This document shows, in pieces, positions 1-64,000 of a stretch of DNA of 64,000 nucleotides. Each line of letters starts with the position of its first letter. The first letter of the stretch is position 1. The notes beneath the pieces are model-generated. The model ran no database searches, was not told where the DNA came from, and was given only the letters and a program-made list of their open reading frames with translations. Made by a program: the position numbers and the translations under genes. This DNA comes from Methanosarcina sp. (lineage in GTDB: Archaea; Halobacteriota; Methanosarcinia; Methanosarcinales; Methanosarcinaceae): the NCBI RefSeq assembly GCF_028693135.1, contig NZ_JAQUVZ010000004.1:62001-126000 (forward strand), read 5' to 3'.

Positions 1-189
1 GCCCTTCCCATGTTTTTCTTTCCGGTTTACTGGCTGGTCAGGGACCCTCTGCTGCTGGGAGGATATGTTGTTTCCTGGGCGCTGTTCTTTTTGACAGCAA
101 GGAGGTATGAGTGCGTCCGTTGCATCAATTTTGAGTGCCCTATGAATCGGGTGCCTGTTGAGGTAAGGAGAGAGTTCAAGACAAATTAA
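1..189 (+). CDS. C-terminal end of a membrane protein (5' end outside window)
   Basis: Frame 1 is open from the first base to TAA at 187-189 and gives 62 residues. It holds two hydrophobic stretches (around LPMFFFPVYWL and GGYVVSWALFFL), then a basic, cysteine-bearing tail with CVRCINFEC and a final EVRREFKTN. The pattern is that of the last membrane segments plus a cytoplasmic tail; the cysteines could bind a metal, but that is inference. I do not recognise the family. No terminator hairpin is obvious directly after the stop. Confidence 0.6.
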   Translation, partial: ALPMFFFPVYWLVRDPLLLGGYVVSWALFFLTARRYECVRCINFECPMNRVPVEVRREFKTN

Positions 190-281
190 GGAAAACCTAT
201 TTATAGTTTAACTAGGAAATAGGATTCTGTGTTCCTGTAACTAATTAAGGAACTGCAAAACCAGAAAAGGAGATCCAGAAA

Positions 282-416
282 ATGAAAGAAAAAGTGCAGA
301 AACAGGCTCAAAAACCCGTTTTGCATGGGTTTTTGTTTGGTAACGGCATGTTTATCACTCCCGCGGAAATGAGAATCATGGAAAGCCTCGGGGTAGTCCC
401 GGCAACACGAGCATGA
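282..416 (+). CDS. Possible small protein, 44 aa
   Basis: An ATG at 282 follows an AAGGAGAT ribosome-binding site with about 8 nt spacing and opens a 44-codon frame ending in TGA. The product starts MKEKVQKQAQKP and contains GNGMFITPAEMR, a sensible amino-acid mix for a protein. A second ATG frame (about 12 codons) overlaps its end, so this could be the start of a longer gene broken by a frameshift. Only the RBS and composition support it. Confidence 0.3.
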   Translation: MKEKVQKQAQKPVLHGFLFGNGMFITPAEMRIMESLGVVPATRA

Positions 417-668
417 ACTCGAAAGGTGAACCGGGAAAGGGCATATTGTAAAAGGGTCAAATAACTCGTCAATAAACAATCTGTAACCAACTTCCTAAAT
501 CTCGAGCTACCTATTAACTAACCTCCAAAAATCCAACAAAATAACTTCCTAATAGTTAAATCGATCTTCCCATTACCAGTGATTTGCTCCAGACCATACT
601 TAAGCTCAATAAGATGGCTATGGAAGTTGAATCAATAAAAAAAGAAGCATATGAAAATTTACTGAAAA

Positions 669-720
669 TTATCTTGTTGACCTGTTAAGCTTTGTTATCT
701 TGTTGACCCGTTAAGCTTTG
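669..720. repeat. Tandem duplication of a 26-nt unit
   Basis: Two adjacent 26-nt units (669-694 and 695-720) beginning TTATCTTGTTGACC differ at a single base (CCTG versus CCCG). They lie in intergenic DNA downstream of the minus-strand methyltransferase gene. No function is evident. Confidence 0.8.
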
Positions 721-814
721 TGCTTTTTCTGAGTTCAGATTCTTTCATTTCTTTCTTTTACTTTTTTATTGTTTTTTGGCAGTATAAATGAACAGGTACA
801 CGCCTGCACCTGAA

Positions 815-1348
815 TTAACTTCCGTCCTTTTTAAAGGAGTATGTCTTTTTGCCCTTCTTTTTCAGCTTGAAAAGTTTTTTCCGGGTTACACCTTCCATGA
901 TTTCTTCCTCTTTCATGTGATGGTCACTAAAAGAAAGTGTCCCTTCGGGCTTCAGGACGCGGTGCAATTCTTTCATAACAAGTTCCGGCTTGTTCAGGGT
1001 ATGATATGTATCATAGAAAAGGACTATATCCAGGCTCTCGCCGGGCAAGCCGGTATCGTAATCGGAAAGTATAGTCTCTATGTTTTTCAGCTGTTTTATC
1101 GAAGTCAGGTGCCGGACCATCTCAACAGCAACCGGATTGATGTCCAGGGCATAGACTTTTCCTGAAGGGCCCACCATTTCGGAAGCGTCACGGATATAGG
1201 AACCTGACCCGCAGCCGTAATCCAGAATTTTGAAACCGGGCTTTATCCCTGCTTCTTCCATGATTTTTCTGCGGGGGAAAAAGAAGTCCCGGAACTTGAA
1301 GATAAGGGTCGTTGCGTGAAATCGAAAATCAGAAGCTGGCTCTTCCGT
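815..1348 (-). CDS. Class I SAM-dependent methyltransferase with apparent ATG-to-ACG start
   Basis: The protein contains the SAM-binding motif LDYGCGSGSYI, the acidic motif II VYALDINP, DIVLFYDTYH as motif IV and LKPEGTLSFSDHH as post-motif, so it is a Rossmann-fold methyltransferase; the substrate is unknown. The first ATG (at 1261) would begin only just before motif I. The frame stays open upstream with protein-like sequence (FKFRDFFFPRRKI), and an AAGGAGGA site sits 7 nt before an ACG codon at 1346-1348, exactly where a start should be. No in-frame ATG, GTG or TTG exists between that site and 1261. I extend the gene to ACG (177 residues): either a start-codon mutation reduced expression, or a rare ACG start is used. 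Confidence 0.7.
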   Translation of the reverse strand, partial: TEEPASDFRFHATTLIFKFRDFFFPRRKIMEEAGIKPGFKILDYGCGSGSYIRDASEMVGPSGKVYALDINPVAVEMVRHLTSIKQLKNIETILSDYDTGLPGESLDIVLFYDTYHTLNKPELVMKELHRVLKPEGTLSFSDHHMKEEEIMEGVTRKKLFKLKKKGKKTYSFKKDGS

Positions 1349-1705
1349 GGTGTTTTCCTCCTTATGGTCAGTCCTTGATTAAGTAATGTTTCAGGTCTTT
1401 TTTTTGCAGACGGCTTTTTTCTTCAAGCCTATTTTGAGGTTGACATGCTTTATATTTTTCCTAAGGAAAGTTTTCATGATTTTTTTTCTATCAGATTTTT
1501 GTTCTATCAGATATTCGGATACATGTATAATCAAAGTACTGCCTGATAATCAAGGTGCTGCCTGAAGTAGCTATCCGGACTTAGGGTCACCATTGTTATA
1601 ATGCAGCACAAAACCTTAATGTAAAATCAAAAAGTAGAATAATCTCATAAAGTATCTAAGTAAAGCAATCAAATTTTCTTAATTGAAGGAATGAAAGTGA
1701 CAAGC
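1349..1705. other. Divergent intergenic region
   Basis: This region separates the minus-strand methyltransferase from the plus-strand nitrilase-family gene. It is AT-rich and must hold both promoters. The direct repeat ATCAAGGTGCTGCCTG / AATCAAAGTACTGCCTG near 1532-1565 is the only pattern I noticed. Confidence 0.4.
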
Positions 1706-2515
1706 ATGAAAGCTGCCTGCATCCAGATGAATATCTCGCTTTGCTCTAAACATGAAAACCTTGAGCGTGCCCTCTCCCTTGCAGAAGAAGCAGTTTCAAG
1801 AGGAGCTGAACTACTTGTCTTTCCGGAAGTATTCTCAACCGGCTTTTGTTATGACCATATAGAGGAAGTGGCTGAAACCGTTTCCGGCCCCACGCTTGAA
1901 GCTCTCCGTGCTTTTTCCAGAGAATATGACTGTATTTTTGCAGGCTCAATGATAGAAAAGCTCGAAAGGAATGAAAAGGATACAGTAAGTTCAGAAAAGA
2001 AGGCACCTTCCCAGTACAACCTCGGTTTCTGCATTGAGTCAGGAAAACTGGTCGGCATCCACCGAAAAGTCCAGCTTTACGGCTCGGAGAAAGAATATTT
2101 TGCAGCAGGAGACAGCATAGCTCCTATCAGGCTGAAAAAATATGGGCTTTCCTTAGGACTCATAGTTTGCAATGAACTTCGGTATCCGGAAGTTGCCCGA
2201 AAACTGGCCCTTGAGGGAGCAGATCTGCTGGTTTCAGTTGCCGATATGCCGGATTTTTATATATATCCCTGGCGAATTATGTCCCTTTCCCGTGCAATTG
2301 AAAACCAGCTGCCTCATATCGCCTGCACCAGAGTGGGAAAAGATAGGTATTCGACTTATCCTGGCGGCTCTTTTATTGCCGATGGATGGGGCCGCATTCT
2401 GGCAGAAGCTGAAAAGAAAGAGTGTGTCCTCATCGGAGAAATCGATCTCGACGAGGCAAAAGAAATAAGGCAAACCGGCTCAATTTTCGAAGGTCGCAGA
2501 CCTGATCTGTATTAA
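1706..2515 (+). CDS. Carbon-nitrogen hydrolase (nitrilase/amidase family)
   Basis: This cytoplasmic enzyme of the nitrilase superfamily would hydrolyse an amide or carbamoyl bond. The catalytic Glu-Lys-Cys triad is visible: Glu41 in VFPEVFSTG, Lys in HRKVQLYG, and Cys in LIVCNELRYPE. Length (269 aa) fits a single nitrilase domain. I chose the ATG at 1706 because family members commonly start MKAACIQM and a GTGA lies 6 nt upstream; an in-frame ATG at 1691 has its purine stretch too close. The substrate cannot be read from sequence; omega-amidase or N-carbamoyl amidase are the usual options. Confidence 0.85.
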   Translation: MKAACIQMNISLCSKHENLERALSLAEEAVSRGAELLVFPEVFSTGFCYDHIEEVAETVSGPTLEALRAFSREYDCIFAGSMIEKLERNEKDTVSSEKKAPSQYNLGFCIESGKLVGIHRKVQLYGSEKEYFAAGDSIAPIRLKKYGLSLGLIVCNELRYPEVARKLALEGADLLVSVADMPDFYIYPWRIMSLSRAIENQLPHIACTRVGKDRYSTYPGGSFIADGWGRILAEAEKKECVLIGEIDLDEAKEIRQTGSIFEGRRPDLY

Positions 2516-2709
2516 ACCATATTTTCTTATTTGACGGCAGGCGACATTGTGCCGGGGTGCCGGATAGAAAGCTCCAATTCTTTATTCCGCAATCCCTGCC
2601 AGATTTTCCACCTGAATAAAGTTCCAGCCTCTCTCGAGATAGAGAAAAGAGTTCCTGGCTGCCCAAAAAAAAAGAAGAAATCCAGAAATCCAAAAAAGCC
2701 TAAATAAGA

Positions 2710-2747
2710 AAAAGAAAAGTGGAAAAGGTAAACCCTGCCGGGTTACC
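2710..2747 (-). terminator. Terminator of the gatCAB operon
   Basis: The inverted repeat GGTAAACCC-TGCC-GGGTTACC at 2727-2747 overlaps the gatB stop codon. On the minus strand it is followed by a T-rich tract (TTTTCCACTTTTCTTTTT), the expected form of an intrinsic terminator. Confidence 0.6.
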
Positions 2748-4230
2748 CTTTAAGTTCCTTCACAATCAGCTCGCGGGCTGTCTTTGCATCTGCCGTGCCT
2801 TTTGTCTTTTTCATTACCTGCCCTACAAGGAAGTTCAGGGACTTTTCTGCTCCTCCAAGGTAGTCCTGCACTGCGGCAGCGTTTTCAGCAATTGTTTCGG
2901 CAACAGCCCTGGTGACCAGGTCATCTTCGGCTTTGAAAAGGCCCTTTTCTTCGATGATCTGAGAAGGAGTCTTTTCTTCCGTCCCGTCCAGAATTGCACG
3001 GATGACTTCAACTGCAGTCCTGTCACTGACTTTGCCTTCGGCGAAAAGGGTGACCAGTTCTATCATATCCGGGACCTTGAAGGAATTCTCGATTTCCGGG
3101 TCTTTTGCGTGGATGAAGCCAATTGTCATACCGTCGTAAGAAGAGATTGCGAGGTCGCGGTAGTTAAGCTCTCCGAGGAAGACGTCGGCAGTCCAGGTAG
3201 CGGCAGTCTTCGGGTCCATGCCTGTTGCACAGACCCCTTCGTAGAAGTCTGCAAGCATGATCTTGGAAGTGAGGGACTTTGCATGCATATCCGTGATGCC
3301 ATACTGTTCCATGAAGCGGGCACGTTTGGCGTCCGGAAGTTCAGGTAGAGTTTCTTTGATTGCAGGAATCCAGCTAGTCACGCGCATAGGCATAAGGTCA
3401 GGTTCGCGGAAGTAGCGGTAGTCTTCTGCCTCTTCTTTTGTCCTCATCGAGATTGTTACTCCCCTGCCCTCATCAAAATGGCGGGTTTCCAGAAGGATTT
3501 TACCGCCACGGCGGATCACGTTCTTCTGGCGCATGATCTCGTAGAGGAGAGCCCTTTCCACTCCTTTATGGGAAGAGATATTCTTGATTTCAACACGGGT
3601 GCCCCAGTAGACTGAGACGTTTGCGTCCACACGCATAGCCCCTTCAAGATTTCCGTCAAAGACGTCCAGGTATTCGAGGATGTTTCTGAACTTGTCAAGG
3701 AACCTTCTGGCTTCCTTAGGGCTCCTCATATCTGGTTCGGTAACGGTTTCAATCAGGGACATGCCTGACCTGTTGTAGTCTATAAGGACACCTTTTGACT
3801 TCTCGATGCTCCCTATATGCACAAGCTTTCCGGGGTCTTCTTCCATGTGAGCTCTTGTAATTCCGACTACATGCTCCCCGTCTTCTCCTTCGATCACAAC
3901 CTTTCCCTTGCCAACAATGGGGAAATCAAACTGGGTTACCTGAAAACCTTTGGGAAGGTCAGGGTAGAAGTAGTTCTTCCTGTGGAACTGGGTCTCTTCT
4001 GCAATCTCTCCTTCAAGGGCAAGCCCCACCTTAATTGCTGCTTCCACGGCTTTTTTGTTCAGGACCGGAAGCGTGCCGGGTAGGCCAAGACAGATCGGAC
4101 AGGTGTGGGTGTTGGGGGCTGCATTGTGGTAATCGGTAGAACAGCCGCAGAACATTTTGGTCTTAAGTTTGTTAAGCTGCACGTGGATTTCAAGCCCGAT
4201 CCTTATGCCATCAGGGTTCTCGTAGGCCAT
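2743..4230 (-). CDS. gatB: Asp-tRNA(Asn)/Glu-tRNA(Gln) amidotransferase subunit B
   Basis: GatB binds the misacylated tRNA and carries out ATP-dependent activation and transamidation with ammonia from GatA. The 495-residue protein has the family's N-terminal catalytic core (GLEIHVQLNKLKTKMFCGC and TCPICLGLPGTLPVLN, bearing the zinc-type cysteines, then HRKNYFYPDLPKGFQ and SGMSLIETVTEPD). The C-terminal GatB/YqeY tail domain ends in KKTKGTADAK. It starts directly after the gatA stop codon and is the last gene of gatCAB. Archaeal GatCAB mainly forms Asn-tRNA(Asn), since GatDE handles Gln; that is family knowledge. Confidence 0.97.
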   Translation of the reverse strand: MAYENPDGIRIGLEIHVQLNKLKTKMFCGCSTDYHNAAPNTHTCPICLGLPGTLPVLNKKAVEAAIKVGLALEGEIAEETQFHRKNYFYPDLPKGFQVTQFDFPIVGKGKVVIEGEDGEHVVGITRAHMEEDPGKLVHIGSIEKSKGVLIDYNRSGMSLIETVTEPDMRSPKEARRFLDKFRNILEYLDVFDGNLEGAMRVDANVSVYWGTRVEIKNISSHKGVERALLYEIMRQKNVIRRGGKILLETRHFDEGRGVTISMRTKEEAEDYRYFREPDLMPMRVTSWIPAIKETLPELPDAKRARFMEQYGITDMHAKSLTSKIMLADFYEGVCATGMDPKTAATWTADVFLGELNYRDLAISSYDGMTIGFIHAKDPEIENSFKVPDMIELVTLFAEGKVSDRTAVEVIRAILDGTEEKTPSQIIEEKGLFKAEDDLVTRAVAETIAENAAAVQDYLGGAEKSLNFLVGQVMKKTKGTADAKTARELIVKELKG

Positions 4231-5661
4231 TTACGCCACCTCCGGAGGTCTCTTTGTGTGGTGATCGGTATTCTGCTCGAAAGTATAGGCTGCACGCAGG
4301 ACTGTAGGCTCGTCAAAGGGTTTACCCATTATCTGGAGTCCGATTGGCAGTCCGTCAGTAAAGCCACAGGGTACGGAAATTGAAGGTACGCCTGCAAGGT
4401 TGATCGGGCAGGTGTTTACATCTGAGAGGTAGAGGGTAAGAGGGTCTTCAATTTTTTCCCCGATCTTGAAAGCAGGATTGGGCATGGTTGGAGCCATAAG
4501 CAGGTCAACTGCTGAAAGCGCCTTATCAAAGTCCTGCTTTACAAGAGTTCTTACCTTCAGGGCTTTGAGGTAGTACTTGTCGTGATAGCCTGCAGAAAGC
4601 GCATAGGTCCCGAGGAGAATTCTTCTCTTGACTTCGGTCCCGAAACCATCGGCTCTGGTCTTTGAGACCATTGCGTGCCAGTTTTCGGCGTTCTCCCTGA
4701 ACCCGTAACGTGTTCCGTCAAAGCGGGCAAGGTTTGAGGATGCTTCGCACATTGCAATGATATAGTATGAAGCAAGAGAGTACTTTATGTTGGGCATCGA
4801 GACCTCTTTCCAGGTCGCTCCGAGGCTCTCATATTTGTGTATAGCATCCCATACGGCTTTTTCCACATCCGGATGGATGCCTTCTCCGAAAAATTCCTTT
4901 GGAACCCCTATTTTCAGGCCCTTCACATCGTCAACAAGGGATTTCTGGCATTCGGTTTTGTTGTTTATGGATGTTGAATCTCTCCGGTCGTAACCGGCTA
5001 TAACATCCATCAGGACTGCAATATCTTCCACATTGTTTGCAAGAGGTCCGACCTGTTCAAGGGAATTTGCGTAAGCCACAACTCCGTACCTTGAAACTGC
5101 CCCATATGTTGGTTTAAGCCCTACAACTCCACAGAAAGCGGCAGGACAGCGCACAGATCCGCCGGTGTCAGAACCAAGGGCAAAAGGGGCTTCCCCAGCT
5201 GCAACAACCGCTGCACTGCCTCCGGAAGACCCGCCAGGTACTCTTTCAAGGTCCCAGGGGTTTGAAGTCGGCCCGAAATGGCTGGTTTCAGTGGAGGAGC
5301 CCATTGCAAACTCATCCATATTGGTTTTTCCAAGGACTACGGCTCCGGCAGCAAGAAGCTTTTCGATTACATGAGCATTGAAAGGAGGAACGTAACCTTC
5401 AAGGATTTTTGAGCCGCAGCTGTTTGGCAGCCCGACTACGGAAATGTTATCCTTGATTGCGATTGGAACGCCTGCAAGAGGACCACTGTGCCCTTCCTTA
5501 TCTATCTTTTTTGCCTGCTCAAGGGCTTTATCGGAAACCGTCAAATAACCATTGATTTTGCTCTTTCCGATAACCTCAAGGTATCGGGCTGTTACTTCTT
5601 CGGCTGAGCTTTCTTCAATTTTCTCTTTAACCTGTGCAACACTCATCCATTTTGCCATCAA
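4231..5661 (-). CDS. gatA: Asp-tRNA(Asn)/Glu-tRNA(Gln) amidotransferase subunit A
   Basis: GatA is the glutaminase of the GatCAB complex, an amidase-signature enzyme releasing ammonia from glutamine. The Lys-Ser-Ser triad is present with the expected spacing: Lys70 in IAIKDNIS, Ser145 in PGGSSGGSA and Ser169 in SDTGGSV. The length (476 aa) is normal. Its stop codon abuts the gatB ATG and its start lies 9 nt after gatC, so translation is probably coupled. ATG codons 1 and 2 are both possible starts. Confidence 0.97.
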
Positions 5662-5670
5662 AACATCTCC

Positions 5671-5952
5671 TCAGCCTATCTTCGGGACCCTGAAAGCCCC
5701 GTCCTGTTTGTTTTCGGTGTTTGCAAGAACGGTTTCCTGCGGGAGGCATTCTTCTACCACATCTTCCCTGAATACATTATAGATCTCAGCAACGTGGTAT
5801 GTGGGAGCCACATCTTCGGTCTGCAACTCATCAAGCTGCCCGAAGTACTCCAAAACTGAATTAAGTTTTTCCATATACTCGACTGTTTCTTGCTCATTGA
5901 TCTCAATCCGGGCAAGCCAGCCGATGTGTTCTACATCTTCTTTTGTGATCAT
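5671..5952 (-). CDS. gatC: Asp-tRNA(Asn)/Glu-tRNA(Gln) amidotransferase subunit C
   Basis: GatC is the small linker subunit that wraps around GatA and GatB. The 93-aa protein has the typical layout: MITKEDVEHIGWLARIEIN at the N terminus, then VLEYFGQLDELQTEDVAPTYH and a C-terminal FREDVVEECLPQ. It is the first gene of the operon; the AT-rich stretch near 6000-6050 (TAAATATATATTC) is a plausible promoter region. Confidence 0.95.
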   Translation of the reverse strand: MITKEDVEHIGWLARIEINEQETVEYMEKLNSVLEYFGQLDELQTEDVAPTYHVAEIYNVFREDVVEECLPQETVLANTENKQDGAFRVPKIG

Positions 5953-6051
5953 GAAAATTCCTCAAAAATAGAATAATCCTGAATAGAATGCCATTGGTAA
6001 TGCATAATAGAAACAGGTTTATGAAATAAATATATATTCTTCCGTTCCTTA

Positions 6052-6099
6052 GTTGCGCCTCGGGAGTACGCGGTCCTTTTCGCTTCGCTCAAGAGGACT
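6052..6099 (+). repeat. Short copy of a dispersed structured repeat
   Basis: This copy carries the two outer parts of a repeat found more fully near 13.4 and 31.8 kb: GTTGCGCCTCGGGAG, then TACGCGGTCCTTTTCGC and CGCTCAAGAGGACTTA. GTCCT and AGGAC can pair as a stem. The two central hairpins of the other copies are missing here. It lies between gatC and the 3' end of the YHS-FrhB gene. Confidence 0.8.
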
Positions 6100-6160
6100 T
6101 ATTTATTGATAAATATTTTTTTTTCTTCGCTTAAGATGACTATCTTTTCATTTTGGATTT

Positions 6161-7324
6161 TTACACTTTCTGTCTCATGTGAAGCGCATACATCTGGACC
6201 TTTTTCATTTTTGCCAGGTTGAGTACTTTTTCGAGTTCTTCATCGTTAAGGTGCCGGGCTTCGATGTAGCCGTTGTCTATGGCTTCGTTGAAGATCTCGT
6301 AACCTATGGCTGAGCGGGCGAGGACAGTGGTCCAGCCCTGGGGGCTGCCGACTCCGCCGAAGGAGATGTCTGAGTTTTCAGAGGCAAGGTCTGTACAGAA
6401 CTGGCAGGATGAACTTCGGTATTCATCGAAATCGCTGAGTTCGAAGACATGTTCTTTTCCATCTTTCAGTGTAACTTCGAACTTTCCTTTTCGGATTTTC
6501 ATGGACTCTACATTTTCGAGCGTGATCCCATAACTTTCCAGCACTGCCTTTATCCCTTCATAGGCGAACGTGTCCATGCAAAATAGCCCCAATTTCAGGA
6601 TTTTTGCCCTCATGAAGAGGTGCAGTAAGCCGTAAGAGCTTTTTTGCATCTTTGTGACTGCATCGATGTTGCAGCTCGTTCCTACAAAGGCGATGCTCTG
6701 CATTCCCTGCTTGATTGCGCTCATCAGGGCTTCCAGAGTCATTGAGTGGGAGTATATGCTTCCTCCGCTTTCAAGAATCTCCTCTCTGGTTGTTGCCAAT
6801 TTGGGTATGGGTTTCCAGGGTTCTTCCTTTGAGCGGGTTGTGACCACAGCGCAGTCGATCAGTCCTTCGTCCAGTGCGTATAGGAGGAGAGCGGTCACAA
6901 CTCCACCGTCCTGTCCCTTCATTTCGGGAATAGCAGATCTTGCAGCATAGGCGTATCTGAAGCCCCCTATCAGTCCTTCTTCTGTAGTAATAGTTCTTGG
7001 GCACTGGTAGTAGCAGACCCCACAGGCTTTGCAGGGGCCAACCAGTTTTGGCGCACCGTTTTCAATGGTTATGTACTCACAGTTTGCTGCACAGGCTCCG
7101 CAGAGGGTGCAGATTCCTGGTTTTATGATATCTCTTTTTAGTCTTCCGAAGGAAATCTTCTCTTTTTCACTCAGGTTTCGTTTAAGCCGGATAACGCTTT
7201 TTTCAAGTGTATCGAATTTATGCTTGCATTCGGTACTGCAGAAATAGTAATGTTTTCCCCCGTAATCCGAAAAGTATTCAGTATCGTCAGATATCATTTT
7301 CTTGCAAATAGGATCTAGCGGCAT
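6161..7324 (-). CDS. YHS-domain / F420 hydrogenase-type FrhB family iron-sulfur flavoprotein
   Basis: FrhB-family proteins couple F420 to an iron-sulfur partner using FAD and Fe-S clusters. Residues 1-35 form a YHS/TRASH-like metal-binding module (PLDPICKKM and YYFCSTECKHKF). Next come cysteine motifs CTLCGACAANC and CKACGVCYYQC for two clusters, then the FrhB core with a C-terminal CQFCTDLASENSDISFGG. I start at the ATG at 7324, which has GGAG 8 nt upstream and begins the YHS domain; an in-frame upstream ATG at 7372 adds 16 unrelated residues. No hydrogenase genes are nearby, so the partner and electron acceptor are unknown. Confidence 0.85.
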   Translation of the reverse strand: MPLDPICKKMISDDTEYFSDYGGKHYYFCSTECKHKFDTLEKSVIRLKRNLSEKEKISFGRLKRDIIKPGICTLCGACAANCEYITIENGAPKLVGPCKACGVCYYQCPRTITTEEGLIGGFRYAYAARSAIPEMKGQDGGVVTALLLYALDEGLIDCAVVTTRSKEEPWKPIPKLATTREEILESGGSIYSHSMTLEALMSAIKQGMQSIAFVGTSCNIDAVTKMQKSSYGLLHLFMRAKILKLGLFCMDTFAYEGIKAVLESYGITLENVESMKIRKGKFEVTLKDGKEHVFELSDFDEYRSSSCQFCTDLASENSDISFGGVGSPQGWTTVLARSAIGYEIFNEAIDNGYIEARHLNDEELEKVLNLAKMKKVQMYALHMRQKV

Positions 7325-8216
7325 TAAAGGTCTCCGATAATTATTTATTCCAAATCTCAGGAAACGCCACATGCGTCATTTCTTGAAATAATCTATGATA
7401 AGTTCTTCAATATCTAATTATTATATTTTATGGGTGAATATTAATTAGGCGCGTTATTATAAGTAAGTCCTATATAATTCGTACTCCTTATAATTATACG
7501 CTGTAATATATTCTTATAGGCAAATAATTTCAGGCTTGATTGAAAACATTGTTTTGAGGTCAAAACACTCTTGTATAGAAATGCTGTTGAAGGCTGAATG
7601 ATAAGGTGTCTCATAAGAGCGAATAATGATACGTAAACACACGAATAATGATAAGTAAACACAAGAATAATGATAAGTAAACACAAGAAAAATGAGCTAG
7701 GAATTGCAAAAAAGCGTATGTGAAAAACAAATCATCAGTATATGTAAACATATTTAATAAAAACACACAGTCTCAAATAAATTGTGGATGGATTATAATA
7801 ATACTTAACTGAAATAGACGGCACTTTGAAGTGTTTTAGCAAAGATTATTATAGGCTTTGGTTATACATTCTTTAAACTTCAGATAAATTGTGTTCTTAT
7901 CATATCTTTTTATCAAACTCTGGAGATATATATATCTTCGGAATATTTCGATATTCAAAATATCCGGTTTCTAATTGTTATGTTCAATGCATTCGTGTTG
8001 GATTTAACCAGTTTAATAGCGTTTAAATTAGTATGAATCATTTTCAAATCAGTTTGGATAACCTTTGATTAAACTACTAAAAGCAGTGCAGTTTAAAATG
8101 AACTCCATTCTTATATTTGATAGTACAAACTCAATTGAATTTTATATCTGCAGTTAAATTGTACTGGAGGTTGATTCAATTAGAACAATGTGTAAATTCT
8201 TAAGAAGGAATAAAAA
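7325..8216. other. Long AT-rich divergent intergenic region
   Basis: About 890 bases with no supported gene separate the FrhB-family gene from marker protein 14. It contains three 22-nt tandem units at 7621-7686 and several AT palindromes (GATATATATATC near 7924). It may hold a long leader for the plus-strand gene; the RBS AAGAAGGA lies just upstream of 8217. Confidence 0.5.
7621..7686. repeat. Three tandem 22-nt repeats
   Basis: Units at 7621-7642, 7643-7664 and 7665-7686 start GAATAATGATAAGTAAAC. Units 2 and 3 are identical and unit 1 differs at two bases. A fourth decayed start (GAAAAATGA) follows. There are no spacers, so it is not CRISPR. Confidence 0.85.
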
Positions 8217-9650
8217 ATGGCTCTGAAACCCAGAATTGCAGAATCTCCTCAGGTTCGTTTGATTGATCTCAAATCAAAACCGTTCTTTATCGTAGCTTCC
8301 GTAGAAGTAGGAAATACCACAACCAAATCTATCCTTACAGCTGTCAATATGGATACCGGAAGGACACATATCATAAACAAGGTCTTGCGCATGACCAGAG
8401 ATGTCCGTCCTCCAAAACCCGGAGAAACCGTGTTCGGAAAGACACTTACTGGTGTGGAACTTACGCGCGAGGCCGTTGCAGAATTGGTGAGTAGCACTTT
8501 AACAGAAGCCATGGAAAAAGCCAACCTGGACATAAAGACTGACCTTAATTTTGTGGTGCGCTCTACGGGTGTCGTTGCAGGCTTTGACAGTCCTGATGAA
8601 GTGGGTGAATTTGTCAAAGCCCTGGCAGAAGGGTGTCTGCTGGCAGGTGTCCCTCCAAAGAACATGACTCCTCCAATGTCCATCTCGAATATTTCTAAAA
8701 AACTCCAGAAATACAGTAAACTGGAAAAAGTAATCTTTGATGGGGCTGTAGCCGGTGTTATGCCTCCGATTGGTTCTACAGGGGTTGAAATTGTTGCAAA
8801 CGAAATGGAGGGGGAGCTTGCAACAGCAGGAATAAAGGAAGCGGCTAAACTGACGGATGTTGATTTCAGAAATCCCTGCATTTCAATTGATTTTGGGACG
8901 ACTCTTGACGGCAGAATCACAAGCCAGGACCAGCCGTATGCAAAAACAATTGGAAACTTTTGCGGTTATGCAGGTGCAATTCCTGATGCTATTATTCGGG
9001 GTTCGAAAGTCGTTGATTCTAAGGTAGGGACCGCTCTGGAAGTTTTTGAGAACCAGAAACCACCTTCTTTCCTCACTTTGAAGATGAAGGCTAAAGCTAT
9101 CGAAGATTATGCAAGGCGCATTCATGAGCTCATAATCATTGAAAAAGTTCCCAGAGATAAAAAGAGGTATGGCAGCGTTCCTGTTAGGCCGGATGCAGCC
9201 GAGGAGATAGGTGTAACGCTTATAGGTTGCGATGTGGGCGAAAACGGTTCAGATATGGGAAAGCTGAGTGCAATAGGCATGGAGATCTGCAAAAGTCATG
9301 GTCTTCCGATTGTTTATGCTGTCATTGATGAGGTAATGGCCGGAGTGGTGTGCAGGCTCATAGGGGTCGCAAAAAAAGAAGGGCTCATTTTTGAAGATAC
9401 AACTTTCGGAATTACAGGTAGGGCCGGGATTACCGGGAACAAGCCTAAATTAATCCTGAGCTGCCTGGATAAAATGAACCTCGCTCCTAAAATCGATGAG
9501 AAAGTGGTCTTTGTGGATGACGGGCTTGCCAGAGGTGCGGCTGTTATGGCGCGCTGCATGAACTCCCTGGGTACACCGCAAAAACCGCTTGGTGGCAGGC
9601 ACGGTGGTAAATGTATTCTTGCGCAGCGGATAAAAATGCAGAAAAGGTGA
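8217..9650 (+). CDS. Methanogenesis marker protein 14 (ASKHA-type)
   Basis: This protein is conserved almost only in methanogens. It has an ASKHA/reactivase-like ATPase fold: VEVGNTTTKSILTAV near the N terminus, SIDFGTTLDGRI around 225 and a C-terminal VFVDDGLARGAAVMA. The family (TIGR03285, from memory) is related to reactivating ATPases of B12 or radical enzymes; the precise role in methanogenesis is not established. 477 aa is the expected length and the RBS AAGGA is well placed. It stands alone after an unusually long intergenic region. Confidence 0.85.
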   Translation: MALKPRIAESPQVRLIDLKSKPFFIVASVEVGNTTTKSILTAVNMDTGRTHIINKVLRMTRDVRPPKPGETVFGKTLTGVELTREAVAELVSSTLTEAMEKANLDIKTDLNFVVRSTGVVAGFDSPDEVGEFVKALAEGCLLAGVPPKNMTPPMSISNISKKLQKYSKLEKVIFDGAVAGVMPPIGSTGVEIVANEMEGELATAGIKEAAKLTDVDFRNPCISIDFGTTLDGRITSQDQPYAKTIGNFCGYAGAIPDAIIRGSKVVDSKVGTALEVFENQKPPSFLTLKMKAKAIEDYARRIHELIIIEKVPRDKKRYGSVPVRPDAAEEIGVTLIGCDVGENGSDMGKLSAIGMEICKSHGLPIVYAVIDEVMAGVVCRLIGVAKKEGLIFEDTTFGITGRAGITGNKPKLILSCLDKMNLAPKIDEKVVFVDDGLARGAAVMARCMNSLGTPQKPLGGRHGGKCILAQRIKMQKR

Positions 9651-9815
9651 ATGGGCAGTCACGTCTCTCAAAAGCATTGCTTATAAACAGCTTGACTGCA
9701 AAAAACAAACGTAAAACAATAGTAAATTATAAGGTAACGAAATGCAAAGTCAACGAAGAAATTTATCGGTAAAATAAAAAACGATACTTGAGTAAAAAAG
9801 TAAAGGCGGGAAGAA

Positions 9816-10145
9816 TTACCCTCCTGCCCCTCCTCCTCCTCCAATTTTTGCAAGATCGAAGCTTTGAGCCACTTCTCTATCTTTTCTGAACCGTTCTTCC
9901 AGTTCCTCGGCAGTATACTCTCTGTCTTCTCTCTTTTCTGTGGGTTTGATATCCGTAAGTTCCAGGTTTTCTTCTCTGTACCAGAGGTCGGTACTTTCGA
10001 GCAGGACCCAGACTTTTCCCAGTTCGTCCTTTTTGATCTCGCTAACCATGCTTACGGTGTCACTATTTACGTATTTGACAGCATCTCCCACTCGGATGGG
10101 TTTTTTGTTGCGCCCTACCGCTGTGATTTCTTCAGCATCAGCCAT
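9816..10145 (-). CDS. Small conserved methanogen protein (DUF2098-like)
   Basis: A 109-aa soluble protein starting MADAEEITAVGRNKKP with the core RVGDAVKYVNSDTVSMVSEI and WVLLESTDLWYREENLEL, which resembles the DUF2098 family of methanogens (small beta-rich domain). It ends in a charged helix and a glycine-rich tail (GGGGGAGG). I chose the ATG at 10145 because GAGGTGA lies 4 nt upstream; the upstream in-frame ATG at 10199 lacks an RBS. Function unknown. Confidence 0.75.
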   Translation of the reverse strand: MADAEEITAVGRNKKPIRVGDAVKYVNSDTVSMVSEIKKDELGKVWVLLESTDLWYREENLELTDIKPTEKREDREYTAEELEERFRKDREVAQSFDLAKIGGGGGAGG

Positions 10146-10386
10146 GCTTTCACCTCGAGAGCTTCCAGGACGCTTAAATTTCAGGCCCTGCAAGTCCATT
10201 CCTTCTTTAACCGCTTCTAATAGGTTATTCAGGCCCTTTAATAAAGTTTGTGTGGGCTTAACTATACATTACTCCAAAAAAACCCTGAAAGACTTAATAA
10301 AGGCTTCAGAGTTTGAAAAATAAAAAAAGAATTTAAAGTTTGCTGATCTCTCAGCACTGGTTATTTGGATTTATTGGTTAACCTTT

Positions 10387-11343
10387 TTACTGATTTATTT
10401 CGTTCCTGAGGTCTCCCATGAGAGCGACCCTTTCGGCATATGCATTGTGTCTGTGTATGCTTTCCTCATTGGTCTGTTTGATAGTGATTACTGCATTATC
10501 GGGAAGATTTGGAAATTCTTTTACAACATTGTCTGCCATTGCCCTTACACAGTCTTCCACAAACTTGGGGTTCATGTGCGCAGTTTCCACAACAACTTTC
10601 TCGTCTGAGCGTTTCAAGATCTCATAAACGCTTGAACTCATGGAGCGTTCAATTATCTTGATTATGTTTTCCAGGGAAACATCAAAATCGTGAGCTACTT
10701 TGATTGAGACAATACCTATTCCGCGCTGATTGTGGGTGGCCATAGGAACCTTCTCAAGGAATTTTATGATAGTATCCCTATCAACTCCAAGGTTAGCAAG
10801 CTCATTTGCAGCTTTATCTCTCATTATCTCCTGTGCGCAGGGACAGGCAGTCATTCCCACGACTTCAGCTCCTATGAGTTTTTTCACATCAAAGTAGCTT
10901 TTATTTCCGTCGCCCCTTACAGCCGAAGCTTCAGCAAAGATATTCACGACTTCCTGACACTTGATCCCTGTTGAAGGGGAGGTGCGCCTTATCATATATT
11001 CGCTTTTCATCCTGACTTCAGCCTGATTTGCATATTCGTGACGGCCAAGCAGGTTATGTGCAATATCGCTACATAGTTGTTCTATTTCATACACCGGTGT
11101 GCTGAGAACCTTCTCCAGAACTTCATCTACAGCTTCGAAGTTCCTTGAAAGGTTCGCTCCCTTACGATCCGAGGGCAGGTCAACAAAGACATCAAAAGTT
11201 GAAATCAGTACTATCGGACGCTTGTCCTTTCGTTTGATTTCAACCAGCTTTTTCATGTTTGTTACCCCAACACGGGTGAGGTTGATGGCTATGCTTGGTT
11301 TGCTGGCCTGGACATCAGGGAGGTTGAAATTACAGTGTTCCAT
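10387..11343 (-). CDS. mptA: GTP cyclohydrolase MptA (FolE2 family)
   Basis: MptA converts GTP to 7,8-dihydroneopterin 2',3'-cyclic phosphate using Fe(II), the first step toward the tetrahydromethanopterin/sarcinapterin C1 carrier. The 318-aa protein has the FolE2/MptA pattern: [11 protein letters not shown] near the start, [12 protein letters not shown] around 165-176 with the metal-binding cysteine, and ATHNQRG. It is monocistronic and divergent from the MC1 gene, from which about 410 bp of promoter DNA separates it. Confidence 0.93.
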
Positions 11344-11567
11344 GTTTAACCAGATCCGTGAAAAGATGAGTATGTGCTTGATTTATAGAATCAATCCTTA
11401 GCAAATACATAATTTCATTATATGCATTTGGAAAAATATAGTGATCATAAGAAGTTATAGCATGTAAAGTTTGTGCTTTCCAGGCCCTGTTCCAAAAGTA
11501 CAATAAAATATATTTTGCAAAAATATTTAAAAACCCTTTCCTGAATCCTATTTCAACTCGTATTTTT

Positions 11568-11622
11568 CACAATTTATAAATATTTGCACATTTCCCCTTT
11601 TGACCACAATTTATAAATATTT
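11568..11622. repeat. Duplicated 18-bp AT-rich element upstream of MC1
   Basis: CACAATTTATAAATATTT occurs twice without mismatch at 11568-11585 and 11605-11622, start to start 37 bp. Each copy contains TTTATAAAT, close to an archaeal TATA box. They could be tandem upstream promoters or binding sites for a regulator of the abundant MC1 protein. Confidence 0.75.
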
Positions 11623-11697
11623 AGTTTATATGCCCTTTACAAATTAAGGGCAGTTTTGCATAAATCAATAACTATAGGCAACATCCTGAAGAAAGAT

Positions 11698-11749
11698 TTT
11701 ATATACTTTAAAAATTAATCAGTGTCTAGCAATACAATTTGCGAGGTGA
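11698..11749 (+). promoter_or_regulatory. TATA box and ribosome-binding site of the MC1 gene
   Basis: TTTATATAC at 11698-11706 fits the archaeal TATA consensus and would place transcription start near 11730. GAGGTGA at 11743-11749 lies 5 nt before the ATG at 11755 and fixes that start rather than the in-frame upstream ATG at 11722. Confidence 0.65.
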
Positions 11750-11754
11750 CCTTT

Positions 11755-12039
11755 ATGTCCAACACAAGAAATTTTGTTTTACGAGACGAAGAAGGCAATG
11801 AGCATGGAGTTTTCACTGGTAAACAGCCTCGGCAGGCTGCTTTGAAAGCTGCAAACCGGGGCGCCGGTACCAAATCCAAACCAGATGTCATCCGCCTCAG
11901 AGAACGCGGGACAAAGAAGGTGCACGTTTTCAAGGCATGGAAAGATCTTGTCGCAGCCCCCAAAAATAGACCTGAATGGATGCCTGAGAAAATTAGCAAG
12001 CCCTTTGTCAAGAAAGAAAAGATCGAAAAAATAGAGTAA
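11755..12039 (+). CDS. Chromosomal protein MC1
   Basis: MC1 is the abundant small basic architectural protein of Methanosarcina that binds and sharply bends DNA as a monomer. The 94-aa product (93 after Met removal) matches the known protein almost throughout: SNTRNFVLRDEEGNEHG, FTGKQPRQAALKAANRG, VIRLRERGTKKVHVFKAW and WMPEKISKPF. The start at 11755 gives the known mature N terminus SNTRNF and has a strong RBS. It has its own promoter. Confidence 0.96.
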   Translation: MSNTRNFVLRDEEGNEHGVFTGKQPRQAALKAANRGAGTKSKPDVIRLRERGTKKVHVFKAWKDLVAAPKNRPEWMPEKISKPFVKKEKIEKIE

Positions 12040-12275
12040 ACCAGTATCCTTCACATACCCTGGAGATCGGGGTTCTTTCTTTTTCTTTTTGATATCCATA
12101 GCAGAATTAGCCTGGAAGGATCTTTAATGCTATCTGAGCTGGCTTATTTTTATACCTTTTAGACATATCCAAATTTTTAATAACATGTGAATAAACCCTT
12201 TTTTACAGAATTCCTCTGCTTTTACCTGTGATGTCTAACGATAAGTTTAAAAAGAGATTTTCTGATTTCTAGATC

Positions 12276-13169
12276 ATGGAACTCAAAAGAGAGAATGTGC
12301 TTATTGAAGCCCTGCCTTATATGCAGGAGTTCTATGATTCAATCATGGTTATCAAAGTGGGTGGAAACGCAATGGTTAGCGCCCAGATCATGGAGGACAT
12401 CATAAAAGATGTTGTCCTCCTGCGTTATGTGGGAATCAAACCCGTTATCGTACATGGTGGCGGACCTGAAATCACTGAAAAAATGGGACGCATGGGCAAG
12501 AAGGCTGAGTTTTTCCAGGGACTGCGCATTACAGATGACGAAACTATGGAAATTGCAAGGATGGTTCTTGTCGGGAATATCAATACTAAAATTGTATCCC
12601 TTATCGGGATGTTCGGCGGCAAAGGTGTCGGATTTACAGGCTACGACGGAAGAATGATCCTTGGCCATAAACAGGCTTTACAACGCGTACTTATTGACGG
12701 CGTGGAAACTGAAGTGGATATAGGCTGGGTAGGGGAAAGTGAGGTCATAAACCCGGAAATTCTCCATATTATGCTTGAAAAAGGCTATATCCCTGTTATC
12801 TCTCCGATTGCTGTGGATACAAAAGGCAATGCCCTGAATATCAATGCTGATACGGTTGCAGGAGACATCTCAGCGTCTTTGAATGCTAAAAAATTGATAC
12901 TTATGACCGATGTTTCCGGGCTCCTGAGAGACATTAAAAATCCGAGCAGCCGCATCTCTCGCATTAAGCTGGATGAAATTGATTCTCTTATTGAGGAAGG
13001 AGTTATCAGTGGAGGCATGATCCCCAAAATAAAAGGTGCTGCTGTAGCGGTTAAAAGTGGGGTAGAAAAGGCACATATCATAAATGGGAGCGTTTCCCAC
13101 TCCATGCTTCTTGAGCTTTTCACAGACGGTGGAGTCGGGACAATGATCTGGGACTACTCGCCGGAGTAA
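12276..13169 (+). CDS. argB: Acetylglutamate kinase
   Basis: ArgB phosphorylates N-acetylglutamate, the second step of arginine synthesis. The 297-aa protein has the amino-acid-kinase motifs: IMVIKVGGNAM (Lys for ATP), PVIVHGGGPEITE (glycine loop for substrate), TGYDG, NINADTVAG and a C-terminal GGMIPKIKGA. The ATG at 12276 gives the normal N terminus. It is not in an operon here; other arg genes are absent from the window. Confidence 0.96.
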   Translation: MELKRENVLIEALPYMQEFYDSIMVIKVGGNAMVSAQIMEDIIKDVVLLRYVGIKPVIVHGGGPEITEKMGRMGKKAEFFQGLRITDDETMEIARMVLVGNINTKIVSLIGMFGGKGVGFTGYDGRMILGHKQALQRVLIDGVETEVDIGWVGESEVINPEILHIMLEKGYIPVISPIAVDTKGNALNINADTVAGDISASLNAKKLILMTDVSGLLRDIKNPSSRISRIKLDEIDSLIEEGVISGGMIPKIKGAAVAVKSGVEKAHIINGSVSHSMLLELFTDGGVGTMIWDYSPE

Positions 13170-13364
13170 CTACGGGTCACCAGTGGCCTTTAACTTAGAG
13201 AGTGTGGGGGCACAGCGGGAAGTTACCTTCTTTGAAGGACAGCAGCCCGATAGGTGCGGATAGTTCACTTTCTGGAAAAAGAAAGACTCAGGGTTTTCCT
13301 GCTGAGGGTTTCTGAAATGGGGGGCAAGAAGGTTTCAGGGTGAATACACTTGCCACCCGAGTTG

Positions 13365-13480
13365 CGATTCGGGATCACAGAAAATCAGAGATTTTCTGGG
13401 AGTTGCACTGCAAGTGCAACAGCCCGCGGTCCTTTTCGCTGCGCTCAAGAGGACTACTTTATAGGTTTAGCAGTGAACTT
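13365..13480 (+). repeat. Dispersed structured repeat, copy 2
   Basis: Three consecutive hairpins are visible: CAGAAAATC-AGA-GATTTTCTG at 13378-13398, GTTGCACT-GCA-AGTGCAAC at 13402-13420, and GTCCT...AGGAC within 13430-13453. The copy at 31.8 kb matches it closely and the one at 6.05 kb partly. It lies between the convergent 3' ends of argB and raSEA, so it would be in the 3' untranslated region of one or both. Confidence 0.85.
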
Positions 13481-13524
13481 CGCTCTCCCAAGCAGACTAA
13501 TTTTTATATTTTTCTTTTCTCCTA

Positions 13525-14565
13525 TTAATCTAAAATAGGAGTCCCGTAAGTGAAGTCTTCGATTTCCAGGACTTTTTTCCAGAGTTCTTTGCATTTACAG
13601 TCCGTTGTAGTGAGGTCGGCAGGGTTCTGGGTGAGTGAGAAAGTCCGGAGGGAATCTGCAACTTCCGGACTGCATATTTTACAGTTGCGGGGGCCGCGTT
13701 TTGAGCCTGCTCCGACGGGGTCGGACATGAGTGGGAGGTCCGGATGGGCGGCTTTTGCTTTTTTCAGGATTTCTATTATGCTCCAGAGCCAGGGCGGGCG
13801 GTACTGACCTTTTTCCCAGAGGGCTTCTACAAGGGTGCCTTTCTGGACGTTGCAGAGGTTGATGGATATGGTGTCAGAATAAGGAGCTGCATCATCTATG
13901 GAGTGTATGATGTCTTCCATTGCCTGCTTTTCGGAAAGGAAGAGAGGCTTGAGCATAAGGTAAGTTTTTATGGTTACTCCATACTTTTTTGCAATTTCTG
14001 CTGCATGAACAAATTCCTGGAATGTGAAACCCTTGTTAATGGAATCTCTTCTGATCTTATCCGAACTTGTTTCCAGCCCGAACGCAAGTTCGAAGGGTTT
14101 GTCTTTCAGGATGCTGAGGCAGGCCTGTACATTCTCTTCGGTTACATAGTTTGGGCGGGTTTCAACAAGCACTTTGATGACCCTGGGGTCATCTGCAAGG
14201 GCCTTAAGGATCGCATCTCTGGCTTCAGGAAAGACTTCCTGTTCGTCAAGGAAACTGCCTGAGGTGAAGATCTTGACCATGAACTCAGGGAACTTTTCAG
14301 CTTTCCTCATTGCTTTTGTAAGCTGGGCGCTATAGTCTTCGAGGGACGGGGGCTCACTTGCACATTCATAGACGTAGCCGCACATCGTACAGCCGCCGGC
14401 TTTTCCCCAGCGGCAGCCTGCACTTTTGAAGATTACAGTGAGGACCTTTGTTTCAACCCCATTTACAAGGTCTGCTCCGGTCCAGCTTGCCGCAGGTTCA
14501 TTCGTAGGTGATGGCTTTACTTTTATCCGCTGCCGGATATCCATTACTGCTTTATTAAGGGACAT
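13525..14565 (-). CDS. Archaeosine biosynthesis radical SAM protein RaSEA
   Basis: RaSEA works with ArcS to turn the preQ0-lysine adduct at tRNA position 15 into archaeosine. The 346-aa protein is an Elp3-like radical SAM enzyme with the cluster motif CRWGKAGGCTMC around 52-63, then FTSGSFLDEQEV and FGLETSSDKIR. Downstream cysteines (CKIC and TTDCKCKE) are typical of this family (TIGR01210, from memory). The gene is monocistronic, after a terminator that ends the guaAB transcript. Confidence 0.88.
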   Translation of the reverse strand: MSLNKAVMDIRQRIKVKPSPTNEPAASWTGADLVNGVETKVLTVIFKSAGCRWGKAGGCTMCGYVYECASEPPSLEDYSAQLTKAMRKAEKFPEFMVKIFTSGSFLDEQEVFPEARDAILKALADDPRVIKVLVETRPNYVTEENVQACLSILKDKPFELAFGLETSSDKIRRDSINKGFTFQEFVHAAEIAKKYGVTIKTYLMLKPLFLSEKQAMEDIIHSIDDAAPYSDTISINLCNVQKGTLVEALWEKGQYRPPWLWSIIEILKKAKAAHPDLPLMSDPVGAGSKRGPRNCKICSPEVADSLRTFSLTQNPADLTTTDCKCKELWKKVLEIEDFTYGTPILD

Positions 14566-14623
14566 AGGCTTAGAACTCGCTATTATGAATTATATTCATT
14601 TTATGATTTACTGCACGATTTGT

Positions 14624-14655
14624 AAAAAAGGTTGATGAAGCCATTTTGGGCTTCA
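14624..14655 (-). terminator. Terminator after guaAB
   Basis: TGAAGCC-ATTTTG-GGCTTCA at 14636-14655 is a perfect 7-bp stem. On the minus strand it is followed by AACCTTTTTTAC, so it can end guaAB transcription before the raSEA gene. Confidence 0.65.
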
Positions 14656-14678
14656 CTTTTAGCTTCTATTTTCCGGTT

Positions 14679-15596
14679 TTACTCAAACTCGATTGTTGCA
14701 GGTGGTTTTGGCGTGATGTCGTATACCACTCTGGCAACCTGTGGAATTTCGGAAGTGATTCTCGATTCGAGGGTCTTGAGGGCTTCCCAGGGGAGTTCGA
14801 GTGCTTCTGCAGTCATTCCATCCCTTGATCCTACAGCTCTTACAGCTATGATCCAGCCGTAAGCCCTTACATCTCCTTTTACTCCTGTGCCTTTGCCGAT
14901 TACCGCAGCAAAAGTCTGCCAGGGACAGAACCTCTCAAGAAGTTCCTCTTCTACTATGAAGTTTGCTTCCCGCACGACTTCAAGTTTTTCCTCGGTAACC
15001 TCTCCGAGAATGCGCACAGCAAGCCCGGGACCCGGGAAAGGCATCCTCTCGCAGATCTCCTCAGGCAACTGGAGTGCCCAGGCGACTTCCCTTACCTCAT
15101 CCTTGTAAAGGTCCTCTATAGGCTCAACAATTTTCTTAAAGTCCATTACGCTCGGCAGCCCTCCAACATTGTGGTGGGACTTGATCCCGCCTTCGGACTC
15201 GATTCTGTCAGGATAGATCGTGCCCTGGATCAAGTAATCGGCTTCAAGCTTCTTTGCCTCGTCTTCAAAAACGCGGATAAAGGTCTCACCTATGGCTTTC
15301 CGTTTCTCTTCAGGGTCAGTAATATCCTTCAGGGCTGCAAGGAACCTGTCCTTTGCATAGACAATATCCAGGTTCATGTGAGAGAAGATGTGCTTTATCC
15401 TCTCGGTTTCTCCTTTCCTCATGAGCCCGGTGTCGATATAGATCGGCTGCAGCCTGTCCCCGATCGCCCTATAAGCCAGCTCCGCACAAACAGAACTGTC
15501 CACGCCGCCCGATAGAGCAATAATTGCTCTCCCGTCTTTTATTTCCTGGCTGATCTTCTCAACTGCCTTTGGAATGAATTTCTCGGGTTTTACCAT
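14679..15596 (-). CDS. guaAB: GMP synthase subunit B (ATP-PPase)
   Basis: This is the synthetase half of archaeal two-subunit GMP synthase, which adenylates XMP and adds ammonia to form GMP; the glutaminase subunit is encoded elsewhere. The 305-aa protein has the PP-loop SGGVDSS at 29-35, DTGLMRKGE, the central [14 protein letters not shown], and the C-terminal dimerisation domain ending [17 protein letters not shown]. It sits near purP but is not in the same transcription unit (850 bp apart). Confidence 0.95.
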
Positions 15597-16446
15597 TGAA
15601 ATGCTCCTTAAATGATGCTAAACTAATCTTCCTTTGAAGAAATGATAGTGATTGGTGAATGTATGAGAATTATTAAGATTTGATTATATTTTATTGTGAT
15701 ATATGAGTCTGTGCATGGGGTTTTTGATATTTAAAGGTATAGTCGGAGAATTCATTGATTTTCTTCTTTAATCTATATAATTTTGAAAGTTTTTCCCGTT
15801 CTCTTGAAGGTCAGATATATTACCTGTTTTTACTATTTCCCGTATCGCCCAAAGTTTCCCAGGACCCTCTGGAAAATATCTTTATTCGATCTTACTGTCC
15901 AGTAACTTACTGGCTGGTAAGATCTCTCTGGATAGCGTAAACTTTTATTTATTCAAGAGGTGTATGCTAAATGCGGGGAGTGGCAGAGAATAAAAAATCC
16001 GAGAGAAAAGATTGGGCAAAGTATCAATGGAAGAAACTTATGTGAGAGTTTTTTAAGCCCTGAAATTATCTTTAAACTCCATCCAAAAAACCGGAAATTT
16101 CCGCAGGTGTCTGGTAACTATTAAATTTTGATATTGAATAGAGAATTTCTACTTGACCGTAACCTTCTTACAAATTCTGAAAGTGAGGCAACAGAGGGGT
16201 TAAATAACTGTTTATGTACTACAGGGAACTTTCTCACAAAATCTTATGAGAGGGCACTAATTACCTGATCTTTGAAAAAAACTCCAATATGGAAAAAAAA
16301 TCCTGATCTGTGAAAAACCTTCTATTTGAGAAAAACAGGGATAATCAGGGATTGAAAGATCCTTTCAACCCTGGTAAATCTGATGAAAAACAGAATTAGC
16401 CGAAAGCTTCTGAAGCTTTCAGCAGCTTCAAAATACTTCAGCAGCT
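15597..16446. other. Intergenic region without recognisable gene
   Basis: About 850 AT-rich bases contain no supported coding frame. The perfect palindrome CCAGTAA-C-TTACTGG at 15899-15913 is the clearest structure. Short repeats of AGCTTC occur close to the 3' end of purP (16405-16450). Confidence 0.5.
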
Positions 16447-17517
16447 TCAGGATATTATCTTATCCAGCTGGTTTGTCCGGACTGCCTCTTTGATTTCCTG
16501 AGCCATTCTCCGTCCGGTCGAAAGATTTTCCTGGATAAGGTCTGCGTAGGGGGAACCTGAAATGTAAAGGTTTGTCCCTGCAACAATCCTGGCTGAAATC
16601 TCAAATACCTTAATTTCAAGTTCGTCCGTAAACACGGTTTCAAGGCAGAAAGCCCCTATCATCCCGCCAAAAAGGCCCAGGGATTCTTCAACCACTCTTT
16701 CTCCAAGAGAGAATATCAGAGGCAAGAGGGACTCCCTTGCGACGAGGGGCATGTTTCCTGTAACCACATATGTAGGGCGAATACCTGCTTCGATAAGTTC
16801 TTTGGGAGAGCCAAGCCTGAAGATCTCATCTGCATTGGATTCTACCCTGCGGTCCATGCTAAGAAGCTCAAGGCTTCCTTCGCTTAAGGTGTATCCTTCA
16901 TTTCGGATCGGGGAATAGAAGTAATGCAGGTAATAGCGAGTTCCTGTAATGAACTCCTGGATAGTGTACTTCTGCGTGTGGTCAACGAGTTCCTCGAATT
17001 CCTCGTAGGTTTTTGCAACGAAGAAGCCTTTTCCTCCTCTTGCTCCGTTGTACTTGACCATCACAGGCCCGTTGATATCATGAGGGTCATCTATTTTTCC
17101 GGGCATGTGGATACCTGCTCCAAGCAGCCATTCCCGTTCTTTATCCCGGTCGGACTCCCACTCCAGTACATCTCTGTTCCCAAAGGTAGGCACAGCCATT
17201 TCTGCAAAATTCTCCGTACCCAGGTAAGCAACAAATGAACCGTGAGGGATTATGATAGTGTTTCTTTTTCTGAGCTCCTCAGCCTTATTCATAATATCTG
17301 CATAACTTTCGACAATAAGATACTCGTCGGGTTTTGCTTTGGGAAATGCCTCGTAGAATTTGGGTGGTTTGCCAACGCAGATCCCCAAAGTTCTGAAACC
17401 TTCTTTTCGAGCTCCATCAAAAATTTGAAGGCTTGAGTGAGAACATACTGTTGCAATAGTAATGTCTTTTAAATCGTAATTTTTCAGAAATTCAAGAACC
17501 TGCTGTTTTGTTATCAT
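16447..17517 (-). CDS. purP: Formate-dependent FAICAR synthetase PurP
   Basis: PurP makes FAICAR from AICAR, formate and ATP, the archaeal replacement for the folate-dependent PurH step. The 356-aa ATP-grasp protein shows the family's N terminus (TVCSHSSLQIFDGARKEGF), central KYNGARGGKGFFVAKTYEEF with the ATP-grasp lysine, and C-terminal EISARIVAGTNLY. Methanosarcina lacks the folate-type enzyme. Monocistronic, divergent from the HTH gene at 17739. Confidence 0.95.
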   Translation of the reverse strand: MITKQQVLEFLKNYDLKDITIATVCSHSSLQIFDGARKEGFRTLGICVGKPPKFYEAFPKAKPDEYLIVESYADIMNKAEELRKRNTIIIPHGSFVAYLGTENFAEMAVPTFGNRDVLEWESDRDKEREWLLGAGIHMPGKIDDPHDINGPVMVKYNGARGGKGFFVAKTYEEFEELVDHTQKYTIQEFITGTRYYLHYFYSPIRNEGYTLSEGSLELLSMDRRVESNADEIFRLGSPKELIEAGIRPTYVVTGNMPLVARESLLPLIFSLGERVVEESLGLFGGMIGAFCLETVFTDELEIKVFEISARIVAGTNLYISGSPYADLIQENLSTGRRMAQEIKEAVRTNQLDKIIS

Positions 17518-17738
17518 GATTGCTACCAGCGGAAAATTTAGACTAGAATATACAATGTTATATTTAAGGTTAAGGGCAGGATTCTATATATAAATATAGT
17601 AGTGGATCTATAATAACCCGTGGAAAATAAAACTTTATATTCAGATCGGTGCAAAGTACAGTAGAGAGTATAATTAAAAAATACTGATAAGTATACTTAA
17701 TAAATACTGATAATAAGTTTTTAACTCAGGAAATACGC

Positions 17739-18689
17739 ATGAACGGGCTTGAAGATAGAGACGGTTTATCTGAAACCGGCGAGTTTCCCCAGGAGCCTGG
17801 ACTCGGGGAGTCGGATAACAGGGTGCTTGTTCTCCCTGTAAATGGTGACTCAAGAAAACTCACCCAGGTCCTCTCCAACGAAACATCATTGAAAATCCTT
17901 GAAATTCTCGGGAAGAAAAGCATGTCTGCAACCAATATTGCAGAAGAGCTGAATCTTCCCCTTACCACGGTCAAATATAACCTTGATTCTCTGGTAGAAT
18001 CCGACTTGATTAAGGTCAAACAGATAAAATGGAGCCAGAAAGGGCGGCAGGTAAAAATCTATGAATCAGTGGAAAAACTGATTGTTCTTGTTCCTTCAAG
18101 ACACTCAATGGATAAACTCTCCATTATAAGTTTGCTACAGAAATATATGGGAGTAATAGGAGCAGCCTTCTTTGCAGCTGCAGGAATAGAGTACCTCTCA
18201 GTCTATCTAAGGGCAAAAAGTATCGTTGATGCCACTGCTCCTTTGCGGATGGGAATCACGGGACCGGCAAATGAGGCTTATCCAGAAGCAATGGTTATGG
18301 AGGACGTTGAAAACGAAAGCTTGAGCCCAAAAGCAGAGGGTTCTGAGTCTACTTTTGACCGGGCCATGCCGGAAGAAGAGGTAATGAACGCAAGCTCTGA
18401 GACTTTTGCTGGCCAGCAGGCAATGGATGGCTCAGGGGCAGAAAATTTGTCTTCGGGGGTGGAAGTTATCCCGGAAGAGGCGGTTGCTGAAATCCCTTCC
18501 CTGGAGACTCCGGACTCAACCCCGGAACTACCTTCTGTCCCTCCTGAAGGGCTCACACACCTCGGAGGAATCCATGGGCTTTATGATACCCTTTCTCTTC
18601 ACCCTGGGGTCTGGTTCCTTTTCGGGTGCATCTTTGTAATATTTTTGGTTATTTTAAGAGAAGTCTATTATAAGAAAAAAACCAAGTAA
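17739..18689 (+). CDS. Membrane-linked winged-helix transcriptional regulator
   Basis: Residues 40-115 form an ArsR-like winged helix (LSNETSLKILEILGKKSMSA, NLPLTTVKYNLDSL, and a wing with WSQKGRQVKIYE). After this come two probable membrane segments, one near 133-155 (YMGVIGAAFFAAAGIEYL) and one near 290-310 (WFLFGCIFVIFLVIL), with a long acidic Ser/Pro-rich loop of about 120 residues between them. Both ends should be cytoplasmic. Such a layout suggests sensing at or across the membrane and signalling to DNA. The stop is 11 nt before truA, so the two are probably co-transcribed. Confidence 0.8.
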   Translation: MNGLEDRDGLSETGEFPQEPGLGESDNRVLVLPVNGDSRKLTQVLSNETSLKILEILGKKSMSATNIAEELNLPLTTVKYNLDSLVESDLIKVKQIKWSQKGRQVKIYESVEKLIVLVPSRHSMDKLSIISLLQKYMGVIGAAFFAAAGIEYLSVYLRAKSIVDATAPLRMGITGPANEAYPEAMVMEDVENESLSPKAEGSESTFDRAMPEEEVMNASSETFAGQQAMDGSGAENLSSGVEVIPEEAVAEIPSLETPDSTPELPSVPPEGLTHLGGIHGLYDTLSLHPGVWFLFGCIFVIFLVILREVYYKKKTK

Positions 18690-18700
18690 TCAGGGATCTT

Positions 18701-19510
18701 ATGAGAGTCGCTTTAAAGCTTGCGTACATAGGCACCGAGTTTCATGGGTCCCAGATTCAGCCGAATGTCGAGACCGTGGAGAAAGAAATCTTCAAGGCTC
18801 TTCGGAACCTCAGGATTATAGAAAGCCCCAAATCTGCTAACTATAACTGTGCGGGCAGGACTGATGCAGGGGTTCATGCCCTCGGACAGGTCATCGCTTT
18901 TGATACGGACAAACCGAACCTGGCAATTCCCAGAGTCATCAACTCCGAACTTCCTCCAACCATATGGGCATGGGCTCATGCAGAAGTCCCCTTCGACTTT
19001 GATGCCAGGAGGAGTGCGGTTTCCAGGCACTACCGCTACGTGATGAGCGGCGAAGAGTTCGATATTTCAAAGATAAGGGAAGCTTCCAAACTGCTACTTG
19101 GAACCCATGATTTTGAAAATTTTTCCCGATCAAACGGAGAAAAAAGTACTGTTCGTACTCTGGAGAGAATCAATGCCCGTGTAGATGGGGAACTTACAAC
19201 GATTGAAGTCGTTGGCAACAGTTTTCTCTGGAACATGGTCCGAAAAATAGTGACCGCCCTCTCAATGATCGGAAAAGGGGTGCGTGATAATGACTGGTTG
19301 CTCCAGATGCTAAATCCCGAGATTTATGAAGAAGGAATTGAACCGGCTCCTCCCTATGGATTAACCCTTATGGGAGTTAACTATGGAAGAAATATCGATT
19401 GGATTGAAGACGATTACTCAATCAGGCGGGCAGGTGAGCAGAACCGCAAACGCATTCTCAGGCACAGGATAATGGCTGAGGTGCTGGAAGAACTGATTTC
19501 CCATGAGTGA
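18701..19510 (+). CDS. truA: tRNA pseudouridine synthase A
   Basis: TruA forms pseudouridine at tRNA positions 38-40. The catalytic Asp55 lies in CAGRTDAGVHALGQV; SRHYRYVM and GNSFLWNMVRKIV are the other family motifs. 269 aa is normal for archaeal TruA. It follows the HTH-membrane gene by 11 nt and ends in a clear hairpin-T terminator. Confidence 0.95.
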   Translation: MRVALKLAYIGTEFHGSQIQPNVETVEKEIFKALRNLRIIESPKSANYNCAGRTDAGVHALGQVIAFDTDKPNLAIPRVINSELPPTIWAWAHAEVPFDFDARRSAVSRHYRYVMSGEEFDISKIREASKLLLGTHDFENFSRSNGEKSTVRTLERINARVDGELTTIEVVGNSFLWNMVRKIVTALSMIGKGVRDNDWLLQMLNPEIYEEGIEPAPPYGLTLMGVNYGRNIDWIEDDYSIRRAGEQNRKRILRHRIMAEVLEELISHE

Positions 19511-19521
19511 GAAATGTCTTT

Positions 19522-19562
19522 AAAGATGAAAAGTCATCTTTCTATCTTTACTTTCCTTTTTA
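19522..19562 (+). terminator. Terminator after truA
   Basis: AAAGATGA-AAAG-TCATCTTT (19522-19541) followed by CTATCTTTACTTTCCTTTTT. The hairpin and pyrimidine tail fit an intrinsic terminator 12 nt after the truA stop. Confidence 0.65.
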
Positions 19563-19611
19563 AGCAACTTTTTCGAGAAGCCGGATGCCTGTCATTTCAA
19601 TGATGGGTAGG

Positions 19612-20658
19612 TTACTCCATATCCTTCTGGAAAATAGTTATTATCCGTGTGAGACTCCTGTGCACTCTCTGTACATAAATCTCAAGAACCTTAAGTCCTG
19701 CCTTCTCTCCGTACTCAAACGCTGCCTTGTCCGAGACAACAACCGCGATACCTCCTGGTTTTAAAACACGTTGAATCTCCCCAAGGGCGCCGGAATATAG
19801 CTCTTCTAAAGACTCGGCAAGGATTGCTGCCGACCTTCCGTAGGGAGGATCGGTGACAACGGTATCGATTGTAGAGTCCTTTAGCGGAATCCTGCAGGCA
19901 TCTCCCTCCATCAGGAGGTAGTCCAGTTCATAGGCTTCAAGATTCATGTGAGCCCCGAGGACGAGTTTTTCCTGGGCATCTATTCCTATGACCCTTGCCC
20001 CCACAAACCCGGCTTCTACAAGTATGCCTGCAGTGCCGCAGAAAGGATCAAGGAGAAGCTCTCCTGGCTTTATCCCGGAAAGGTTTGTAAGGGCGCGGGC
20101 AACTCTTGGCATAAGTACGCCAGGATGGAAAAAAGGCTTGTTCTGGGGAGTCCTGGCTTCATATGCGCTCCTGTCAACCGATGATAGAAGAGTCCCAAGT
20201 ACAGCTTTTTCACTCAGGATGAGCCGGAATTCCACATCAGGGCTCTTCAGGTTTGCCCTGAAACCTTTCCTGTAGATGCATCCTCCAATTTTCTGCTCAA
20301 GGGACTCGCACGGAAAGTCAACGTGGTGTTTGATCCTCTTTGCCCTGACAACAAAGCTCTCTCCTTCCCTGATATATCCTCCAAGTTCAAAGGCTTCCGC
20401 AAGCTTCATGACCGCATCAGGGTTGTTTTCGGTAATCCCTACAACTTTCAGTATATGGTGGGTCATTGCCAGCCTTTCAGTTACATGACCTGCGAGGGCT
20501 CTTTCAACATCCTCTTCTCTGCCTGCGATATCCACTACAAGGCACTGGTCGACTCTTGCATGGGGCCGGAAATCAAGCCTCTCAATTTTGAGGCAGGCAA
20601 GGACTTCGGCAGCTGGCAATTCTTCGTGCTCTCCAGAGAGTTCAAAAGCGTATAACAT
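19612..20658 (-). CDS. tRNA (guanine-10 N2) methyltransferase (Trm-G10 type)
   Basis: A THUMP-plus-Rossmann methyltransferase (348 aa) that makes N2-methyl or dimethylguanosine at tRNA G10 in archaea. The N-terminal 160 residues are the THUMP/ferredoxin-like RNA-binding part (RAKRIKHHVDFPCESLEQKIGG). The catalytic part has LLDPFCGTAGILVEAG (SAM), VIGIDAQEKLV, and the N2-amino methyltransferase motif TDPPYGRS. Convergent with truA. Confidence 0.9.
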   Translation of the reverse strand: MLYAFELSGEHEELPAAEVLACLKIERLDFRPHARVDQCLVVDIAGREEDVERALAGHVTERLAMTHHILKVVGITENNPDAVMKLAEAFELGGYIREGESFVVRAKRIKHHVDFPCESLEQKIGGCIYRKGFRANLKSPDVEFRLILSEKAVLGTLLSSVDRSAYEARTPQNKPFFHPGVLMPRVARALTNLSGIKPGELLLDPFCGTAGILVEAGFVGARVIGIDAQEKLVLGAHMNLEAYELDYLLMEGDACRIPLKDSTIDTVVTDPPYGRSAAILAESLEELYSGALGEIQRVLKPGGIAVVVSDKAAFEYGEKAGLKVLEIYVQRVHRSLTRIITIFQKDME

Positions 20659-21001
20659 TGATGATCAGAAATAAGTTGATAATATAGTTCAAAATGATCT
20701 TCAGGCAGTTCAAAATGGCTTGAAGCGATTCAAAATAATTTCTTGTGGGTTAGGGGACAAAATCTAAAATATCATATATTTAAAAGTGTTTTAAGCCTGT
20801 GTTTTAATTTAATTCTGTTTTTTTCGTGTTTTAAACATATTGGCTACTTGAGGGTACTGTGCAGAAGGTTGAGGTCAAAAACAGGTTGCATGTAAGAAAA
20901 AAGTTGCCTGAATGGGAGGCAGCCTGTAAGAGACCAATTTATGATATGTCCGCGTGTAAGATCAAATTTGAGAGGGCTGTCTGTGAAGCAGGTTCTATCC
21001 T
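20659..21001. other. Intergenic region with short imperfect repeats
   Basis: Three imperfect units of about 20 nt containing TTCAAAAT (near 20687, 20708 and 20729) lie just upstream of the Trm-G10 gene, within its probable promoter region. TCATATATTTAAAAG at 20772 is AT-rich. The plus frame opening at 20859 overlaps the DUF1805 gene antisense and is not supported. Confidence 0.4.
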
Positions 21002-21289
21002 TCAAAACATTTTTTCCAGGGCTTCCCTGCCAGTCATTCCTATCTCAATTCCAAGCTCTCCGGCAAACTTTGTTACCTCGATAACAGTGGCTTTGAGCAT
21101 ATCTTCGAAACTCTGCACACCTTTTACTTTTGCTGCCGTATCCCCCAGTGTCTCAGCGGCACTGACATTAAGATAGCCGCACATCAGAAAACCCTTCTCT
21201 GCCCTTATAACCAGCAGAGGATACTTCTGCATCTCAAATCGGAGGCCAAGTGCGCATCCGTTTTCAAGTGGAATCTGTTTAATGAGCAT
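21002..21289 (-). CDS. DUF1805 family protein
   Basis: A 95-aa soluble protein with the conserved core KGFLMCGYLNVSAAETLGDTA, characteristic of DUF1805/YunC-like proteins; function unknown. I start at the ATG at 21289 (MLIKQIPLENG), matching the family; the frame could be extended to a TTG at 21310. It is the third gene on the minus strand after map and the secreted protein, with 88 nt to the latter. Confidence 0.8.
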   Translation of the reverse strand: MLIKQIPLENGCALGLRFEMQKYPLLVIRAEKGFLMCGYLNVSAAETLGDTAAKVKGVQSFEDMLKATVIEVTKFAGELGIEIGMTGREALEKMF

Positions 21290-21377
21290 GTTTTTCTGGA
21301 TAAGCGTCAAGCCAGATTAACTTTTGGGCTCTTTTCAGGCTCTGTTTAGTCTCTTTTCAGGCTCTGTTCAGTCTCTT

Positions 21378-22205
21378 TCAGGCCCCGTTCAGGCTCCGGT
21401 TAATTTTGTTGAGGATATTTTTGAAAACCCCGGATGGTTGACTGACTTCAGCCTTTTCTCCAGCAGTCGGGGCCTCGTTTTCTCCTGCTCCGCTTTCTTT
21501 CACACTTTTATTTTCCGCAATCTTATCCTTATATAATTCCATAGCCAGCAGTTCGGCTTTAAGGCTTTCATTTTTCGAAAGCCATAGTGTAATGTTTTTT
21601 TCAGAGCCGAAGTTCCCTCTCAATAATGTACGGTTATTTTCAAGCACAAGGCTTTTGTTGTCAAGACCTTCCGTTAATTCTACGTCAAGGCCCTGTGGGA
21701 GAGTAATTGTAACACTTGAGTTCGGAGTGCCCATCAGCCATATGTCTGTTCCGGCGCTTATTTCTTCTTTGAAACTGTAGGTTACGCTGGCGCGGTTTGT
21801 AATTGACGAGCTTTTTTCAGTTCTTCCGAGGGTGTTTTTCGAAATCCAGAACTCAACGTCCTTTAATTCAACAGGGTCTGAAGTCGCGTTGAGCTTTACA
21901 TCAGGTTTCTCTTCTATGGATTTCTCCATTTTGTCCCCTAAAAGAACTTCCATTTTCAGGATTTCCCAGGCATTAACAAAACCGTCATTATTGCCTGTAT
22001 CTCTATCGATAAGATTCCTGAAAAAAATAGCTTCGGTATCTGTAATTTTCTCGTCGTAATTCCATGTCATCCCATCTCTTTCTACTGTAATATTGTTGCC
22101 AGGGATAAAGGCAGCAGAGCAGGGATCTGCAAGAAGGGCAGGAATGAGGAAAGTTGCCAGTAAAATACTGGCTAAGAGGAGGGGATACAGTTTCAAGGTT
22201 TTCAA
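21378..22205 (-). CDS. Secreted or membrane-anchored protein, unknown function
   Basis: 275 aa with an N-terminal signal peptide (LYPLLLASILLATFLIPALL then CSAAF). The exported part has NDGFVNAWEILKMEVLLGDKM, a segment resembling a single Ca-binding loop (DTGNNDGFVNAWE), then beta-rich sequence with several NxS/T sites (NSS, NKS, NRT, NIT, NES). It ends in a low-complexity Glu/Ser region and a short amphipathic helix. No family recognised. Lies 54 nt downstream of map on the same strand. Confidence 0.75.
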   Translation of the reverse strand: MKTLKLYPLLLASILLATFLIPALLADPCSAAFIPGNNITVERDGMTWNYDEKITDTEAIFFRNLIDRDTGNNDGFVNAWEILKMEVLLGDKMEKSIEEKPDVKLNATSDPVELKDVEFWISKNTLGRTEKSSSITNRASVTYSFKEEISAGTDIWLMGTPNSSVTITLPQGLDVELTEGLDNKSLVLENNRTLLRGNFGSEKNITLWLSKNESLKAELLAMELYKDKIAENKSVKESGAGENEAPTAGEKAEVSQPSGVFKNILNKINRSLNGA

Positions 22206-22259
22206 CTCTTTTTTATTCGTCTTTCATCCGATTCGTTTTTCTGTTTTTTGGTCCGGGCT

Positions 22260-23150
22260 TTATTTTGTTGTGACTTCACATCCGTCCCGGGTTATTATTA
22301 GCGTATGTTCTGCCTGGGACACAAGCCCTCCGGCACTTTCAATAAGTACGGGATAAGAGTGGATAATTCTGGCTTTTTCAAGCTGGATTAATGAAAATTC
22401 AAGTTTGTCTGAATTGAGCCAGCGCTTTGCAAAGGGAAGTCCCCTATACTCTTCTGCCTGTTTCAGGATGTTTCTGATTGCTGGCAGACGTACAGGTTTT
22501 TTCTGTATAACGCTGTATATCTCTGCCCAGCTGCCGTCGTGTACAAAGCCCGTTCCATTAGTTGCAAAGGGTTCGATTGCAAGCACATCTCCTTCCTTCA
22601 GGACAACTCCACCCTCTACATGTTTGTTGGGTACTGCGGGGTTGTCGTGGGCTTCATACTGAGAAAGTCCGTGGCCTGTGAGGTTCATAATAGGATTTAA
22701 GCCGTAGCTGCGGATCGTTTCCTCTATTGCAGCTCCGACCTCTCCTGTGCAGACTCCCGGCTTCATGAGGTCAATGGCTGCTGCAAGGGCTTCTTCAGAG
22801 GCTTTTACGAGGTCGGAATTGCCTGAAAGGTCCACAGTTACTGCTGAGTCTGCTATGTATCCGTCTACATGGACTCCGAGGTCCAGCTTCACTATATCTT
22901 TTCCAAAGACATCCTTATCCCCTGCTTTGGGGGTCGCGTGGGCAGCTTCCTGGTTTCTTGAGATATTGCAGGGGAAGGCAGGCCTGCCTCCAAGTTCTAT
23001 GGTTTTCTTTTCCACAAATTCAGCAACTTCAAGCAGACTGTTTCCGACTCTCACCATATCTGCAGCTTCAGTTCTGACAATCTTCAGAATCCTGCCTGCT
23101 TCTCTGTACTTTTCAAGGATATCTTCTCTGTTGTATACATTATCTGTCAT
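22260..23150 (-). CDS. map: Methionine aminopeptidase type II
   Basis: Removes the initiator methionine from nascent proteins. The 296-aa protein is type II, with the insertion found in archaeal/eukaryotic enzymes. Metal ligands are in KLDLGVHVDGYIADSAVTV (two Asp), GHGLSQYEAH (His), AIEPFATNG (Glu) and SQAEHTLII (Glu). It begins a likely operon with the downstream secreted protein. Its upstream DNA is an array of 11-nt units each carrying a TATA-like sequence. Confidence 0.95.
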   Translation of the reverse strand: MTDNVYNREDILEKYREAGRILKIVRTEAADMVRVGNSLLEVAEFVEKKTIELGGRPAFPCNISRNQEAAHATPKAGDKDVFGKDIVKLDLGVHVDGYIADSAVTVDLSGNSDLVKASEEALAAAIDLMKPGVCTGEVGAAIEETIRSYGLNPIMNLTGHGLSQYEAHDNPAVPNKHVEGGVVLKEGDVLAIEPFATNGTGFVHDGSWAEIYSVIQKKPVRLPAIRNILKQAEEYRGLPFAKRWLNSDKLEFSLIQLEKARIIHSYPVLIESAGGLVSQAEHTLIITRDGCEVTTK

Positions 23151-23189
23151 GTTTACCTCAAACTGGATGATTTCTCATAAACGTTTCCA

Positions 23190-23367
23190 GGCTATATAAT
23201 GGCTATATAATGGCTATATAATGGTTTATATAATGGCTATATAATGGTTTATATAATGGCTATATAATGGTTATATAATGGTTATATAATGGCTATTTAA
23301 TGGCTATGTAATGGCTATGTAATGGCTATGTGATGGCTATGTAATGGCTATATAATGGCTATACAAT
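23190..23367. repeat. Tandem array of sixteen 11-12 nt TATA-containing units
   Basis: Sixteen direct units of GGCTATATAAT or variants (two are 12 nt, GGTTTATATAAT) run without spacers for 178 bp, ending 39 bp upstream of the map ATG. Units near the distal end vary (CTATGTAAT, CTATACAAT). Because the period is close to one helical turn, every TATA-like core faces the same side of the DNA. It probably spans or replaces the map promoter. Confidence 0.9.
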
Positions 23368-23559
23368 GGCTTTATCCTGCCTGAAGCCTTATTATAGCAG
23401 TATTCTGCCATAGGATTGGTTATGAAATCCGATCTGTGCAAACCTGATTTATAAACCCTTATTATGGTAGATTCCTGCCGTATTTATGCTTGTTTCCCGT
23501 CACTTCGGGCTATATAAGGCAAATTAAGGCAAATTCTGATTACAAGCCGGTTGTTTAAT

Positions 23560-24741
23560 TTATATGACGGATTTTAATACAAATTTCTTTTCTAATCCTG
23601 TAAGGTTTTCACACCCTGTTTCAGTAACCAGAACCATATCCTCAAGCCGGATCCCCCCAATTTCCGGATAATATAGCCCGGGCTCGATTGTTATCACATT
23701 ACCTGCCTCCAGAAGCACACTGTTTTCTCCTACGCCGGGAAGTTCATGGATGTCAAGCCCGACCCCATGGCCTGTAGAGTGTGTGAATCCGGCTTTTGCT
23801 CCACTTCTGTAAGTATGATAACCTCGTGCCTCAAAGAGGTCACAGACTGCACTGTGTATTTCAGAGGTCGAAACTCCGGGTTTTACCATTCCCAGAGCTT
23901 TTTGTTGGGCTTCAAATACAATTTCATACATTGCCTTTAGTTTTTCTGAAGCCTCCCCTCTGAGCACGGTCCGCGTCATGTCCGCAAAATAGCGCTTCTT
24001 TTTGCTCCTTGGGAAAATGTCCAGGATGATCGGAGCATTTGCCTTGAGAGGCCCCTCCGTAGTTCCATGAGGGTTTGAAGTATCTTCCCCGCAGGAGACA
24101 ATTGTCTCTTCGGCTTCGCACCCAAAATCCAGCAGAGTATGGTCAATGACTGAATTCACTTTAGCTCCGGTAAGGACATGCCCTTCAAAATAGAGGGTGC
24201 CGTCCCTTTCTTCTGCTCCTTCTATCAGGGAAATTGCCGCTTCCATAGCCTTTTCCCCAGCCATCTGGGCATACTTTATAGATTCGATTTCTTCCGGTCT
24301 CTTCACGCTCCTCATTTTCCTGAAAGGGCTTTTTATAGGGACTACGGTAAAACCTGCTTCTGTAAGATAGTTTGAATAAAAGACCGGAAAATCGTAGGAA
24401 ACTGCAACTTTTTTTACTTTTTCTTCAAGGAGCAGTTCGGATACGCAGGCTGCATAGGCAATAGAGACATCCTTTTTCTCCTTAATTTTTTCGCGGTAGC
24501 CAAAGTCCTGAGTGGTTTTTATAGTCGAAACCCTTGACTCTATTTCAGCCCTTCCGCGCTCCATTTCCGAAATGAACATAACTTCTTTCCCGGTTCCGGT
24601 TTGCAGATAAATGAAATCGTCCGATGCCAGGAAGTGGGTTGCATAGTAAATATCGGCATTATGAATGCCCCCGGTCATCAGGTAAGCATCTGTTCCTGCT
24701 TCCTCAAGGGCTTTTTTTATGCTGAAGTCTGGCTCTGTCAT
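23560..24741 (-). CDS. M24 family metallopeptidase (Xaa-Pro aminopeptidase/dipeptidase-like)
   Basis: The 393-aa protein has an N-terminal creatinase-like domain (residues 1-150) and a C-terminal pita-bread domain. Dinuclear metal ligands are visible: Asp in ILDIFPRS and in ADMTRTVL, His in STGHGVGLDIHE, Glu in TIEPGLYYPE and in GIRLEDMVL. It would cleave Xaa-Pro bonds in small peptides in the cytoplasm; substrate is inferred from the family only. It is upstream of map on the same strand, separated by the tandem repeat array, so it is a separate unit. Confidence 0.88.
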   Translation of the reverse strand: MTEPDFSIKKALEEAGTDAYLMTGGIHNADIYYATHFLASDDFIYLQTGTGKEVMFISEMERGRAEIESRVSTIKTTQDFGYREKIKEKKDVSIAYAACVSELLLEEKVKKVAVSYDFPVFYSNYLTEAGFTVVPIKSPFRKMRSVKRPEEIESIKYAQMAGEKAMEAAISLIEGAEERDGTLYFEGHVLTGAKVNSVIDHTLLDFGCEAEETIVSCGEDTSNPHGTTEGPLKANAPIILDIFPRSKKKRYFADMTRTVLRGEASEKLKAMYEIVFEAQQKALGMVKPGVSTSEIHSAVCDLFEARGYHTYRSGAKAGFTHSTGHGVGLDIHELPGVGENSVLLEAGNVITIEPGLYYPEIGGIRLEDMVLVTETGCENLTGLEKKFVLKSVI

Positions 24742-24930
24742 GTAGGATTAATCTGGTGTCCGTGAATAAAGGTGTTATCGTCAGCTTGCAGGCGGGCTTG
24801 TATATGTATCCTGAGCATGGGACACAAATTTAACAGGGGTATTTCTCATTTAAGTGTCGCATGATTCACTTTTTTACCTGGTTTACTTTTTTATTTTCTC
24901 TTTTTTATCTTCCCTTTTTATTTTCATTTT

Positions 24931-25569
24931 TCATCTTTCCCTTTCTTCATTCTTCTTTTCAATCTCATTCACCTCGTTTCCAAGAACTAAAAGCTCCTCG
25001 ACCATTGTGAAATAGCGGTCAAGGGAAGCTGTCATCTCATCCGAAAACCTGAGAATACATATGTATTTTCGTCTTCCCCGCTCTTTCACCCATACACTGT
25101 CTTCAGGATCTTCATCTTTCAGGTTAGCGAAAACTTCTGCCGCGCAGCCCAGAATCATTCGAATGCTTGATGTAAGCCCCCTCTTCATTCTATCTTTTTT
25201 AAACTCAAGGTAGTCGCGGGAGGTGTCTGCCTGAAGAAGTTGATTCCTGTGAACCCAATACTCATCACGGTTGAGATTTTCTTCGACAATAAGTGGAATT
25301 TGGGAATGAATTTCCTTCAGGCGTGACAGTTTATTCAACTTATCTTTGCCACTTTCCACATTTTCAGAATAACCTTCATTTTTCAGAGGGGGCACGTTTA
25401 CTTCTATTTCCCTTTGAATCCATTCCAGGGAGAAAATTTTGGTGGCTTCGATAAAAATGAGAGTCTCTTCTTCCATTTTTTCTCTTGTACTCTTCATCTT
25501 CTTGCAGAGATCGCTAAATCTGCTGGCTCTTTCTTCGGAACAATCCGGAGTATGGGATTCAATCCCCAT
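24931..25569 (-). CDS. Hypothetical alpha-helical protein
   Basis: 212 aa, highly charged, mostly helical, no signal peptide or membrane segment. Features include DLCKKMKSTREKMEEETL, KDKLNKLSRLKEIHSQIP (coiled-coil propensity), GLTSSIRMILGCAAEVF and SDEMTASLDRYFTMVEELL. I do not recognise the family. It lies downstream of the tRNA genes on the same strand but with its own space of about 325 nt. Confidence 0.6.
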   Translation of the reverse strand: MGIESHTPDCSEERASRFSDLCKKMKSTREKMEEETLIFIEATKIFSLEWIQREIEVNVPPLKNEGYSENVESGKDKLNKLSRLKEIHSQIPLIVEENLNRDEYWVHRNQLLQADTSRDYLEFKKDRMKRGLTSSIRMILGCAAEVFANLKDEDPEDSVWVKERGRRKYICILRFSDEMTASLDRYFTMVEELLVLGNEVNEIEKKNEERER

Positions 25570-25894
25570 TTTTGTACCTTCCGACTTCAGCTTTTACTTC
25601 AGCTTTATTCCTGTATTTGTCTCTCTTTACATGTTTTTTACGGAAAAAGTTCCCAGAGCTTCGAGAGATGGTTCTGACCTGTATGTGAAAGTTAAAAGGT
25701 TCCGAAAAATCAGGAGGGTAGAGCAGAAGTAAAGTACTCAGAGCAAGGTACTCAGGGTCAGGAATCTCAGGAGCGGGGGTTGATTAAAATAAAGACCGAA
25801 CCGTACTTAAAAAAATCATAAATTATATCAAAACAGATCCATTACATAAGTGTATAATCAATTATGTAAAGTAATCTTATTGAAAATAAAGAAG
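25570..25894. other. Intergenic region between hypothetical gene and tRNA-Asp
   Basis: No supported gene. The proximal part is pyrimidine-rich; the distal part (25790-25890) is AT-rich and lies 3' of the tRNA-Asp gene. Confidence 0.4.
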
Positions 25895-25967
25895 CGCCCG
25901 GACCGGGATTCGAACCCGAGTCGGAGCCTCGACAGGGCTCCATGATAGGCCTCTACACTATCCGGAC
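25895..25967 (-). tRNA. tRNA-Asp (GTC)
   Basis: The minus strand folds as a 73-nt tRNA: acceptor GTCCGGA / TCCGGGC with discriminator G, D arm with GTGTAGAGG, anticodon stem GAGCC/GGCTC around loop CTGTCGA (anticodon GTC), and T arm containing GGTTCGAATCC. CCA is not encoded and there is no intron. G73 is expected for tRNA-Asp. Confidence 0.93.
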
Positions 25968-26078
25968 ACTTTTGTCTTTTTAGTTGCTGTTTTGCCCGCG
26001 CTGCGAGCAAATCTTAAATGCATCTTTAATATATAAATGTTCCCGTTGACTTGAGTCTATTCTGGATTAAGTTCCAGG

Positions 26079-26192
26079 TCCCGCCTCCCAGACTCGAACC
26101 GGGGACATCGCGGTGCCTGCGCAGAAATGTACGGGATATTTCCCGCACGAGCCGAACTACAGCCGCGCACTCTACCACTGAGTTAAGGCGGG
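26079..26192 (-). tRNA. tRNA-Tyr (GTA) with 42-nt intron
   Basis: The minus strand gives acceptor CCCGCCT / AGGCGGG with discriminator A73 and the archaeal tyrosine identity pair C1-G72. T8-A9 and the D arm ACTCAGTGGTAGAGT follow. The anticodon stem is CGCGG/CCGCG with loop CTGTAG-A (anticodon GTA). A 42-nt intron (26115-26156) lies at the canonical position 37/38 and can form a bulge-helix-bulge for the splicing endonuclease. T arm has GGTTCGAGTCT. CCA is not encoded. Confidence 0.93.
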
Positions 26193-26414
26193 ACGATGAT
26201 ACTGATCCAGTGTTGCATAGTGCTACACTGCCTCAGTGCACCATCTCCATATATGGTGATGGTATTTATGGTTTTCGCTAGGGTGAGTGATTATAGCTTA
26301 CATTTATAACATTTTCCATATTTATCAAAAATACTTTTGTATATTACAGAGGACATATAGCATAATTACAGTAAGAAAATGAACTGATCTCATAATACCG
26401 AAGGGATATGGAAT

Positions 26415-26753
26415 ATGGTCGCTCAAATCTTTACGAATGCCAATAGTTTCGATACGGTCAGCATCAACCTTGGAGACACCTTTGTGATAAAACTCAGGGA
26501 CCAACCCGGAGAGCACATGTACAGTAAGGATAAACCTGTTGCTGAAACTGTATGGAAGATGGAGGTCGAGGAGGGCCTTAAACTTCTCCGGGAACAGTTT
26601 ACTCCTGATGTCCCGGATACAAAGACTGTTCCAGGGGTTCATGAATGGGAATACGAGGCTGTAAAACCAGGCACCTGGGAAATTGAAGGTATTTATACTA
26701 TTTTCCGTTTTGGAGGCGAGGAAAAGTTCAAACTAACTGTTAAGGTTATCTAA
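26415..26753 (+). CDS. Chagasin-like (I42 family) protease inhibitor domain protein
   Basis: The 112-aa protein resembles chagasin-type cysteine protease inhibitors: an early beta strand TVSINLGDTFVIKLRDQP, then PGVHEWEYEAVKPGTWEIEGIYTIFRF, which matches the conserved G-x-H-x-W and KPG regions. The usual NPTTGY loop is not obvious, being replaced around DQPGEHMYSKDK. There is no signal peptide, so it should be intracellular. Monocistronic. The call is by motif likeness only. Confidence 0.6.
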   Translation: MVAQIFTNANSFDTVSINLGDTFVIKLRDQPGEHMYSKDKPVAETVWKMEVEEGLKLLREQFTPDVPDTKTVPGVHEWEYEAVKPGTWEIEGIYTIFRFGGEEKFKLTVKVI

Positions 26754-27050
26754 AAACCTCCTTGAATTAAAATATTTTTATTTTTTGGAGGTTCCCTGAG
26801 AATATTAAAAACCTGTCTTACATAGCTGAAAGTATAATCTTTTTAAGACAGTTGAACACGACAGTTGAAAATGTAATCTTACCCACTGAGAAGCCTTAAA
26901 ATACTTGATTTCGGCAAGAATACCTGAAAGGTTAAAAAACTCCTGAAAAATCCTATCTGTATGGCAGGTCCTGTTTAAAAATCTCATTTTAAGATCATGG
27001 ACTGTTAATGGATTGACTGTTAATGGATTGACTGTTAAGACAGGTACAGT

Positions 27051-27081
27051 AAAAAAGATGTGAAAAGAACCCGAAGGTTCC
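27051..27081 (-). terminator. Terminator after metK
   Basis: GAACC-CGAA-GGTTC (27067-27080) forms a tight hairpin and on the minus strand is followed by TTTTCACATCTTTTTTAC. It lies 38 nt after the metK stop. Confidence 0.65.
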
Positions 27082-27118
27082 CCTCGATATTTTCTTGCCT
27101 CAGATATTTTTGGTTTTA

Positions 27119-28315
27119 TTAGAAGGTGTTCAGTTCTCCCCTGATAACCATTTCTGTAATTTTCGTCACATTGGAAAGCCAGTCGTCAATTACAACTTCA
27201 GCTTCCGATTTGACCTTTGCAAAGGAGGTGCCTTCTTTTGGAATGATCTGCGCGCTTGCCACAAGTGGCTGGTCAATGGGCTTTCCGATCTGGGAAAGTA
27301 GTCTGATATTGACGTCCTGTACTTCCGGAACCTGCTGTACGATATCCCGAGCCATCTGTGTCGAGAGGAGGTTGTAGATTTTTCCGATATGGTTAATCGG
27401 GTTCTTTCCACTGGTTGCCTCCATACTCATTGGCCTGTTAGGTGTGATCAACCCGTTGCAGCGGTTTCCACGCCCCACTGATCCGTCATCTCCCATTTCA
27501 GCTGAGGTGCCGGTGACTGTAAGGAAGATACAGCTTGTTTTCAGGTTATCACCTGTGTTTATCTGGACTTTCACATCCCGCTCAGTATAGTGAGTTGCAA
27601 GCTCTTCCACATAGGTCTTCATTTCTTCAGTCATGCTTATGTAGCTGTCCAGATCGTCAATATACCTTCCAATCATGCCGCTGCATATAGTAAGGGTTAT
27701 ATCTTCCCCATCCCTGAGCCCCATAACTTTCATGTCTTCTCCTATTGCAGGCATGCGGGACTTCAGATCGGTAAGGAGCTGACGCTCTGTATTGTAAACG
27801 ATATTTTCAAGTTCAGAAAATGGGGCATGCCCAACTCCGAAAGAGGTATCATTTGCAACCGGCACCCTGTCTCTCTTGAAGACGTCTCTGAGGTCTGAAG
27901 ATCCTGTTCCGAGTTTGCAGTCCATGATCACGTCTCTCTCTAGATCCATGTTCACCAGGGTGTTTCTCAGGTACTTACGGGCAGCCTGGAGGGCTACGGA
28001 CTCGGTGGCAAGCTCGGTACCTTCGAACTCTTTAGTGGCTCTGCCTACAAGGAGCATATATATGGGCTGCAGTACCTCTCCTCCTCCGAATCTCGGGCTG
28101 GATCTGCCGGCTACAATCTGGGTTTCATCAGTGTTGTGATGGAGTACAGCTCCACATTTGGTTATATATTCCCTGCATAGCGCTCGGCTTACGGCTTCGG
28201 CAAGTCCGTCCGAGATGCTGTCGGGGTGCCCTATTCCTTTGCGTTCTACAAGCTCTATCCGCTGTTTTTCGATAGGGGTTTGCAAGAGCTCTTCCACTTT
28301 TATATTTCGGGCCAT
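27119..28315 (-). CDS. metK: Archaeal S-adenosylmethionine synthetase
   Basis: Makes SAM from ATP and methionine. The 398-aa protein belongs to the archaeal MAT family: [27 protein letters not shown] near the start, [27 protein letters not shown] and [21 protein letters not shown]. The start ATG at 28315 is preceded by AGGATCC. The window encodes many SAM users (radical SAM, methyltransferases), but metK is a stand-alone unit with its own terminator. Confidence 0.96.
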
Positions 28316-28407
28316 TTGGATCCTCTTTTTTCAAAATTATTGGTAACTTTTATTGCTAGATGTTAATATTACCGCTTTATTAATCTTTAGTCTGTTGGCT
28401 TAATCAC

Positions 28408-28749
28408 ATGTGACAGGCAGGAAGCCCTGTTGCTTTAGCGCAGGGAGGAATGCCGTCAACTTTCTGGCATTCCGTTCCACGTTTGGATTTCTCCACTCTG
28501 CTTTGGAAACGAATTTCCGTAGCAGGTAACACGGTTTTGGAAAACCGTCTCCCCTCGCCAATGTTGGATATGCTTGTTAGGTGTAGCACACCGCCCCTAC
28601 CTCTCAGGACTTTTAATGCTACACGATAGAGCTACAAACTGAGGAAGCATTCGTAGGTATCATGACATTTCCAACGTAGTCAATTAAGACTCAGGCTGGT
28701 CAACCAGGGCTTTTGCAAGCCCCACTGCTTGAGCGTGGGGTAGTTGACT
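28408..28749 (+). mobile_element. Structured element resembling a solo IS200/IS605 right end (omega-RNA-like remnant)
   Basis: About 340 nt of non-coding, highly structured DNA. Hairpins include CCCTG...CAGGG (28425-28445), GGAATGCC...GGCATTCC (28447-28473), ACGGTTTT-GG-AAAACCGT (near 28530-28547), and a final GCCCCAC...GTGGGGT followed by AGTTGAC. A terminal stem-loop with a GTAGTTGAC-like end recalls the right ends of IS605-type tnpB elements, where the TnpB guide RNA scaffold lies. No tnpA or tnpB is present in the window, so it is a stranded end or a MITE-like derivative. Identity is from pattern memory. Confidence 0.45.
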
Positions 28750-29035
28750 TATGATTTTACAACATTGATATTATTATTTATATGACTCGATAGTCCGTTT
28801 CTATTAAATTACTACGGCTATATAATGTTTCCCATCTATTCATTACCGTGGGTAATACTTCTCTTTCAAATGGCTTTCTTTCGGCTTTAGTACCAAAAAA
28901 TTAGTCTATCCCCTTTGTGTGAAAATTTCTCACAATGTAACCCGAATTATCCTTATCAACAGGGGTTCTGAAAAAAAGGTTTGCACTGAAACTTACCGTG
29001 AAGTCTATATTATACAAGAGTATTCTGGATAAATG

Positions 29036-29045
29036 TTTTATATGG
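29036..29045 (+). promoter_or_regulatory. Probable TATA box of hisG
   Basis: TTTTATATGG fits an archaeal TATA box. Transcription from about 25 bp downstream would start near 29068, placing the whole 12-nt repeat array in the hisG 5' untranslated region. Confidence 0.45.
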
Positions 29046-29076
29046 AATGAGCATACCCGGAGGTAAGCTTCCCGGC

Positions 29077-29166
29077 AGATCACTTAGATCACTTATTAGA
29101 TCACTTATTAGATCACTTATTAGATCACTTATTAGATCACTTATTAGATCACTTAGATCACTTATT
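29077..29166 (+). repeat. Tandem AGATCACTT(ATT) repeats in the hisG leader
   Basis: Eight units in perfect series: one 9-nt AGATCACTT, five 12-nt AGATCACTTATT, one 9-nt and one 12-nt. They end directly before the hisG ribosome-binding site (AGAGGA) and 14 nt before the ATG at 29181. All units lie in one orientation with no spacers. Confidence 0.92.
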
Positions 29167-29180
29167 AGAGGACAGAGCAG

Positions 29181-30050
29181 ATGATTCGCATAGCAATACC
29201 CAATAAAGGGCGCCTTCACGAACCCACAATGTCTCTTTTTAAAGATGCAGGGCTTCCCATCAGTGGAGGAGCCGAAAGCCGAATACTCTTTGCAAAAACT
29301 ACAGACCCTGAGATTCATATTCTCTTTGCCAGGGCTGCTGATATACCTGAGTATGTACAGGACGGAGCTGCAGATGTAGGTATTACAGGAATGGACCTGA
29401 TTACAGAAAGAGGGGCAAATGTTGAGGCTCTCCTGGACCTTAAATTCGGGAGAGCGAGCCTTGTTTTGGCAGTTCCTGAAGACTCTGTTTTCCAGAATGC
29501 ACAGGATCTTGAAGGCAAAAAAGTGGCAACTGAGTTTCCGGAGATCACGCACCAGTACTTCAAAAACCTTGGAGTTAACGTTGAAGTTATAAAGGTCAGC
29601 GGGGCCTGCGAAATGACTCCTCATGTGGGAATTGCAGACGCCATTGTAGACATTTCAAGTTCCGGGACAACTCTCCTGATAAACCACCTGAAAGCTATCG
29701 ACACCGTCTTTTCTTCCACGGTCCATCTGATCGCTAACAAAAAAAGCCTCAGGGAAAAGGACAAAATCCTGGATATAAAAACTGCACTCGAGAGTGTGCT
29801 CAATGCAAAGAATAAGCGCTATTTGATGATGAACGTTCCCGAAGCCGCTCTTCAAACAGTAAAAGAGGTTCTTCCAGGAATGTCAGGCCCAACAGTTATG
29901 AAGGTTGAGTCCAGCAAATCGTCTTCAGAATCATTCCTTGCTGTTCACTCCGTTGTGGATGCAGACCTGATCTTTACCCTGGTAAACAAGCTCAGGAAGG
30001 TCGGTGCAAGGGATATACTTGTCGTTCCCATCGAAAGGATCATGCCCTGA
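29181..30050 (+). CDS. hisG: ATP phosphoribosyltransferase (long form)
   Basis: HisG catalyses the first, feedback-regulated step of histidine synthesis (ATP + PRPP). The 289-aa length is that of the long form with a C-terminal histidine-binding regulatory domain, so HisZ is not needed. Motifs: RIAIPNKGRLHEPTMSLF, GITGMDLITE, EFPEITHQYF, and the PRPP loop VDISSSGTTL. hisA follows 135 nt downstream, and hisB after a further space. Confidence 0.96.
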   Translation: MIRIAIPNKGRLHEPTMSLFKDAGLPISGGAESRILFAKTTDPEIHILFARAADIPEYVQDGAADVGITGMDLITERGANVEALLDLKFGRASLVLAVPEDSVFQNAQDLEGKKVATEFPEITHQYFKNLGVNVEVIKVSGACEMTPHVGIADAIVDISSSGTTLLINHLKAIDTVFSSTVHLIANKKSLREKDKILDIKTALESVLNAKNKRYLMMNVPEAALQTVKEVLPGMSGPTVMKVESSKSSSESFLAVHSVVDADLIFTLVNKLRKVGARDILVVPIERIMP

Positions 30051-30185
30051 ATGGATCTTCTCTGAAAGGATCTTCTCTGAAAGGATCTTCCCTGAATGGT
30101 AAAATACCTGGAAATAGTGCAGGCGTAAAACAGATCAGAAACAGAAGATAGTTTTTTTGCAGATATGCCGGAGATGTGGTTTTCT

Positions 30186-30923
30186 ATGGCTTTTGAAGTG
30201 ATTCCAGCAGTGGATATGAGAGGAGGAAAGTGCGTTCAGCTGGTGCAGGGTGTTCCTGGAAGTGAGATCGTGTCCCTTGATGATCCTCTCGCAGTTGCCC
30301 TTGACTGGATTGGAAAAGGGGCTAAGACTCTTCATCTGGTAGACCTTGATGGAGCAATTGAAGGGGAACGAAAAAATGCTCCAATTATTGAAAAAATAGT
30401 CAAGGTATGTAAGGAGAAAGGTGTGAGTATCCAGGTTGGGGGAGGCATCAGGAGCTTTGAAGATGCAGTTTCCCTTCTTGAGCTTGGGGTTTCAAAGGTA
30501 ATTCTCGGAACCGCTGCTCTCCAGAATCCTGAACTTGTAAAACAGCTTTCCAGTGCCTTTGGAAACTCATGTGTAAACGTTGCGCTGGATGCAAAGAATG
30601 GGAAAATCTCCATCAAAGGCTGGACTGAGGAGTGCGCGCAAACTCCTGTCGAAATGGGCAAGAAGTTTGAAGAACTTGGGGCGGGGAGCCTTCTTTTTAC
30701 AAATATTGATTCTGAAGGCCTGATGCAGGGTGTAAACCCTGCTCCGACAAGGGAACTTGTGGAATCGGTTAGCATTCCTGTAATTGCATCAGGAGGGGTA
30801 AGCTCCCTCAAAGACCTTCAGGTCCTGAAGAAAACCGGAGCTGCAGGAGTTGTAGTAGGCAGTGCCCTTTACATGGGCAGGTTCACTCTTGAGGATGCGA
30901 TTAAGGCTGCCCTCGATGACTGA
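30186..30923 (+). CDS. hisA: Phosphoribosylformimino-5-aminoimidazole carboxamide ribotide isomerase
   Basis: HisA converts ProFAR to PRFAR in histidine synthesis. The TIM-barrel protein (245 aa from this start) has the two-fold pattern: EVIPAVDMRGGKCVQLVQG with catalytic Asp, VGGGIRSFED, ILGTAALQNPE, then the second half NIDSEGLMQGVN and ASGGVSSLKDL with phosphate-binding VVVGSALYMG. Three in-frame ATGs exist (30165, 30174, 30186); 30186 gives the family N terminus MAFEVIPAVD. Confidence 0.95.
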   Translation: MAFEVIPAVDMRGGKCVQLVQGVPGSEIVSLDDPLAVALDWIGKGAKTLHLVDLDGAIEGERKNAPIIEKIVKVCKEKGVSIQVGGGIRSFEDAVSLLELGVSKVILGTAALQNPELVKQLSSAFGNSCVNVALDAKNGKISIKGWTEECAQTPVEMGKKFEELGAGSLLFTNIDSEGLMQGVNPAPTRELVESVSIPVIASGGVSSLKDLQVLKKTGAAGVVVGSALYMGRFTLEDAIKAALDD

Positions 30924-31078
30924 TCTGGCTGCTTGTTTTTGTCTTCAAAGAGGCGCTATTTATCAGCTCCTTTCTTTCATTTTTCCGGAGCAAACCGAAT
31001 ATAAGGGCCACAAGCAAGGAAGAGATAAGCAGTTAAATACAAAGTATTTAATTATTTTAAAAGAGAATGTGATGCTGT

Positions 31079-31654
31079 ATGAGAACAAGCAAAATCTCCC
31101 GTAAGACAAAGGAAACCGATATCCAGCTTGAGCTTAACCTTGATGGTAATGGCATTGCAGATGTCAGTACAGGGATAGGATTTTTTGATCATATGCTTAC
31201 TTCTTTTGCCAGGCATGCCGAGTTTGACCTTAAAGTGCGTGCCGAAGGCGACCTTTATGTGGATGAGCATCACCTCATTGAAGATACGGGAATAGTCCTC
31301 GGAAAGGCTCTTGCCGAAGCTCTCGGGGATATGGCAGGAATCGCCCGCTTCGGGGAAGCCAGAATCCCCATGGATGAAGCTCTTGCCGAAGTTGCCCTGG
31401 ATGTCGGCGGGCGCAGCTATCTAGTCCTGAAAGCCGATTTTGTTGCCCCACTGGTAGGGCAGTTCAGTACCCAGCTGGTGAAACACTTCTTCGAGACCCT
31501 TGCCTCAAATGCGAAAATTACCATACATGCCAGTGTCTACGGAGATAACGATCACCATAAAATCGAGGCTCTCTTCAAGGCTTTTGCTTATGCAATGAAA
31601 AGGGCTGTAAAGGTCGAAGGTAATGAGGTAAAAAGTACGAAGGGGACGCTATAA
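31079..31654 (+). CDS. hisB: Imidazoleglycerol-phosphate dehydratase
   Basis: HisB dehydrates imidazoleglycerol phosphate, the sixth step of histidine synthesis, using Mn ions. The 191-aa protein starts [15 protein letters not shown], and has the two His-rich metal motifs [13 protein letters not shown] / [12 protein letters not shown] and [15 protein letters not shown]. It is the monofunctional (dehydratase-only) form. The 155-nt space after hisA may carry its own promoter (TTAAATACAAAGTATTTAATTA). Confidence 0.96.
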
Positions 31655-31685
31655 CAACCAATCAGCACTTAGATTCACCTTTCAC

Positions 31686-31752
31686 CTCTTTATTTTGTAG
31701 CTTTGACTCTCCACTCATTCGCAAATACCAGCATTGATTCTGGCCTTAGCTG
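31686..31752 (-). pseudogene. Duplicated 3' end of the fdhD gene
   Basis: On the minus strand this 67-nt stretch encodes GQLRPESMLVFANEWRVKATK and a stop, matching the true end of the fdhD gene (GQLRPESMLVFANEWRIKNNKIKS) at 31947-32014. Identity is roughly 85-90% with one indel. It lies 195 nt downstream of the intact end, with a dispersed structured repeat between the two copies. Confidence 0.8.
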
Positions 31753-31759
31753 CCCCTCC

Positions 31760-31903
31760 CGAATTGCGCCTCGCCCGAATTGCGCTTTGGGATCTCAGGA
31801 AATCGGAGATTTTCTGGGAGTTGCACTGTAAGTGCAACAGTACGCGGTCCTTTTCGCTGCGCTCAAGAGGACTAACTTATGGACAAGTTTAGCAGCAATT
31901 CTT
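31760..31903 (+). repeat. Dispersed structured repeat, copy 3
   Basis: The same module order as at 13.4 kb: CAGGAAATC-GGA-GATTTTCTG, GTTGCACT-GTA-AGTGCAAC, then CGCGGTCCTTTTCGCTGCG and CTCAAGAGGACT. The leading GAATTGCGC motif occurs twice. Changes relative to copy 2 fall in hairpin loops or keep pairing (G-T). It lies between the two copies of the fdhD 3' end and between the convergent hisB and fdhD genes. Confidence 0.85.
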
Positions 31904-31942
31904 AACGTTTTACTCTTTTACTTGTTTACTCTTCTAACTATT

Positions 31943-32677
31943 TTAACTCTTTATTTTGTTATTTTTGATTCGCCATTCATTTGCAAATACCAGCATTGAT
32001 TCTGGCCTTAGCTGTCCCACGAGGCAAATGTTCGCTTGTTTTGCAGCTTCAACTCCGGAGTCAAAGGGCATGGCTTTGGTGGAGACAAGGGGGATTCCTG
32101 CACGAGCTGCTTTTGTAATCATGTAGGCAGGCTGCCTGCCTGTGGAAAGCATATAGTGTTGAGAAATGTCGAGCCCCTGGAGAAAAGCAGTCCCTACTAC
32201 CTTATCCACGGCATTGTGCCTGCCGATATCGACAATATGTGCTGCGAGTTTTCCTTTTCTGTTTATAAGGGCGGCAAGATGTGTACCCCTTGTGAGCTTG
32301 TAGGTCTCGGATTCGAGATGATCTGTGCCTGTAAAAATGGCTTCTGGATCAAAAACAGCATCCGAATCTACGAAAATCTGTGCCCTGGTGGCCTCATCCC
32401 GTGGGGTTCGGCTTTCCTTTCGAGTCAGGATATGGACATCATAACCTTCCACCTCAACCCCTGCAATCTCTCCGTAATTGATAACCCCTTCCGTAATCAA
32501 ATGCCCTACTGCGAGCTCTTTCAGTTCAAAAGGAGATGCAAAAAGGGTCGTAAAAGCTTTCCCATCAAGAAAAAGTTTAACAGGGATTTCCCTTGCAAGC
32601 AGTACTTTAGTGTCTTCGGCCCTGCCGTTGGAATGGATTCTTCTGGCAGGGTAAGGTGTGGTGTATCTCTCAGGCAT
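31943..32677 (-). CDS. fdhD: FdhD-like molybdo/tungsto-enzyme maturation protein, lacking the CxxC loop
   Basis: FdhD proteins pass sulfur from a cysteine desulfurase to the Mo/W cofactor of formate dehydrogenases. The 244-aa protein has the fold markers LLAREIPVKLFLDGK, HLITEGVI, DIGRHNAVDKVVGTAF, LSTGRQPAYMITKAARAGIPLVSTKA and CLVGQLRPESM. The usual CxxC loop in mid-protein is absent: the region RAQIFVDSDAVFD has no cysteine, and the only Cys is near the C terminus. It may act as a cofactor-binding chaperone or serve formylmethanofuran dehydrogenase; that is inference. Confidence 0.8.
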   Translation of the reverse strand: MPERYTTPYPARRIHSNGRAEDTKVLLAREIPVKLFLDGKAFTTLFASPFELKELAVGHLITEGVINYGEIAGVEVEGYDVHILTRKESRTPRDEATRAQIFVDSDAVFDPEAIFTGTDHLESETYKLTRGTHLAALINRKGKLAAHIVDIGRHNAVDKVVGTAFLQGLDISQHYMLSTGRQPAYMITKAARAGIPLVSTKAMPFDSGVEAAKQANICLVGQLRPESMLVFANEWRIKNNKIKS

Positions 32678-32784
32678 TTTCTTTCTGCTATTCCTATACG
32701 TTTTCCAGACTTATTATTTCATTGATCGTGTTTCCTTTTTGATTGTACATTACAAGGCAACTGCAATTTCTTTCTTCTTCTTCC

Positions 32785-33363
32785 TTAGCTGTTAACTATT
32801 TCATAGTCTGCACTGCAGTCAAAATACGTGTTCTCTGCATCGAATGTAATTCTTAGGAAGTTATTATTGGTAGTGGATGGTCCTATATTGTATAGATTGA
32901 TTGCAGAGTCATTTTCCGGCCACCAATTGATCAGGGCATTTTCGTCAACCTGTAGTTGAGTGCCGGATAAGTATGATGGAAGTTTATAAGTTAAAGTCGA
33001 TTCATAGTCTGAATAACCTTTCACCCATATTCCAGTGACTTTCCCTTGATCCACGAATTTTCCATCAATATACATTTTAACATTAAAATTGAAGTTTGTG
33101 ATCTGGTTGGCGCTCATATCTGCAATTCCAGACGTCTGGTCTCCGTCTATTACAAGCTTTACAATGTCATTCTTTTTAATTTTCTTTTGAGTTCCATCAA
33201 TTTCGACCCAGTAATGGTTATTTTGTCCATTGTTTTTAAATTGAATGTAAGTTCCCGAGGAAATAACTCCCCCGATTCCAGGTTTATTTAATATGATCCT
33301 ATTTCCATGAGTCGGTTCTTCTTCGGATTCCTCATCATCTTCTTCAGACTCAGAATCGTCTTC
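32785..33363 (-). CDS. In-frame C-terminal extension beyond the UAG codon
   Basis: Directly after the TAG at 33364-33366 the same frame is open for 192 codons to TAA. It begins with an acidic linker (EDDSESEEDDEE) and continues as a beta-rich, Asn/Tyr-rich domain (GNRIILNKPGIGG, NNHYWVEIDGTQ, FNFNVKMYIDGKFV, YFDCSADYEIVNS). The first ATG in it is codon 83, inside protein-like sequence and with only a weak RBS, so most of the domain can be made only by reading through UAG. The style resembles the exported parts of the neighbouring pilin-like proteins. A nonsense mutation in a longer gene is the main alternative. Confidence 0.65.
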   Translation of the reverse strand, partial: EDDSESEEDDEESEEEPTHGNRIILNKPGIGGVISSGTYIQFKNNGQNNHYWVEIDGTQKKIKKNDIVKLVIDGDQTSGIADMSANQITNFNFNVKMYIDGKFVDQGKVTGIWVKGYSDYESTLTYKLPSYLSGTQLQVDENALINWWPENDSAINLYNIGPSTTNNNFLRITFDAENTYFDCSADYEIVNS

Positions 33364-34314
33364 CTAAATGCTGTTCAGACTGCCTCCAGCTCCCAGTTCT
33401 GCCTGGATAACAGATTTGCTTATGTAGAGCCTCTCGAGGTTTTTACCGTCGGTGGGATGGAAAGAAAAGTATACGCTATCTGAGCCTATTTTACCAAGGT
33501 CATAGTCCGTGTCATACTCAAGCTCTGCATTTTCTGCTGTTTCCTTGAGGTAAGAAACCCAGGCATCCGGATATTTCGTTATAATTGTGCAGGTGAAATT
33601 ATCAATCTCTCCTGTCTCGGCGCTGTCATAGATAGGTCCGGCAGAAATTCCGGTCAGCCTCAAAGAAGCATCGGTATTCGAGGAAACTGAATCATTTTTG
33701 CCTCTCATTTCGATTGCTTGGATCGATACAGTATAATTTCCTTCTTCAGTTTTCTGTATACTGAATGATGGAATCTGCCTCATCAATGATCTCTCGTTCT
33801 GGGAAAGGATTAGGGCTCCGTTTTCATACCTGAAAACCTGATCCAGATATTGCCGGTTGTTTGAATAATAGGTAATGCCTCCACAGTCCACGATTTGAGG
33901 AGATTCTTCAATCGAAGGCCTTTTGGGAGTTATGACCATTCTGTAACGTTCTGTGTTCACTGATAGTGTCCCGCTTGATTTCGACGGTTCCAGAACAGGG
34001 ATTTCTCCTCCTCCCATGGTAAATGGAACAGTTACTGAATAACCGTAGGCTGAAGAATTTTGGTCTGAGGCCGTGAAGAGGGAGACCATGTCTGCCGTTG
34101 ATTTTAGTTCGGCCATATCGTTCTGGACTTCACTCATATGCGATTGTTCGGCATCAGTTTTCCATTGCGGAACATATTCAGTCCTTACCACTGTAAGCAC
34201 AGTAAATATGATGCTCATCAGCAGTATTGCCGCAATTACTGTGGCTCCTGCGGATTCTGAGTTGAAGAGGCTCTTCCTGGCCTTTTCCCTGCTTTTGTTC
34301 TTTCTGGTCTTCAT
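33364..34314 (-). CDS. Pilin-like membrane-anchored protein (DUF7289-like) ending in amber codon
   Basis: 316 residues to the TAG. After a basic N terminus (KTRKNKSREKARKSLFN) comes SESAGATVIAAILLMSIIFTVLTVV, a type III signal/anchor as in archaeal type IV pilins, then EYVPQWKTDAEQSHMSEVQNDM and a beta-rich exported region. Two paralogues lie at 34457 and 40181 and end at the equivalent point in TGA and TAA. This is the only gene in the window whose stop is TAG; the readthrough product would be 509 residues with residue 317 possibly pyrrolysine. Probably last in the minus-strand pilus gene row. Confidence 0.85.
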   Translation of the reverse strand: MKTRKNKSREKARKSLFNSESAGATVIAAILLMSIIFTVLTVVRTEYVPQWKTDAEQSHMSEVQNDMAELKSTADMVSLFTASDQNSSAYGYSVTVPFTMGGGEIPVLEPSKSSGTLSVNTERYRMVITPKRPSIEESPQIVDCGGITYYSNNRQYLDQVFRYENGALILSQNERSLMRQIPSFSIQKTEEGNYTVSIQAIEMRGKNDSVSSNTDASLRLTGISAGPIYDSAETGEIDNFTCTIITKYPDAWVSYLKETAENAELEYDTDYDLGKIGSDSVYFSFHPTDGKNLERLYISKSVIQAELGAGGSLNSI

Positions 34315-34456
34315 AGCGGGACATCACGTATTTTTTTAATTAAATATTTTTTTTACTCAGATCACTTTTTTAATTCCCGTTTTTTAAATCTTAGCCAATA
34401 AAATTCATTATGTTATTTGTGAGGTAATGGAGGTGCAAAAATTAAGCTTTAAGAGC

Positions 34457-35374
34457 TCAGCTTAATCCATTCACAAGTTCCGCATTAACTGCGGTCTTTC
34501 CAACATAAAGCCTGGAAAGGCGATTTGTGCTCCCATCCTCCGGAAACGAAAAGGACAGACTATCGTTTTCAGTGAGTTTAAGGGCATAATCTTCATTTTT
34601 CTCCAGCCCTGCTCCGGTCAGCATTTCGTTAAAATAAGTTTCCCATGCGTCAGGGTGTTCAGTATCTATTGTTAACACGAAGGAGTCCACGTTTCCATCA
34701 TAGAGGGTATCAAAAGCACAATCTTTCAAATAAAAAGAACTGTCTGAGTTTGATGAAAGGGTATCTTCTAAACCCTGGACTTCTACGGCATTAATTAAAA
34801 AGCTGTAGTTTCCAGACGAAACTTCGGAGACACGGATTGAAGGATAAAGTTTCATAACCGACTGCTCTTTCTGCGCAAGAATCAAAGCCCCATTTTCGTA
34901 CTTGAAAGTCTGATCCACATAATACTTATTGTTCGAATGATATGCAATTGTGCCGCAGTTGATGACCGTCTCATTGCCATTTTTCGGAGTTATAGTCATT
35001 TTGCACCGGTTGGTGTTCACTGAAACGACCCCTCTGGACGTCATGGTGCCGATTAGAGGCATCTGCCAGCTTCCAATGTGAAGGGGTATATTCCTGGTTA
35101 TTTTTGGGGCAGAGGAATTTGGGTCTGAAATCAGGAGTAATGTAGTCCTGTCTATTTGTGACTTGAGTTCTGTCATGTCTTCCCATACATTGGCCACGCG
35201 GGAATGTTCTTCATCAGCTTTCCATTCCGGATAATATCCAAGATGGACCACGGAAAAAATTGAAAATACTATTCCTAAAAGCAAAATAGCTGCTATAGCT
35301 GTCGATGAAGCAGATTTTGACTCAATGAAAGGGTCTTTATTTACTCCTATCATTTTATCTCTAATTTCTGTCAT
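34457..35374 (-). CDS. Pilin-like membrane-anchored protein (DUF7289-like)
   Basis: 305-aa paralogue of the genes at 33364 and 40181. It has the N-terminal anchor SKSASSTAIAAILLLGIVFSIFSVV, then YYPEWKADEEHSRVANVWEDM and the same exported layout (VSVNTNRCKMTITPKN, VDQTFKYENGALILAQ, HPDAWETYFNEML, SRLYVGKTAVNAEL). It stops in TGA where the amber-ending paralogue continues. Likely a minor or pseudo-pilin of the local secretion machine; the role is inferred from context. Confidence 0.8.
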   Translation of the reverse strand: MTEIRDKMIGVNKDPFIESKSASSTAIAAILLLGIVFSIFSVVHLGYYPEWKADEEHSRVANVWEDMTELKSQIDRTTLLLISDPNSSAPKITRNIPLHIGSWQMPLIGTMTSRGVVSVNTNRCKMTITPKNGNETVINCGTIAYHSNNKYYVDQTFKYENGALILAQKEQSVMKLYPSIRVSEVSSGNYSFLINAVEVQGLEDTLSSNSDSSFYLKDCAFDTLYDGNVDSFVLTIDTEHPDAWETYFNEMLTGAGLEKNEDYALKLTENDSLSFSFPEDGSTNRLSRLYVGKTAVNAELVNGLS

Positions 35375-35432
35375 GTTTTCCCCAAATCTTCAACCCTACT
35401 CCGTCTTTCTAATATTTTCAATCCCTGTCTGA

Positions 35433-36485
35433 TTACAGGTTTTCTATATGAATTCCTATGAAATCAATCAGAAGGGCTTTATTCCAGTTATTAGAGCCTG
35501 ACTTTGTGCTGGGCACAAACCGGATTTTGATGTTCTCCAGCTCAGTGGTGCTGGACACACTCCCCTCCAAAGGAATGTTCACTGTGTCCATAACCCAGCC
35601 TTTTTCCGATGCAGGTTTTCCATTATATTCCCACGTTTTAATTTGTATCCAATCGCTGGGGTTGCCGTCATTCAGTTCGAGAGCAATCTCATCACTACTT
35701 GAGTCATGTCTCCAATAATCGACCTTTAATGTGGCATTAAAATTTTCGTTAATGCCTAATTCCGAAGCTTTTATTCCAAAAGTGAATTCCTCATATTTGG
35801 AACCCAGAGAACCCTTTGGCGGTATGATCTCTATGAACTGCCCATCTTTCGGCTCGTCGACTGTTATGGTCAGTGCCGAGGCACCGATTTCGTTTATAGC
35901 GCTTCCATTCGGATGAGGGGTTATCCAATCAGGGAGGCTTTTTCCGTTATACTCTTCCTTTTTGATTTCCTCATCCATTTCGATTTCTTCATTTCCGCTC
36001 TGGAGCATAACTCTCTGGATTACCTGATCCGATCCAATGTGTACAAAGTACATGTCAACGGTATCCGTGCTCTTCAGGTCGAGTCCCCTGCTCAGGTTCG
36101 TGTTGATTACAATCTCGTCCCCGACCATCAGGACATTGTTTGTGGCACTGTAGTTAACGCCAGGGTCGGAAGGGTCTGATACATCAAACTCTTCCGGGTG
36201 CCCATTGATGTTGAGAACAATTTTCACATCTTTCAGGTCGATAGCCTCTCCCCCCCTGTGGAAGATCTTTACGGTATTAGTGTCAGTGTCAATTGTTTCC
36301 TGCAGGTCGGCTTTTGGCGTATGAGGGGGATTTGCCGCCTCCTCCTCTGAAAACACGAATGCGGCGATTGAAGCAAAAGCCAGCACAACTATAGCTAACA
36401 TTAGCACCTGGCCTATTACCTCTGAAACTGCCTGGCAGTCCTGGCCAAGTGCCCTGTATTTTTTACCCACCACGATAAACGTCAC
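35433..36485 (-). CDS. Type IV pilin-like protein with long exported domain
   Basis: 350 aa. The N terminus carries QAVSEVIGQVLMLAIVVLAFASIAAFVFS, an archaeal class III pilin signal/anchor (residues about 19-46), then NPPHTPKADLQETIDTDTNTVKIFHRGGEAIDL, an N-terminal pilin domain with FHRGGE. The C-terminal part is beta-rich (KYEEFTFGIKASELGINENFN, LLIDFIGIHIENL). The same length and layout occur in the gene at 41803. Broken copies of its first 70 codons occur at 37305 and 38318. It is divergent from the first of the three plus-strand pilin genes. Confidence 0.85.
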   Translation of the reverse strand: MTFIVVGKKYRALGQDCQAVSEVIGQVLMLAIVVLAFASIAAFVFSEEEAANPPHTPKADLQETIDTDTNTVKIFHRGGEAIDLKDVKIVLNINGHPEEFDVSDPSDPGVNYSATNNVLMVGDEIVINTNLSRGLDLKSTDTVDMYFVHIGSDQVIQRVMLQSGNEEIEMDEEIKKEEYNGKSLPDWITPHPNGSAINEIGASALTITVDEPKDGQFIEIIPPKGSLGSKYEEFTFGIKASELGINENFNATLKVDYWRHDSSSDEIALELNDGNPSDWIQIKTWEYNGKPASEKGWVMDTVNIPLEGSVSSTTELENIKIRFVPSTKSGSNNWNKALLIDFIGIHIENL

Positions 36486-36643
36486 CTTCTTAAAATTTAT
36501 TGCCTAACTTCCTACAATGTTGTTAATTGAATATTAACTTGACTGTCTAATGAAAATTCTTTTTATTTTGGTTAGATATTCCCAGTTTTCAGAATAATAT
36601 TAATCATTCTTAATAAATTAAGTTTGTATGTTCTCTGCAAAAA

Positions 36644-36775
36644 TTTATATAAGAATAAAGAATTGCTTAAAGTAATATCCTAAAAAAATACTAATTGTAA
36701 ATTGTATATTCAAGTGTTAAAAAATTCAGACAGGCTGTCCTGTATGGATGTCTTTAACTCAGGAGGGAGAAACAT
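36644..36775 (+). promoter_or_regulatory. Promoter and hairpin leader of pilin gene 1
   Basis: TTTATATAAG at 36644 is a TATA box. Further down the leader has CAGACAG-GCTGTC-CTGTATG (36727-36746), an imperfect 7-bp hairpin, then GGAGGGAG as RBS 6 nt before the ATG at 36776. The same arrangement precedes the other two copies. Confidence 0.6.
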
Positions 36776-37225
36776 ATGGATCTCAAAAAAATATTCAGGA
36801 ATGACAAGGCAGTGTCCCCGGTTATCGGTGTCGTGCTGATGGTCGCAATCACCGTCATCCTCGCCGCTGCAATCGGTTCATCCGTTTTCGGCCAGGGAAC
36901 TGCCAAATCTGCACCGCAGGCGAATATAGACATTAAAGCAGTAAATCTCGAAGACAACGGAACTATAAAATTCGAACACCTTGGTGGTGACCCCATTCAT
37001 TTCGAGACTGATAATTCCACAACAAAGGTCATGGTATCTGTTAATGGAGGAAACTCTGTTGACCTGAATGCTACTACCCTTGGTACTTTTGATGTTGGTG
37101 ACGTAACGCAAATGGTTCTCAATAGCAACACCACAGCATCTGTGACGTCGGGGGACAGTCTTAACGTCAAGATCATCGATGTACAGACCAAGCAGCTTAT
37201 ATGTGACAGAACTATAAGGTTCTAA
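36776..37225 (+). CDS. Type IV pilin, copy 1 of three
   Basis: 149 aa. The N terminus MDLKKIFRNDKAVSPVIGVVL is an archaeal class III signal/pilin anchor; prepilin peptidase should cut near the Lys-Ala/Val-Ser site. The hydrophobic assembly helix is followed by a globular part ending ITKQ-like (DVQTKQLICDRTIRF). The first 60 residues are nearly identical in copies 2 and 3, while the middle (residues 60-115) varies. Probably a major pilin of the neighbouring machine. RBS GGAGGGAG is strong; a terminator follows. Confidence 0.9.
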   Translation: MDLKKIFRNDKAVSPVIGVVLMVAITVILAAAIGSSVFGQGTAKSAPQANIDIKAVNLEDNGTIKFEHLGGDPIHFETDNSTTKVMVSVNGGNSVDLNATTLGTFDVGDVTQMVLNSNTTASVTSGDSLNVKIIDVQTKQLICDRTIRF

Positions 37226-37236
37226 TCTTAAATGGA

Positions 37237-37280
37237 AAGCACCTTCTTTAGGTGTTATCCTTTTTTTTTTTGTTACTTTT
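37237..37280 (+). terminator. Terminator of pilin gene 1
   Basis: AGCACCT-TCTTT-AGGTGTT followed by ATCC and a run of 12 T. The same hairpin recurs after copies 2 and 3. Confidence 0.8.
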
Positions 37281-37304
37281 TTTGAATCAAGCTTATCTTT
37301 GTGC

Positions 37305-37495
37305 CTCATCATATACCTCTCCTCCCTTGTGGAAGATCCTCATGATATTAGCGCCTGTGTTAATGCTTTCCTGCGGGTCACTTTTGGCGTATGAGGAGGA
37401 TTTACAGCTCCTCCATCGGAGAATACGACCACGGCTATTGAAAAACACATCAGCGTGGCAATCTGGCCAAATGCCCTATATTTTATCCCTCCTCT
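37305..37495 (-). pseudogene. Broken copy of the 350-aa pilin gene (N-terminal part)
   Basis: On the minus strand this region resembles the first 80 codons of the gene at 35433: it retains VFSDGGAVNPPHTPK versus VFSEEEAANPPHTPK, but much of the anchor helix is deleted and the frame breaks after about 15 more codons. No start codon context remains. It is a by-product of the duplication that produced the pilin copies. Confidence 0.75.
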
Positions 37496-37665
37496 ATAAA
37501 AATAATATTCTATAAATTTCTTGCAAAACTTCTTACTATTTTTGTTTATTTTATCTAGTCTTGTCTGTCTGAGAAAACTACTTTTTATTTTGAGGGATTA
37601 CAAGCATATTTCCAAATAATGTTTGCAAATATTTATAAATAAGTTTATAATGTTATCTGCAAAAC

Positions 37666-37795
37666 TTTATATACTAATGAAGAATATCTTTAAGTATAGT
37701 TCTAAAAAAATAAAAATTGTAACTATGGTATTCAAGTGTTAAAATTCAGACAGATTGTCCTGTCTGGATGTATTTGATTTTGGAGGGAGAATCAT
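37666..37795 (+). promoter_or_regulatory. Promoter and hairpin leader of pilin gene 2
   Basis: TTTATATA at 37666-37673 is the TATA box. The leader hairpin is perfect in this copy: CAGACAG-ATTGTC-CTGTCTG (37747-37766), a 7-bp stem; the extra pair relative to copies 1 and 3 supports a selected structure. GGAGGGAG precedes the ATG at 37796. Confidence 0.6.
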
Positions 37796-38233
37796 ATGGA
37801 TTTCAAGAAAATATTTAGGAACGACAAGGCAGTTTCCCCGGTTATCGGTGTCGTGCTGATGGTCGCAATCACCGTTATCCTCGCCGCCGCAATCGGATCA
37901 TCCGTTTTCGGTCAGGGGACTGCCAAATCTGCACCGCAGGCGAACATAGACATTAAAGCAGTAAACGAAACAGGCAACGGAACTATAAAATTTGAACACC
38001 TTGGTGGTGACCCAATTCATTTTGAGTCTGACTCTATGACAAAGGTCATGGGATCTGTCAATGGCGGAAATTCTCACGAAATTTATGCGGTTGCTCTTGA
38101 TACTTTTGATGTCGGTGATGTACAATTAATGGTACTCAATAATGTTTCTGTGAATTCGGGCGACAATCTCAACGTCAAGATCATCGATGTACAGACCAAG
38201 CAGCTTATCTGTGACCGAACTGTAAGATTCTAA
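37796..38233 (+). CDS. Type IV pilin, copy 2 of three
   Basis: 145 aa, MDFKKIFRNDKAVSPVIG at the start. Identical assembly helix to copies 1 and 3; variable middle (NETGNGTIKFEHLGGDP, MGSVNGGNSHEIYAVAL), same C terminus DVQTKQLICDRTVRF. Own promoter, leader hairpin and terminator, so it is an independent transcription unit. Confidence 0.9.
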   Translation: MDFKKIFRNDKAVSPVIGVVLMVAITVILAAAIGSSVFGQGTAKSAPQANIDIKAVNETGNGTIKFEHLGGDPIHFESDSMTKVMGSVNGGNSHEIYAVALDTFDVGDVQLMVLNNVSVNSGDNLNVKIIDVQTKQLICDRTVRF

Positions 38234-38245
38234 ACTCAAATGGAA

Positions 38246-38282
38246 AGCACCTTCTCCAGGTGCTATCTTTTTCCTTTTCTTT
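38246..38282 (+). terminator. Terminator of pilin gene 2
   Basis: AGCACCT-TCTCC-AGGTGCT, a perfect 7-bp stem, followed by ATCTTTTTCCTTTTCTTTTG. Confidence 0.8.
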
Positions 38283-38317
38283 TGTTACTTTTTCTGAATC
38301 AAGCTTCTTTTATGCTT

Positions 38318-38572
38318 CATCATCATAAGCCTCTTCCCTCTTGTGGGAGATCTTTACGGTATTAGCGCCTGTGTTATTGTTTCCTGCAGGTCAGCTTTTG
38401 GTGTATGAGGGGGATTTGCCGCTCCCTCCTCTGAAAACACGAACGCAACTATTGACGAAAAAGCCAGCACAACTATAGCTAACATGAGCACCTGCCCAAT
38501 TATCTTCAAAACTTCCTGGTATTCCTGGTTAAGTTCTCTGTACTTTTTACTATCCTCTGCGACAAATGTCAC
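38318..38572 (-). pseudogene. Truncated copy of the 350-aa pilin gene
   Basis: The frame from 38572 gives 72 aa whose anchor and hinge match the gene at 35433 (IIGQVLMLAIVVLAFSSIVAFVFSEEGAANPPHTPKADLQ in two blocks), then a one-base deletion in the TVKIF region shifts the frame to an early stop at 38354. It keeps an intact anchor, so a short peptide might still be made, but the exported domain is gone. Confidence 0.8.
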
Positions 38573-38732
38573 ATCCTATAAATTTCTTGCCCAACTTATT
38601 ACGATATTTTTGATTTACTAATGTATTGGCGGTCTAAGAAAAGTTCTTTTTATTTTGAGTACTTAATATTTTCTTCCATAATAATATTAACAAAAATTAA
38701 TAAATAATTTCAGAATGTTGCCTGCAAAAATA

Positions 38733-38860
38733 TTTATACAAACAAAGAATATCTTTGAGTGCAGTTATAAAAAATGATGATTGTTAATATGTGTATTCAA
38801 ACGTTAAAATTCAGACAGGCTGTCCTGTATGGATGTCTTTAACTCAGGAGGGAGAAACAT
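38733..38860 (+). promoter_or_regulatory. Promoter and hairpin leader of pilin gene 3
   Basis: TTTATACA at 38733-38740 is a weaker TATA box than in copies 1 and 2. The leader from TTCAGACAGGCTGTCCTG to the ATG at 38861 is almost identical to copy 1, including the RBS GGAGGGAG. Confidence 0.55.
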
Positions 38861-39298
38861 ATGGATCTCAAAAAAATATTCAGGAATGACAAGGCAGTGT
38901 CCCCGGTTATCGGTGTCGTGCTGATGGTCGCAATCACCGTCATCCTCGCCGCTGCAATCGGTTCATCCGTTTTCGGCCAGGGAACTGCCAAATCTGCACC
39001 GCAGGCGAATATAGACATTAAAGCAATAAACGCTACAGGTGGTGGATGGATAAAATTCGAACACCTTGGTGGCGACCCAATTCATTTCGAGTCTAACTCT
39101 ACAACAAAGGTCATGGGCTCTGTCAATGGTGGAAATTCTGATGAAATTTACGCTGTCAATCTCACTACTTTTGATGTCGGTGACGTACAAGTTATGGCAC
39201 TCAACAACGTTACTGTGACGTCAGGTGACAGTCTCAACGTCAAGATCATCGATGTACAGACCAAGCAGCTGATCTGCGACAGAACTCTAAGGTTCTAA
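38861..39298 (+). CDS. Type IV pilin, copy 3 of three
   Basis: 145 aa, starting MDLKKIFRNDKAVSPVIG. DNA identity with copy 1 is near complete over the leader and first 60 codons. The middle region differs (ATGGGWIKFEHLGGDP, NSDEIYAVNLTTF) and the end is DVQTKQLICDRTLRF. The last of the triplet; a terminator follows, then a long non-coding stretch. Confidence 0.9.
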   Translation: MDLKKIFRNDKAVSPVIGVVLMVAITVILAAAIGSSVFGQGTAKSAPQANIDIKAINATGGGWIKFEHLGGDPIHFESNSTTKVMGSVNGGNSDEIYAVNLTTFDVGDVQVMALNNVTVTSGDSLNVKIIDVQTKQLICDRTLRF

Positions 39299-40180
39299 AC
39301 TCAAATGGAAAGCACCTTCTTCAGGTGCTATCCTTTTCCTTTTCTGTTGTTACTTTTTTTGAATTAAGCTTCCTTTTGTGCCTCATCGGATTTTTGAAGT
39401 TTTGTCGATCATTTTACTTGTCGCATCCTACTGTTCCAACTCATTCAAACTTTTATTGAGACGCGCGCGAAAAATAATATGTCGAATTAATCGGTTCTTG
39501 AAGCATATATCTCCTAAATCAACTCTCTTTACAGTGAGGTCAATGAGCTGAAATGAGTCCTCTAAGGCGAGGTTTAATAGTTCTACAGGAAAATACAGCC
39601 GCGAACTGCGTCTTATTGGCGCAGCATCAGGTGGGATATTGTGGAATATCCCCTTGATAGCTAAAACTCTTGTTTTCAGAATTAAAGACTGCCGCAGGAA
39701 TGTAGAATGTTTATTTTTAGTTCATTTTCTGGTCTTTAGATCTTCTATTGTGATAATCCAAGTGTATGCTATCTGCCTTTTTAAATCACTTTCCTGAGCA
39801 CCAGGGGCACGTTTAGGGAAAGATTTTGATCGTGTATCGAGTTCTTTCTGGTGCAAAAATATTTTGAACTTCTTTCTCCAGGATGGGGCTAAAATCATTA
39901 AATTCAAATAAAACCGAAAATGGCATGCATATATATTTTGTTGATAATTTGGGATCATTTTTGCACTTTATAGTGAAATTTTCTCTTCAACTATCGTATT
40001 ATTTTATATGTGTTAACTTTTCTAAAAAAATTAATTAAAATATCCATGTGATTAGTAATTTTTTGTGAATTAAAATAGAAAATTCGAGCTTCAATATTTA
40101 ATGTTTGGAAAAAAATAATAAAAATAGAAATAAAAATTTTCTTTTTGGAGAAACAAATTTTTGCTTATGTCCCCTGCTTA
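39299..40180. other. Long intergenic stretch with possible structured RNA
   Basis: No gene is supported in about 880 bases. Around 39560-39700 the base composition rises and two clean hairpins occur in tandem: CTGCG-N9-CGCAG (39606-39624) and GGGATATT-GTGG-AATATCCC (39633-39652). They could be part of a small RNA or a decayed mobile element. The 78-codon minus frame at 39722-39958 has no RBS or recognisable domain. Confidence 0.4.
39311..39345 (+). terminator. Terminator of pilin gene 3
   Basis: AGCACCT-TCTTC-AGGTGCT followed by ATCCTTTTCCTTTTC, the same element as after copies 1 and 2. Confidence 0.8.
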
Positions 40181-41107
40181 TTAAGTCTCGGTTTCGATTT
40201 TTATCATGGTATTGTAGGCTTCAAAGTTGATAGTTCTATTATTTTTATGGGGGAGAGAAAAGGTGACCAGGTGGGTGCCGGTGCTGAGGTTGTAGTCCGT
40301 GCCGTTCTGGAGGTTAATCTCATTGGTTGAATCTTCAAAATATTTTTCCCAGGCTTCCGGATTTTCTGTGTAGATAGTCAGGTCCACAGAGGTGATGTTG
40401 GCTTTTACAGTTCCGTTTGCATTACTATATTCTCCGTTATAGAGGGTTCCGAAGCCTTCGCATGTCATCCTGACGTCCTCTATGCTATTGCTGGCCAGAA
40501 CTCCGCGGTTCCCTTCCAGGGTTACGGCCCGAACTGAAAGGTTTACTGAGGAGGTATCTCCATTTATCACAATTCCCGGGGAAAGTTTCATCATGGACCT
40601 GTCGTTCCGGGAGACTATGAGAGCTCCGTTTTCGTAGCAGTAAGTTTCGTCTACGTAATGGATGTTAGTAGGACGATATGAGACCGAGCCTGTATAAAAT
40701 AACGTGTTATTGCTGTTGTATCCCACAACATCATCATCTACGACTATTAACATGCCTGAGATGTCGTTGTTTATGGCAAGAGTCCCACCTGTTTTCATGC
40801 CTCCTATGAATGGCACATCACTCCCCCCCATCTCGACCGGGCTGTTCAGCACGAGCCTTGAATTCGGGTTTATCTCGAGCCCTGCTGCCAGAATGTCAAC
40901 GTTAGACTTGAGCCTGGCCATGTCCTGCCATACATCGGACATATGGGCGTATTCTGCGTCTTCTTTCCAGACGGGCACGTAATTAAGCTGGATTGTTGTC
41001 ATTGCGGCAACTACAATTCCGAGCAGCAGGGCTGCGGCAACGGCGACAGCTACCCCGGATTCGGATCTGTAAAAAGAGGATATTGCTTTAAAGCCCCTAT
41101 TTTTCAT
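40181..41107 (-). CDS. Pilin-like membrane-anchored protein (DUF7289-like)
   Basis: 308-aa paralogue of the genes at 34457 and 33364: anchor SESGVAVAVAAALLLGIVVAAMTTIQ, then YVPVWKEDAEYAHMSDVWQDM, and the exported region with ETYCYENGALIVSRND and NPEAWEKYFEDST. Ends in TAA. It follows two pilin-like genes on the same strand (41217 and 41803), so the order pilin / pilin / DUF7289-like repeats the order seen at 36485-33364. Confidence 0.8.
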   Translation of the reverse strand: MKNRGFKAISSFYRSESGVAVAVAAALLLGIVVAAMTTIQLNYVPVWKEDAEYAHMSDVWQDMARLKSNVDILAAGLEINPNSRLVLNSPVEMGGSDVPFIGGMKTGGTLAINNDISGMLIVVDDDVVGYNSNNTLFYTGSVSYRPTNIHYVDETYCYENGALIVSRNDRSMMKLSPGIVINGDTSSVNLSVRAVTLEGNRGVLASNSIEDVRMTCEGFGTLYNGEYSNANGTVKANITSVDLTIYTENPEAWEKYFEDSTNEINLQNGTDYNLSTGTHLVTFSLPHKNNRTINFEAYNTMIKIETET

Positions 41108-41216
41108 TTTCTCCCTCTACTTTTATTTTTTAATTTACATTCAATGCATGTCGTTTTTCTTTCTGGACATCGAGGAGTCCTGTTTGCTCTCCCTGGGAAG
41201 TGTTTACCTCGGAACC

Positions 41217-41702
41217 TTATGGAGCAGTCCAGTTGGAAGCCTCTAAGTATTCGGAGGAAATCTTCAAATTATGGATGATTCCTTTTGAGGGAATATCGAT
41301 CAGGTACACATTTATTTCATCTCCTTCTTTGATGTCGATTCCCCATTCTCCGAATGTGTTAATTTCTATTGTGTCTCCCAGCTTCCATAAGTTCCTGTTT
41401 CCCAGATTCGCATATATCTGGGACGAAGAGTAAATGCTCCGATGCTCATTGATGTTTACTGCAATTTCAAAGGATTCAGTATCAATAAACTCTCCTCCGC
41501 TGTTTACCAGGTAGATTGTATCATCCTGTGCATTCATCCAGCCTTTCACCTGAGTGTGGGGGATGTCAGCTGCTCCGTCGTATGAAAAAACGAAAACGGC
41601 AATTGAGCTGAGAATGAGAACTGATATTGTCGTCATGAGCACCTCCCCCATGACATCTGAAACGGCACTGGAGTTTTTAATGAGTTTTTTCACATCTAAC
41701 AA
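41217..41702 (-). CDS. Type IV pilin-like protein, short form
   Basis: 161 aa with anchor SAVSDVMGEVLMTTISVLILSSIAVFVFS and the hinge DIPHTQVKGWMNAQDDTIYLVNSGGEFIDTESFEIAVNIN seen in the longer pilins (in shorter blocks). It lacks the long C-terminal beta domain of the 350-aa proteins. Lies about 100 nt after the gene at 41803 on the same strand. Confidence 0.8.
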   Translation of the reverse strand: MLDVKKLIKNSSAVSDVMGEVLMTTISVLILSSIAVFVFSYDGAADIPHTQVKGWMNAQDDTIYLVNSGGEFIDTESFEIAVNINEHRSIYSSSQIYANLGNRNLWKLGDTIEINTFGEWGIDIKEGDEINVYLIDIPSKGIIHNLKISSEYLEASNWTAP

Positions 41703-41802
41703 GCTGATCCCTCCATCCCATATTGATTCCCAAGTACCTTTCGTAAATATTTGAATCGCTCTTTTTAATATAGTCCTGATTAAATCCTGTCTCGAAATTC
41801 TG

Positions 41803-42855
41803 TCAAGAATCTAATTCACTCTCGGTGCTTGTTTGTTCTACCCATAAGGCCAGATAATCGATGCTTATCTGTTTCTTCGAACTTGGATTTGCTGTAGTTG
41901 ATGCTTCTATCCGTACTTTGAAATTCGCCAGGTCATCATATGTATTGATGTGATCTGTCAGATTGATACTTTTGAACACGAAATTACTGTTTGCTGCATT
42001 GTCTGTAACTGGGTTGTAGATAGGTTCTGTGTAGTATACCCATTTTCCATTTCCATATTCGTCGATATCATAGAATTTGAGTTGAATTTCTTTTATGGAG
42101 CTATCATGACAATAATATCTTATCACGAGGGTTATGTTACAGAAAGTATCATCCTGTCTTATCCCGTGCGCTATGGGATTGAATCCGAAATCGAATTCCT
42201 GATATTTACTGGGGTTTATCGCATCTTCCGGAGGGTAATGAGTGGTACACTTTTTGTTTTCGTTGTCATCACCTTTCGCGTCTTCTGTATTACTATCTGA
42301 AGCATGGGCCTGTTTATTGTCCCCATAGCCTCCGGATGTATCCGTTATATCTCCCATCGGGGTGAGCCATGTTGCTAAACCGGCTCTCTTTTGGAACTCT
42401 GTAGTAAGCCTGCTTTTCTGGATCAATTCGTTTGATGGGGTATCGACCAGAAATAACTCCACTTCATCGCTATTTTTTAGGTTAACTGTCCACATGGTCA
42501 TTGTATTGATTTCAATAGTCTCCCCTACTTCCCAGGCGCTGCTGTTTCCCAGGCTTTCGTAAATTTGAGAAGATGTGTACACATACTTCTTGCCGTTAAT
42601 GTTTACTATTATCTCGGCATCTTCGGCTCTTATGGGCTCTCCTCCACTGTGTTTCAGGTAAATCGTGTCTGTGGAAGTGTCCATAATTTCCTGGACATTC
42701 GTATGGGGGATATCGATAGGCCCTTCCTGTGAAAATACGAAAACACTCAATGAGCTGAGCATGATCACTGCTATGCCTACGAGAAGGACCTGCCCCATTA
42801 CTTCCGAAACCGCGTGCTCGTCAGATGTTATCTTTTTTTCAGTTCGGTTAAGCAA
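41803..42855 (-). CDS. Type IV pilin-like protein with long exported domain
   Basis: 350 aa with anchor HAVSEVMGQVLLVGIAVIMLSSLSVFVFSQEG and pilin domain DIPHTNVQEIMDTSTDTIYLKHSGGEPI. A hydrophilic linker (NKQAHASDSNTEDAKGDDNENK) leads to a beta-rich C domain ending SIDYLALWVEQ, the same position as the end of the gene at 35433. It starts 11 nt after the TadC-like gene, so it belongs to that operon. Confidence 0.83.
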   Translation of the reverse strand: MLNRTEKKITSDEHAVSEVMGQVLLVGIAVIMLSSLSVFVFSQEGPIDIPHTNVQEIMDTSTDTIYLKHSGGEPIRAEDAEIIVNINGKKYVYTSSQIYESLGNSSAWEVGETIEINTMTMWTVNLKNSDEVELFLVDTPSNELIQKSRLTTEFQKRAGLATWLTPMGDITDTSGGYGDNKQAHASDSNTEDAKGDDNENKKCTTHYPPEDAINPSKYQEFDFGFNPIAHGIRQDDTFCNITLVIRYYCHDSSIKEIQLKFYDIDEYGNGKWVYYTEPIYNPVTDNAANSNFVFKSINLTDHINTYDDLANFKVRIEASTTANPSSKKQISIDYLALWVEQTSTESELDS

Positions 42856-42866
42856 AGAAATCCCCC

Positions 42867-44858
42867 TTAAACCATGAATGTAAAGACCACATACGTGATT
42901 ATCATCATGCTGACGCTGTACTTCAGGCCCATGTATACTGAACCCTGTCCCATCTTTCCGGCAATAAGCCCGGAAGTTAAAGCCTGGACAAGAGCAGAGT
43001 GGTACATGAGCATCGTGTACTCTTCGATGTTGAAGTAGCTATTTCCGATCCCTCCGTATCCTCCCACTCCCTGAGCCGAATTCTTGAATGATGCACTTTC
43101 CGGAAAGAAATACACAGCCAGGACGTAAACGATGAAAAGGAAGACAAAAAAGGCTACGTAGATGGTTACGACGTAGACCACCATTTCCGAAGAGCGCTCT
43201 TTTTTCAGCCTCTCATCACCCTTTACCTGTTCTGCGGTAATGGATAGCACACTTTTAAGGTCGCTTGTAGATTCGTTTGCCTTTATGAGGGTATGGATAA
43301 TCCGGCTTGAGGAAGCGGTTCTGATGTTGTTTTCAAGTTTCATGAGGGCTCTTGAAGTAGAAGTTCCCCATGAGATGTCTTCCTTTAGCTTTTTGAGTTC
43401 TTTGCTAAGGAGTCCCATCTTGGATTCTGCTATTATTTTTAAGGAATTAGAAAGCAAGATCCCTGAATCGTTCATACTTGACAGGTTTCTCAGCAGGTCA
43501 GGCATTCTCTCATCAATTTTTCGCATTCTCCATGCCCTGATCTCGTAAAATATGATGAAAGGAATGAGTGAGATTACGATAAATATGACCAGGTAATCAT
43601 CAATTGCGCTGATAAAATGAACACTGCTATCACTGATATGGGCAAAGGTCAGGTTCCAGTGGAAATTATAATTTATACTATCCTTAAGAGCTTTAGGAAG
43701 ATGGGTGAGATAGTAAAACCCTAGAGGGATCCCGAAAAAGAATGTATATCTGGGTTCTTCCCGGATAGTCCTGTACGGATTAAAAATCCGGTCCCTGATA
43801 TTGTAAAGCTGCTTGTATAGCTTTAACTTTTTGTCCCTTTTTTCCTCCTCTTCTACACTGAGTTCTGACCTGAGCTCCGGGATATCGGAAAAGTCTATGG
43901 GATAACCGGGAACACTGCCCTTTTTCGGGCTCATGGAGAGTTCTCCCACTGTATCTAGAAACACTATGAAAAGCAGGGTTGCAAGAGGTATTATGGCATA
44001 AATTAACATGTACAGGATCTGGGCTGAAGCTGGCTTGAAAAACTGCAGCACGACAAGGGTTGTCATTATGAACAATGGGCCTGCGACAAGCACAGTCACA
44101 TAGACTTCTGCAAGGACATCCAGCCTCTTTAACAGGTTCCGGTTTGCCAGTTCCGCCATATCCTGGTACTGTTCAGACTTATTTTTTATGTATTCGGTTA
44201 TGGTTCCGCTGCTTGAAACAAGGATCAAGCCGTCAATAAAATCCTTAAAAAGGTCCGAAGGGGTGCGTTCTTTGGCTTCTTTAAGGGCACTTATAAAATC
44301 CTTTCCCAGGTAGTCCATGTCCCGCACAATGTAGGAGATTTCTTCCGCGCTTGTGCCAAATATATGGGTATACTTGCTAAGAGACCTGAAAACATCATAT
44401 ATTGACATGCCGCCCTTTGTAAGAGCGTACATGTAAGTTACCGCCGGCAGCATGGATTTATCTATACAGGCGTTCCGAATATCTGCCTGTAAATAAGGAT
44501 AGATGTATGCCACCCCGAAGACGGTAAGAAAACTTATAACGAATATCAAAAGAGCGACTAAAATCGCAAGTAAATAAAGGTACTCTTCTGCAAATCCTGC
44601 ATTCGTGGAATCCACAAAAAGGCTGAGTCGGGAAATAGGGTCTCCAAAGGTTTTCAGCCCGAGCCATCCCCCGAAGATTCCTCCGATTATACCTGCGAAT
44701 ATCGAATACATGAAGGCTGAAGCCAGGTACTGGTCCACTGACATTGGAATATGGGAGTGGCGTATCTTTACTTTGAGCTCCTGAAAGCTTTCCTTATTTT
44801 TGTAGAAGAAGTTCCCAAAAGTTCTGTATGCCAGTTCGTCCACAGAAATGTAAGTCAT
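42867..44858 (-). CDS. Type IV pilus/archaellum assembly membrane protein (TadC/ArlJ-like, two T2SF domains)
   Basis: 663 aa from this start. This is the polytopic platform protein that works with the secretion ATPase. The N-terminal half has membrane segments near 40-65 and 95-125 and a T2SF domain (LAELANRNLLKRLDVLAEVY); the second half repeats the domain (MPDLLRNLSSMNDSGILLSNSL) and ends with several helices. I start at MTYISVDELAY (44858), which has GAGGGGG just upstream and lies 10 nt after the ATPase stop; six extra residues are possible. Confidence 0.9.
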   Translation of the reverse strand: MTYISVDELAYRTFGNFFYKNKESFQELKVKIRHSHIPMSVDQYLASAFMYSIFAGIIGGIFGGWLGLKTFGDPISRLSLFVDSTNAGFAEEYLYLLAILVALLIFVISFLTVFGVAYIYPYLQADIRNACIDKSMLPAVTYMYALTKGGMSIYDVFRSLSKYTHIFGTSAEEISYIVRDMDYLGKDFISALKEAKERTPSDLFKDFIDGLILVSSSGTITEYIKNKSEQYQDMAELANRNLLKRLDVLAEVYVTVLVAGPLFIMTTLVVLQFFKPASAQILYMLIYAIIPLATLLFIVFLDTVGELSMSPKKGSVPGYPIDFSDIPELRSELSVEEEEKRDKKLKLYKQLYNIRDRIFNPYRTIREEPRYTFFFGIPLGFYYLTHLPKALKDSINYNFHWNLTFAHISDSSVHFISAIDDYLVIFIVISLIPFIIFYEIRAWRMRKIDERMPDLLRNLSSMNDSGILLSNSLKIIAESKMGLLSKELKKLKEDISWGTSTSRALMKLENNIRTASSSRIIHTLIKANESTSDLKSVLSITAEQVKGDERLKKERSSEMVVYVVTIYVAFFVFLFIVYVLAVYFFPESASFKNSAQGVGGYGGIGNSYFNIEEYTMLMYHSALVQALTSGLIAGKMGQGSVYMGLKYSVSMMIITYVVFTFMV

Positions 44859-44868
44859 GTTCCCCCTC

Positions 44869-46545
44869 TTAAGCAACCATATCCTGTATCATACCTTGCA
44901 GGGTGTCGTTTTCTATACCTTCCATGACCATTTTCGGATAACTCTGATACGCCTGCACTACAAGAGATACCTGGATGTAACTCCTCATATTTTTCTCATA
45001 CAGGTAAGTCAGGATCTTTCTTCGGCTCTCGATCTCGTTTCTCAACTGGCCCGAATCCCATCCTCTAACGTGCATGATATCCTGCATGAGATGGGAGTCC
45101 CCAACTTTCAGGAAGCTGTCTTCAGAAGGTTCCCAGTTGAAAATCTCGTTTATGCCAAGGTCTCCTGTCTCAGTGTCCACGTTAAGGACTTCTACAAGGC
45201 TCCTTGTTCTCCTGACTCTTTCATCTTCTATGTACACCTGTTCCTGGATACACAGCACATCAAGCGACTGCAGCATAATATGAGGCACATTTATGGGTTC
45301 GTGGGTAAGCCTGTTTATAACAGTCTGAACATCTCCTGCGTGCATTGTCGAGCTTGTTGCATGCCCTGTTGACATTGCCTGGAACAGAGTAAGAGCTTCA
45401 CTGCCTCTTACTTCACCCACAATGATGAAATCCGGACGCTGTCTCAGGGAAGCCCTTAAAAGGTCGTACATGGAAACTTCTCCCGTAGCATCTGCGGCAA
45501 AGCTTTCCCTTGAAATACCCGAGACCCAGTTGTTGTGGTAGAGCAAGAGTTCCCTTGTATCCTCTATAGAGACTATCTTGGCTGTGGAAGGCATGAAAAG
45601 GGAAGTGGCGTTAAGCATTGAGGTTTTTCCTGAAGCCGTCCCTCCTGCAAAAAGCATATTGTAGCCGTTTTCAATGACCAGCCAGAGGTATACCAGCATT
45701 TCCATATCGCACGTTTTAAAGCCGAGCAGGTCGATAGGTGTTATCGGATCTTTTCTGAACTTACGGATAGTAAATGAACTGCCGCGGGGAGTTATTTCTC
45801 TCCCTAACATAGCCTGAAGCCTTGATCCATCCTGGATTGTTGCATCCACGATTGGCTGGCTGACAGAGATGTGCTTGTTATTCAGCTGGCACATCTTGAT
45901 TACAAGGGAGTCGAGTTCTTCCTCTTCAAAAGAAATATTACTTTCAATATTGAGATACCTCGTATGATAAATATAGAGTGGAACTCCTACACCGTCACAC
46001 GATATGTCTTCTATATATGGATCATAAAGAAGAGAATTGATTTTTTCATAACCAAGCAGGTTCCTTCTGAGGTAATACATTATCTTGTGAATGGCTGAGG
46101 CTGAAATTTCAGCTTTATAACGTTCAAGAAGGAAAAGGGTTTTGTCCACAAGGTACGCATCTTTTTCTATTTTAGAGGTCGTAGGGTTCAAAACCATTAC
46201 ATCTTGAAAATCCTCATAAAGTCTCTCAAGCAGTTCTTTTTCAAACTTTGTAAGGGCAGGTTCAACCAGCCTGTAGTATTTTGTTCTGCGGTCTTCCAGG
46301 ATCGATACCAGACAATAAGGTTCTTGAAGCCAGTACCTTTCGATTTCCTTAAATCCTTCAGGTACTTCAAACTCTATGAGAGGTCCTTCATTTTCCTGGT
46401 CGTACGTCGGCATGCTTCTCAAAGGCTTATCAAAATAACTTTTAGTCCTTTTTAGTATCTCTGAGATGGAGTTACTATCGCCTGTTTTCCCGAATAACCC
46501 CGAAATAAAACTTTTCTTTTCCGAGATTTCTGTTACTTCATCCAT
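44869..46545 (-). CDS. Type II/IV secretion system ATPase (pilus/archaellum type)
   Basis: 558-aa hexameric motor ATPase of the GspE/ArlI/TadA family. The N-terminal 240 residues are the variable domain; the RecA-like core has Walker A FAGGTASGKTSML, the Asp box SIEDTRELLL, Walker B DFIIVGEVRGSEAL and the His box STGHATSSTMHAGD. It directly precedes the platform protein and the pilin genes, so it should power their assembly. First gene of the clearly linked set, with a 480-bp space before the KaiC-like gene's end. Confidence 0.94.
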   Translation of the reverse strand: MDEVTEISEKKSFISGLFGKTGDSNSISEILKRTKSYFDKPLRSMPTYDQENEGPLIEFEVPEGFKEIERYWLQEPYCLVSILEDRRTKYYRLVEPALTKFEKELLERLYEDFQDVMVLNPTTSKIEKDAYLVDKTLFLLERYKAEISASAIHKIMYYLRRNLLGYEKINSLLYDPYIEDISCDGVGVPLYIYHTRYLNIESNISFEEEELDSLVIKMCQLNNKHISVSQPIVDATIQDGSRLQAMLGREITPRGSSFTIRKFRKDPITPIDLLGFKTCDMEMLVYLWLVIENGYNMLFAGGTASGKTSMLNATSLFMPSTAKIVSIEDTRELLLYHNNWVSGISRESFAADATGEVSMYDLLRASLRQRPDFIIVGEVRGSEALTLFQAMSTGHATSSTMHAGDVQTVINRLTHEPINVPHIMLQSLDVLCIQEQVYIEDERVRRTRSLVEVLNVDTETGDLGINEIFNWEPSEDSFLKVGDSHLMQDIMHVRGWDSGQLRNEIESRRKILTYLYEKNMRSYIQVSLVVQAYQSYPKMVMEGIENDTLQGMIQDMVA

Positions 46546-47026
46546 ACTCTCGCCTTCAGATTTCTCCTTGAACTATATATGAATCAACATATTATAAAAT
46601 CTTCCTATAGTGTAGCAATATCTTCCTAACTTTTAATCCTTGAATTTCTCTAAATAAAACGATTTTTTCAATTTAATCCTCTTTTTCAAAGTATTTGTCT
46701 ATAAACTAACTAAATTTACTTCTTAAGTATATTATAAACTTTTTTATTAAGACAACTGGGTTATTTTAAAATCGGGATAATTTGGGAGAAGGTCAAATAT
46801 ACTGAAAGAGTCCGAAAATAGTTCTAAAACCAGATCTTTCAGGGTAGTAAACACTGATCTAAACTCACAAATAATGCCCTGACTTTTTTATATTACGAAG
46901 CGTAAAACTCCCTGGTCTTTTTAGCTTGAGAGTGGTTCACAAAGACTAAAATTCAAAAAAAAGATTTTTTTGAGAAAAGGTTTTTTTGAGAAAAGGTTTT
47001 CAGCTCTCTAAATAGTTCTCGAAACC
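46546..47026. other. AT-rich region upstream of the pilus ATPase operon
   Basis: No gene is supported. The stretch holds the promoter of the ATPase operon near 46600-46750 and, at 46964-46998, a tandem TTTTTTTGAGAAAAGG (two copies) that lies 3' of the KaiC-like gene; read on the minus strand it is C-plus-A/T-run rich and could act in termination. Confidence 0.4.
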
Positions 47027-47731
47027 TTAATTGCTTTTTATCCCTGACGGAGTAAGTCCAAAGAAGAGCTTTTCGCCGGAGAGGTCCGCCCCCCTCATTT
47101 TTGTGACTGAAAGCATATGTAATAGTCTTCCGTTTTCAGTTTTTTCTTTTATTTTCAGTTCTATTTTTCCGAACACGAGATAATCTGCAAACCCCTGGTG
47201 CTGGGCGTGGGCGCGGTCGTCCATAAGAAAAAGAGATGTGCAACCATGTTTTGCCAGGATGCTGTAGATGGCGTCAAACTTACTGAGGGCTTCATTACCC
47301 ACACAATTACGTGTTCTGGTAAGAGCTCCAAGGCTGTCCAAAACTACAATGTCTACATTTTCAGCCAGGTCTTTGACCGTCCCAACCCGGTCTTTTTCTG
47401 CTACTTCAAGCCCTTTTCCCAGGCGAGAAGAAAAGAGTGTCTCCTGAATCCTGCTCTGGAATACATCTTCTACCACGAGCAGCCCGGAATCAATAAAAGG
47501 TTCAAGGTCCATTCCCAGCGATTTAGACTGAAGGAGGACATCTTCCAGAAGGGCTCTTGTAAGGATCAAAAGCCCTCTCTTTCCTGCGGAGCAGTTGCTG
47601 TAAAGGCAATGTGTGCCCATTATTGTCTTTCCCGAACCTGTAGGTCCCGTAATAAGGATACCTTTTCCCCTTGGGTATCCTCCTCCAAGGAGTGAATCAA
47701 GGCATTCTATCCCGCTTGTTATTCGTTCCAT
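47027..47731 (-). CDS. KaiC/RecA-superfamily ATPase (ArlH-like)
   Basis: 234 aa, single KaiC-type domain. Walker A GPTGSGKT is at 29-36, Walker B DIVVLDSLGAL near 128-138, plus YPRGKGILITGP and KMRGADLSGEKLFFGLTPSG at the end. ArlH in archaella is a KaiC-like partner of the motor ATPase; here the gene lies upstream of a pilus ATPase/TadC pair on the same strand, which suggests the same kind of regulatory partner. The link is by location and fold only. Confidence 0.8.
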   Translation of the reverse strand: MERITSGIECLDSLLGGGYPRGKGILITGPTGSGKTIMGTHCLYSNCSAGKRGLLILTRALLEDVLLQSKSLGMDLEPFIDSGLLVVEDVFQSRIQETLFSSRLGKGLEVAEKDRVGTVKDLAENVDIVVLDSLGALTRTRNCVGNEALSKFDAIYSILAKHGCTSLFLMDDRAHAQHQGFADYLVFGKIELKIKEKTENGRLLHMLSVTKMRGADLSGEKLFFGLTPSGIKSN

Positions 47732-47963
47732 TTATCTTGCTCCTGAAAAAAGTTAGGTTAAATTAACTTATATAAATTTAGTGTTATGTAATTATATTGC
47801 CCGGAGCCTATATAAAAAACAATCTATAAAAATTAAGGAATGTAAGCCAGAATGTAATGTGTTTTCTGCTTAAATACCGGATCAAGTTCTCAGGTTTCGG
47901 TTTTCAGGATCTAGTTTTCAGATGCCCTTTAAAAGAAACCTTTTTTCAGGAGGCAGGTAGTTT

Positions 47964-49145
47964 TCATGATACAAGGGCTTTGAGCGCGTTGACTGCATTT
48001 ACAAGTATGTCTACTTCTTCTTCTGTGTTGTAAAGTGCAAAAGAAGCTCTCACAGTGCTGTCAACTTCAAGGAAGCGGGTAATCGGGATTGCGCAGTGGT
48101 GTCCACTGCGAACGCAAATTTTTCTTGTCTGGTCAAGGATCAGGGCAACATCGTGAGCATGAAGCCCTTTCACATTAAAAGGCACAATCCCTGCCCGGTT
48201 TTCAGGCCCGTAAACCTCCACATGCTCGAGTTCTGAAAGCCTCTTTGCAGCTTCACCGGAAAGTTTCGCTTCATGCATTTCAATCTCGGAAACTCCTATT
48301 TTTTCCACATACTTTACTGCTCTCCCAAGCCCGATAACCCCAGGAATGTTCGGAGTGCCGGCTTCAAAACATGCAGGGGAAGGCTCAAGTGTGTATGAAA
48401 GCCCTCTGACGTCCGAAACCGCACCTCCCCCTACTAAGGCACTTTCCAGAATCTCCGGTTGTCTGATGTAGAGTACGCCAGTTCCCTGAGGGCCAAGCAG
48501 CCCTTTGTGTCCTGCGGTTGCAAAAAAGTCACATTCAATGTCTTTCAGGTCCACTGGCATATGTCCTGCAGATTGGGCACCGTCAATAAGAGTTTTTACC
48601 CCGTTTCTGCGGGCAATTTTCGTAGTCCTTTTAATATTCTGGATAGAACCGAAAACGTTTGAAACCTGGGTTATAGCGATGAGTTTTGTCCTGTCTGTGA
48701 GAGCATTTTCTATCATCTGAGGATCAATTATGCCTTTACGGTCCGGGTTTACAACTGTTATATTTATCCCTTTCTTTTGCAGGCGCAGCCAGGGCAGGAG
48801 GTTTGAATGGTGCTCGAGCATGGTTGTAACGATGTGGTCTCCTGCCTCCCAGGGATAGCTGTTTGCAACAAGGTTTATTCCTTCGGTTGTATTTTTCGTA
48901 AATACGGTCTTTGACGGATCTGCATTCAGGAAACGGGCAACAGTTTCCCGTGCATCTTCATAGTGGTTTGTGGTTTCCCTGGCAAGGCGGTGCGCTCCTC
49001 TCCCGTGGTTGCCTGCATACCTGTAAAAGTAGTCAACCATGGCTTCAACTGCAGGGATCGGGGTCTGCGTAGTCGCTGTGCTGTCCAGGTACACAACTTC
49101 TTTTAAAACAGGAAAATCTTCACGGACCGCATATACATCGTACAT
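47964..49145 (-). CDS. Cysteine desulfurase (SufS-type, class V aminotransferase fold)
   Basis: PLP enzyme that removes sulfur from cysteine for Fe-S or other sulfur-containing products. The 393-aa protein has STATTQTPIPAVEAM at the start, NHGRGAHRLA, TKNTTEGINLVA, the PLP lysine in ATAGHKGLLGPQGTG, and the persulfide cysteine in VRSGHHCAIP near 350. Possible recipients in this window are LarE or FdhD, but that is speculation. It follows a 52-aa gene by 42 nt, probably in one transcript. Confidence 0.92.
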   Translation of the reverse strand: MYDVYAVREDFPVLKEVVYLDSTATTQTPIPAVEAMVDYFYRYAGNHGRGAHRLARETTNHYEDARETVARFLNADPSKTVFTKNTTEGINLVANSYPWEAGDHIVTTMLEHHSNLLPWLRLQKKGINITVVNPDRKGIIDPQMIENALTDRTKLIAITQVSNVFGSIQNIKRTTKIARRNGVKTLIDGAQSAGHMPVDLKDIECDFFATAGHKGLLGPQGTGVLYIRQPEILESALVGGGAVSDVRGLSYTLEPSPACFEAGTPNIPGVIGLGRAVKYVEKIGVSEIEMHEAKLSGEAAKRLSELEHVEVYGPENRAGIVPFNVKGLHAHDVALILDQTRKICVRSGHHCAIPITRFLEVDSTVRASFALYNTEEEVDILVNAVNALKALVS

Positions 49146-49187
49146 GCTTCTTTTCTAGGAATGAGTACTAAAAAAAGCTTATGCAGG

Positions 49188-49346
49188 TTATTTACCCTGC
49201 ACGCCGCCTATCATAAAGCGGTAAAGGTCTAATTCATCTGTGTCAAGGCTGTCTGTGCAGCCTTTTACTACGGTATGGTAGCCATTTTTACGGTTTTTGT
49301 ATCTATATTCACTTTTTTTTCTGTCTTCGTAATTCAGTTCACTCAT
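49188..49346 (-). CDS. Small protein of 52 aa upstream of cysteine desulfurase
   Basis: The ATG at 49346 follows an excellent ribosome-binding site (AGGAGGAAAACTT-ATG). The product begins MSELNYEDRKKSEYRYKNR, has TVVKGCTDSLDTDELDLYRF in two parts with one cysteine, and ends MIGGVQGK, TAA at 49188. It is hydrophilic, charged and soluble. Position and RBS support co-expression with the desulfurase. I do not recognise it. Confidence 0.65.
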   Translation of the reverse strand: MSELNYEDRKKSEYRYKNRKNGYHTVVKGCTDSLDTDELDLYRFMIGGVQGK

Positions 49347-49767
49347 AAGTTTTCCTCCTGTCTCTTCAATGCTTGCACTCTGTCAGGGTTAAAATTTCAC
49401 TCCTTCCGGATACAGGTTCCTTCGGTTAGGGCAGAATTTTTGCCCCTTTCGAAAGGGTAAACTGTACTGCAGGTTAGAGTTCAAATCTTTCCGGGTTAAA
49501 TTCCTCAAATTGGAATTCCCGGCCCTTACGGACGAATTCCTGAAATACAGGTCATAAATCTAAGTCCTTCAGGTTGCAAACCCCACAACAGCGCAACAAG
49601 TGTTGTTCTTACCCACAACAAAATATTAATTGTAATTCGTAATATATATCTATTCCGGAATTTTTTTTGATTTCCTTCAATTTTTTTTTGGAACAGTCTG
49701 ATTTCAGGGCGGCTGCTCCACTGATTATTTTTTTTATCTCTGGGCTTTCTAATTTTAAATTCAAAGG
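49347..49767 (-). promoter_or_regulatory. Long leader region of the 52-aa gene / cysteine desulfurase transcript
   Basis: About 420 bases with no gene. An AT-rich box (AATATATATTACG on the minus strand, near 49635-49650) could be the promoter, leaving a leader of about 270 nt with hairpins such as CCCTTTCGAAAGGG (49444-49457) and repeated GGAAGG/CCGGAA motifs. Such a long GC-richer leader before a small gene could be regulatory; this is inference. Confidence 0.35.
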
Positions 49768-50316
49768 TTACTTTTTTGTTACCATGATTTCCATGAGCCC
49801 TGAGAGGTGGGCAGGTATAGCCCCTATTGCAGTGCATGTCTCAAGGGAAAGTCCTTTAGAGGTAATATCAAGATGGTATTTCCCTCTCTCAAAGAGTTCT
49901 TTTGGAAGCCCCTTATGCCCGAGGCCCACAAGAAATAGAAATGAACGGTTGCGTAGCGCTTCTTCAGCAACTTTTACAGGCATAACCTGCCTTTTTGGGT
50001 CCGGCTTTGAAGTGGTGATAACTATCTCTCCAAAGTGGGAAGGAAATCCTTTTTTTGGAAGGTCGGACACTGAAAGGTGGTTTTTTTCGTAAAGGATTCT
50101 GAGATAACTTCCCGATTCTCCTATAGTGGTTTTATCCATTACGAACGCGACCAGCTCTTCTGCGGTCATTTTGAATGGGAAGTCATAAAGGGCAAGGTGG
50201 AACCCAAAAGCATGGCAGATTGGGGCGGCTCTGGCAATTGCACGGTAATGCGCATCGAGAACTTTGATCTTGTCGTAGGTATTGACGATTCCAAGAGTGA
50301 GCATAAGCTGCTTCAT
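49768..50316 (-). CDS. DUF531 family archaeal protein
   Basis: 182 aa, soluble. The N-terminal MLTLGIVNTYDKIKVLDAHYRAIARAAP and the central KTTIGESGSYLRILYEK and FLFLVGLGHKGLPKELFE match my memory of the archaeal DUF531 family; its fold suggests a nucleotide- or RNA-related role but no function is established. It is the last gene of a minus-strand row LarE / GNAT / DUF531 with short spaces. Confidence 0.75.
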   Translation of the reverse strand: MKQLMLTLGIVNTYDKIKVLDAHYRAIARAAPICHAFGFHLALYDFPFKMTAEELVAFVMDKTTIGESGSYLRILYEKNHLSVSDLPKKGFPSHFGEIVITTSKPDPKRQVMPVKVAEEALRNRSFLFLVGLGHKGLPKELFERGKYHLDITSKGLSLETCTAIGAIPAHLSGLMEIMVTKK

Positions 50317-50367
50317 TGTGCTTTTTTGTAAAATAATGTTTCGTTAACCTCTATAAGGTCTGTTTCT

Positions 50368-50829
50368 TCAGGAAACTCGAAAATATCTCATGGCGTGCTG
50401 TGCACACTTCTCAAAATGCTCGCACTTTCTGCAGTCATCCCAGAGAAGCAATTTTTCAGCGTCCTGTAGTTTTATAAAACCAAGTTTTTCAAAAAAGCCC
50501 GGAGCAGTAGTCCGTACATATAATTTACACACTGGGGCTCCAGGAGTCTCCGGACAATCAATAGTATTTATAAGGTACTCCATAAGCCTTGTTCCGATTC
50601 CTTTTCCCCGGAGGTTTGGATGCACGGCAATGGAGTGGAGCTCCAGAAAAGTCTTCTCGTTTGACGTGTCCCTGATAAGGGCAGCACATCCGACCACTTT
50701 TTCTTCTTTTTCAGCCAGCACAAAGTCCTCGGGCTCAAGCTCTTCCATATCCAGAAAATAAGTGGATAGGAGCCTCTGGATTGCAGGCAGGTCTTTTTTT
50801 TTGGCTTTTCGGATTCTAATTTCTGTCAT
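50368..50829 (-). CDS. GNAT acetyltransferase with C-terminal cysteine cluster
   Basis: 153-aa GCN5-related N-acetyltransferase. The acetyl-CoA loop is HPNLRGKGIGTRLM, preceded by beta 4 FLELHSIAV and followed by GFFEKLGFIKL. The layout is close to ArgA/ArgJ-type amino-acid acetyltransferases. The C-terminal tail CRKCEHFEKCAQHAM has three cysteines and two histidines that could bind zinc or an iron-sulfur cluster. Between LarE and DUF531 on the same strand. Confidence 0.83.
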   Translation of the reverse strand: MTEIRIRKAKKKDLPAIQRLLSTYFLDMEELEPEDFVLAEKEEKVVGCAALIRDTSNEKTFLELHSIAVHPNLRGKGIGTRLMEYLINTIDCPETPGAPVCKLYVRTTAPGFFEKLGFIKLQDAEKLLLWDDCRKCEHFEKCAQHAMRYFRVS

Positions 50830-50912
50830 ATTTCTTCAGCAGTCAGTCTTTTTGTGGTTCATCTGGCTCATCTGGCTCATCTGGCTATTTCGATATTTTT
50901 TCTTTTTTGAGC

Positions 50913-51773
50913 TCATTCTTCTTCGGTTTCTTGTCTTTCCGTTTCTTCTTTTTCTTCCGTTTTTTTCTGCATGTGGGGTTCATCCATACTCCCTGAACGG
51001 AAGCCTTCAAGGTCGAGGGTTACATAGTCAAAGCCAAGAGCTTTAAGATGCCTGGATATTTTTTCTTTTTTGCGGAGTGCGTCCTCAAACTCCTCCCCAG
51101 TAACCTCTATTCTGGCAAGATTGGAGTGCATTCTGACCCTGAACTGCGTAAAACCCAGAGATAAAAGATAATCTTCGGCTTTTTCTATTTTCTCAAGAGC
51201 TTCAGTGGTGATAGGCTGGCCATAAGCAATACGTGTAGCAAGGCAAGCTGCAGACGGCCGGTTGGCAGCTGAAAGGGAGCGGTTTGAGGCAATCTCCCTT
51301 ATCTCTTCTTTCGTAATGTTAAACTCCACAAATGGAGATAAAATCTTTTCACCGGCTTCCTCAATTGCTCTGTACCCGGGACGGTTTTCCCCTTTTATTT
51401 CAGAAGCATTTGTTCCTTCAAGCACTACATTATATCCGGTTTTCTCCGCGAACTCTACCAGGGTTTCAAGAAGGGCTTTTTTGCAGAAGTAGCACCTGTT
51501 AATAGTATTTGCGGAAAAATAGGGCACGCTGTTCAGGGAGAACGGGAGGATTTTATGCTGAATACCTATTTCACAGGCTGTCTGGGCAGCTGTTTCGAGC
51601 TGCTGCCTGGGAAAAAGTGGAGAATCTATAGTTACGGCAAGGGCTTTTTCCCCAAGTATCTCAAATGCCAGCGCTGCAAGAGTTGTACTGTCCACTCCCC
51701 CTGAAAATGCAATGACTGCACTTTCTCTGGCTTTTATAGCCTCTTTTATCATTTCGAGCTTTGCAATATCCAT
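50913..51773 (-). CDS. larE: LarE-like ATP-dependent sulfur transferase (PP-loop)
   Basis: LarE-type enzymes adenylate a pyridinium carboxylate and insert sulfur during nickel-pincer cofactor synthesis. The 286-aa protein has the PP-loop SGGVDST at 24-30 and three cysteines in positions known for the iron-sulfur form: NRCYFCKK and PSAACLATR. In that form sulfur is carried by a [4Fe-4S] cluster rather than sacrificed from the protein. The tail is low-complexity Glu/Lys. No larA, larB or larC is in the window, so the cofactor made here is uncertain. Confidence 0.85.
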   Translation of the reverse strand: MDIAKLEMIKEAIKARESAVIAFSGGVDSTTLAALAFEILGEKALAVTIDSPLFPRQQLETAAQTACEIGIQHKILPFSLNSVPYFSANTINRCYFCKKALLETLVEFAEKTGYNVVLEGTNASEIKGENRPGYRAIEEAGEKILSPFVEFNITKEEIREIASNRSLSAANRPSAACLATRIAYGQPITTEALEKIEKAEDYLLSLGFTQFRVRMHSNLARIEVTGEEFEDALRKKEKISRHLKALGFDYVTLDLEGFRSGSMDEPHMQKKTEEKEETERQETEEE

Positions 51774-52067
51774 TAATAACGAGTTTTCAGCTAATAAGAT
51801 ATATGTATTTTCCAGCCCTATAGCCAGGTGCCTTACAGCAGCTATAGTAAGGGATATGGTGTATTTAATCGGGGTTTTTTCCTGAGCTATATATCTGAAA
51901 TAGCATAATTTCTAAAGTTGCTTGCTTTACTTCAAAAATTCTTTAATCTCTTGTACCGAAACTTTGTTTTCCTATCAGGGTTCTGGTTACAATAAATAAA
52001 TCTAATTAGAACATAATTTCCTTATAATGGTATAATTTTGACGTAAATAATGAGATGGAGATCTTAA

Positions 52068-53414
52068 ATGGAATTATTCGGAACTAATGGTGTGCGTGGT
52101 ATCGCCAATGAATTTGTAACGCCTGAACTGGCAGTCAATTTAGCCAAAAGCCTTGGCACATACATGGGCTCGAAAGGTACGGTTGCAATAGGCTGCGATA
52201 CCCGGATTTCGGGTCAGATGCTGAAATCTGCAGCAATTGCCGGCGCTCTTGCAACAGGCCTGAGTGTGATTGATGTAGGGATTGTCCCTACCCCCTCTAT
52301 TCAATACTATGTGCGCGACTATGCTGATGCCGGGATCGTTATTACGGCATCTCACAATCCCAGGGAATACAATGGAATCAAGCTGATTGCAGGAGATGGC
52401 TCAGAGTTCCCGAGGGACGGGGAGAGCGATATTGAAAAAATTTATTTTTCAGGCAAATTCTCAACGGTCTCCTGGGAAAAAACGGGAAATTTCAAGGCAG
52501 ATCCGTCAGTTAACGATTATTATATAAAAAGTATAATCCGTGCAGTGGATGCTGAAGCCATACGCAGCCGGAAATTTAAGGTAGTTGTGGATATGGGCTG
52601 CGGAGCAGGTTCCCTTACCCTTCCTTTTCTGCTCAGGGACCTTGGCTGTGAGGTACTGACTCTTGGGGCTCAGCCTGACGGGACTTTTCCATGGAGAAAC
52701 CCCGAACCCACGCCTGAAGTCCTGACTGAGCTTTCGGACCTTGTTAAAAAGACAGGTGCAGCCTTTGGGGCAGCGCACGATGGGGATGCGGACAGAATAG
52801 TCTTTATGGACGAAAACGGGGTATTCGTAAATGAAGAAATTCTGCTTGCCATGATGGCGAAATATATGCTTGAAAGTGAAAAAGGACCTATAGTCACCCC
52901 GGTCAGTTCTTCCCAGCGCATGGCTGATGTCGCAAAGGAAGAAGGGGTTGAACTTTACTGGACAGCCGTCGGTTCCATAAATGTCGCCCGAAAGATGATG
53001 GAAGTAGGTGCCGTTTTCGGAGGAGAGGGCAATGGAGGCCTTATTTTCCCCAAACATCAGTACTGCAGGGACGGAGCAATGGCATGTGCTAAAATCCTGG
53101 AGATTATGGTTGGAGGGAAAAAGTTTTCCGAGTTAACTAAAAGCGTGCCTGTATACTTCAATGCAAAGACCAAAACGCCTTCCAGGGATGTTACGGGCAC
53201 TATGGGGAGAATCCGGGAGGAGGCTTCACGCCTGGGGCTCACAACAGATACCATTGATGGGATCAAGATCTGGTATGACGATGGTTGGGTCCTTATACGT
53301 CCTTCAGGTACGGAACCTATTTTCCGGGTCTTTGCCGAGGCAAAAAAGCAGGAGCGTGCAGAAGAATTAATGCAGGCAGGTCTGGAAATGGTCTTAAAGG
53401 CAGAAAAAGCCTGA
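52068..53414 (+). CDS. glmM: Phosphoglucosamine mutase / phosphomannomutase
   Basis: 448-aa alpha-D-phosphohexomutase. The phosphoserine loop TASHNPREYNGIK is at about 93-105, the Mg loop DGDADRIVF near 240, the sugar loop GGEGNGGLIF near 325, and the phosphate-binding end RPSGTEPIFRVFAEA. Archaeal members serve as phosphoglucosamine mutase or phosphomannomutase for surface glycans; the choice cannot be made from sequence alone. Monocistronic. Confidence 0.9.
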   Translation: MELFGTNGVRGIANEFVTPELAVNLAKSLGTYMGSKGTVAIGCDTRISGQMLKSAAIAGALATGLSVIDVGIVPTPSIQYYVRDYADAGIVITASHNPREYNGIKLIAGDGSEFPRDGESDIEKIYFSGKFSTVSWEKTGNFKADPSVNDYYIKSIIRAVDAEAIRSRKFKVVVDMGCGAGSLTLPFLLRDLGCEVLTLGAQPDGTFPWRNPEPTPEVLTELSDLVKKTGAAFGAAHDGDADRIVFMDENGVFVNEEILLAMMAKYMLESEKGPIVTPVSSSQRMADVAKEEGVELYWTAVGSINVARKMMEVGAVFGGEGNGGLIFPKHQYCRDGAMACAKILEIMVGGKKFSELTKSVPVYFNAKTKTPSRDVTGTMGRIREEASRLGLTTDTIDGIKIWYDDGWVLIRPSGTEPIFRVFAEAKKQERAEELMQAGLEMVLKAEKA

Positions 53415-53527
53415 ACAGTAATATTTAGCCAACAGTATCTTTTTGGAATGCAGGTTCTCAACACATCCCGAAGTAAAGTTTCCGGGTAGTGATGAACGAG
53501 TCTACATGATAGATCATAATGCAGGTG

Positions 53528-53549
53528 AGGCTCAAGTTAAATTGAGCCT
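53528..53549 (+). terminator. Hairpin downstream of glmM
   Basis: AGGCTCAA-GTTAAA-TTGAGCCT is a perfect 8-bp stem 113 nt after the glmM stop. The following sequence (TGATCTGTCATTCTTAATTT) is only moderately T-rich, so termination is likely but not certain. Confidence 0.5.
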
Positions 53550-53715
53550 TGATCTGTCATTCTTAATTTGACTGCCTCTTATCGAAGACGGAGCCAAAAA
53601 AGATGAACTGGCTATGAGTTTCTAATAGAATTTCACCTTTCAATTAAAGTGATTAGTGATTAGTGATTAGTTTTTGTATATACTTTCATTCTGTAAATTG
53701 ATCTTCTGGAAAACT

Positions 53716-53805
53716 TACTTCTACATATTTTACTTCTACATATTTTACTTCTACACATTTTACTTCTACACATTTTACTTCTACACATTTTACTTCTACA
53801 TATTT
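53716..53805. repeat. Six tandem 15-nt repeats
   Basis: TACTTCTACATATTT, six units without spacers; units 3 to 5 have CACATTT. Because 15 is a multiple of three the array reads as an open frame rich in Phe and Tyr, but there is no RBS. It lies in intergenic DNA downstream of glmM. Confidence 0.92.
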
Positions 53806-54333
53806 CAATTTTATGATTTATATTCTATGATTTGTTATTTATTATGCATTACGTTAAAATACGTAACAATAAATTATAAATACATTGAAGTGTTTCTTAC
53901 ATATGGGACTAAAAACGAAATATCTATCCTGCCGATAAATGTGTTAGTATGAGAGCCTCCTAATCTGAAAAACATATACCTCCTAAATAGTAAAAGAGTA
54001 TCAGAAGGTTCTAAATCACCTGCTAAGACGAAGCAAACAACAATACAAGATCGAGAAGCATATCTCCTAAAGAGAACTAAATACGGGATCAACAGACATT
54101 CTTTGAAATATACGAGCCATCAAAGCAAAAAAATCAGTGAACATACTTTATAAATAGGCATAGATCAAACCTGCAGAAATAAAGAGTTCTTGAAAAATAA
54201 ATACCTACCAGAGAGTCAATTCCGTTAGTCGGAATTGATATCGAAGTAAAGTAACAGGATCAAAAACAAAGGTCTCCTTGTGCGGTTTAATTTAAAAACG
54301 GGTTGAAAAACCAGAAAGCAGGATTTGGGTTTA
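53806..54333. other. Intergenic region without recognisable gene
   Basis: AT-rich DNA with no supported frame. It has the hairpin CAATTCCG-TTAGT-CGGAATTG at about 54219-54239 and two similar motifs ATATNTCCTAAA near 53985 and 54065; a like motif is at 39510. These could be remnants of a decayed repeat. Confidence 0.4.
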
Positions 54334-54365
54334 AAAGCCGGGATGGGGCAACACCTGTCGGCTTT
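54334..54365 (-). terminator. Terminator after the radical SAM gene
   Basis: AAAGCCG...CGGCTTT is a 7-bp stem with an 18-nt loop, about 35 nt after the stop at 54400, followed on the minus strand by TTTAAACCCAAATCC. The T tract is short. Confidence 0.45.
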
Positions 54366-54399
54366 CCTTAATCCTCTTCTCCTTCTTTTTTCAGGTTTT

Positions 54400-55524
54400 T
54401 TAGACTTTTTTGTATTTTTCCCAGTAGCCCGTTAGTTTCCCCTCAAGGGCAAGTTTTCCAAGCTCCCGCCTTACATGGTCGTTCACTTTCGAGGGGACTG
54501 CTGATGCGTACGGAGTGTCCGGTAGTGGGGTCAGGTAATGAGCCCGGACAGTCCCTCCTTTTCCGCAGATCCAGCGCACGAGGTCAAGGCTTTTTTCCTG
54601 GTCCTCTTCGGTTTCTGTGGGAAGCCCGAAAATGAAATCAACTGCGGGGACAATCTCATTTTCCAGGCAGCACTCAACAGCTGAAATGCTGTCCTCAACC
54701 GTATGCCCTCTCCTTATTTCTTTGAGGATGCTGTCACTTCCGGACTGAGCGCCAAGGCTAAGGGTGTCGTTTGCACAGTATTTTCTCACAAGTTCGGCAG
54801 ATTCCTCGGTCACGAACTCAGGGCGGACCTCGGAAGGGAAAGTTCCGAAAAAGATTTTCTTATCGGGCAGTTTGTGCAGGGCGGAGAGCAGTTTTTCTAC
54901 CTTGTCGAACCTCGGGTGAATTCCATCGCTTCCGTAAGCGAAAGCATTTGAAGCTATGAAACGGAGGTCATTATAATGCTGTGCATTCTTCAGGATACAA
55001 TCAATGCTCCTGTGCCTGACCTCTCGTCCAAAAAGCCTGGGAGTCTGGCAATACTTACAACCCCAGGGGCAGCCACGGCTGATTTCAATGGGGGAGCGAA
55101 GTTTTTTCGGGTCAAAACAGGGATATTTATCCAGGTCCACATGTGGCCTTTCAGGAGTTCTGATCATCTTGCCGGTATCTGAATTTTTGTAAGCAATCCC
55201 CTTTACCTCTCCCGGATCTCTCCCTTCCTTCAGAACCCTTACAAGTTCCGGAAGCGTTTCTTCCCCTTCGCCAATCACCACGTAATCAAAATAGTCAAGT
55301 GTCTCTTCAGGGGAGCCGGAAGGGTGAGGCCCTCCTGCTATGAAGATCGAGTCCGTTCCTGCATTTTCAACTTCCCTGAAGATTTTCGCTGCCTGCCGTG
55401 TAGTAAAACTGTAAATCATGATCCCGTTAAGGGGGCTGTCCGTAAACCCGGTTTCAGGAAGTAAAGGTGAAAGAACCGCCAAGCTGTAAGAGTTCTTTTT
55501 GCTATACCGGAAATGCACATCCAT
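54400..55524 (-). CDS. B12-binding-type radical SAM protein
   Basis: 374 aa. The N-terminal 140 residues resemble a cobalamin-binding-type Rossmann domain (GIMIYSFTTRQAAKIFREV, FIAGGPHPSGSPEE, YVVIGEGEETLPELV) though without a clear DxHxxG motif. The radical SAM cluster motif is SRGCPWGCKYCQTP near 150, then SLGAQSGSDSILKEI and DFIFGLPTETEED. It matches the archaeal TIGR04013-type family from memory; the substrate is unknown. It starts 66 nt after the M50 protease stop on the same strand. Confidence 0.82.
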   Translation of the reverse strand: MDVHFRYSKKNSYSLAVLSPLLPETGFTDSPLNGIMIYSFTTRQAAKIFREVENAGTDSIFIAGGPHPSGSPEETLDYFDYVVIGEGEETLPELVRVLKEGRDPGEVKGIAYKNSDTGKMIRTPERPHVDLDKYPCFDPKKLRSPIEISRGCPWGCKYCQTPRLFGREVRHRSIDCILKNAQHYNDLRFIASNAFAYGSDGIHPRFDKVEKLLSALHKLPDKKIFFGTFPSEVRPEFVTEESAELVRKYCANDTLSLGAQSGSDSILKEIRRGHTVEDSISAVECCLENEIVPAVDFIFGLPTETEEDQEKSLDLVRWICGKGGTVRAHYLTPLPDTPYASAVPSKVNDHVRRELGKLALEGKLTGYWEKYKKV

Positions 55525-55590
55525 TATTTTTTTCTCCTTTTTTCAGTGCTTTTTTCAGGTTTCGGTTCTCTTCAGGTTTTTCGGTTCCTT

Positions 55591-56772
55591 TCAGATTATG
55601 GGCTTAAAAGGAATAAGGGTAAAGCAGAGAAAGCCAAGGATGAAGGTAATTATTCCTATAATAATACGCTTTCTATCCAGCTTCACTTTATCATGAAGAG
55701 GGGAAGGATGCCCGGCCGCTGCAAAAGCCCATAGGAAGAGAGCCCAGAATATCCAGATAAATCCGTCTCCCTTTAACCAGTAAACCACATAAAAACCTAT
55801 CAGGAAAAGGATACGCGGCATCATTGAAGAAATCCTGTCCGCTTTTTTGCCGAGCATTGCCCTGAGCACGTGCCCGCCGTCAAGCTGCCCTGAAGGAAGG
55901 AGATTTAGAAGGGTTACAAACATCCCCACCCAGCCTGCAAAAGCCACAGGGTGCAGGTTGCTCCCTGTAACACCGACAAGCTTCTGGATCATTACAAAAA
56001 GAGGTGGGAAGCCAAGCTCGAACATCAGGGCATCGGGCAATGGTTTGGCTGTAGGCGCATTAAGATTTAGCCCTATTATGGTGACTACAATTGAGACAAA
56101 AAGCCCTACCAGAGGCCCTGCAATTCCCACGTCAAAGAGAACTTTCCGGTTAGGAATAGGTCCTTTGTAACGGATTACCGCTCCCATTGTACCTATGAAA
56201 GTCGGAAACGGGATGAAGTAAGGGAGAGAAGTTTTCATCCCATGGTACCTTGCCATTGCATAATGAGCCATCTCATGAGAGCCTAGCACAGCCATTATTG
56301 CAAAGGTGAAGGACAAACCCTGAAAAACCTGCAGAGGATCACTCCAGAGGTCAACCCCTAACATCCAGGCTCCGCAGATCATGGTTGTAAAAACTGTTGC
56401 TATGAAAAGTACGAGGTTTACCCAGATCTTTTCCTTTGTCTTTTTTACAGGAGTAACAATAAGAACGTGCTCCCCAAGCTCGTACTTCAGGGTACCTCCA
56501 AACCCTCGCTGTTCGAGGGGAGCCCAGAGTTCTCCCATTACATTTTCGGCATCCGTTTTAGGGGTGCCGAATAAATAAAGAATCTCTCCGGACTTCTGGA
56601 TTTCATATACATCAAATACCCTGGTTATGAAAGGGTATATGCGTGAAATCATCTCCTCAGTCTCTGACTTACCATTGCCTTTTCTCTGGTCTTCTCGTCC
56701 CTGTTTCATTTTAGGTTTCACGTCTCTGAAGCTTGGGGTTTTTTTAGCTTTTACATTTAATGCAATTTTCAC
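55591..56772 (-). CDS. Site-2-type (M50) intramembrane zinc metalloprotease
   Basis: 393 aa. After about 110 soluble residues come several membrane helices. The zinc motif HEMAH lies in VLGSHEMAHYAMARYHG and the third ligand in NLLPSGQLDGGHVLRA, as in S2P-type proteases. These cut membrane-bound regulators or signal remnants within the bilayer. The start could be either M1 or the in-frame M22. It follows the phosphomevalonate dehydratase small subunit by 70 nt; a functional link is not implied. Confidence 0.88.
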   Translation of the reverse strand: MKIALNVKAKKTPSFRDVKPKMKQGREDQRKGNGKSETEEMISRIYPFITRVFDVYEIQKSGEILYLFGTPKTDAENVMGELWAPLEQRGFGGTLKYELGEHVLIVTPVKKTKEKIWVNLVLFIATVFTTMICGAWMLGVDLWSDPLQVFQGLSFTFAIMAVLGSHEMAHYAMARYHGMKTSLPYFIPFPTFIGTMGAVIRYKGPIPNRKVLFDVGIAGPLVGLFVSIVVTIIGLNLNAPTAKPLPDALMFELGFPPLFVMIQKLVGVTGSNLHPVAFAGWVGMFVTLLNLLPSGQLDGGHVLRAMLGKKADRISSMMPRILFLIGFYVVYWLKGDGFIWIFWALFLWAFAAAGHPSPLHDKVKLDRKRIIIGIITFILGFLCFTLIPFKPII

Positions 56773-56842
56773 GTTTTAAGCTTAAACGGCACGGTATTCA
56801 GGTTTAAAATTAAATTCGAATCATTAAAGTTTATCTGCATCA

Positions 56843-57274
56843 TTATTCTGTCTTACCGCCTTTAGGTTTAATTAATTCGATATATCCCTCGCTGCCGTTT
56901 ACCAGGACAATGTCTCCATCGTTTAAATACTCGTATGGGTTTTTTTCCAGCATATCAACTAAAGGAATTTCAGATATAATTGCTCCTACAGCTACAATCG
57001 GTTCGGTTTCCAGATTAATAATCGCTATTGGGCCAGCCTCGTTTTTCTTCAGCTGGTACATTACATAGGAGCCAACAGTCGAACCCTTCCCATGGGGAAA
57101 AACAAGAACCTTCCCTTTGATTGATTTTCCTGCGAGAGAGTGTTTTTCTTCGACAACAATTCCTGTTTTAGGGTCTACACTGCCAAGGAAGGATATGGGG
57201 TCTCTGGAAAGCAAAACTTCCCCTTCTGCACATCCCCTGGAAATTGTCCTGCCTTTGAGTTTAATAGGAACCAC
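56843..57274 (-). CDS. Phosphomevalonate dehydratase small subunit (aconitase X swivel domain)
   Basis: 143 aa, the swivelling small subunit (DUF126) of aconitase-X-type phosphomevalonate dehydratase. Motifs: ISRGCAEGEVLLSRDPISFLG, GKVLVFPHGKGSTVGSYVMYQL and VNGSEGYIELI. The gene overlaps the end of the large subunit gene by 14 nt, so translation is coupled. With the large subunit it forms trans-anhydromevalonate 5-phosphate in the archaeal mevalonate pathway. Confidence 0.9.
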   Translation of the reverse strand: MVPIKLKGRTISRGCAEGEVLLSRDPISFLGSVDPKTGIVVEEKHSLAGKSIKGKVLVFPHGKGSTVGSYVMYQLKKNEAGPIAIINLETEPIVAVGAIISEIPLVDMLEKNPYEYLNDGDIVLVNGSEGYIELIKPKGGKTE

Positions 57275-58466
57275 CTACCTTTTTTCTTTTCCCTCCGGTT
57301 GCTTCCTCGATGCAGGCTTCCATATTCCCGTATACACTTTCAGCCCCGCACATCCCGGGCACGTAGGCAAAGGCTTTTCCCGAATTCACCATGACGCAGG
57401 AGTAGCGGTTGGTTGCCGGAGAGACTACCATACAGGTATCGCAGACAACCTTAGCTCCACTTTCTTCAATTGTCCGGATATGGTCCGGATAACGTTTTGC
57501 AAGTTCTCGCGAGGTAAAGATCCAGGTTTCCTTTGAAACTGTTTTTCCTTTCAGGAGCTCAGCCGCTTTCTTAAGTTCGGCTGCAGAGCAGTGAGGGCAG
57601 CCTATAGTAATCAGTTCCGGCTCTTTTCCAGCTCTTTCTCTGCTCTCATAAACTTCATCCAGCTGGCTTCTCTCGATAATTATTTTCTCTTCAGGTTCTT
57701 CAAAGCCCATCCTGCAGGCTTCAGGGCTCACTCCTTCCACGTGATAAAGTGCCACTGCTCCGGATGCCGCCATTGCAGCTCCAAGGGCTTTAAGTTCATC
57801 CTTTTCAGGAGTATCCTTCAGGTGAAAAATAGGTATCCTGCTCCCTATGATTTTGCCTGCTACATATCCAAGTGCTCCATAATCCGATTCTTTAAGTGAG
57901 CACTCCACACTGATCGAGACTTCAGGAACGCGGTTTTCATCAAGATGTAACCCATAGTTTGCAGTTTTTCCCAGAAGCGCTGCTGAAAGGGCGGATGGGC
58001 CTCCCTCCCTGTTTGTCCGGGCTCCTATTACGGAATTTGCATAGGAGATTGCTGAGGATTCGCTCCAGGCCAGGTGGTCGCCATAGCCCGCTGAAAAGCC
58101 TTCCAGGTTATAAGGAGTGCAGGTACATTCACAGCTAATCCCAAGCTTTTTGTAAGCCTGAATAATTGCCTTTTGCTTTTCTGCAAATTCAGGAGAGATT
58201 CTCAGCCTCTCCCAGTCTTCGAGGTCCATTCCAGCCGGGTTCAGGATTGAGGGAACCTTTACCTGCCCCTCAAGGTCTGAGATCCATTCAAGTCCGGCAT
58301 CACCTATCGTTTTATAAGAGACCCCTGCAATCTGGGCGCTTTTGATGGGGATCAACCCATCAGCACCATAGATGTCCCCGAGAGCTACAAGAATCTCAAT
58401 TGCTTTCCTGAGAGTCTCTCCTGCTTCTCCGTTAAGAATTTGTTCTTCTTCTTTTGTAAGGTACAT
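57261..58466 (-). CDS. Phosphomevalonate dehydratase large subunit (aconitase X)
   Basis: 401-aa catalytic subunit (DUF521/AcnX) carrying the iron-sulfur cluster. Cysteines likely to hold it are in TIGCPHCSAAEL and VCDTCMVVSP; CECTCTPYNLEG and GARTNREGGPSALSAAL are further family motifs. It dehydrates mevalonate 5-phosphate; the product is then decarboxylated by the UbiD-type enzyme encoded just upstream. The three genes together strongly support this assignment over a generic aconitase. Confidence 0.92.
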   Translation of the reverse strand: MYLTKEEEQILNGEAGETLRKAIEILVALGDIYGADGLIPIKSAQIAGVSYKTIGDAGLEWISDLEGQVKVPSILNPAGMDLEDWERLRISPEFAEKQKAIIQAYKKLGISCECTCTPYNLEGFSAGYGDHLAWSESSAISYANSVIGARTNREGGPSALSAALLGKTANYGLHLDENRVPEVSISVECSLKESDYGALGYVAGKIIGSRIPIFHLKDTPEKDELKALGAAMAASGAVALYHVEGVSPEACRMGFEEPEEKIIIERSQLDEVYESRERAGKEPELITIGCPHCSAAELKKAAELLKGKTVSKETWIFTSRELAKRYPDHIRTIEESGAKVVCDTCMVVSPATNRYSCVMVNSGKAFAYVPGMCGAESVYGNMEACIEEATGGKRKKVGGSY

Positions 58467-58685
58467 GAAAATTCACTCTTCAGCTGTCAGGTGGTAAAGG
58501 CGTAATGCAAAATATTGAAGTCCGTATAATCAATTAAGGCAAGTACAGGACTAATACAAGTATAAAATATTAAGACGAGTATAATATATTAAGGCAAGGT
58601 GAGGTTTATTCCACCCCCCGGCTTGCAGTCTCTTAAGGTTTACCTGCCCTTTAAAAAGTCTATATTTTTAAAAGTTCTATATAAG

Positions 58686-59954
58686 TCATTCTTCAGGAAT
58701 CACAGCCCTTTCGAAGTTCTCTTTTTCAATAAGAACCTTTGTAGCATCGATTCCTACTTTCGTAGTCGTCCCGTCAGGAGCTCCTCTGGGATCAAGGGAA
58801 CTTCCGCGGACATTAGGAATAATCATAATATCAATATCCCCTTTTACCCTTGTAGCAATTGCAAACTCGACATCATCAGGGTCAAAGATATTTATATCCT
58901 CATCCACGACCACTACATGTTTCAGGCTTGTATGGGCTGCAAAGGCTGCCATAATAGCGTTTTTCCCGTCTCCTTCAGTCTGCTTTTCGATCTGCACAAC
59001 CGCATGAAGGTAACAGCATCCTCCTTCTGTCAAGACCACGTTTTTGACGGTCGTAACTTCCCCTACAGCCCTGTATATCCTTGGCTCGTAAGGCACTCCC
59101 ATCATCAGGAGGTGTTCGGGACCAGCCGGCAGAATGCCATGATAGATCGGGTCTTTTCTGTGGATCACGCGGGTGATGCGGATTACAGGTTCTTTCCTTA
59201 CAACATCGTATGTTCCGGTAATGTCCACAAAAGGCCCTTCATCAACTTTTTCCACAGGGTCAACGTACCCTTCGAGTACGATCTCGGAGTGCGGTACTTT
59301 AATCCCGTTTGAACACTCAAAGAGTTCTACCGGAGCTCCCCGCAGGGCAGCTGCGTATTCAAATTCCTTTCCAACAGGGACCCTTGTAGAGGTTGCGTAA
59401 ATAATCGTAGGGTCGCAGCCGATAACAATTGCAATGGGTAGAGGTTCGCCTTTTTCGATGGCTTTTTTGTGCAGGAGGTAGGTATGCCTCGGGGGGACAA
59501 GGCGGGCTGCGAGTTTGTCTTTTCCTGCGAGCATGAGACGGTGAATGGAGGCATTCATGCCCCCTCCATATTCGGAAACCACAATCCCTGCAGTTATGTA
59601 AGGAGCGCCGTCTTTTTCAAAATGGGTAAGGATAGGAAGTTTTGTGAGGTCTACCTCGTTTTCTATGACCTCAAGGGTAGGAGACTCTGAAACTATCTGG
59701 ACTTCGCCTTCCGGAGAAACTTCCGCAAGCTTCCTTATAATTTCTTCTTTAGAGACCCCTAGCATGGAAGCAAGCTCGTCCCTGGACCCAAGAAGGTTCA
59801 TAATAACCTTTGAGCCTGAAATGTCGTGGAAAAGAACCGGAGCTTTTGTTTTTTTTGCAATTCTTGAAGCCTCGAATCTAGGGGAAACGGGCTGCGGAAC
59901 TTCTACCAGTTTTCCGTTTTCTTTTAACCGGTCTATAAAATCTCTATAACTCAT
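58686..59954 (-). CDS. UbiD-family anhydromevalonate phosphate decarboxylase
   Basis: 422-aa prenylated-FMN-dependent decarboxylase. UbiD features: APVLFHDISGSKVIMNLLGSRDELA, GAPYITAGIVVSEY, RLVPPRHTYLLHKKA, the Glu/Arg region VPHSEIVLEGYVDP and IVHRKDPIYHGILP. Next to the two phosphomevalonate dehydratase genes, it should turn trans-anhydromevalonate phosphate into isopentenyl phosphate for lipid synthesis. It ends 219 nt before the large subunit gene; they may share a transcript. Confidence 0.92.
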   Translation of the reverse strand: MSYRDFIDRLKENGKLVEVPQPVSPRFEASRIAKKTKAPVLFHDISGSKVIMNLLGSRDELASMLGVSKEEIIRKLAEVSPEGEVQIVSESPTLEVIENEVDLTKLPILTHFEKDGAPYITAGIVVSEYGGGMNASIHRLMLAGKDKLAARLVPPRHTYLLHKKAIEKGEPLPIAIVIGCDPTIIYATSTRVPVGKEFEYAAALRGAPVELFECSNGIKVPHSEIVLEGYVDPVEKVDEGPFVDITGTYDVVRKEPVIRITRVIHRKDPIYHGILPAGPEHLLMMGVPYEPRIYRAVGEVTTVKNVVLTEGGCCYLHAVVQIEKQTEGDGKNAIMAAFAAHTSLKHVVVVDEDINIFDPDDVEFAIATRVKGDIDIMIIPNVRGSSLDPRGAPDGTTTKVGIDATKVLIEKENFERAVIPEE

Positions 59955-60513
59955 GGGTATCTGGATACCAAAAAGCGGTCAGATGATAAAAAGATTATCC
60001 GGTCAAACGTATCGGGGATCTCTTCCTGACGAAAACATTTGCATAACTGGAAACTTAAATCTTTGATTCACAGCAGTTTTTCCCAGACATATTAATTTTT
60101 AGTTTGCTTATATTCTTTCGACAAAATAATTTTTAGATTGAAAATTCTCTAAATTTAAACTATATATGTTCAAAATAGTGTCTCTATTTTTTCTTAAAAA
60201 CCTGTAGTCTCTATTTTTAATTTTGTATTGTCCAAATGTATTCTATATAAGGCTACCTAAATGGTTACAAATAATTAATTTTATATCTGGATAATTTATT
60301 TTATATACTGGACTATATATTTATTAGATGTTATTTTTTATATTCATATTTTTAATAATCTATTAATATATTTTCCTAATAAGGATGAAAACTATATTTT
60401 TATATCAAAATTAATCTATATTTTCCTAACTAGGTAAATAAATAGTCTAAAATGAATATAAAACATCCGGGGAAAAAGGAATAGGTCTCCTAAATATAGG
60501 AAGTGGAAATCAA
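59955..60513. other. Very AT-rich divergent promoter region
   Basis: About 560 bases between the UbiD gene and the secreted propeller protein, with many TATA-like stretches (TTTATATAC, CTATATATTTATT) between 60170 and 60430. No gene is supported. The high AT content upstream of the surface protein gene may reflect several promoters or transferred DNA. Confidence 0.45.
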
Positions 60514-62775
60514 ATGGAAGTTACGAACAAAAAAGCTGGACCGATAATGGTAGCAATACTAACGGCATTAGTTATTCTATCATTAGCAAGTCCAGCAATG
60601 GCAGCCACATCAAAGGCATATACTTTAGATGCTGACTTCGATGAAGGAACACTTGTTGGAGTGGAACACGACACCGCAGCCGATCAATTACAATTATCTG
60701 AAAAAGCTGTTACTCTACCCTTTATCTGGGTTCCGAACTACGACGGTACAGTCTCTAAAGTCGATACAGAAACAGGGGATGAATTAGGTCGTTATCGAGT
60801 TGCTCCTCATTCCTCTTGCGATCCTTCCAGAACAACAGTTGACCTTCAAGGTAACTGTTGGGTCGGCAACAGAGGGGCAGGGACGGTTGTGAAAATCGGG
60901 CTCTTTGAAGCTGGACAGTATATAGATCGAAATGGAGATGGTAAGGTTCAAACCTCTGAAGACCTGAATGGAGACGGAGACATAACAGGTGCTGAAATCC
61001 TTGACTGGGGTAAAGACGAATGCGTCCTCTACGAAGTTGTCTTAATTAACGACAAGGAAGGCACATATGCACCTGGTGAATACACCGGTGAATATGACTA
61101 TGACTACTGGGGTACTGCTCCAAGAGGATTAGCTGTTGACTCTAAAAATAATTTGTGGGCAGGGACCTCGAGTTCACAGAAATACTATTATATTAATGGA
61201 GAAACAGGCGCGATTGAAGAAACACTTGATGTATCTAGCTGGGGGCACAGTGCCTATGGAGCCGTGATAGATAAAAATGGTGTCCTTTGGTCGGCGAAAC
61301 TTAGTGAACATATCCTTAGAATTAATACTGCAGATCTTACAGACATAACCCTTATCCCCCTCGGCTCTACATACGGAATGGGGCTTGATTATTCGAATTA
61401 TCTATTTGTGGGATCAGGTGGACAGCTTACTAAAATAGACATCAATGACAAGGGGACTCCAATAGAATGGACAAAATCTGCAATGACAATGAGAGGCGTT
61501 GTTTGTACTGCTGATAACAACGTATGGGTAGCTGGTACAGATGAGAATTGGAATTATAACAGTGTATCTAGGTACGATAACGACGGAAATCTTATACAAA
61601 CAATAAGTGGTTTCAATTCGCCTTCTGGCGTAGCAGTGGATGCCGCCGGCAAAGTCTGGGTGACAGATATATCCAGTGAAAACATCTATAGGATAAACCC
61701 TGATACAAATTCGGTTGACCTTACAAAAAATATACTTGGAAGCGGGGGACATTACACTTACAGCGACATGACGGGTATCGTGGCAAGAACTATTACTACA
61801 AAAGTAGGTACCTGGACTGTTGACTTTGACAGTGAAGAAGCAGACATGCCCTGGGGCACTTTTTCCTGGAACGCCAATGAGCCGACTGGGACATCTGTCA
61901 AAGTTGAGGTAAGAAGTTCAAATGATGGAAACACATGGTCTCCCTGGGAAACCGCGGCAAATGGTGTCTCATTGAGTTCAACACCCGATGGTAGATATCT
62001 GCAAATCAAGACAACAATGCAAATCAACAGTGGAGAAGTCTCGCCAATCCTCTATGATCTCAGTGTTGAAGCAGAGAAACCAGCAAATATGTCACCTGTA
62101 GCCAATGCAGGTGAAGATCAGACCGTTGAGCAGGCTAATCTGGCCGGTACATCGATAACTCTTGATGGATCAGGTTCCACCGATGACGGGCTAATCGAAC
62201 CATTGACATATGCCTGGATCTGGGATGGTGGATCAGCTGAAGGTGTCAATCCTGAAGTGACTCTCCCGCTTGGAACAACAACAATAACCCTCGAAGTCTA
62301 CGACGGGCAGTTTTCAGCTACTGATACTGTTGACATCACTGTGGAGGACACGACCCCACCGGAGATAACAACGGCAGATGAACCGATAGTACTCTGGCCC
62401 GCGAACCATAAGTATCAGACTGTTTTAATCTCTTATTTTGTTACTTCAGTGGCCGATATCTGTGATGCTGGTGTGGGCATTAATAGTATAGCAATCACAT
62501 CAGTGAGCAGCGATGAGCCGGAGGAAGTCACAGGCAATGGAGATGGGAACACGCTGGAGGATATTGTTATCGTGGATTCCCAGACAGTTGATTTGAGAGC
62601 AGAAAGACAGGGAGATGGAAACGGCAGAGTATACACAATTAATTATGCGGTAACAGATGCATCCGGTAATACAGTAGCCGGCTTCTTCCAGGTCTGGGTT
62701 CCCCATGATCAGGGTGCAGGAGCTACAGCTGTTGATGATGGTGCAGTCGCAGGCTATACAGTGAATTACCCCTGA
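60514..62775 (+). CDS. Exported protein with beta-propeller, Ca-binding loops and PKD-type domain
   Basis: 753 aa with a signal peptide (residues 1-30, ending SPAMA). Residues 65-425 form a propeller of repeats like WVPNYDGTVSKVDTETG, GLAVDSKNNLWAGT, GVAVDAAGKVWVTD, close to virginiamycin-B-lyase/NHL propellers. Two Ca loops, DRNGDGKVQTSE and DLNGDGDITGAE, are inserted in one blade. Residues 430-525 look like a jelly-roll; 530-615 are a PKD-like domain (ANAGEDQTVEQ, TLDGSGSTDDG); the last 130 residues are unassigned. There is no membrane anchor at the C terminus, so it may be released or bound to the S-layer. Confidence 0.85.
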   Translation: MEVTNKKAGPIMVAILTALVILSLASPAMAATSKAYTLDADFDEGTLVGVEHDTAADQLQLSEKAVTLPFIWVPNYDGTVSKVDTETGDELGRYRVAPHSSCDPSRTTVDLQGNCWVGNRGAGTVVKIGLFEAGQYIDRNGDGKVQTSEDLNGDGDITGAEILDWGKDECVLYEVVLINDKEGTYAPGEYTGEYDYDYWGTAPRGLAVDSKNNLWAGTSSSQKYYYINGETGAIEETLDVSSWGHSAYGAVIDKNGVLWSAKLSEHILRINTADLTDITLIPLGSTYGMGLDYSNYLFVGSGGQLTKIDINDKGTPIEWTKSAMTMRGVVCTADNNVWVAGTDENWNYNSVSRYDNDGNLIQTISGFNSPSGVAVDAAGKVWVTDISSENIYRINPDTNSVDLTKNILGSGGHYTYSDMTGIVARTITTKVGTWTVDFDSEEADMPWGTFSWNANEPTGTSVKVEVRSSNDGNTWSPWETAANGVSLSSTPDGRYLQIKTTMQINSGEVSPILYDLSVEAEKPANMSPVANAGEDQTVEQANLAGTSITLDGSGSTDDGLIEPLTYAWIWDGGSAEGVNPEVTLPLGTTTITLEVYDGQFSATDTVDITVEDTTPPEITTADEPIVLWPANHKYQTVLISYFVTSVADICDAGVGINSIAITSVSSDEPEEVTGNGDGNTLEDIVIVDSQTVDLRAERQGDGNGRVYTINYAVTDASGNTVAGFFQVWVPHDQGAGATAVDDGAVAGYTVNYP

Positions 62776-62827
62776 GTAAACAAAACATTATTTGTCAGTT
62801 GAAGTGAAACGTGAAATATATTAGCCT

Positions 62828-62871
62828 AAAAGACAGGAAAAGGTGTATCTTTCTGTCTTTTTACTTTTTTA
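62828..62871 (+). terminator. Terminator after the propeller protein gene
   Basis: AAAAGACAG...CTGTCTTTT is a perfect 9-bp stem around a 16-nt loop, followed by TTACTTTTTT. It lies about 50 nt after the stop at 62775 and inside the longest possible frame of the next gene, which argues for a later start of that gene. Confidence 0.7.
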
Positions 62872-62903
62872 AGGTAATTTTCTATTTTTATGGGGCTACA
62901 CCG

Positions 62904-63704
62904 ATGAATGCAGAAAATGTGAAAAAAGGAGTATATCTGGTCGGTCTGATTCTTATTGTTCTGGTGGGGCTATTAGCTGTTAATATTTTTAATATAGAAG
63001 AGAAAGCATCAGGTGTCATTTCCACTAAAAATGTCTCTATGTTTAATGAAAATTTTAGTGCAGGAGTTTTGAATGCACAAACATGGCAAATCACTCGTGA
63101 AGGAGATTTTAAGGAAAGCATAATAGATGTATACGATGCTGACCCCTCGGAAAATATTGATTCTCGATTGAGGTTGGGCATGAATACAATTGGCACAAGA
63201 GATGATACGGTAAAGTTCGAGGGAGTCAAAAGTGTAGAGAAAGTGAACTTTAGTGACGGAAAGGAAATTTCTTTCGATCTTAACTGGAACAACCAGAGCA
63301 ATGGTTGTTACCTGACTGGATCGGTCTATCTCTGTCCTATCGCAACTAACGGGAATCCAGAAGATGAAACTGATTGGATCAAATTTGAATATGTTGGGGT
63401 CCCGCCCGGGCAAAATGCTCGTAGCGTTATCGCCAATAAAATTGATGGGAAACCAAGATTGTTGTATGCTGATGGCTGGCCTGAAGGGCGAACTGGCAGG
63501 AAGATTGCAGATCAGCACATAAAAATAATCCTGGATGATAAAAGCTTTAAAATTTTGGAAAATAGCAATGAATTATATGCTTCACCATTAAGCGATTTGA
63601 ACTTCACATCTGCTTACATTTATTTGCAAATGAGTAGTCACAGTAATTACCCTTTGCGAGAAATCTATTTCGACAACGTTGTAGTTACCAAACGTACCCA
63701 GTGA
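62904..63704 (+). CDS. Membrane-anchored exported protein, unknown (lectin/glucanase-like fold possible)
   Basis: 266 aa from this start. The N terminus MNAENVKKG is followed by a signal anchor GVYLVGLILIVLVGLLAVNIF. The exported part is beta-rich, with a pattern of strands like concanavalin-type sheets (NFSDGKEISFDLNWNNQSNGCY, DWIKFEYVGV, YIYLQMSSHSNYPLREIYFDNVVV in shorter parts). I chose this ATG because an upstream ATG (62811) would place a terminator hairpin inside the coding sequence. No family recognised. Confidence 0.7.
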   Translation: MNAENVKKGVYLVGLILIVLVGLLAVNIFNIEEKASGVISTKNVSMFNENFSAGVLNAQTWQITREGDFKESIIDVYDADPSENIDSRLRLGMNTIGTRDDTVKFEGVKSVEKVNFSDGKEISFDLNWNNQSNGCYLTGSVYLCPIATNGNPEDETDWIKFEYVGVPPGQNARSVIANKIDGKPRLLYADGWPEGRTGRKIADQHIKIILDDKSFKILENSNELYASPLSDLNFTSAYIYLQMSSHSNYPLREIYFDNVVVTKRTQ

Positions 63705-63874
63705 GACGTCTCTTGAGGGGGTCTCAAAATCAGTTGTAAACATTCAACGGGCCAAGAATCAGTCTTATTATCGTGACGTTGATTTGAAACGTATCTGTAA
63801 CTACTAACTCCTAAAACAAGCAATTTATAATCAGCACTTCCTGAAACCGAGTTTTGAAGGATGAGGGAAGTAAA

Positions 63875-64000
63875 ATGGAACCTCTCAAAAATTACTCCTC
63901 ATTTTTCTTCAAAAACTTTTCTCATATTTTAACATTCATCAAGCATGAAGGCCCTTGGCCTTATGATCTTTTTCTTCTCATACTGGTCGAGGCAATGAGC
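63875..64000 (+). CDS. Start of a gene continuing beyond the window
   Basis: ATG at 63875 with GAGGGA 7 nt upstream; 42 codons are seen (MEPLKNYSSFFFKNFSHIL, then GPWPYDLFLLILVEAMS), open to the end. The last part looks like the start of a membrane segment. Family not recognisable from this short piece. Confidence 0.55.
   Translation, partial: MEPLKNYSSFFFKNFSHILTFIKHEGPWPYDLFLLILVEAMS

Follow-up and report, generated by a model that had tools for sequence, protein, structure and literature searches.

An in-frame amber codon in the linker of a modular pilin-like protein of Methanosarcina: probably a derived stop with incidental pyrrolysine readthrough

The window analyzed here, a 64,000-nucleotide stretch of a Methanosarcina contig, contains genes for type IV pilus assembly and, beside them, a minus-strand ORF of 316 codons (33364-34314) that terminates with TAG. 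Beyond this amber codon, the same reading frame continues into a sequence that we call the extension, made up of an acidic linker and a domain that we call type A. The features concerned, all on the minus strand, are as follows:

33367-34314 (-): pilin-like body at the N terminus (316 aa), a helix followed by a beta head; DUF7289 (PF23960), from Pfam and AlphaFold
33364-33366 (-): in-frame TAG, codon 317; relatives that have the type A domain show a sense codon here, the sister species (G008) TAA
33313-33363 (-): acidic linker EDDSESEEDDEESEEEP, 17 aa, predicted to be disordered, from pLDDT and allele comparison
32788-33312 (-): C-terminal all-beta domain (type A), 175 aa, from predicted fold and homology
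32785-32787 (-): TAA that would terminate the extended form, from reading the frame
32785-33117 (-): internal ATG ORF in the extension, starting within the folded domain and unlikely to be a gene
34457-35374 (-): neighbouring paralogue (DUF7289), short form without extension, TGA end, from Pfam and locus comparison
40181-41107 (-): second paralogue (DUF7289), short form, TAA end, from Pfam and locus comparison
42867-46545 (-): two genes for assembly of a type IV pilus, encoding a membrane platform protein (T2SSF) and a PilB-like ATPase (T2SSE), from Pfam

The original prediction had described 192 open codons behind the TAG, with no usable start in the first 82 of them, and both points were confirmed: the frame runs to the TAA at 32785-32787, and a scan for ATG, GTG and TTG finds the first of these 82 codons into the extension. 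At the all-frame stop density of the window, an open frame of 192 codons has a probability of ~1.4e-4. A chance open frame is ruled out by homology and by selection on the extension, and a separate gene 3′ of the TAG is ruled out by the 82 codons without a start and by the internal ATG lying inside the fold. TAG is indeed a rare stop in this genome, as had been proposed, ending 12 of 279 ORFs of at least 100 aa in 348 kb and 6 of 366 coding-like ORFs in a 655 kb sample (~15.5% of the 4.22 Mb genome, on which the genome-wide counts rest). Apart from the pilin-like gene, no TAG ORF in either sample is extended by more than 50 codons, and none in the 655 kb by 40 or more. Coding-like extensions of at least 40 codons whose first 25 codons lack a start comprise, in the same 655 kb, the pilin-like gene and a single TAA case of low complexity; none follows a TGA. 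No unusual RNA structure or PYLIS-like element was found 3′ of the TAG (z 0.70). The two paralogues were said to end at the amber position with TGA and TAA; the stop types hold, but the ends (AELVNGLS-TGA and MIKIETET-TAA) lie near that position and not exactly at it.

The body scores 34.4 bits against DUF7289 (PF23960), over the Pfam cut-off of 27, and belongs to this family together with its two paralogues, with T2SSE and T2SSF genes nearby. The family spans the body only, whereas no Pfam family reaches its cut-off with the exchanged C-terminal domain. In the AlphaFold model of the read-through protein, the first 20 residues are of low confidence, helices occupy residues 22-46 and 50-83, and strands between 93 and 307 form a beta head. 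A second low-confidence stretch (309-352, with pLDDT ~21-29 over residues 311-350) contains the amber at 317, which probably lies in a disordered linker as far as the model can tell. The acidic linker and the well-formed beta-rich domain that had been described after the TAG are both borne out, the predicted fold of the type A domain being all-beta at pLDDT 92.4. Across 15 sequences this domain has 28 invariant columns, and the extension keeps 28 of the 29 columns that are invariant in the other sequences, the single change being L to I. A sequence search of solved structures gave no match for it, nor did Foldseek at E 0.001 or better. The best fold match on a second look was galectin LEC-6 (Z 5.3, rmsd 2.6, 68 residues aligned); such galectin-like matches between predicted and known folds are too weak to name a function, and a binding role would be a guess.

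The assembly pair is identified by strong Pfam matches (T2SSF, E 6.3e-33; T2SSE, E 1.5e-32), and the locus also encodes several proteins with an archaeal type IV pilin N terminus. The protein itself has no Pilin_N (PF07790) match at E up to 1, though its neighbours do. Its predicted N-terminal helix and beta head, with pilus ATPase and platform genes adjoining, are the anatomy of a type IV pilus-associated pilin-like protein. It is reasonable to regard it as pilin-like and as part of the type IV pilus locus, so that it would be exported and assembled and would act at the surface. The locus also contains, on the plus strand at 36776-39298, three consecutive short pilin-like genes with near-identical N-terminal halves and more divergent C-terminal halves.

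The tRNA-Pyl gene (pylT) of this genome has the anticodon CUA, and its PylS, PylB and PylC score over their NCBIfam cut-offs; the ORF after pylC has a PylD-like start and is a candidate pylD. Some archaea reportedly decode all TAG codons as pyrrolysine, according to work from 2025. The pylB gene of this genome has TAG as its own stop, which has also been described for M. mazei and M. acetivorans (PMC2933860). UAG codons in no particular context are read through at 20-30% in M. acetivorans, and PYLIS is not essential for this (PMC2933860). Since both tRNA-Pyl and PylRS are encoded in this genome, and by analogy with the published readthrough in M. acetivorans, some extended, pyrrolysine-containing product is to be expected. 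The properties of a pyrrolysine protein found here are the host pyl genes and an in-frame TAG behind which the coding sequence of the protein goes on and is conserved. Insertion of pyrrolysine should be tolerated, because the site probably falls within a disordered linker. Two other observations were made on this genome: the N- and C-terminal domains of its PylS (L065:15485-17128, contig C76), which has 547 aa compared with 425 positions in the full-length NCBIfam model, are joined by a long linker of Ala/Pro/Ser repeats; and two near-identical gene stretches lie ~12 kb apart on contig C41 (L059-L060, ~48-65 kb), with a 437-aa and a 170-aa ORF repeated.

Matches to the protein were obtained in 28 of 31 Methanosarcina genomes. 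Four species (G001, G007, G011 and G021) encode the same two-part protein of ~515 residues in one open frame without a stop, and their C-terminal domains are 78-82% identical to the type A domain described here. In most other Methanosarcina species the same body is joined to another kind of C-terminal domain (type B); one (G012) has a long repeat region after the body, and six more (G002, G005, G024, G025, G026 and G029) have stops or frameshifts that disrupt the sequence beyond the body. The sister species G008 combines a stop in the same column with a decayed, shortened type B remnant. Across the orthologous loci (window 32785-34314 and L006-L034), at least two unrelated C-terminal domain types occur in Methanosarcina, and the domain was lost repeatedly. 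Such repeated loss suggests, on comparative grounds, that the C-terminal domain may be dispensable. A search of the plasmid collection gave no match.

A search with only the type A domain across 112 genomes of the family returned it in 28, from five genera. The matched stretch has no internal stop in 26 of the 27 other genomes (G095 has one TGA); of the 23 matching genomes from other genera, 22 have the domain in a frame that no stop interrupts. Where copies from other genera were read, the domain mostly has a PKD-like stretch on its N-terminal side and a further domain on its C-terminal side, and in other Methanosarcinaceae genera (L073-L081) these PKD-flanked copies belong to proteins with a pilin-like N terminus. 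Those multidomain pilin-like proteins share the type A domain at 42-51% identity, but mostly on another N-terminal scaffold and with an extra C-terminal domain; none of the copies read has a stop before the domain. Because the frame is uninterrupted in four congeners and in 22 of 23 other-genus genomes, the extension is, judging from these sequences, best described as an ancestral domain severed by a derived stop and not as a conserved pyrrolysine site.

Body and domain do not share one history. Compared with G011, the extension has 85% DNA identity and a dS of 0.34 and the downstream fdhD gene a dS of 0.42, whereas the body has only 63% identity and a dS of 1.58; this contrast between extension and body indicates that their histories differ. 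The DNA of the acidic linker is similar between type A and type B alleles, and it is likely to be the crossover point at which C-terminal domain types would have been exchanged.

At the stop column, G011 reads ATT GGA GAG, G009 ATT GGA GAA, and G001 and G007 GGA GAA; G008 reads ATT TAA GAG and this genome ATT TAG GAA, the last two sharing an ATT-TAR-GA context. Once a 3-base insertion and a 3-base deletion are allowed for in the linker, TAG and TAA fall in one column. Among the relatives, G008 is closest to this genome (dS 0.19 in the body, 0.11 in fdhD), and a stop already present in the common ancestor would be the cheaper reading: it takes three changes (from GGA to TAA before the split, then TAA to TAG in this genome), fewer than independent origins would. 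A single origin of the stop may be assumed only with reserve, since the two species now differ in their C-terminal domain and the locus has undergone recombination. The comparison of homologues suggested with the original prediction, which asked whether the codon is conserved as TAG, came out against it: no species compared shares TAG at this column, which is a sense codon in G001, G007, G011 and G021 and TAA in G008, although all five have a tRNA-Pyl gene. A selected pyrrolysine site would be expected to be conserved as TAG. Decay of the extension in close relatives and replacement of TAG by TAA had been named in advance as arguments against that prediction, and the sister species presents both.

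A codon model of five type A domains gives an omega of 0.20-0.23 on the branch of this genome, which does not differ from the background (2ΔlnL 0.07) and for which omega = 1 is rejected (2ΔlnL 7.1 or 10.8, depending on which of two topologies is used). Purifying selection is clear over the whole branch of the extension, and its share after the stop is not separable from the earlier part. The extension branch spans ~0.47 neutral substitutions per codon and the body branch since the G008 split only ~0.13, so that most of the purifying signal may predate the stop; the Ka/Ks evidence that had been called for is thus present for the branch as a whole, but may say little about the time after interruption. 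The extension may be a relic too young to have decayed. In simulations (d 0.043-0.055 per site, the frameshift share resting on assumed indel rates), the probability that a neutral extension stays free of stops and frameshifts since the G008 split was 0.03-0.15. An intact extension would be somewhat surprising under neutrality if the stop is ancestral, which leans to maintenance; if the stop is recent, it is uninformative. The body (window 33367-34314, compared with L009) shows raised omega in the two species whose linker column holds a stop, namely 0.72 on the branch of this genome and 0.50 on that of G008, against ~0.22.

The closest parallel is Thg1, the tRNA-His guanylyltransferase of M. 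acetivorans, in which a non-essential amber is decoded with incorporation of pyrrolysine (PMC2933860); a reading by drift has been discussed for such amber cases (PMC3639795). Both genes are uninterrupted in relatives and gained a single in-frame amber in one pyl-bearing species. Pyrrolysine was physically observed in Thg1, whereas readthrough of the pilin-like gene is what we infer; moreover, the amber of the latter lies between two domains, so termination would yield an apparently complete short protein. The methylamine methyltransferases MtmB, MtbB and MttB likewise have an in-frame UAG in pyl-bearing methanogens. Theirs, however, encodes an active-site pyrrolysine, is found across methanogens and is read through at up to 97% (PMC8211752), unlike the UAG described here, which is not conserved and probably lies in a disordered linker.

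Our hypothesis, to which we give a probability of roughly 0.6, is that the amber of this modular protein, associated with the type IV pilus, is derived and that its readthrough with pyrrolysine is incidental. In the protein, a helix and a beta head at the N terminus would be connected through a disordered, acidic linker to a beta domain at the C terminus that can be exchanged, and the stop in the linker would be specific to the lineage and now TAG. Most ribosomes would terminate there, giving a paralogue-like short form of 316 residues, and a minor share (20-30% by analogy) would insert pyrrolysine in the linker and complete a form of 509 residues. The amber would most likely have spread by drift or as a first step of domain loss, and neither pyrrolysine nor a fixed ratio of short to long forms would be what was selected; readthrough, its rate and this lack of selection are the parts that we infer. 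The stop may instead have simply ended use of the domain in this lineage, leaving a young relic whose readthrough product is negligible or degraded, with TAG in place of TAA by chance. The TAA and decayed domain of the sister species, the six further congeners with broken extensions and the raised body omega on both stop-bearing branches agree with such a plain truncation, as does the three-change path from GGA through TAA to TAG, the cheapest explanation of the column. Still, readthrough of 20-30% in M. acetivorans (PMC2933860) makes zero product improbable if the pyl genes are expressed, and the extension has neither a second stop nor a frameshift and keeps almost all of its otherwise invariant columns; we regard plain truncation as unlikely. 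A sequencing or assembly error in a gene that is really continuous, as in relatives, might be suspected in a draft genome of 89 contigs, the more so as the extension looks fully functional. The TAA of G008 in the same column and shared context, and a linker that differs from those of relatives by an apparent 3-base insertion and deletion and not by a single base, make such an error highly improbable.

A selected switch was also considered, in which UAG decoding sets the ratio of short to extended forms, perhaps linking the surface to pyrrolysine supply in methylamine growth. A stop that separates body from domain and probably falls in a disordered linker would suit it, as would an intact domain with low branch omega, pyl genes in the genome, and the fact that the sole stop in the frame is the one that pyrrolysine can read. 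Against it, TAG is absent from all other species compared, the sister having TAA, no unusual downstream RNA structure accompanies the codon, and repeated domain loss in the genus suggests dispensability. We consider the switch decidedly unlikely. The two-form design that had been proposed is physically plausible, but evolutionary support for it is missing, given an unconserved codon and a domain that is often lost. What stands of the proposed pyrrolysine candidate is the intact conserved domain, the pyl genes and the expected partial readthrough; a conserved, regulated pyrrolysine site does not. On the sequences compared, a derived stop in a domain-losing genus appears to fit the data better than an evolved two-form design.

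Few natural amber-interrupted proteins are known besides the methylamine methyltransferases, and what is new relative to the known cases is a putative surface protein with an amber between two complete domains. A single stop, two complete products, a folded domain past the stop and uninterrupted relatives make for a clean test design. It is a long shot that UAG decoding sets how much of the pilus-associated protein carries the C-terminal beta domain and in this way lets the cell surface follow pyrrolysine supply, and with it methylamine growth; if true, this would be a regulatory, non-catalytic use of pyrrolysine. The locus also documents domain exchange via an acidic linker at a pilus-locus gene, the exchanged domain being repeatedly lost in the genus, and the case bears on how codons of this kind are tolerated or put to use in a genome where UAG is ambiguous.
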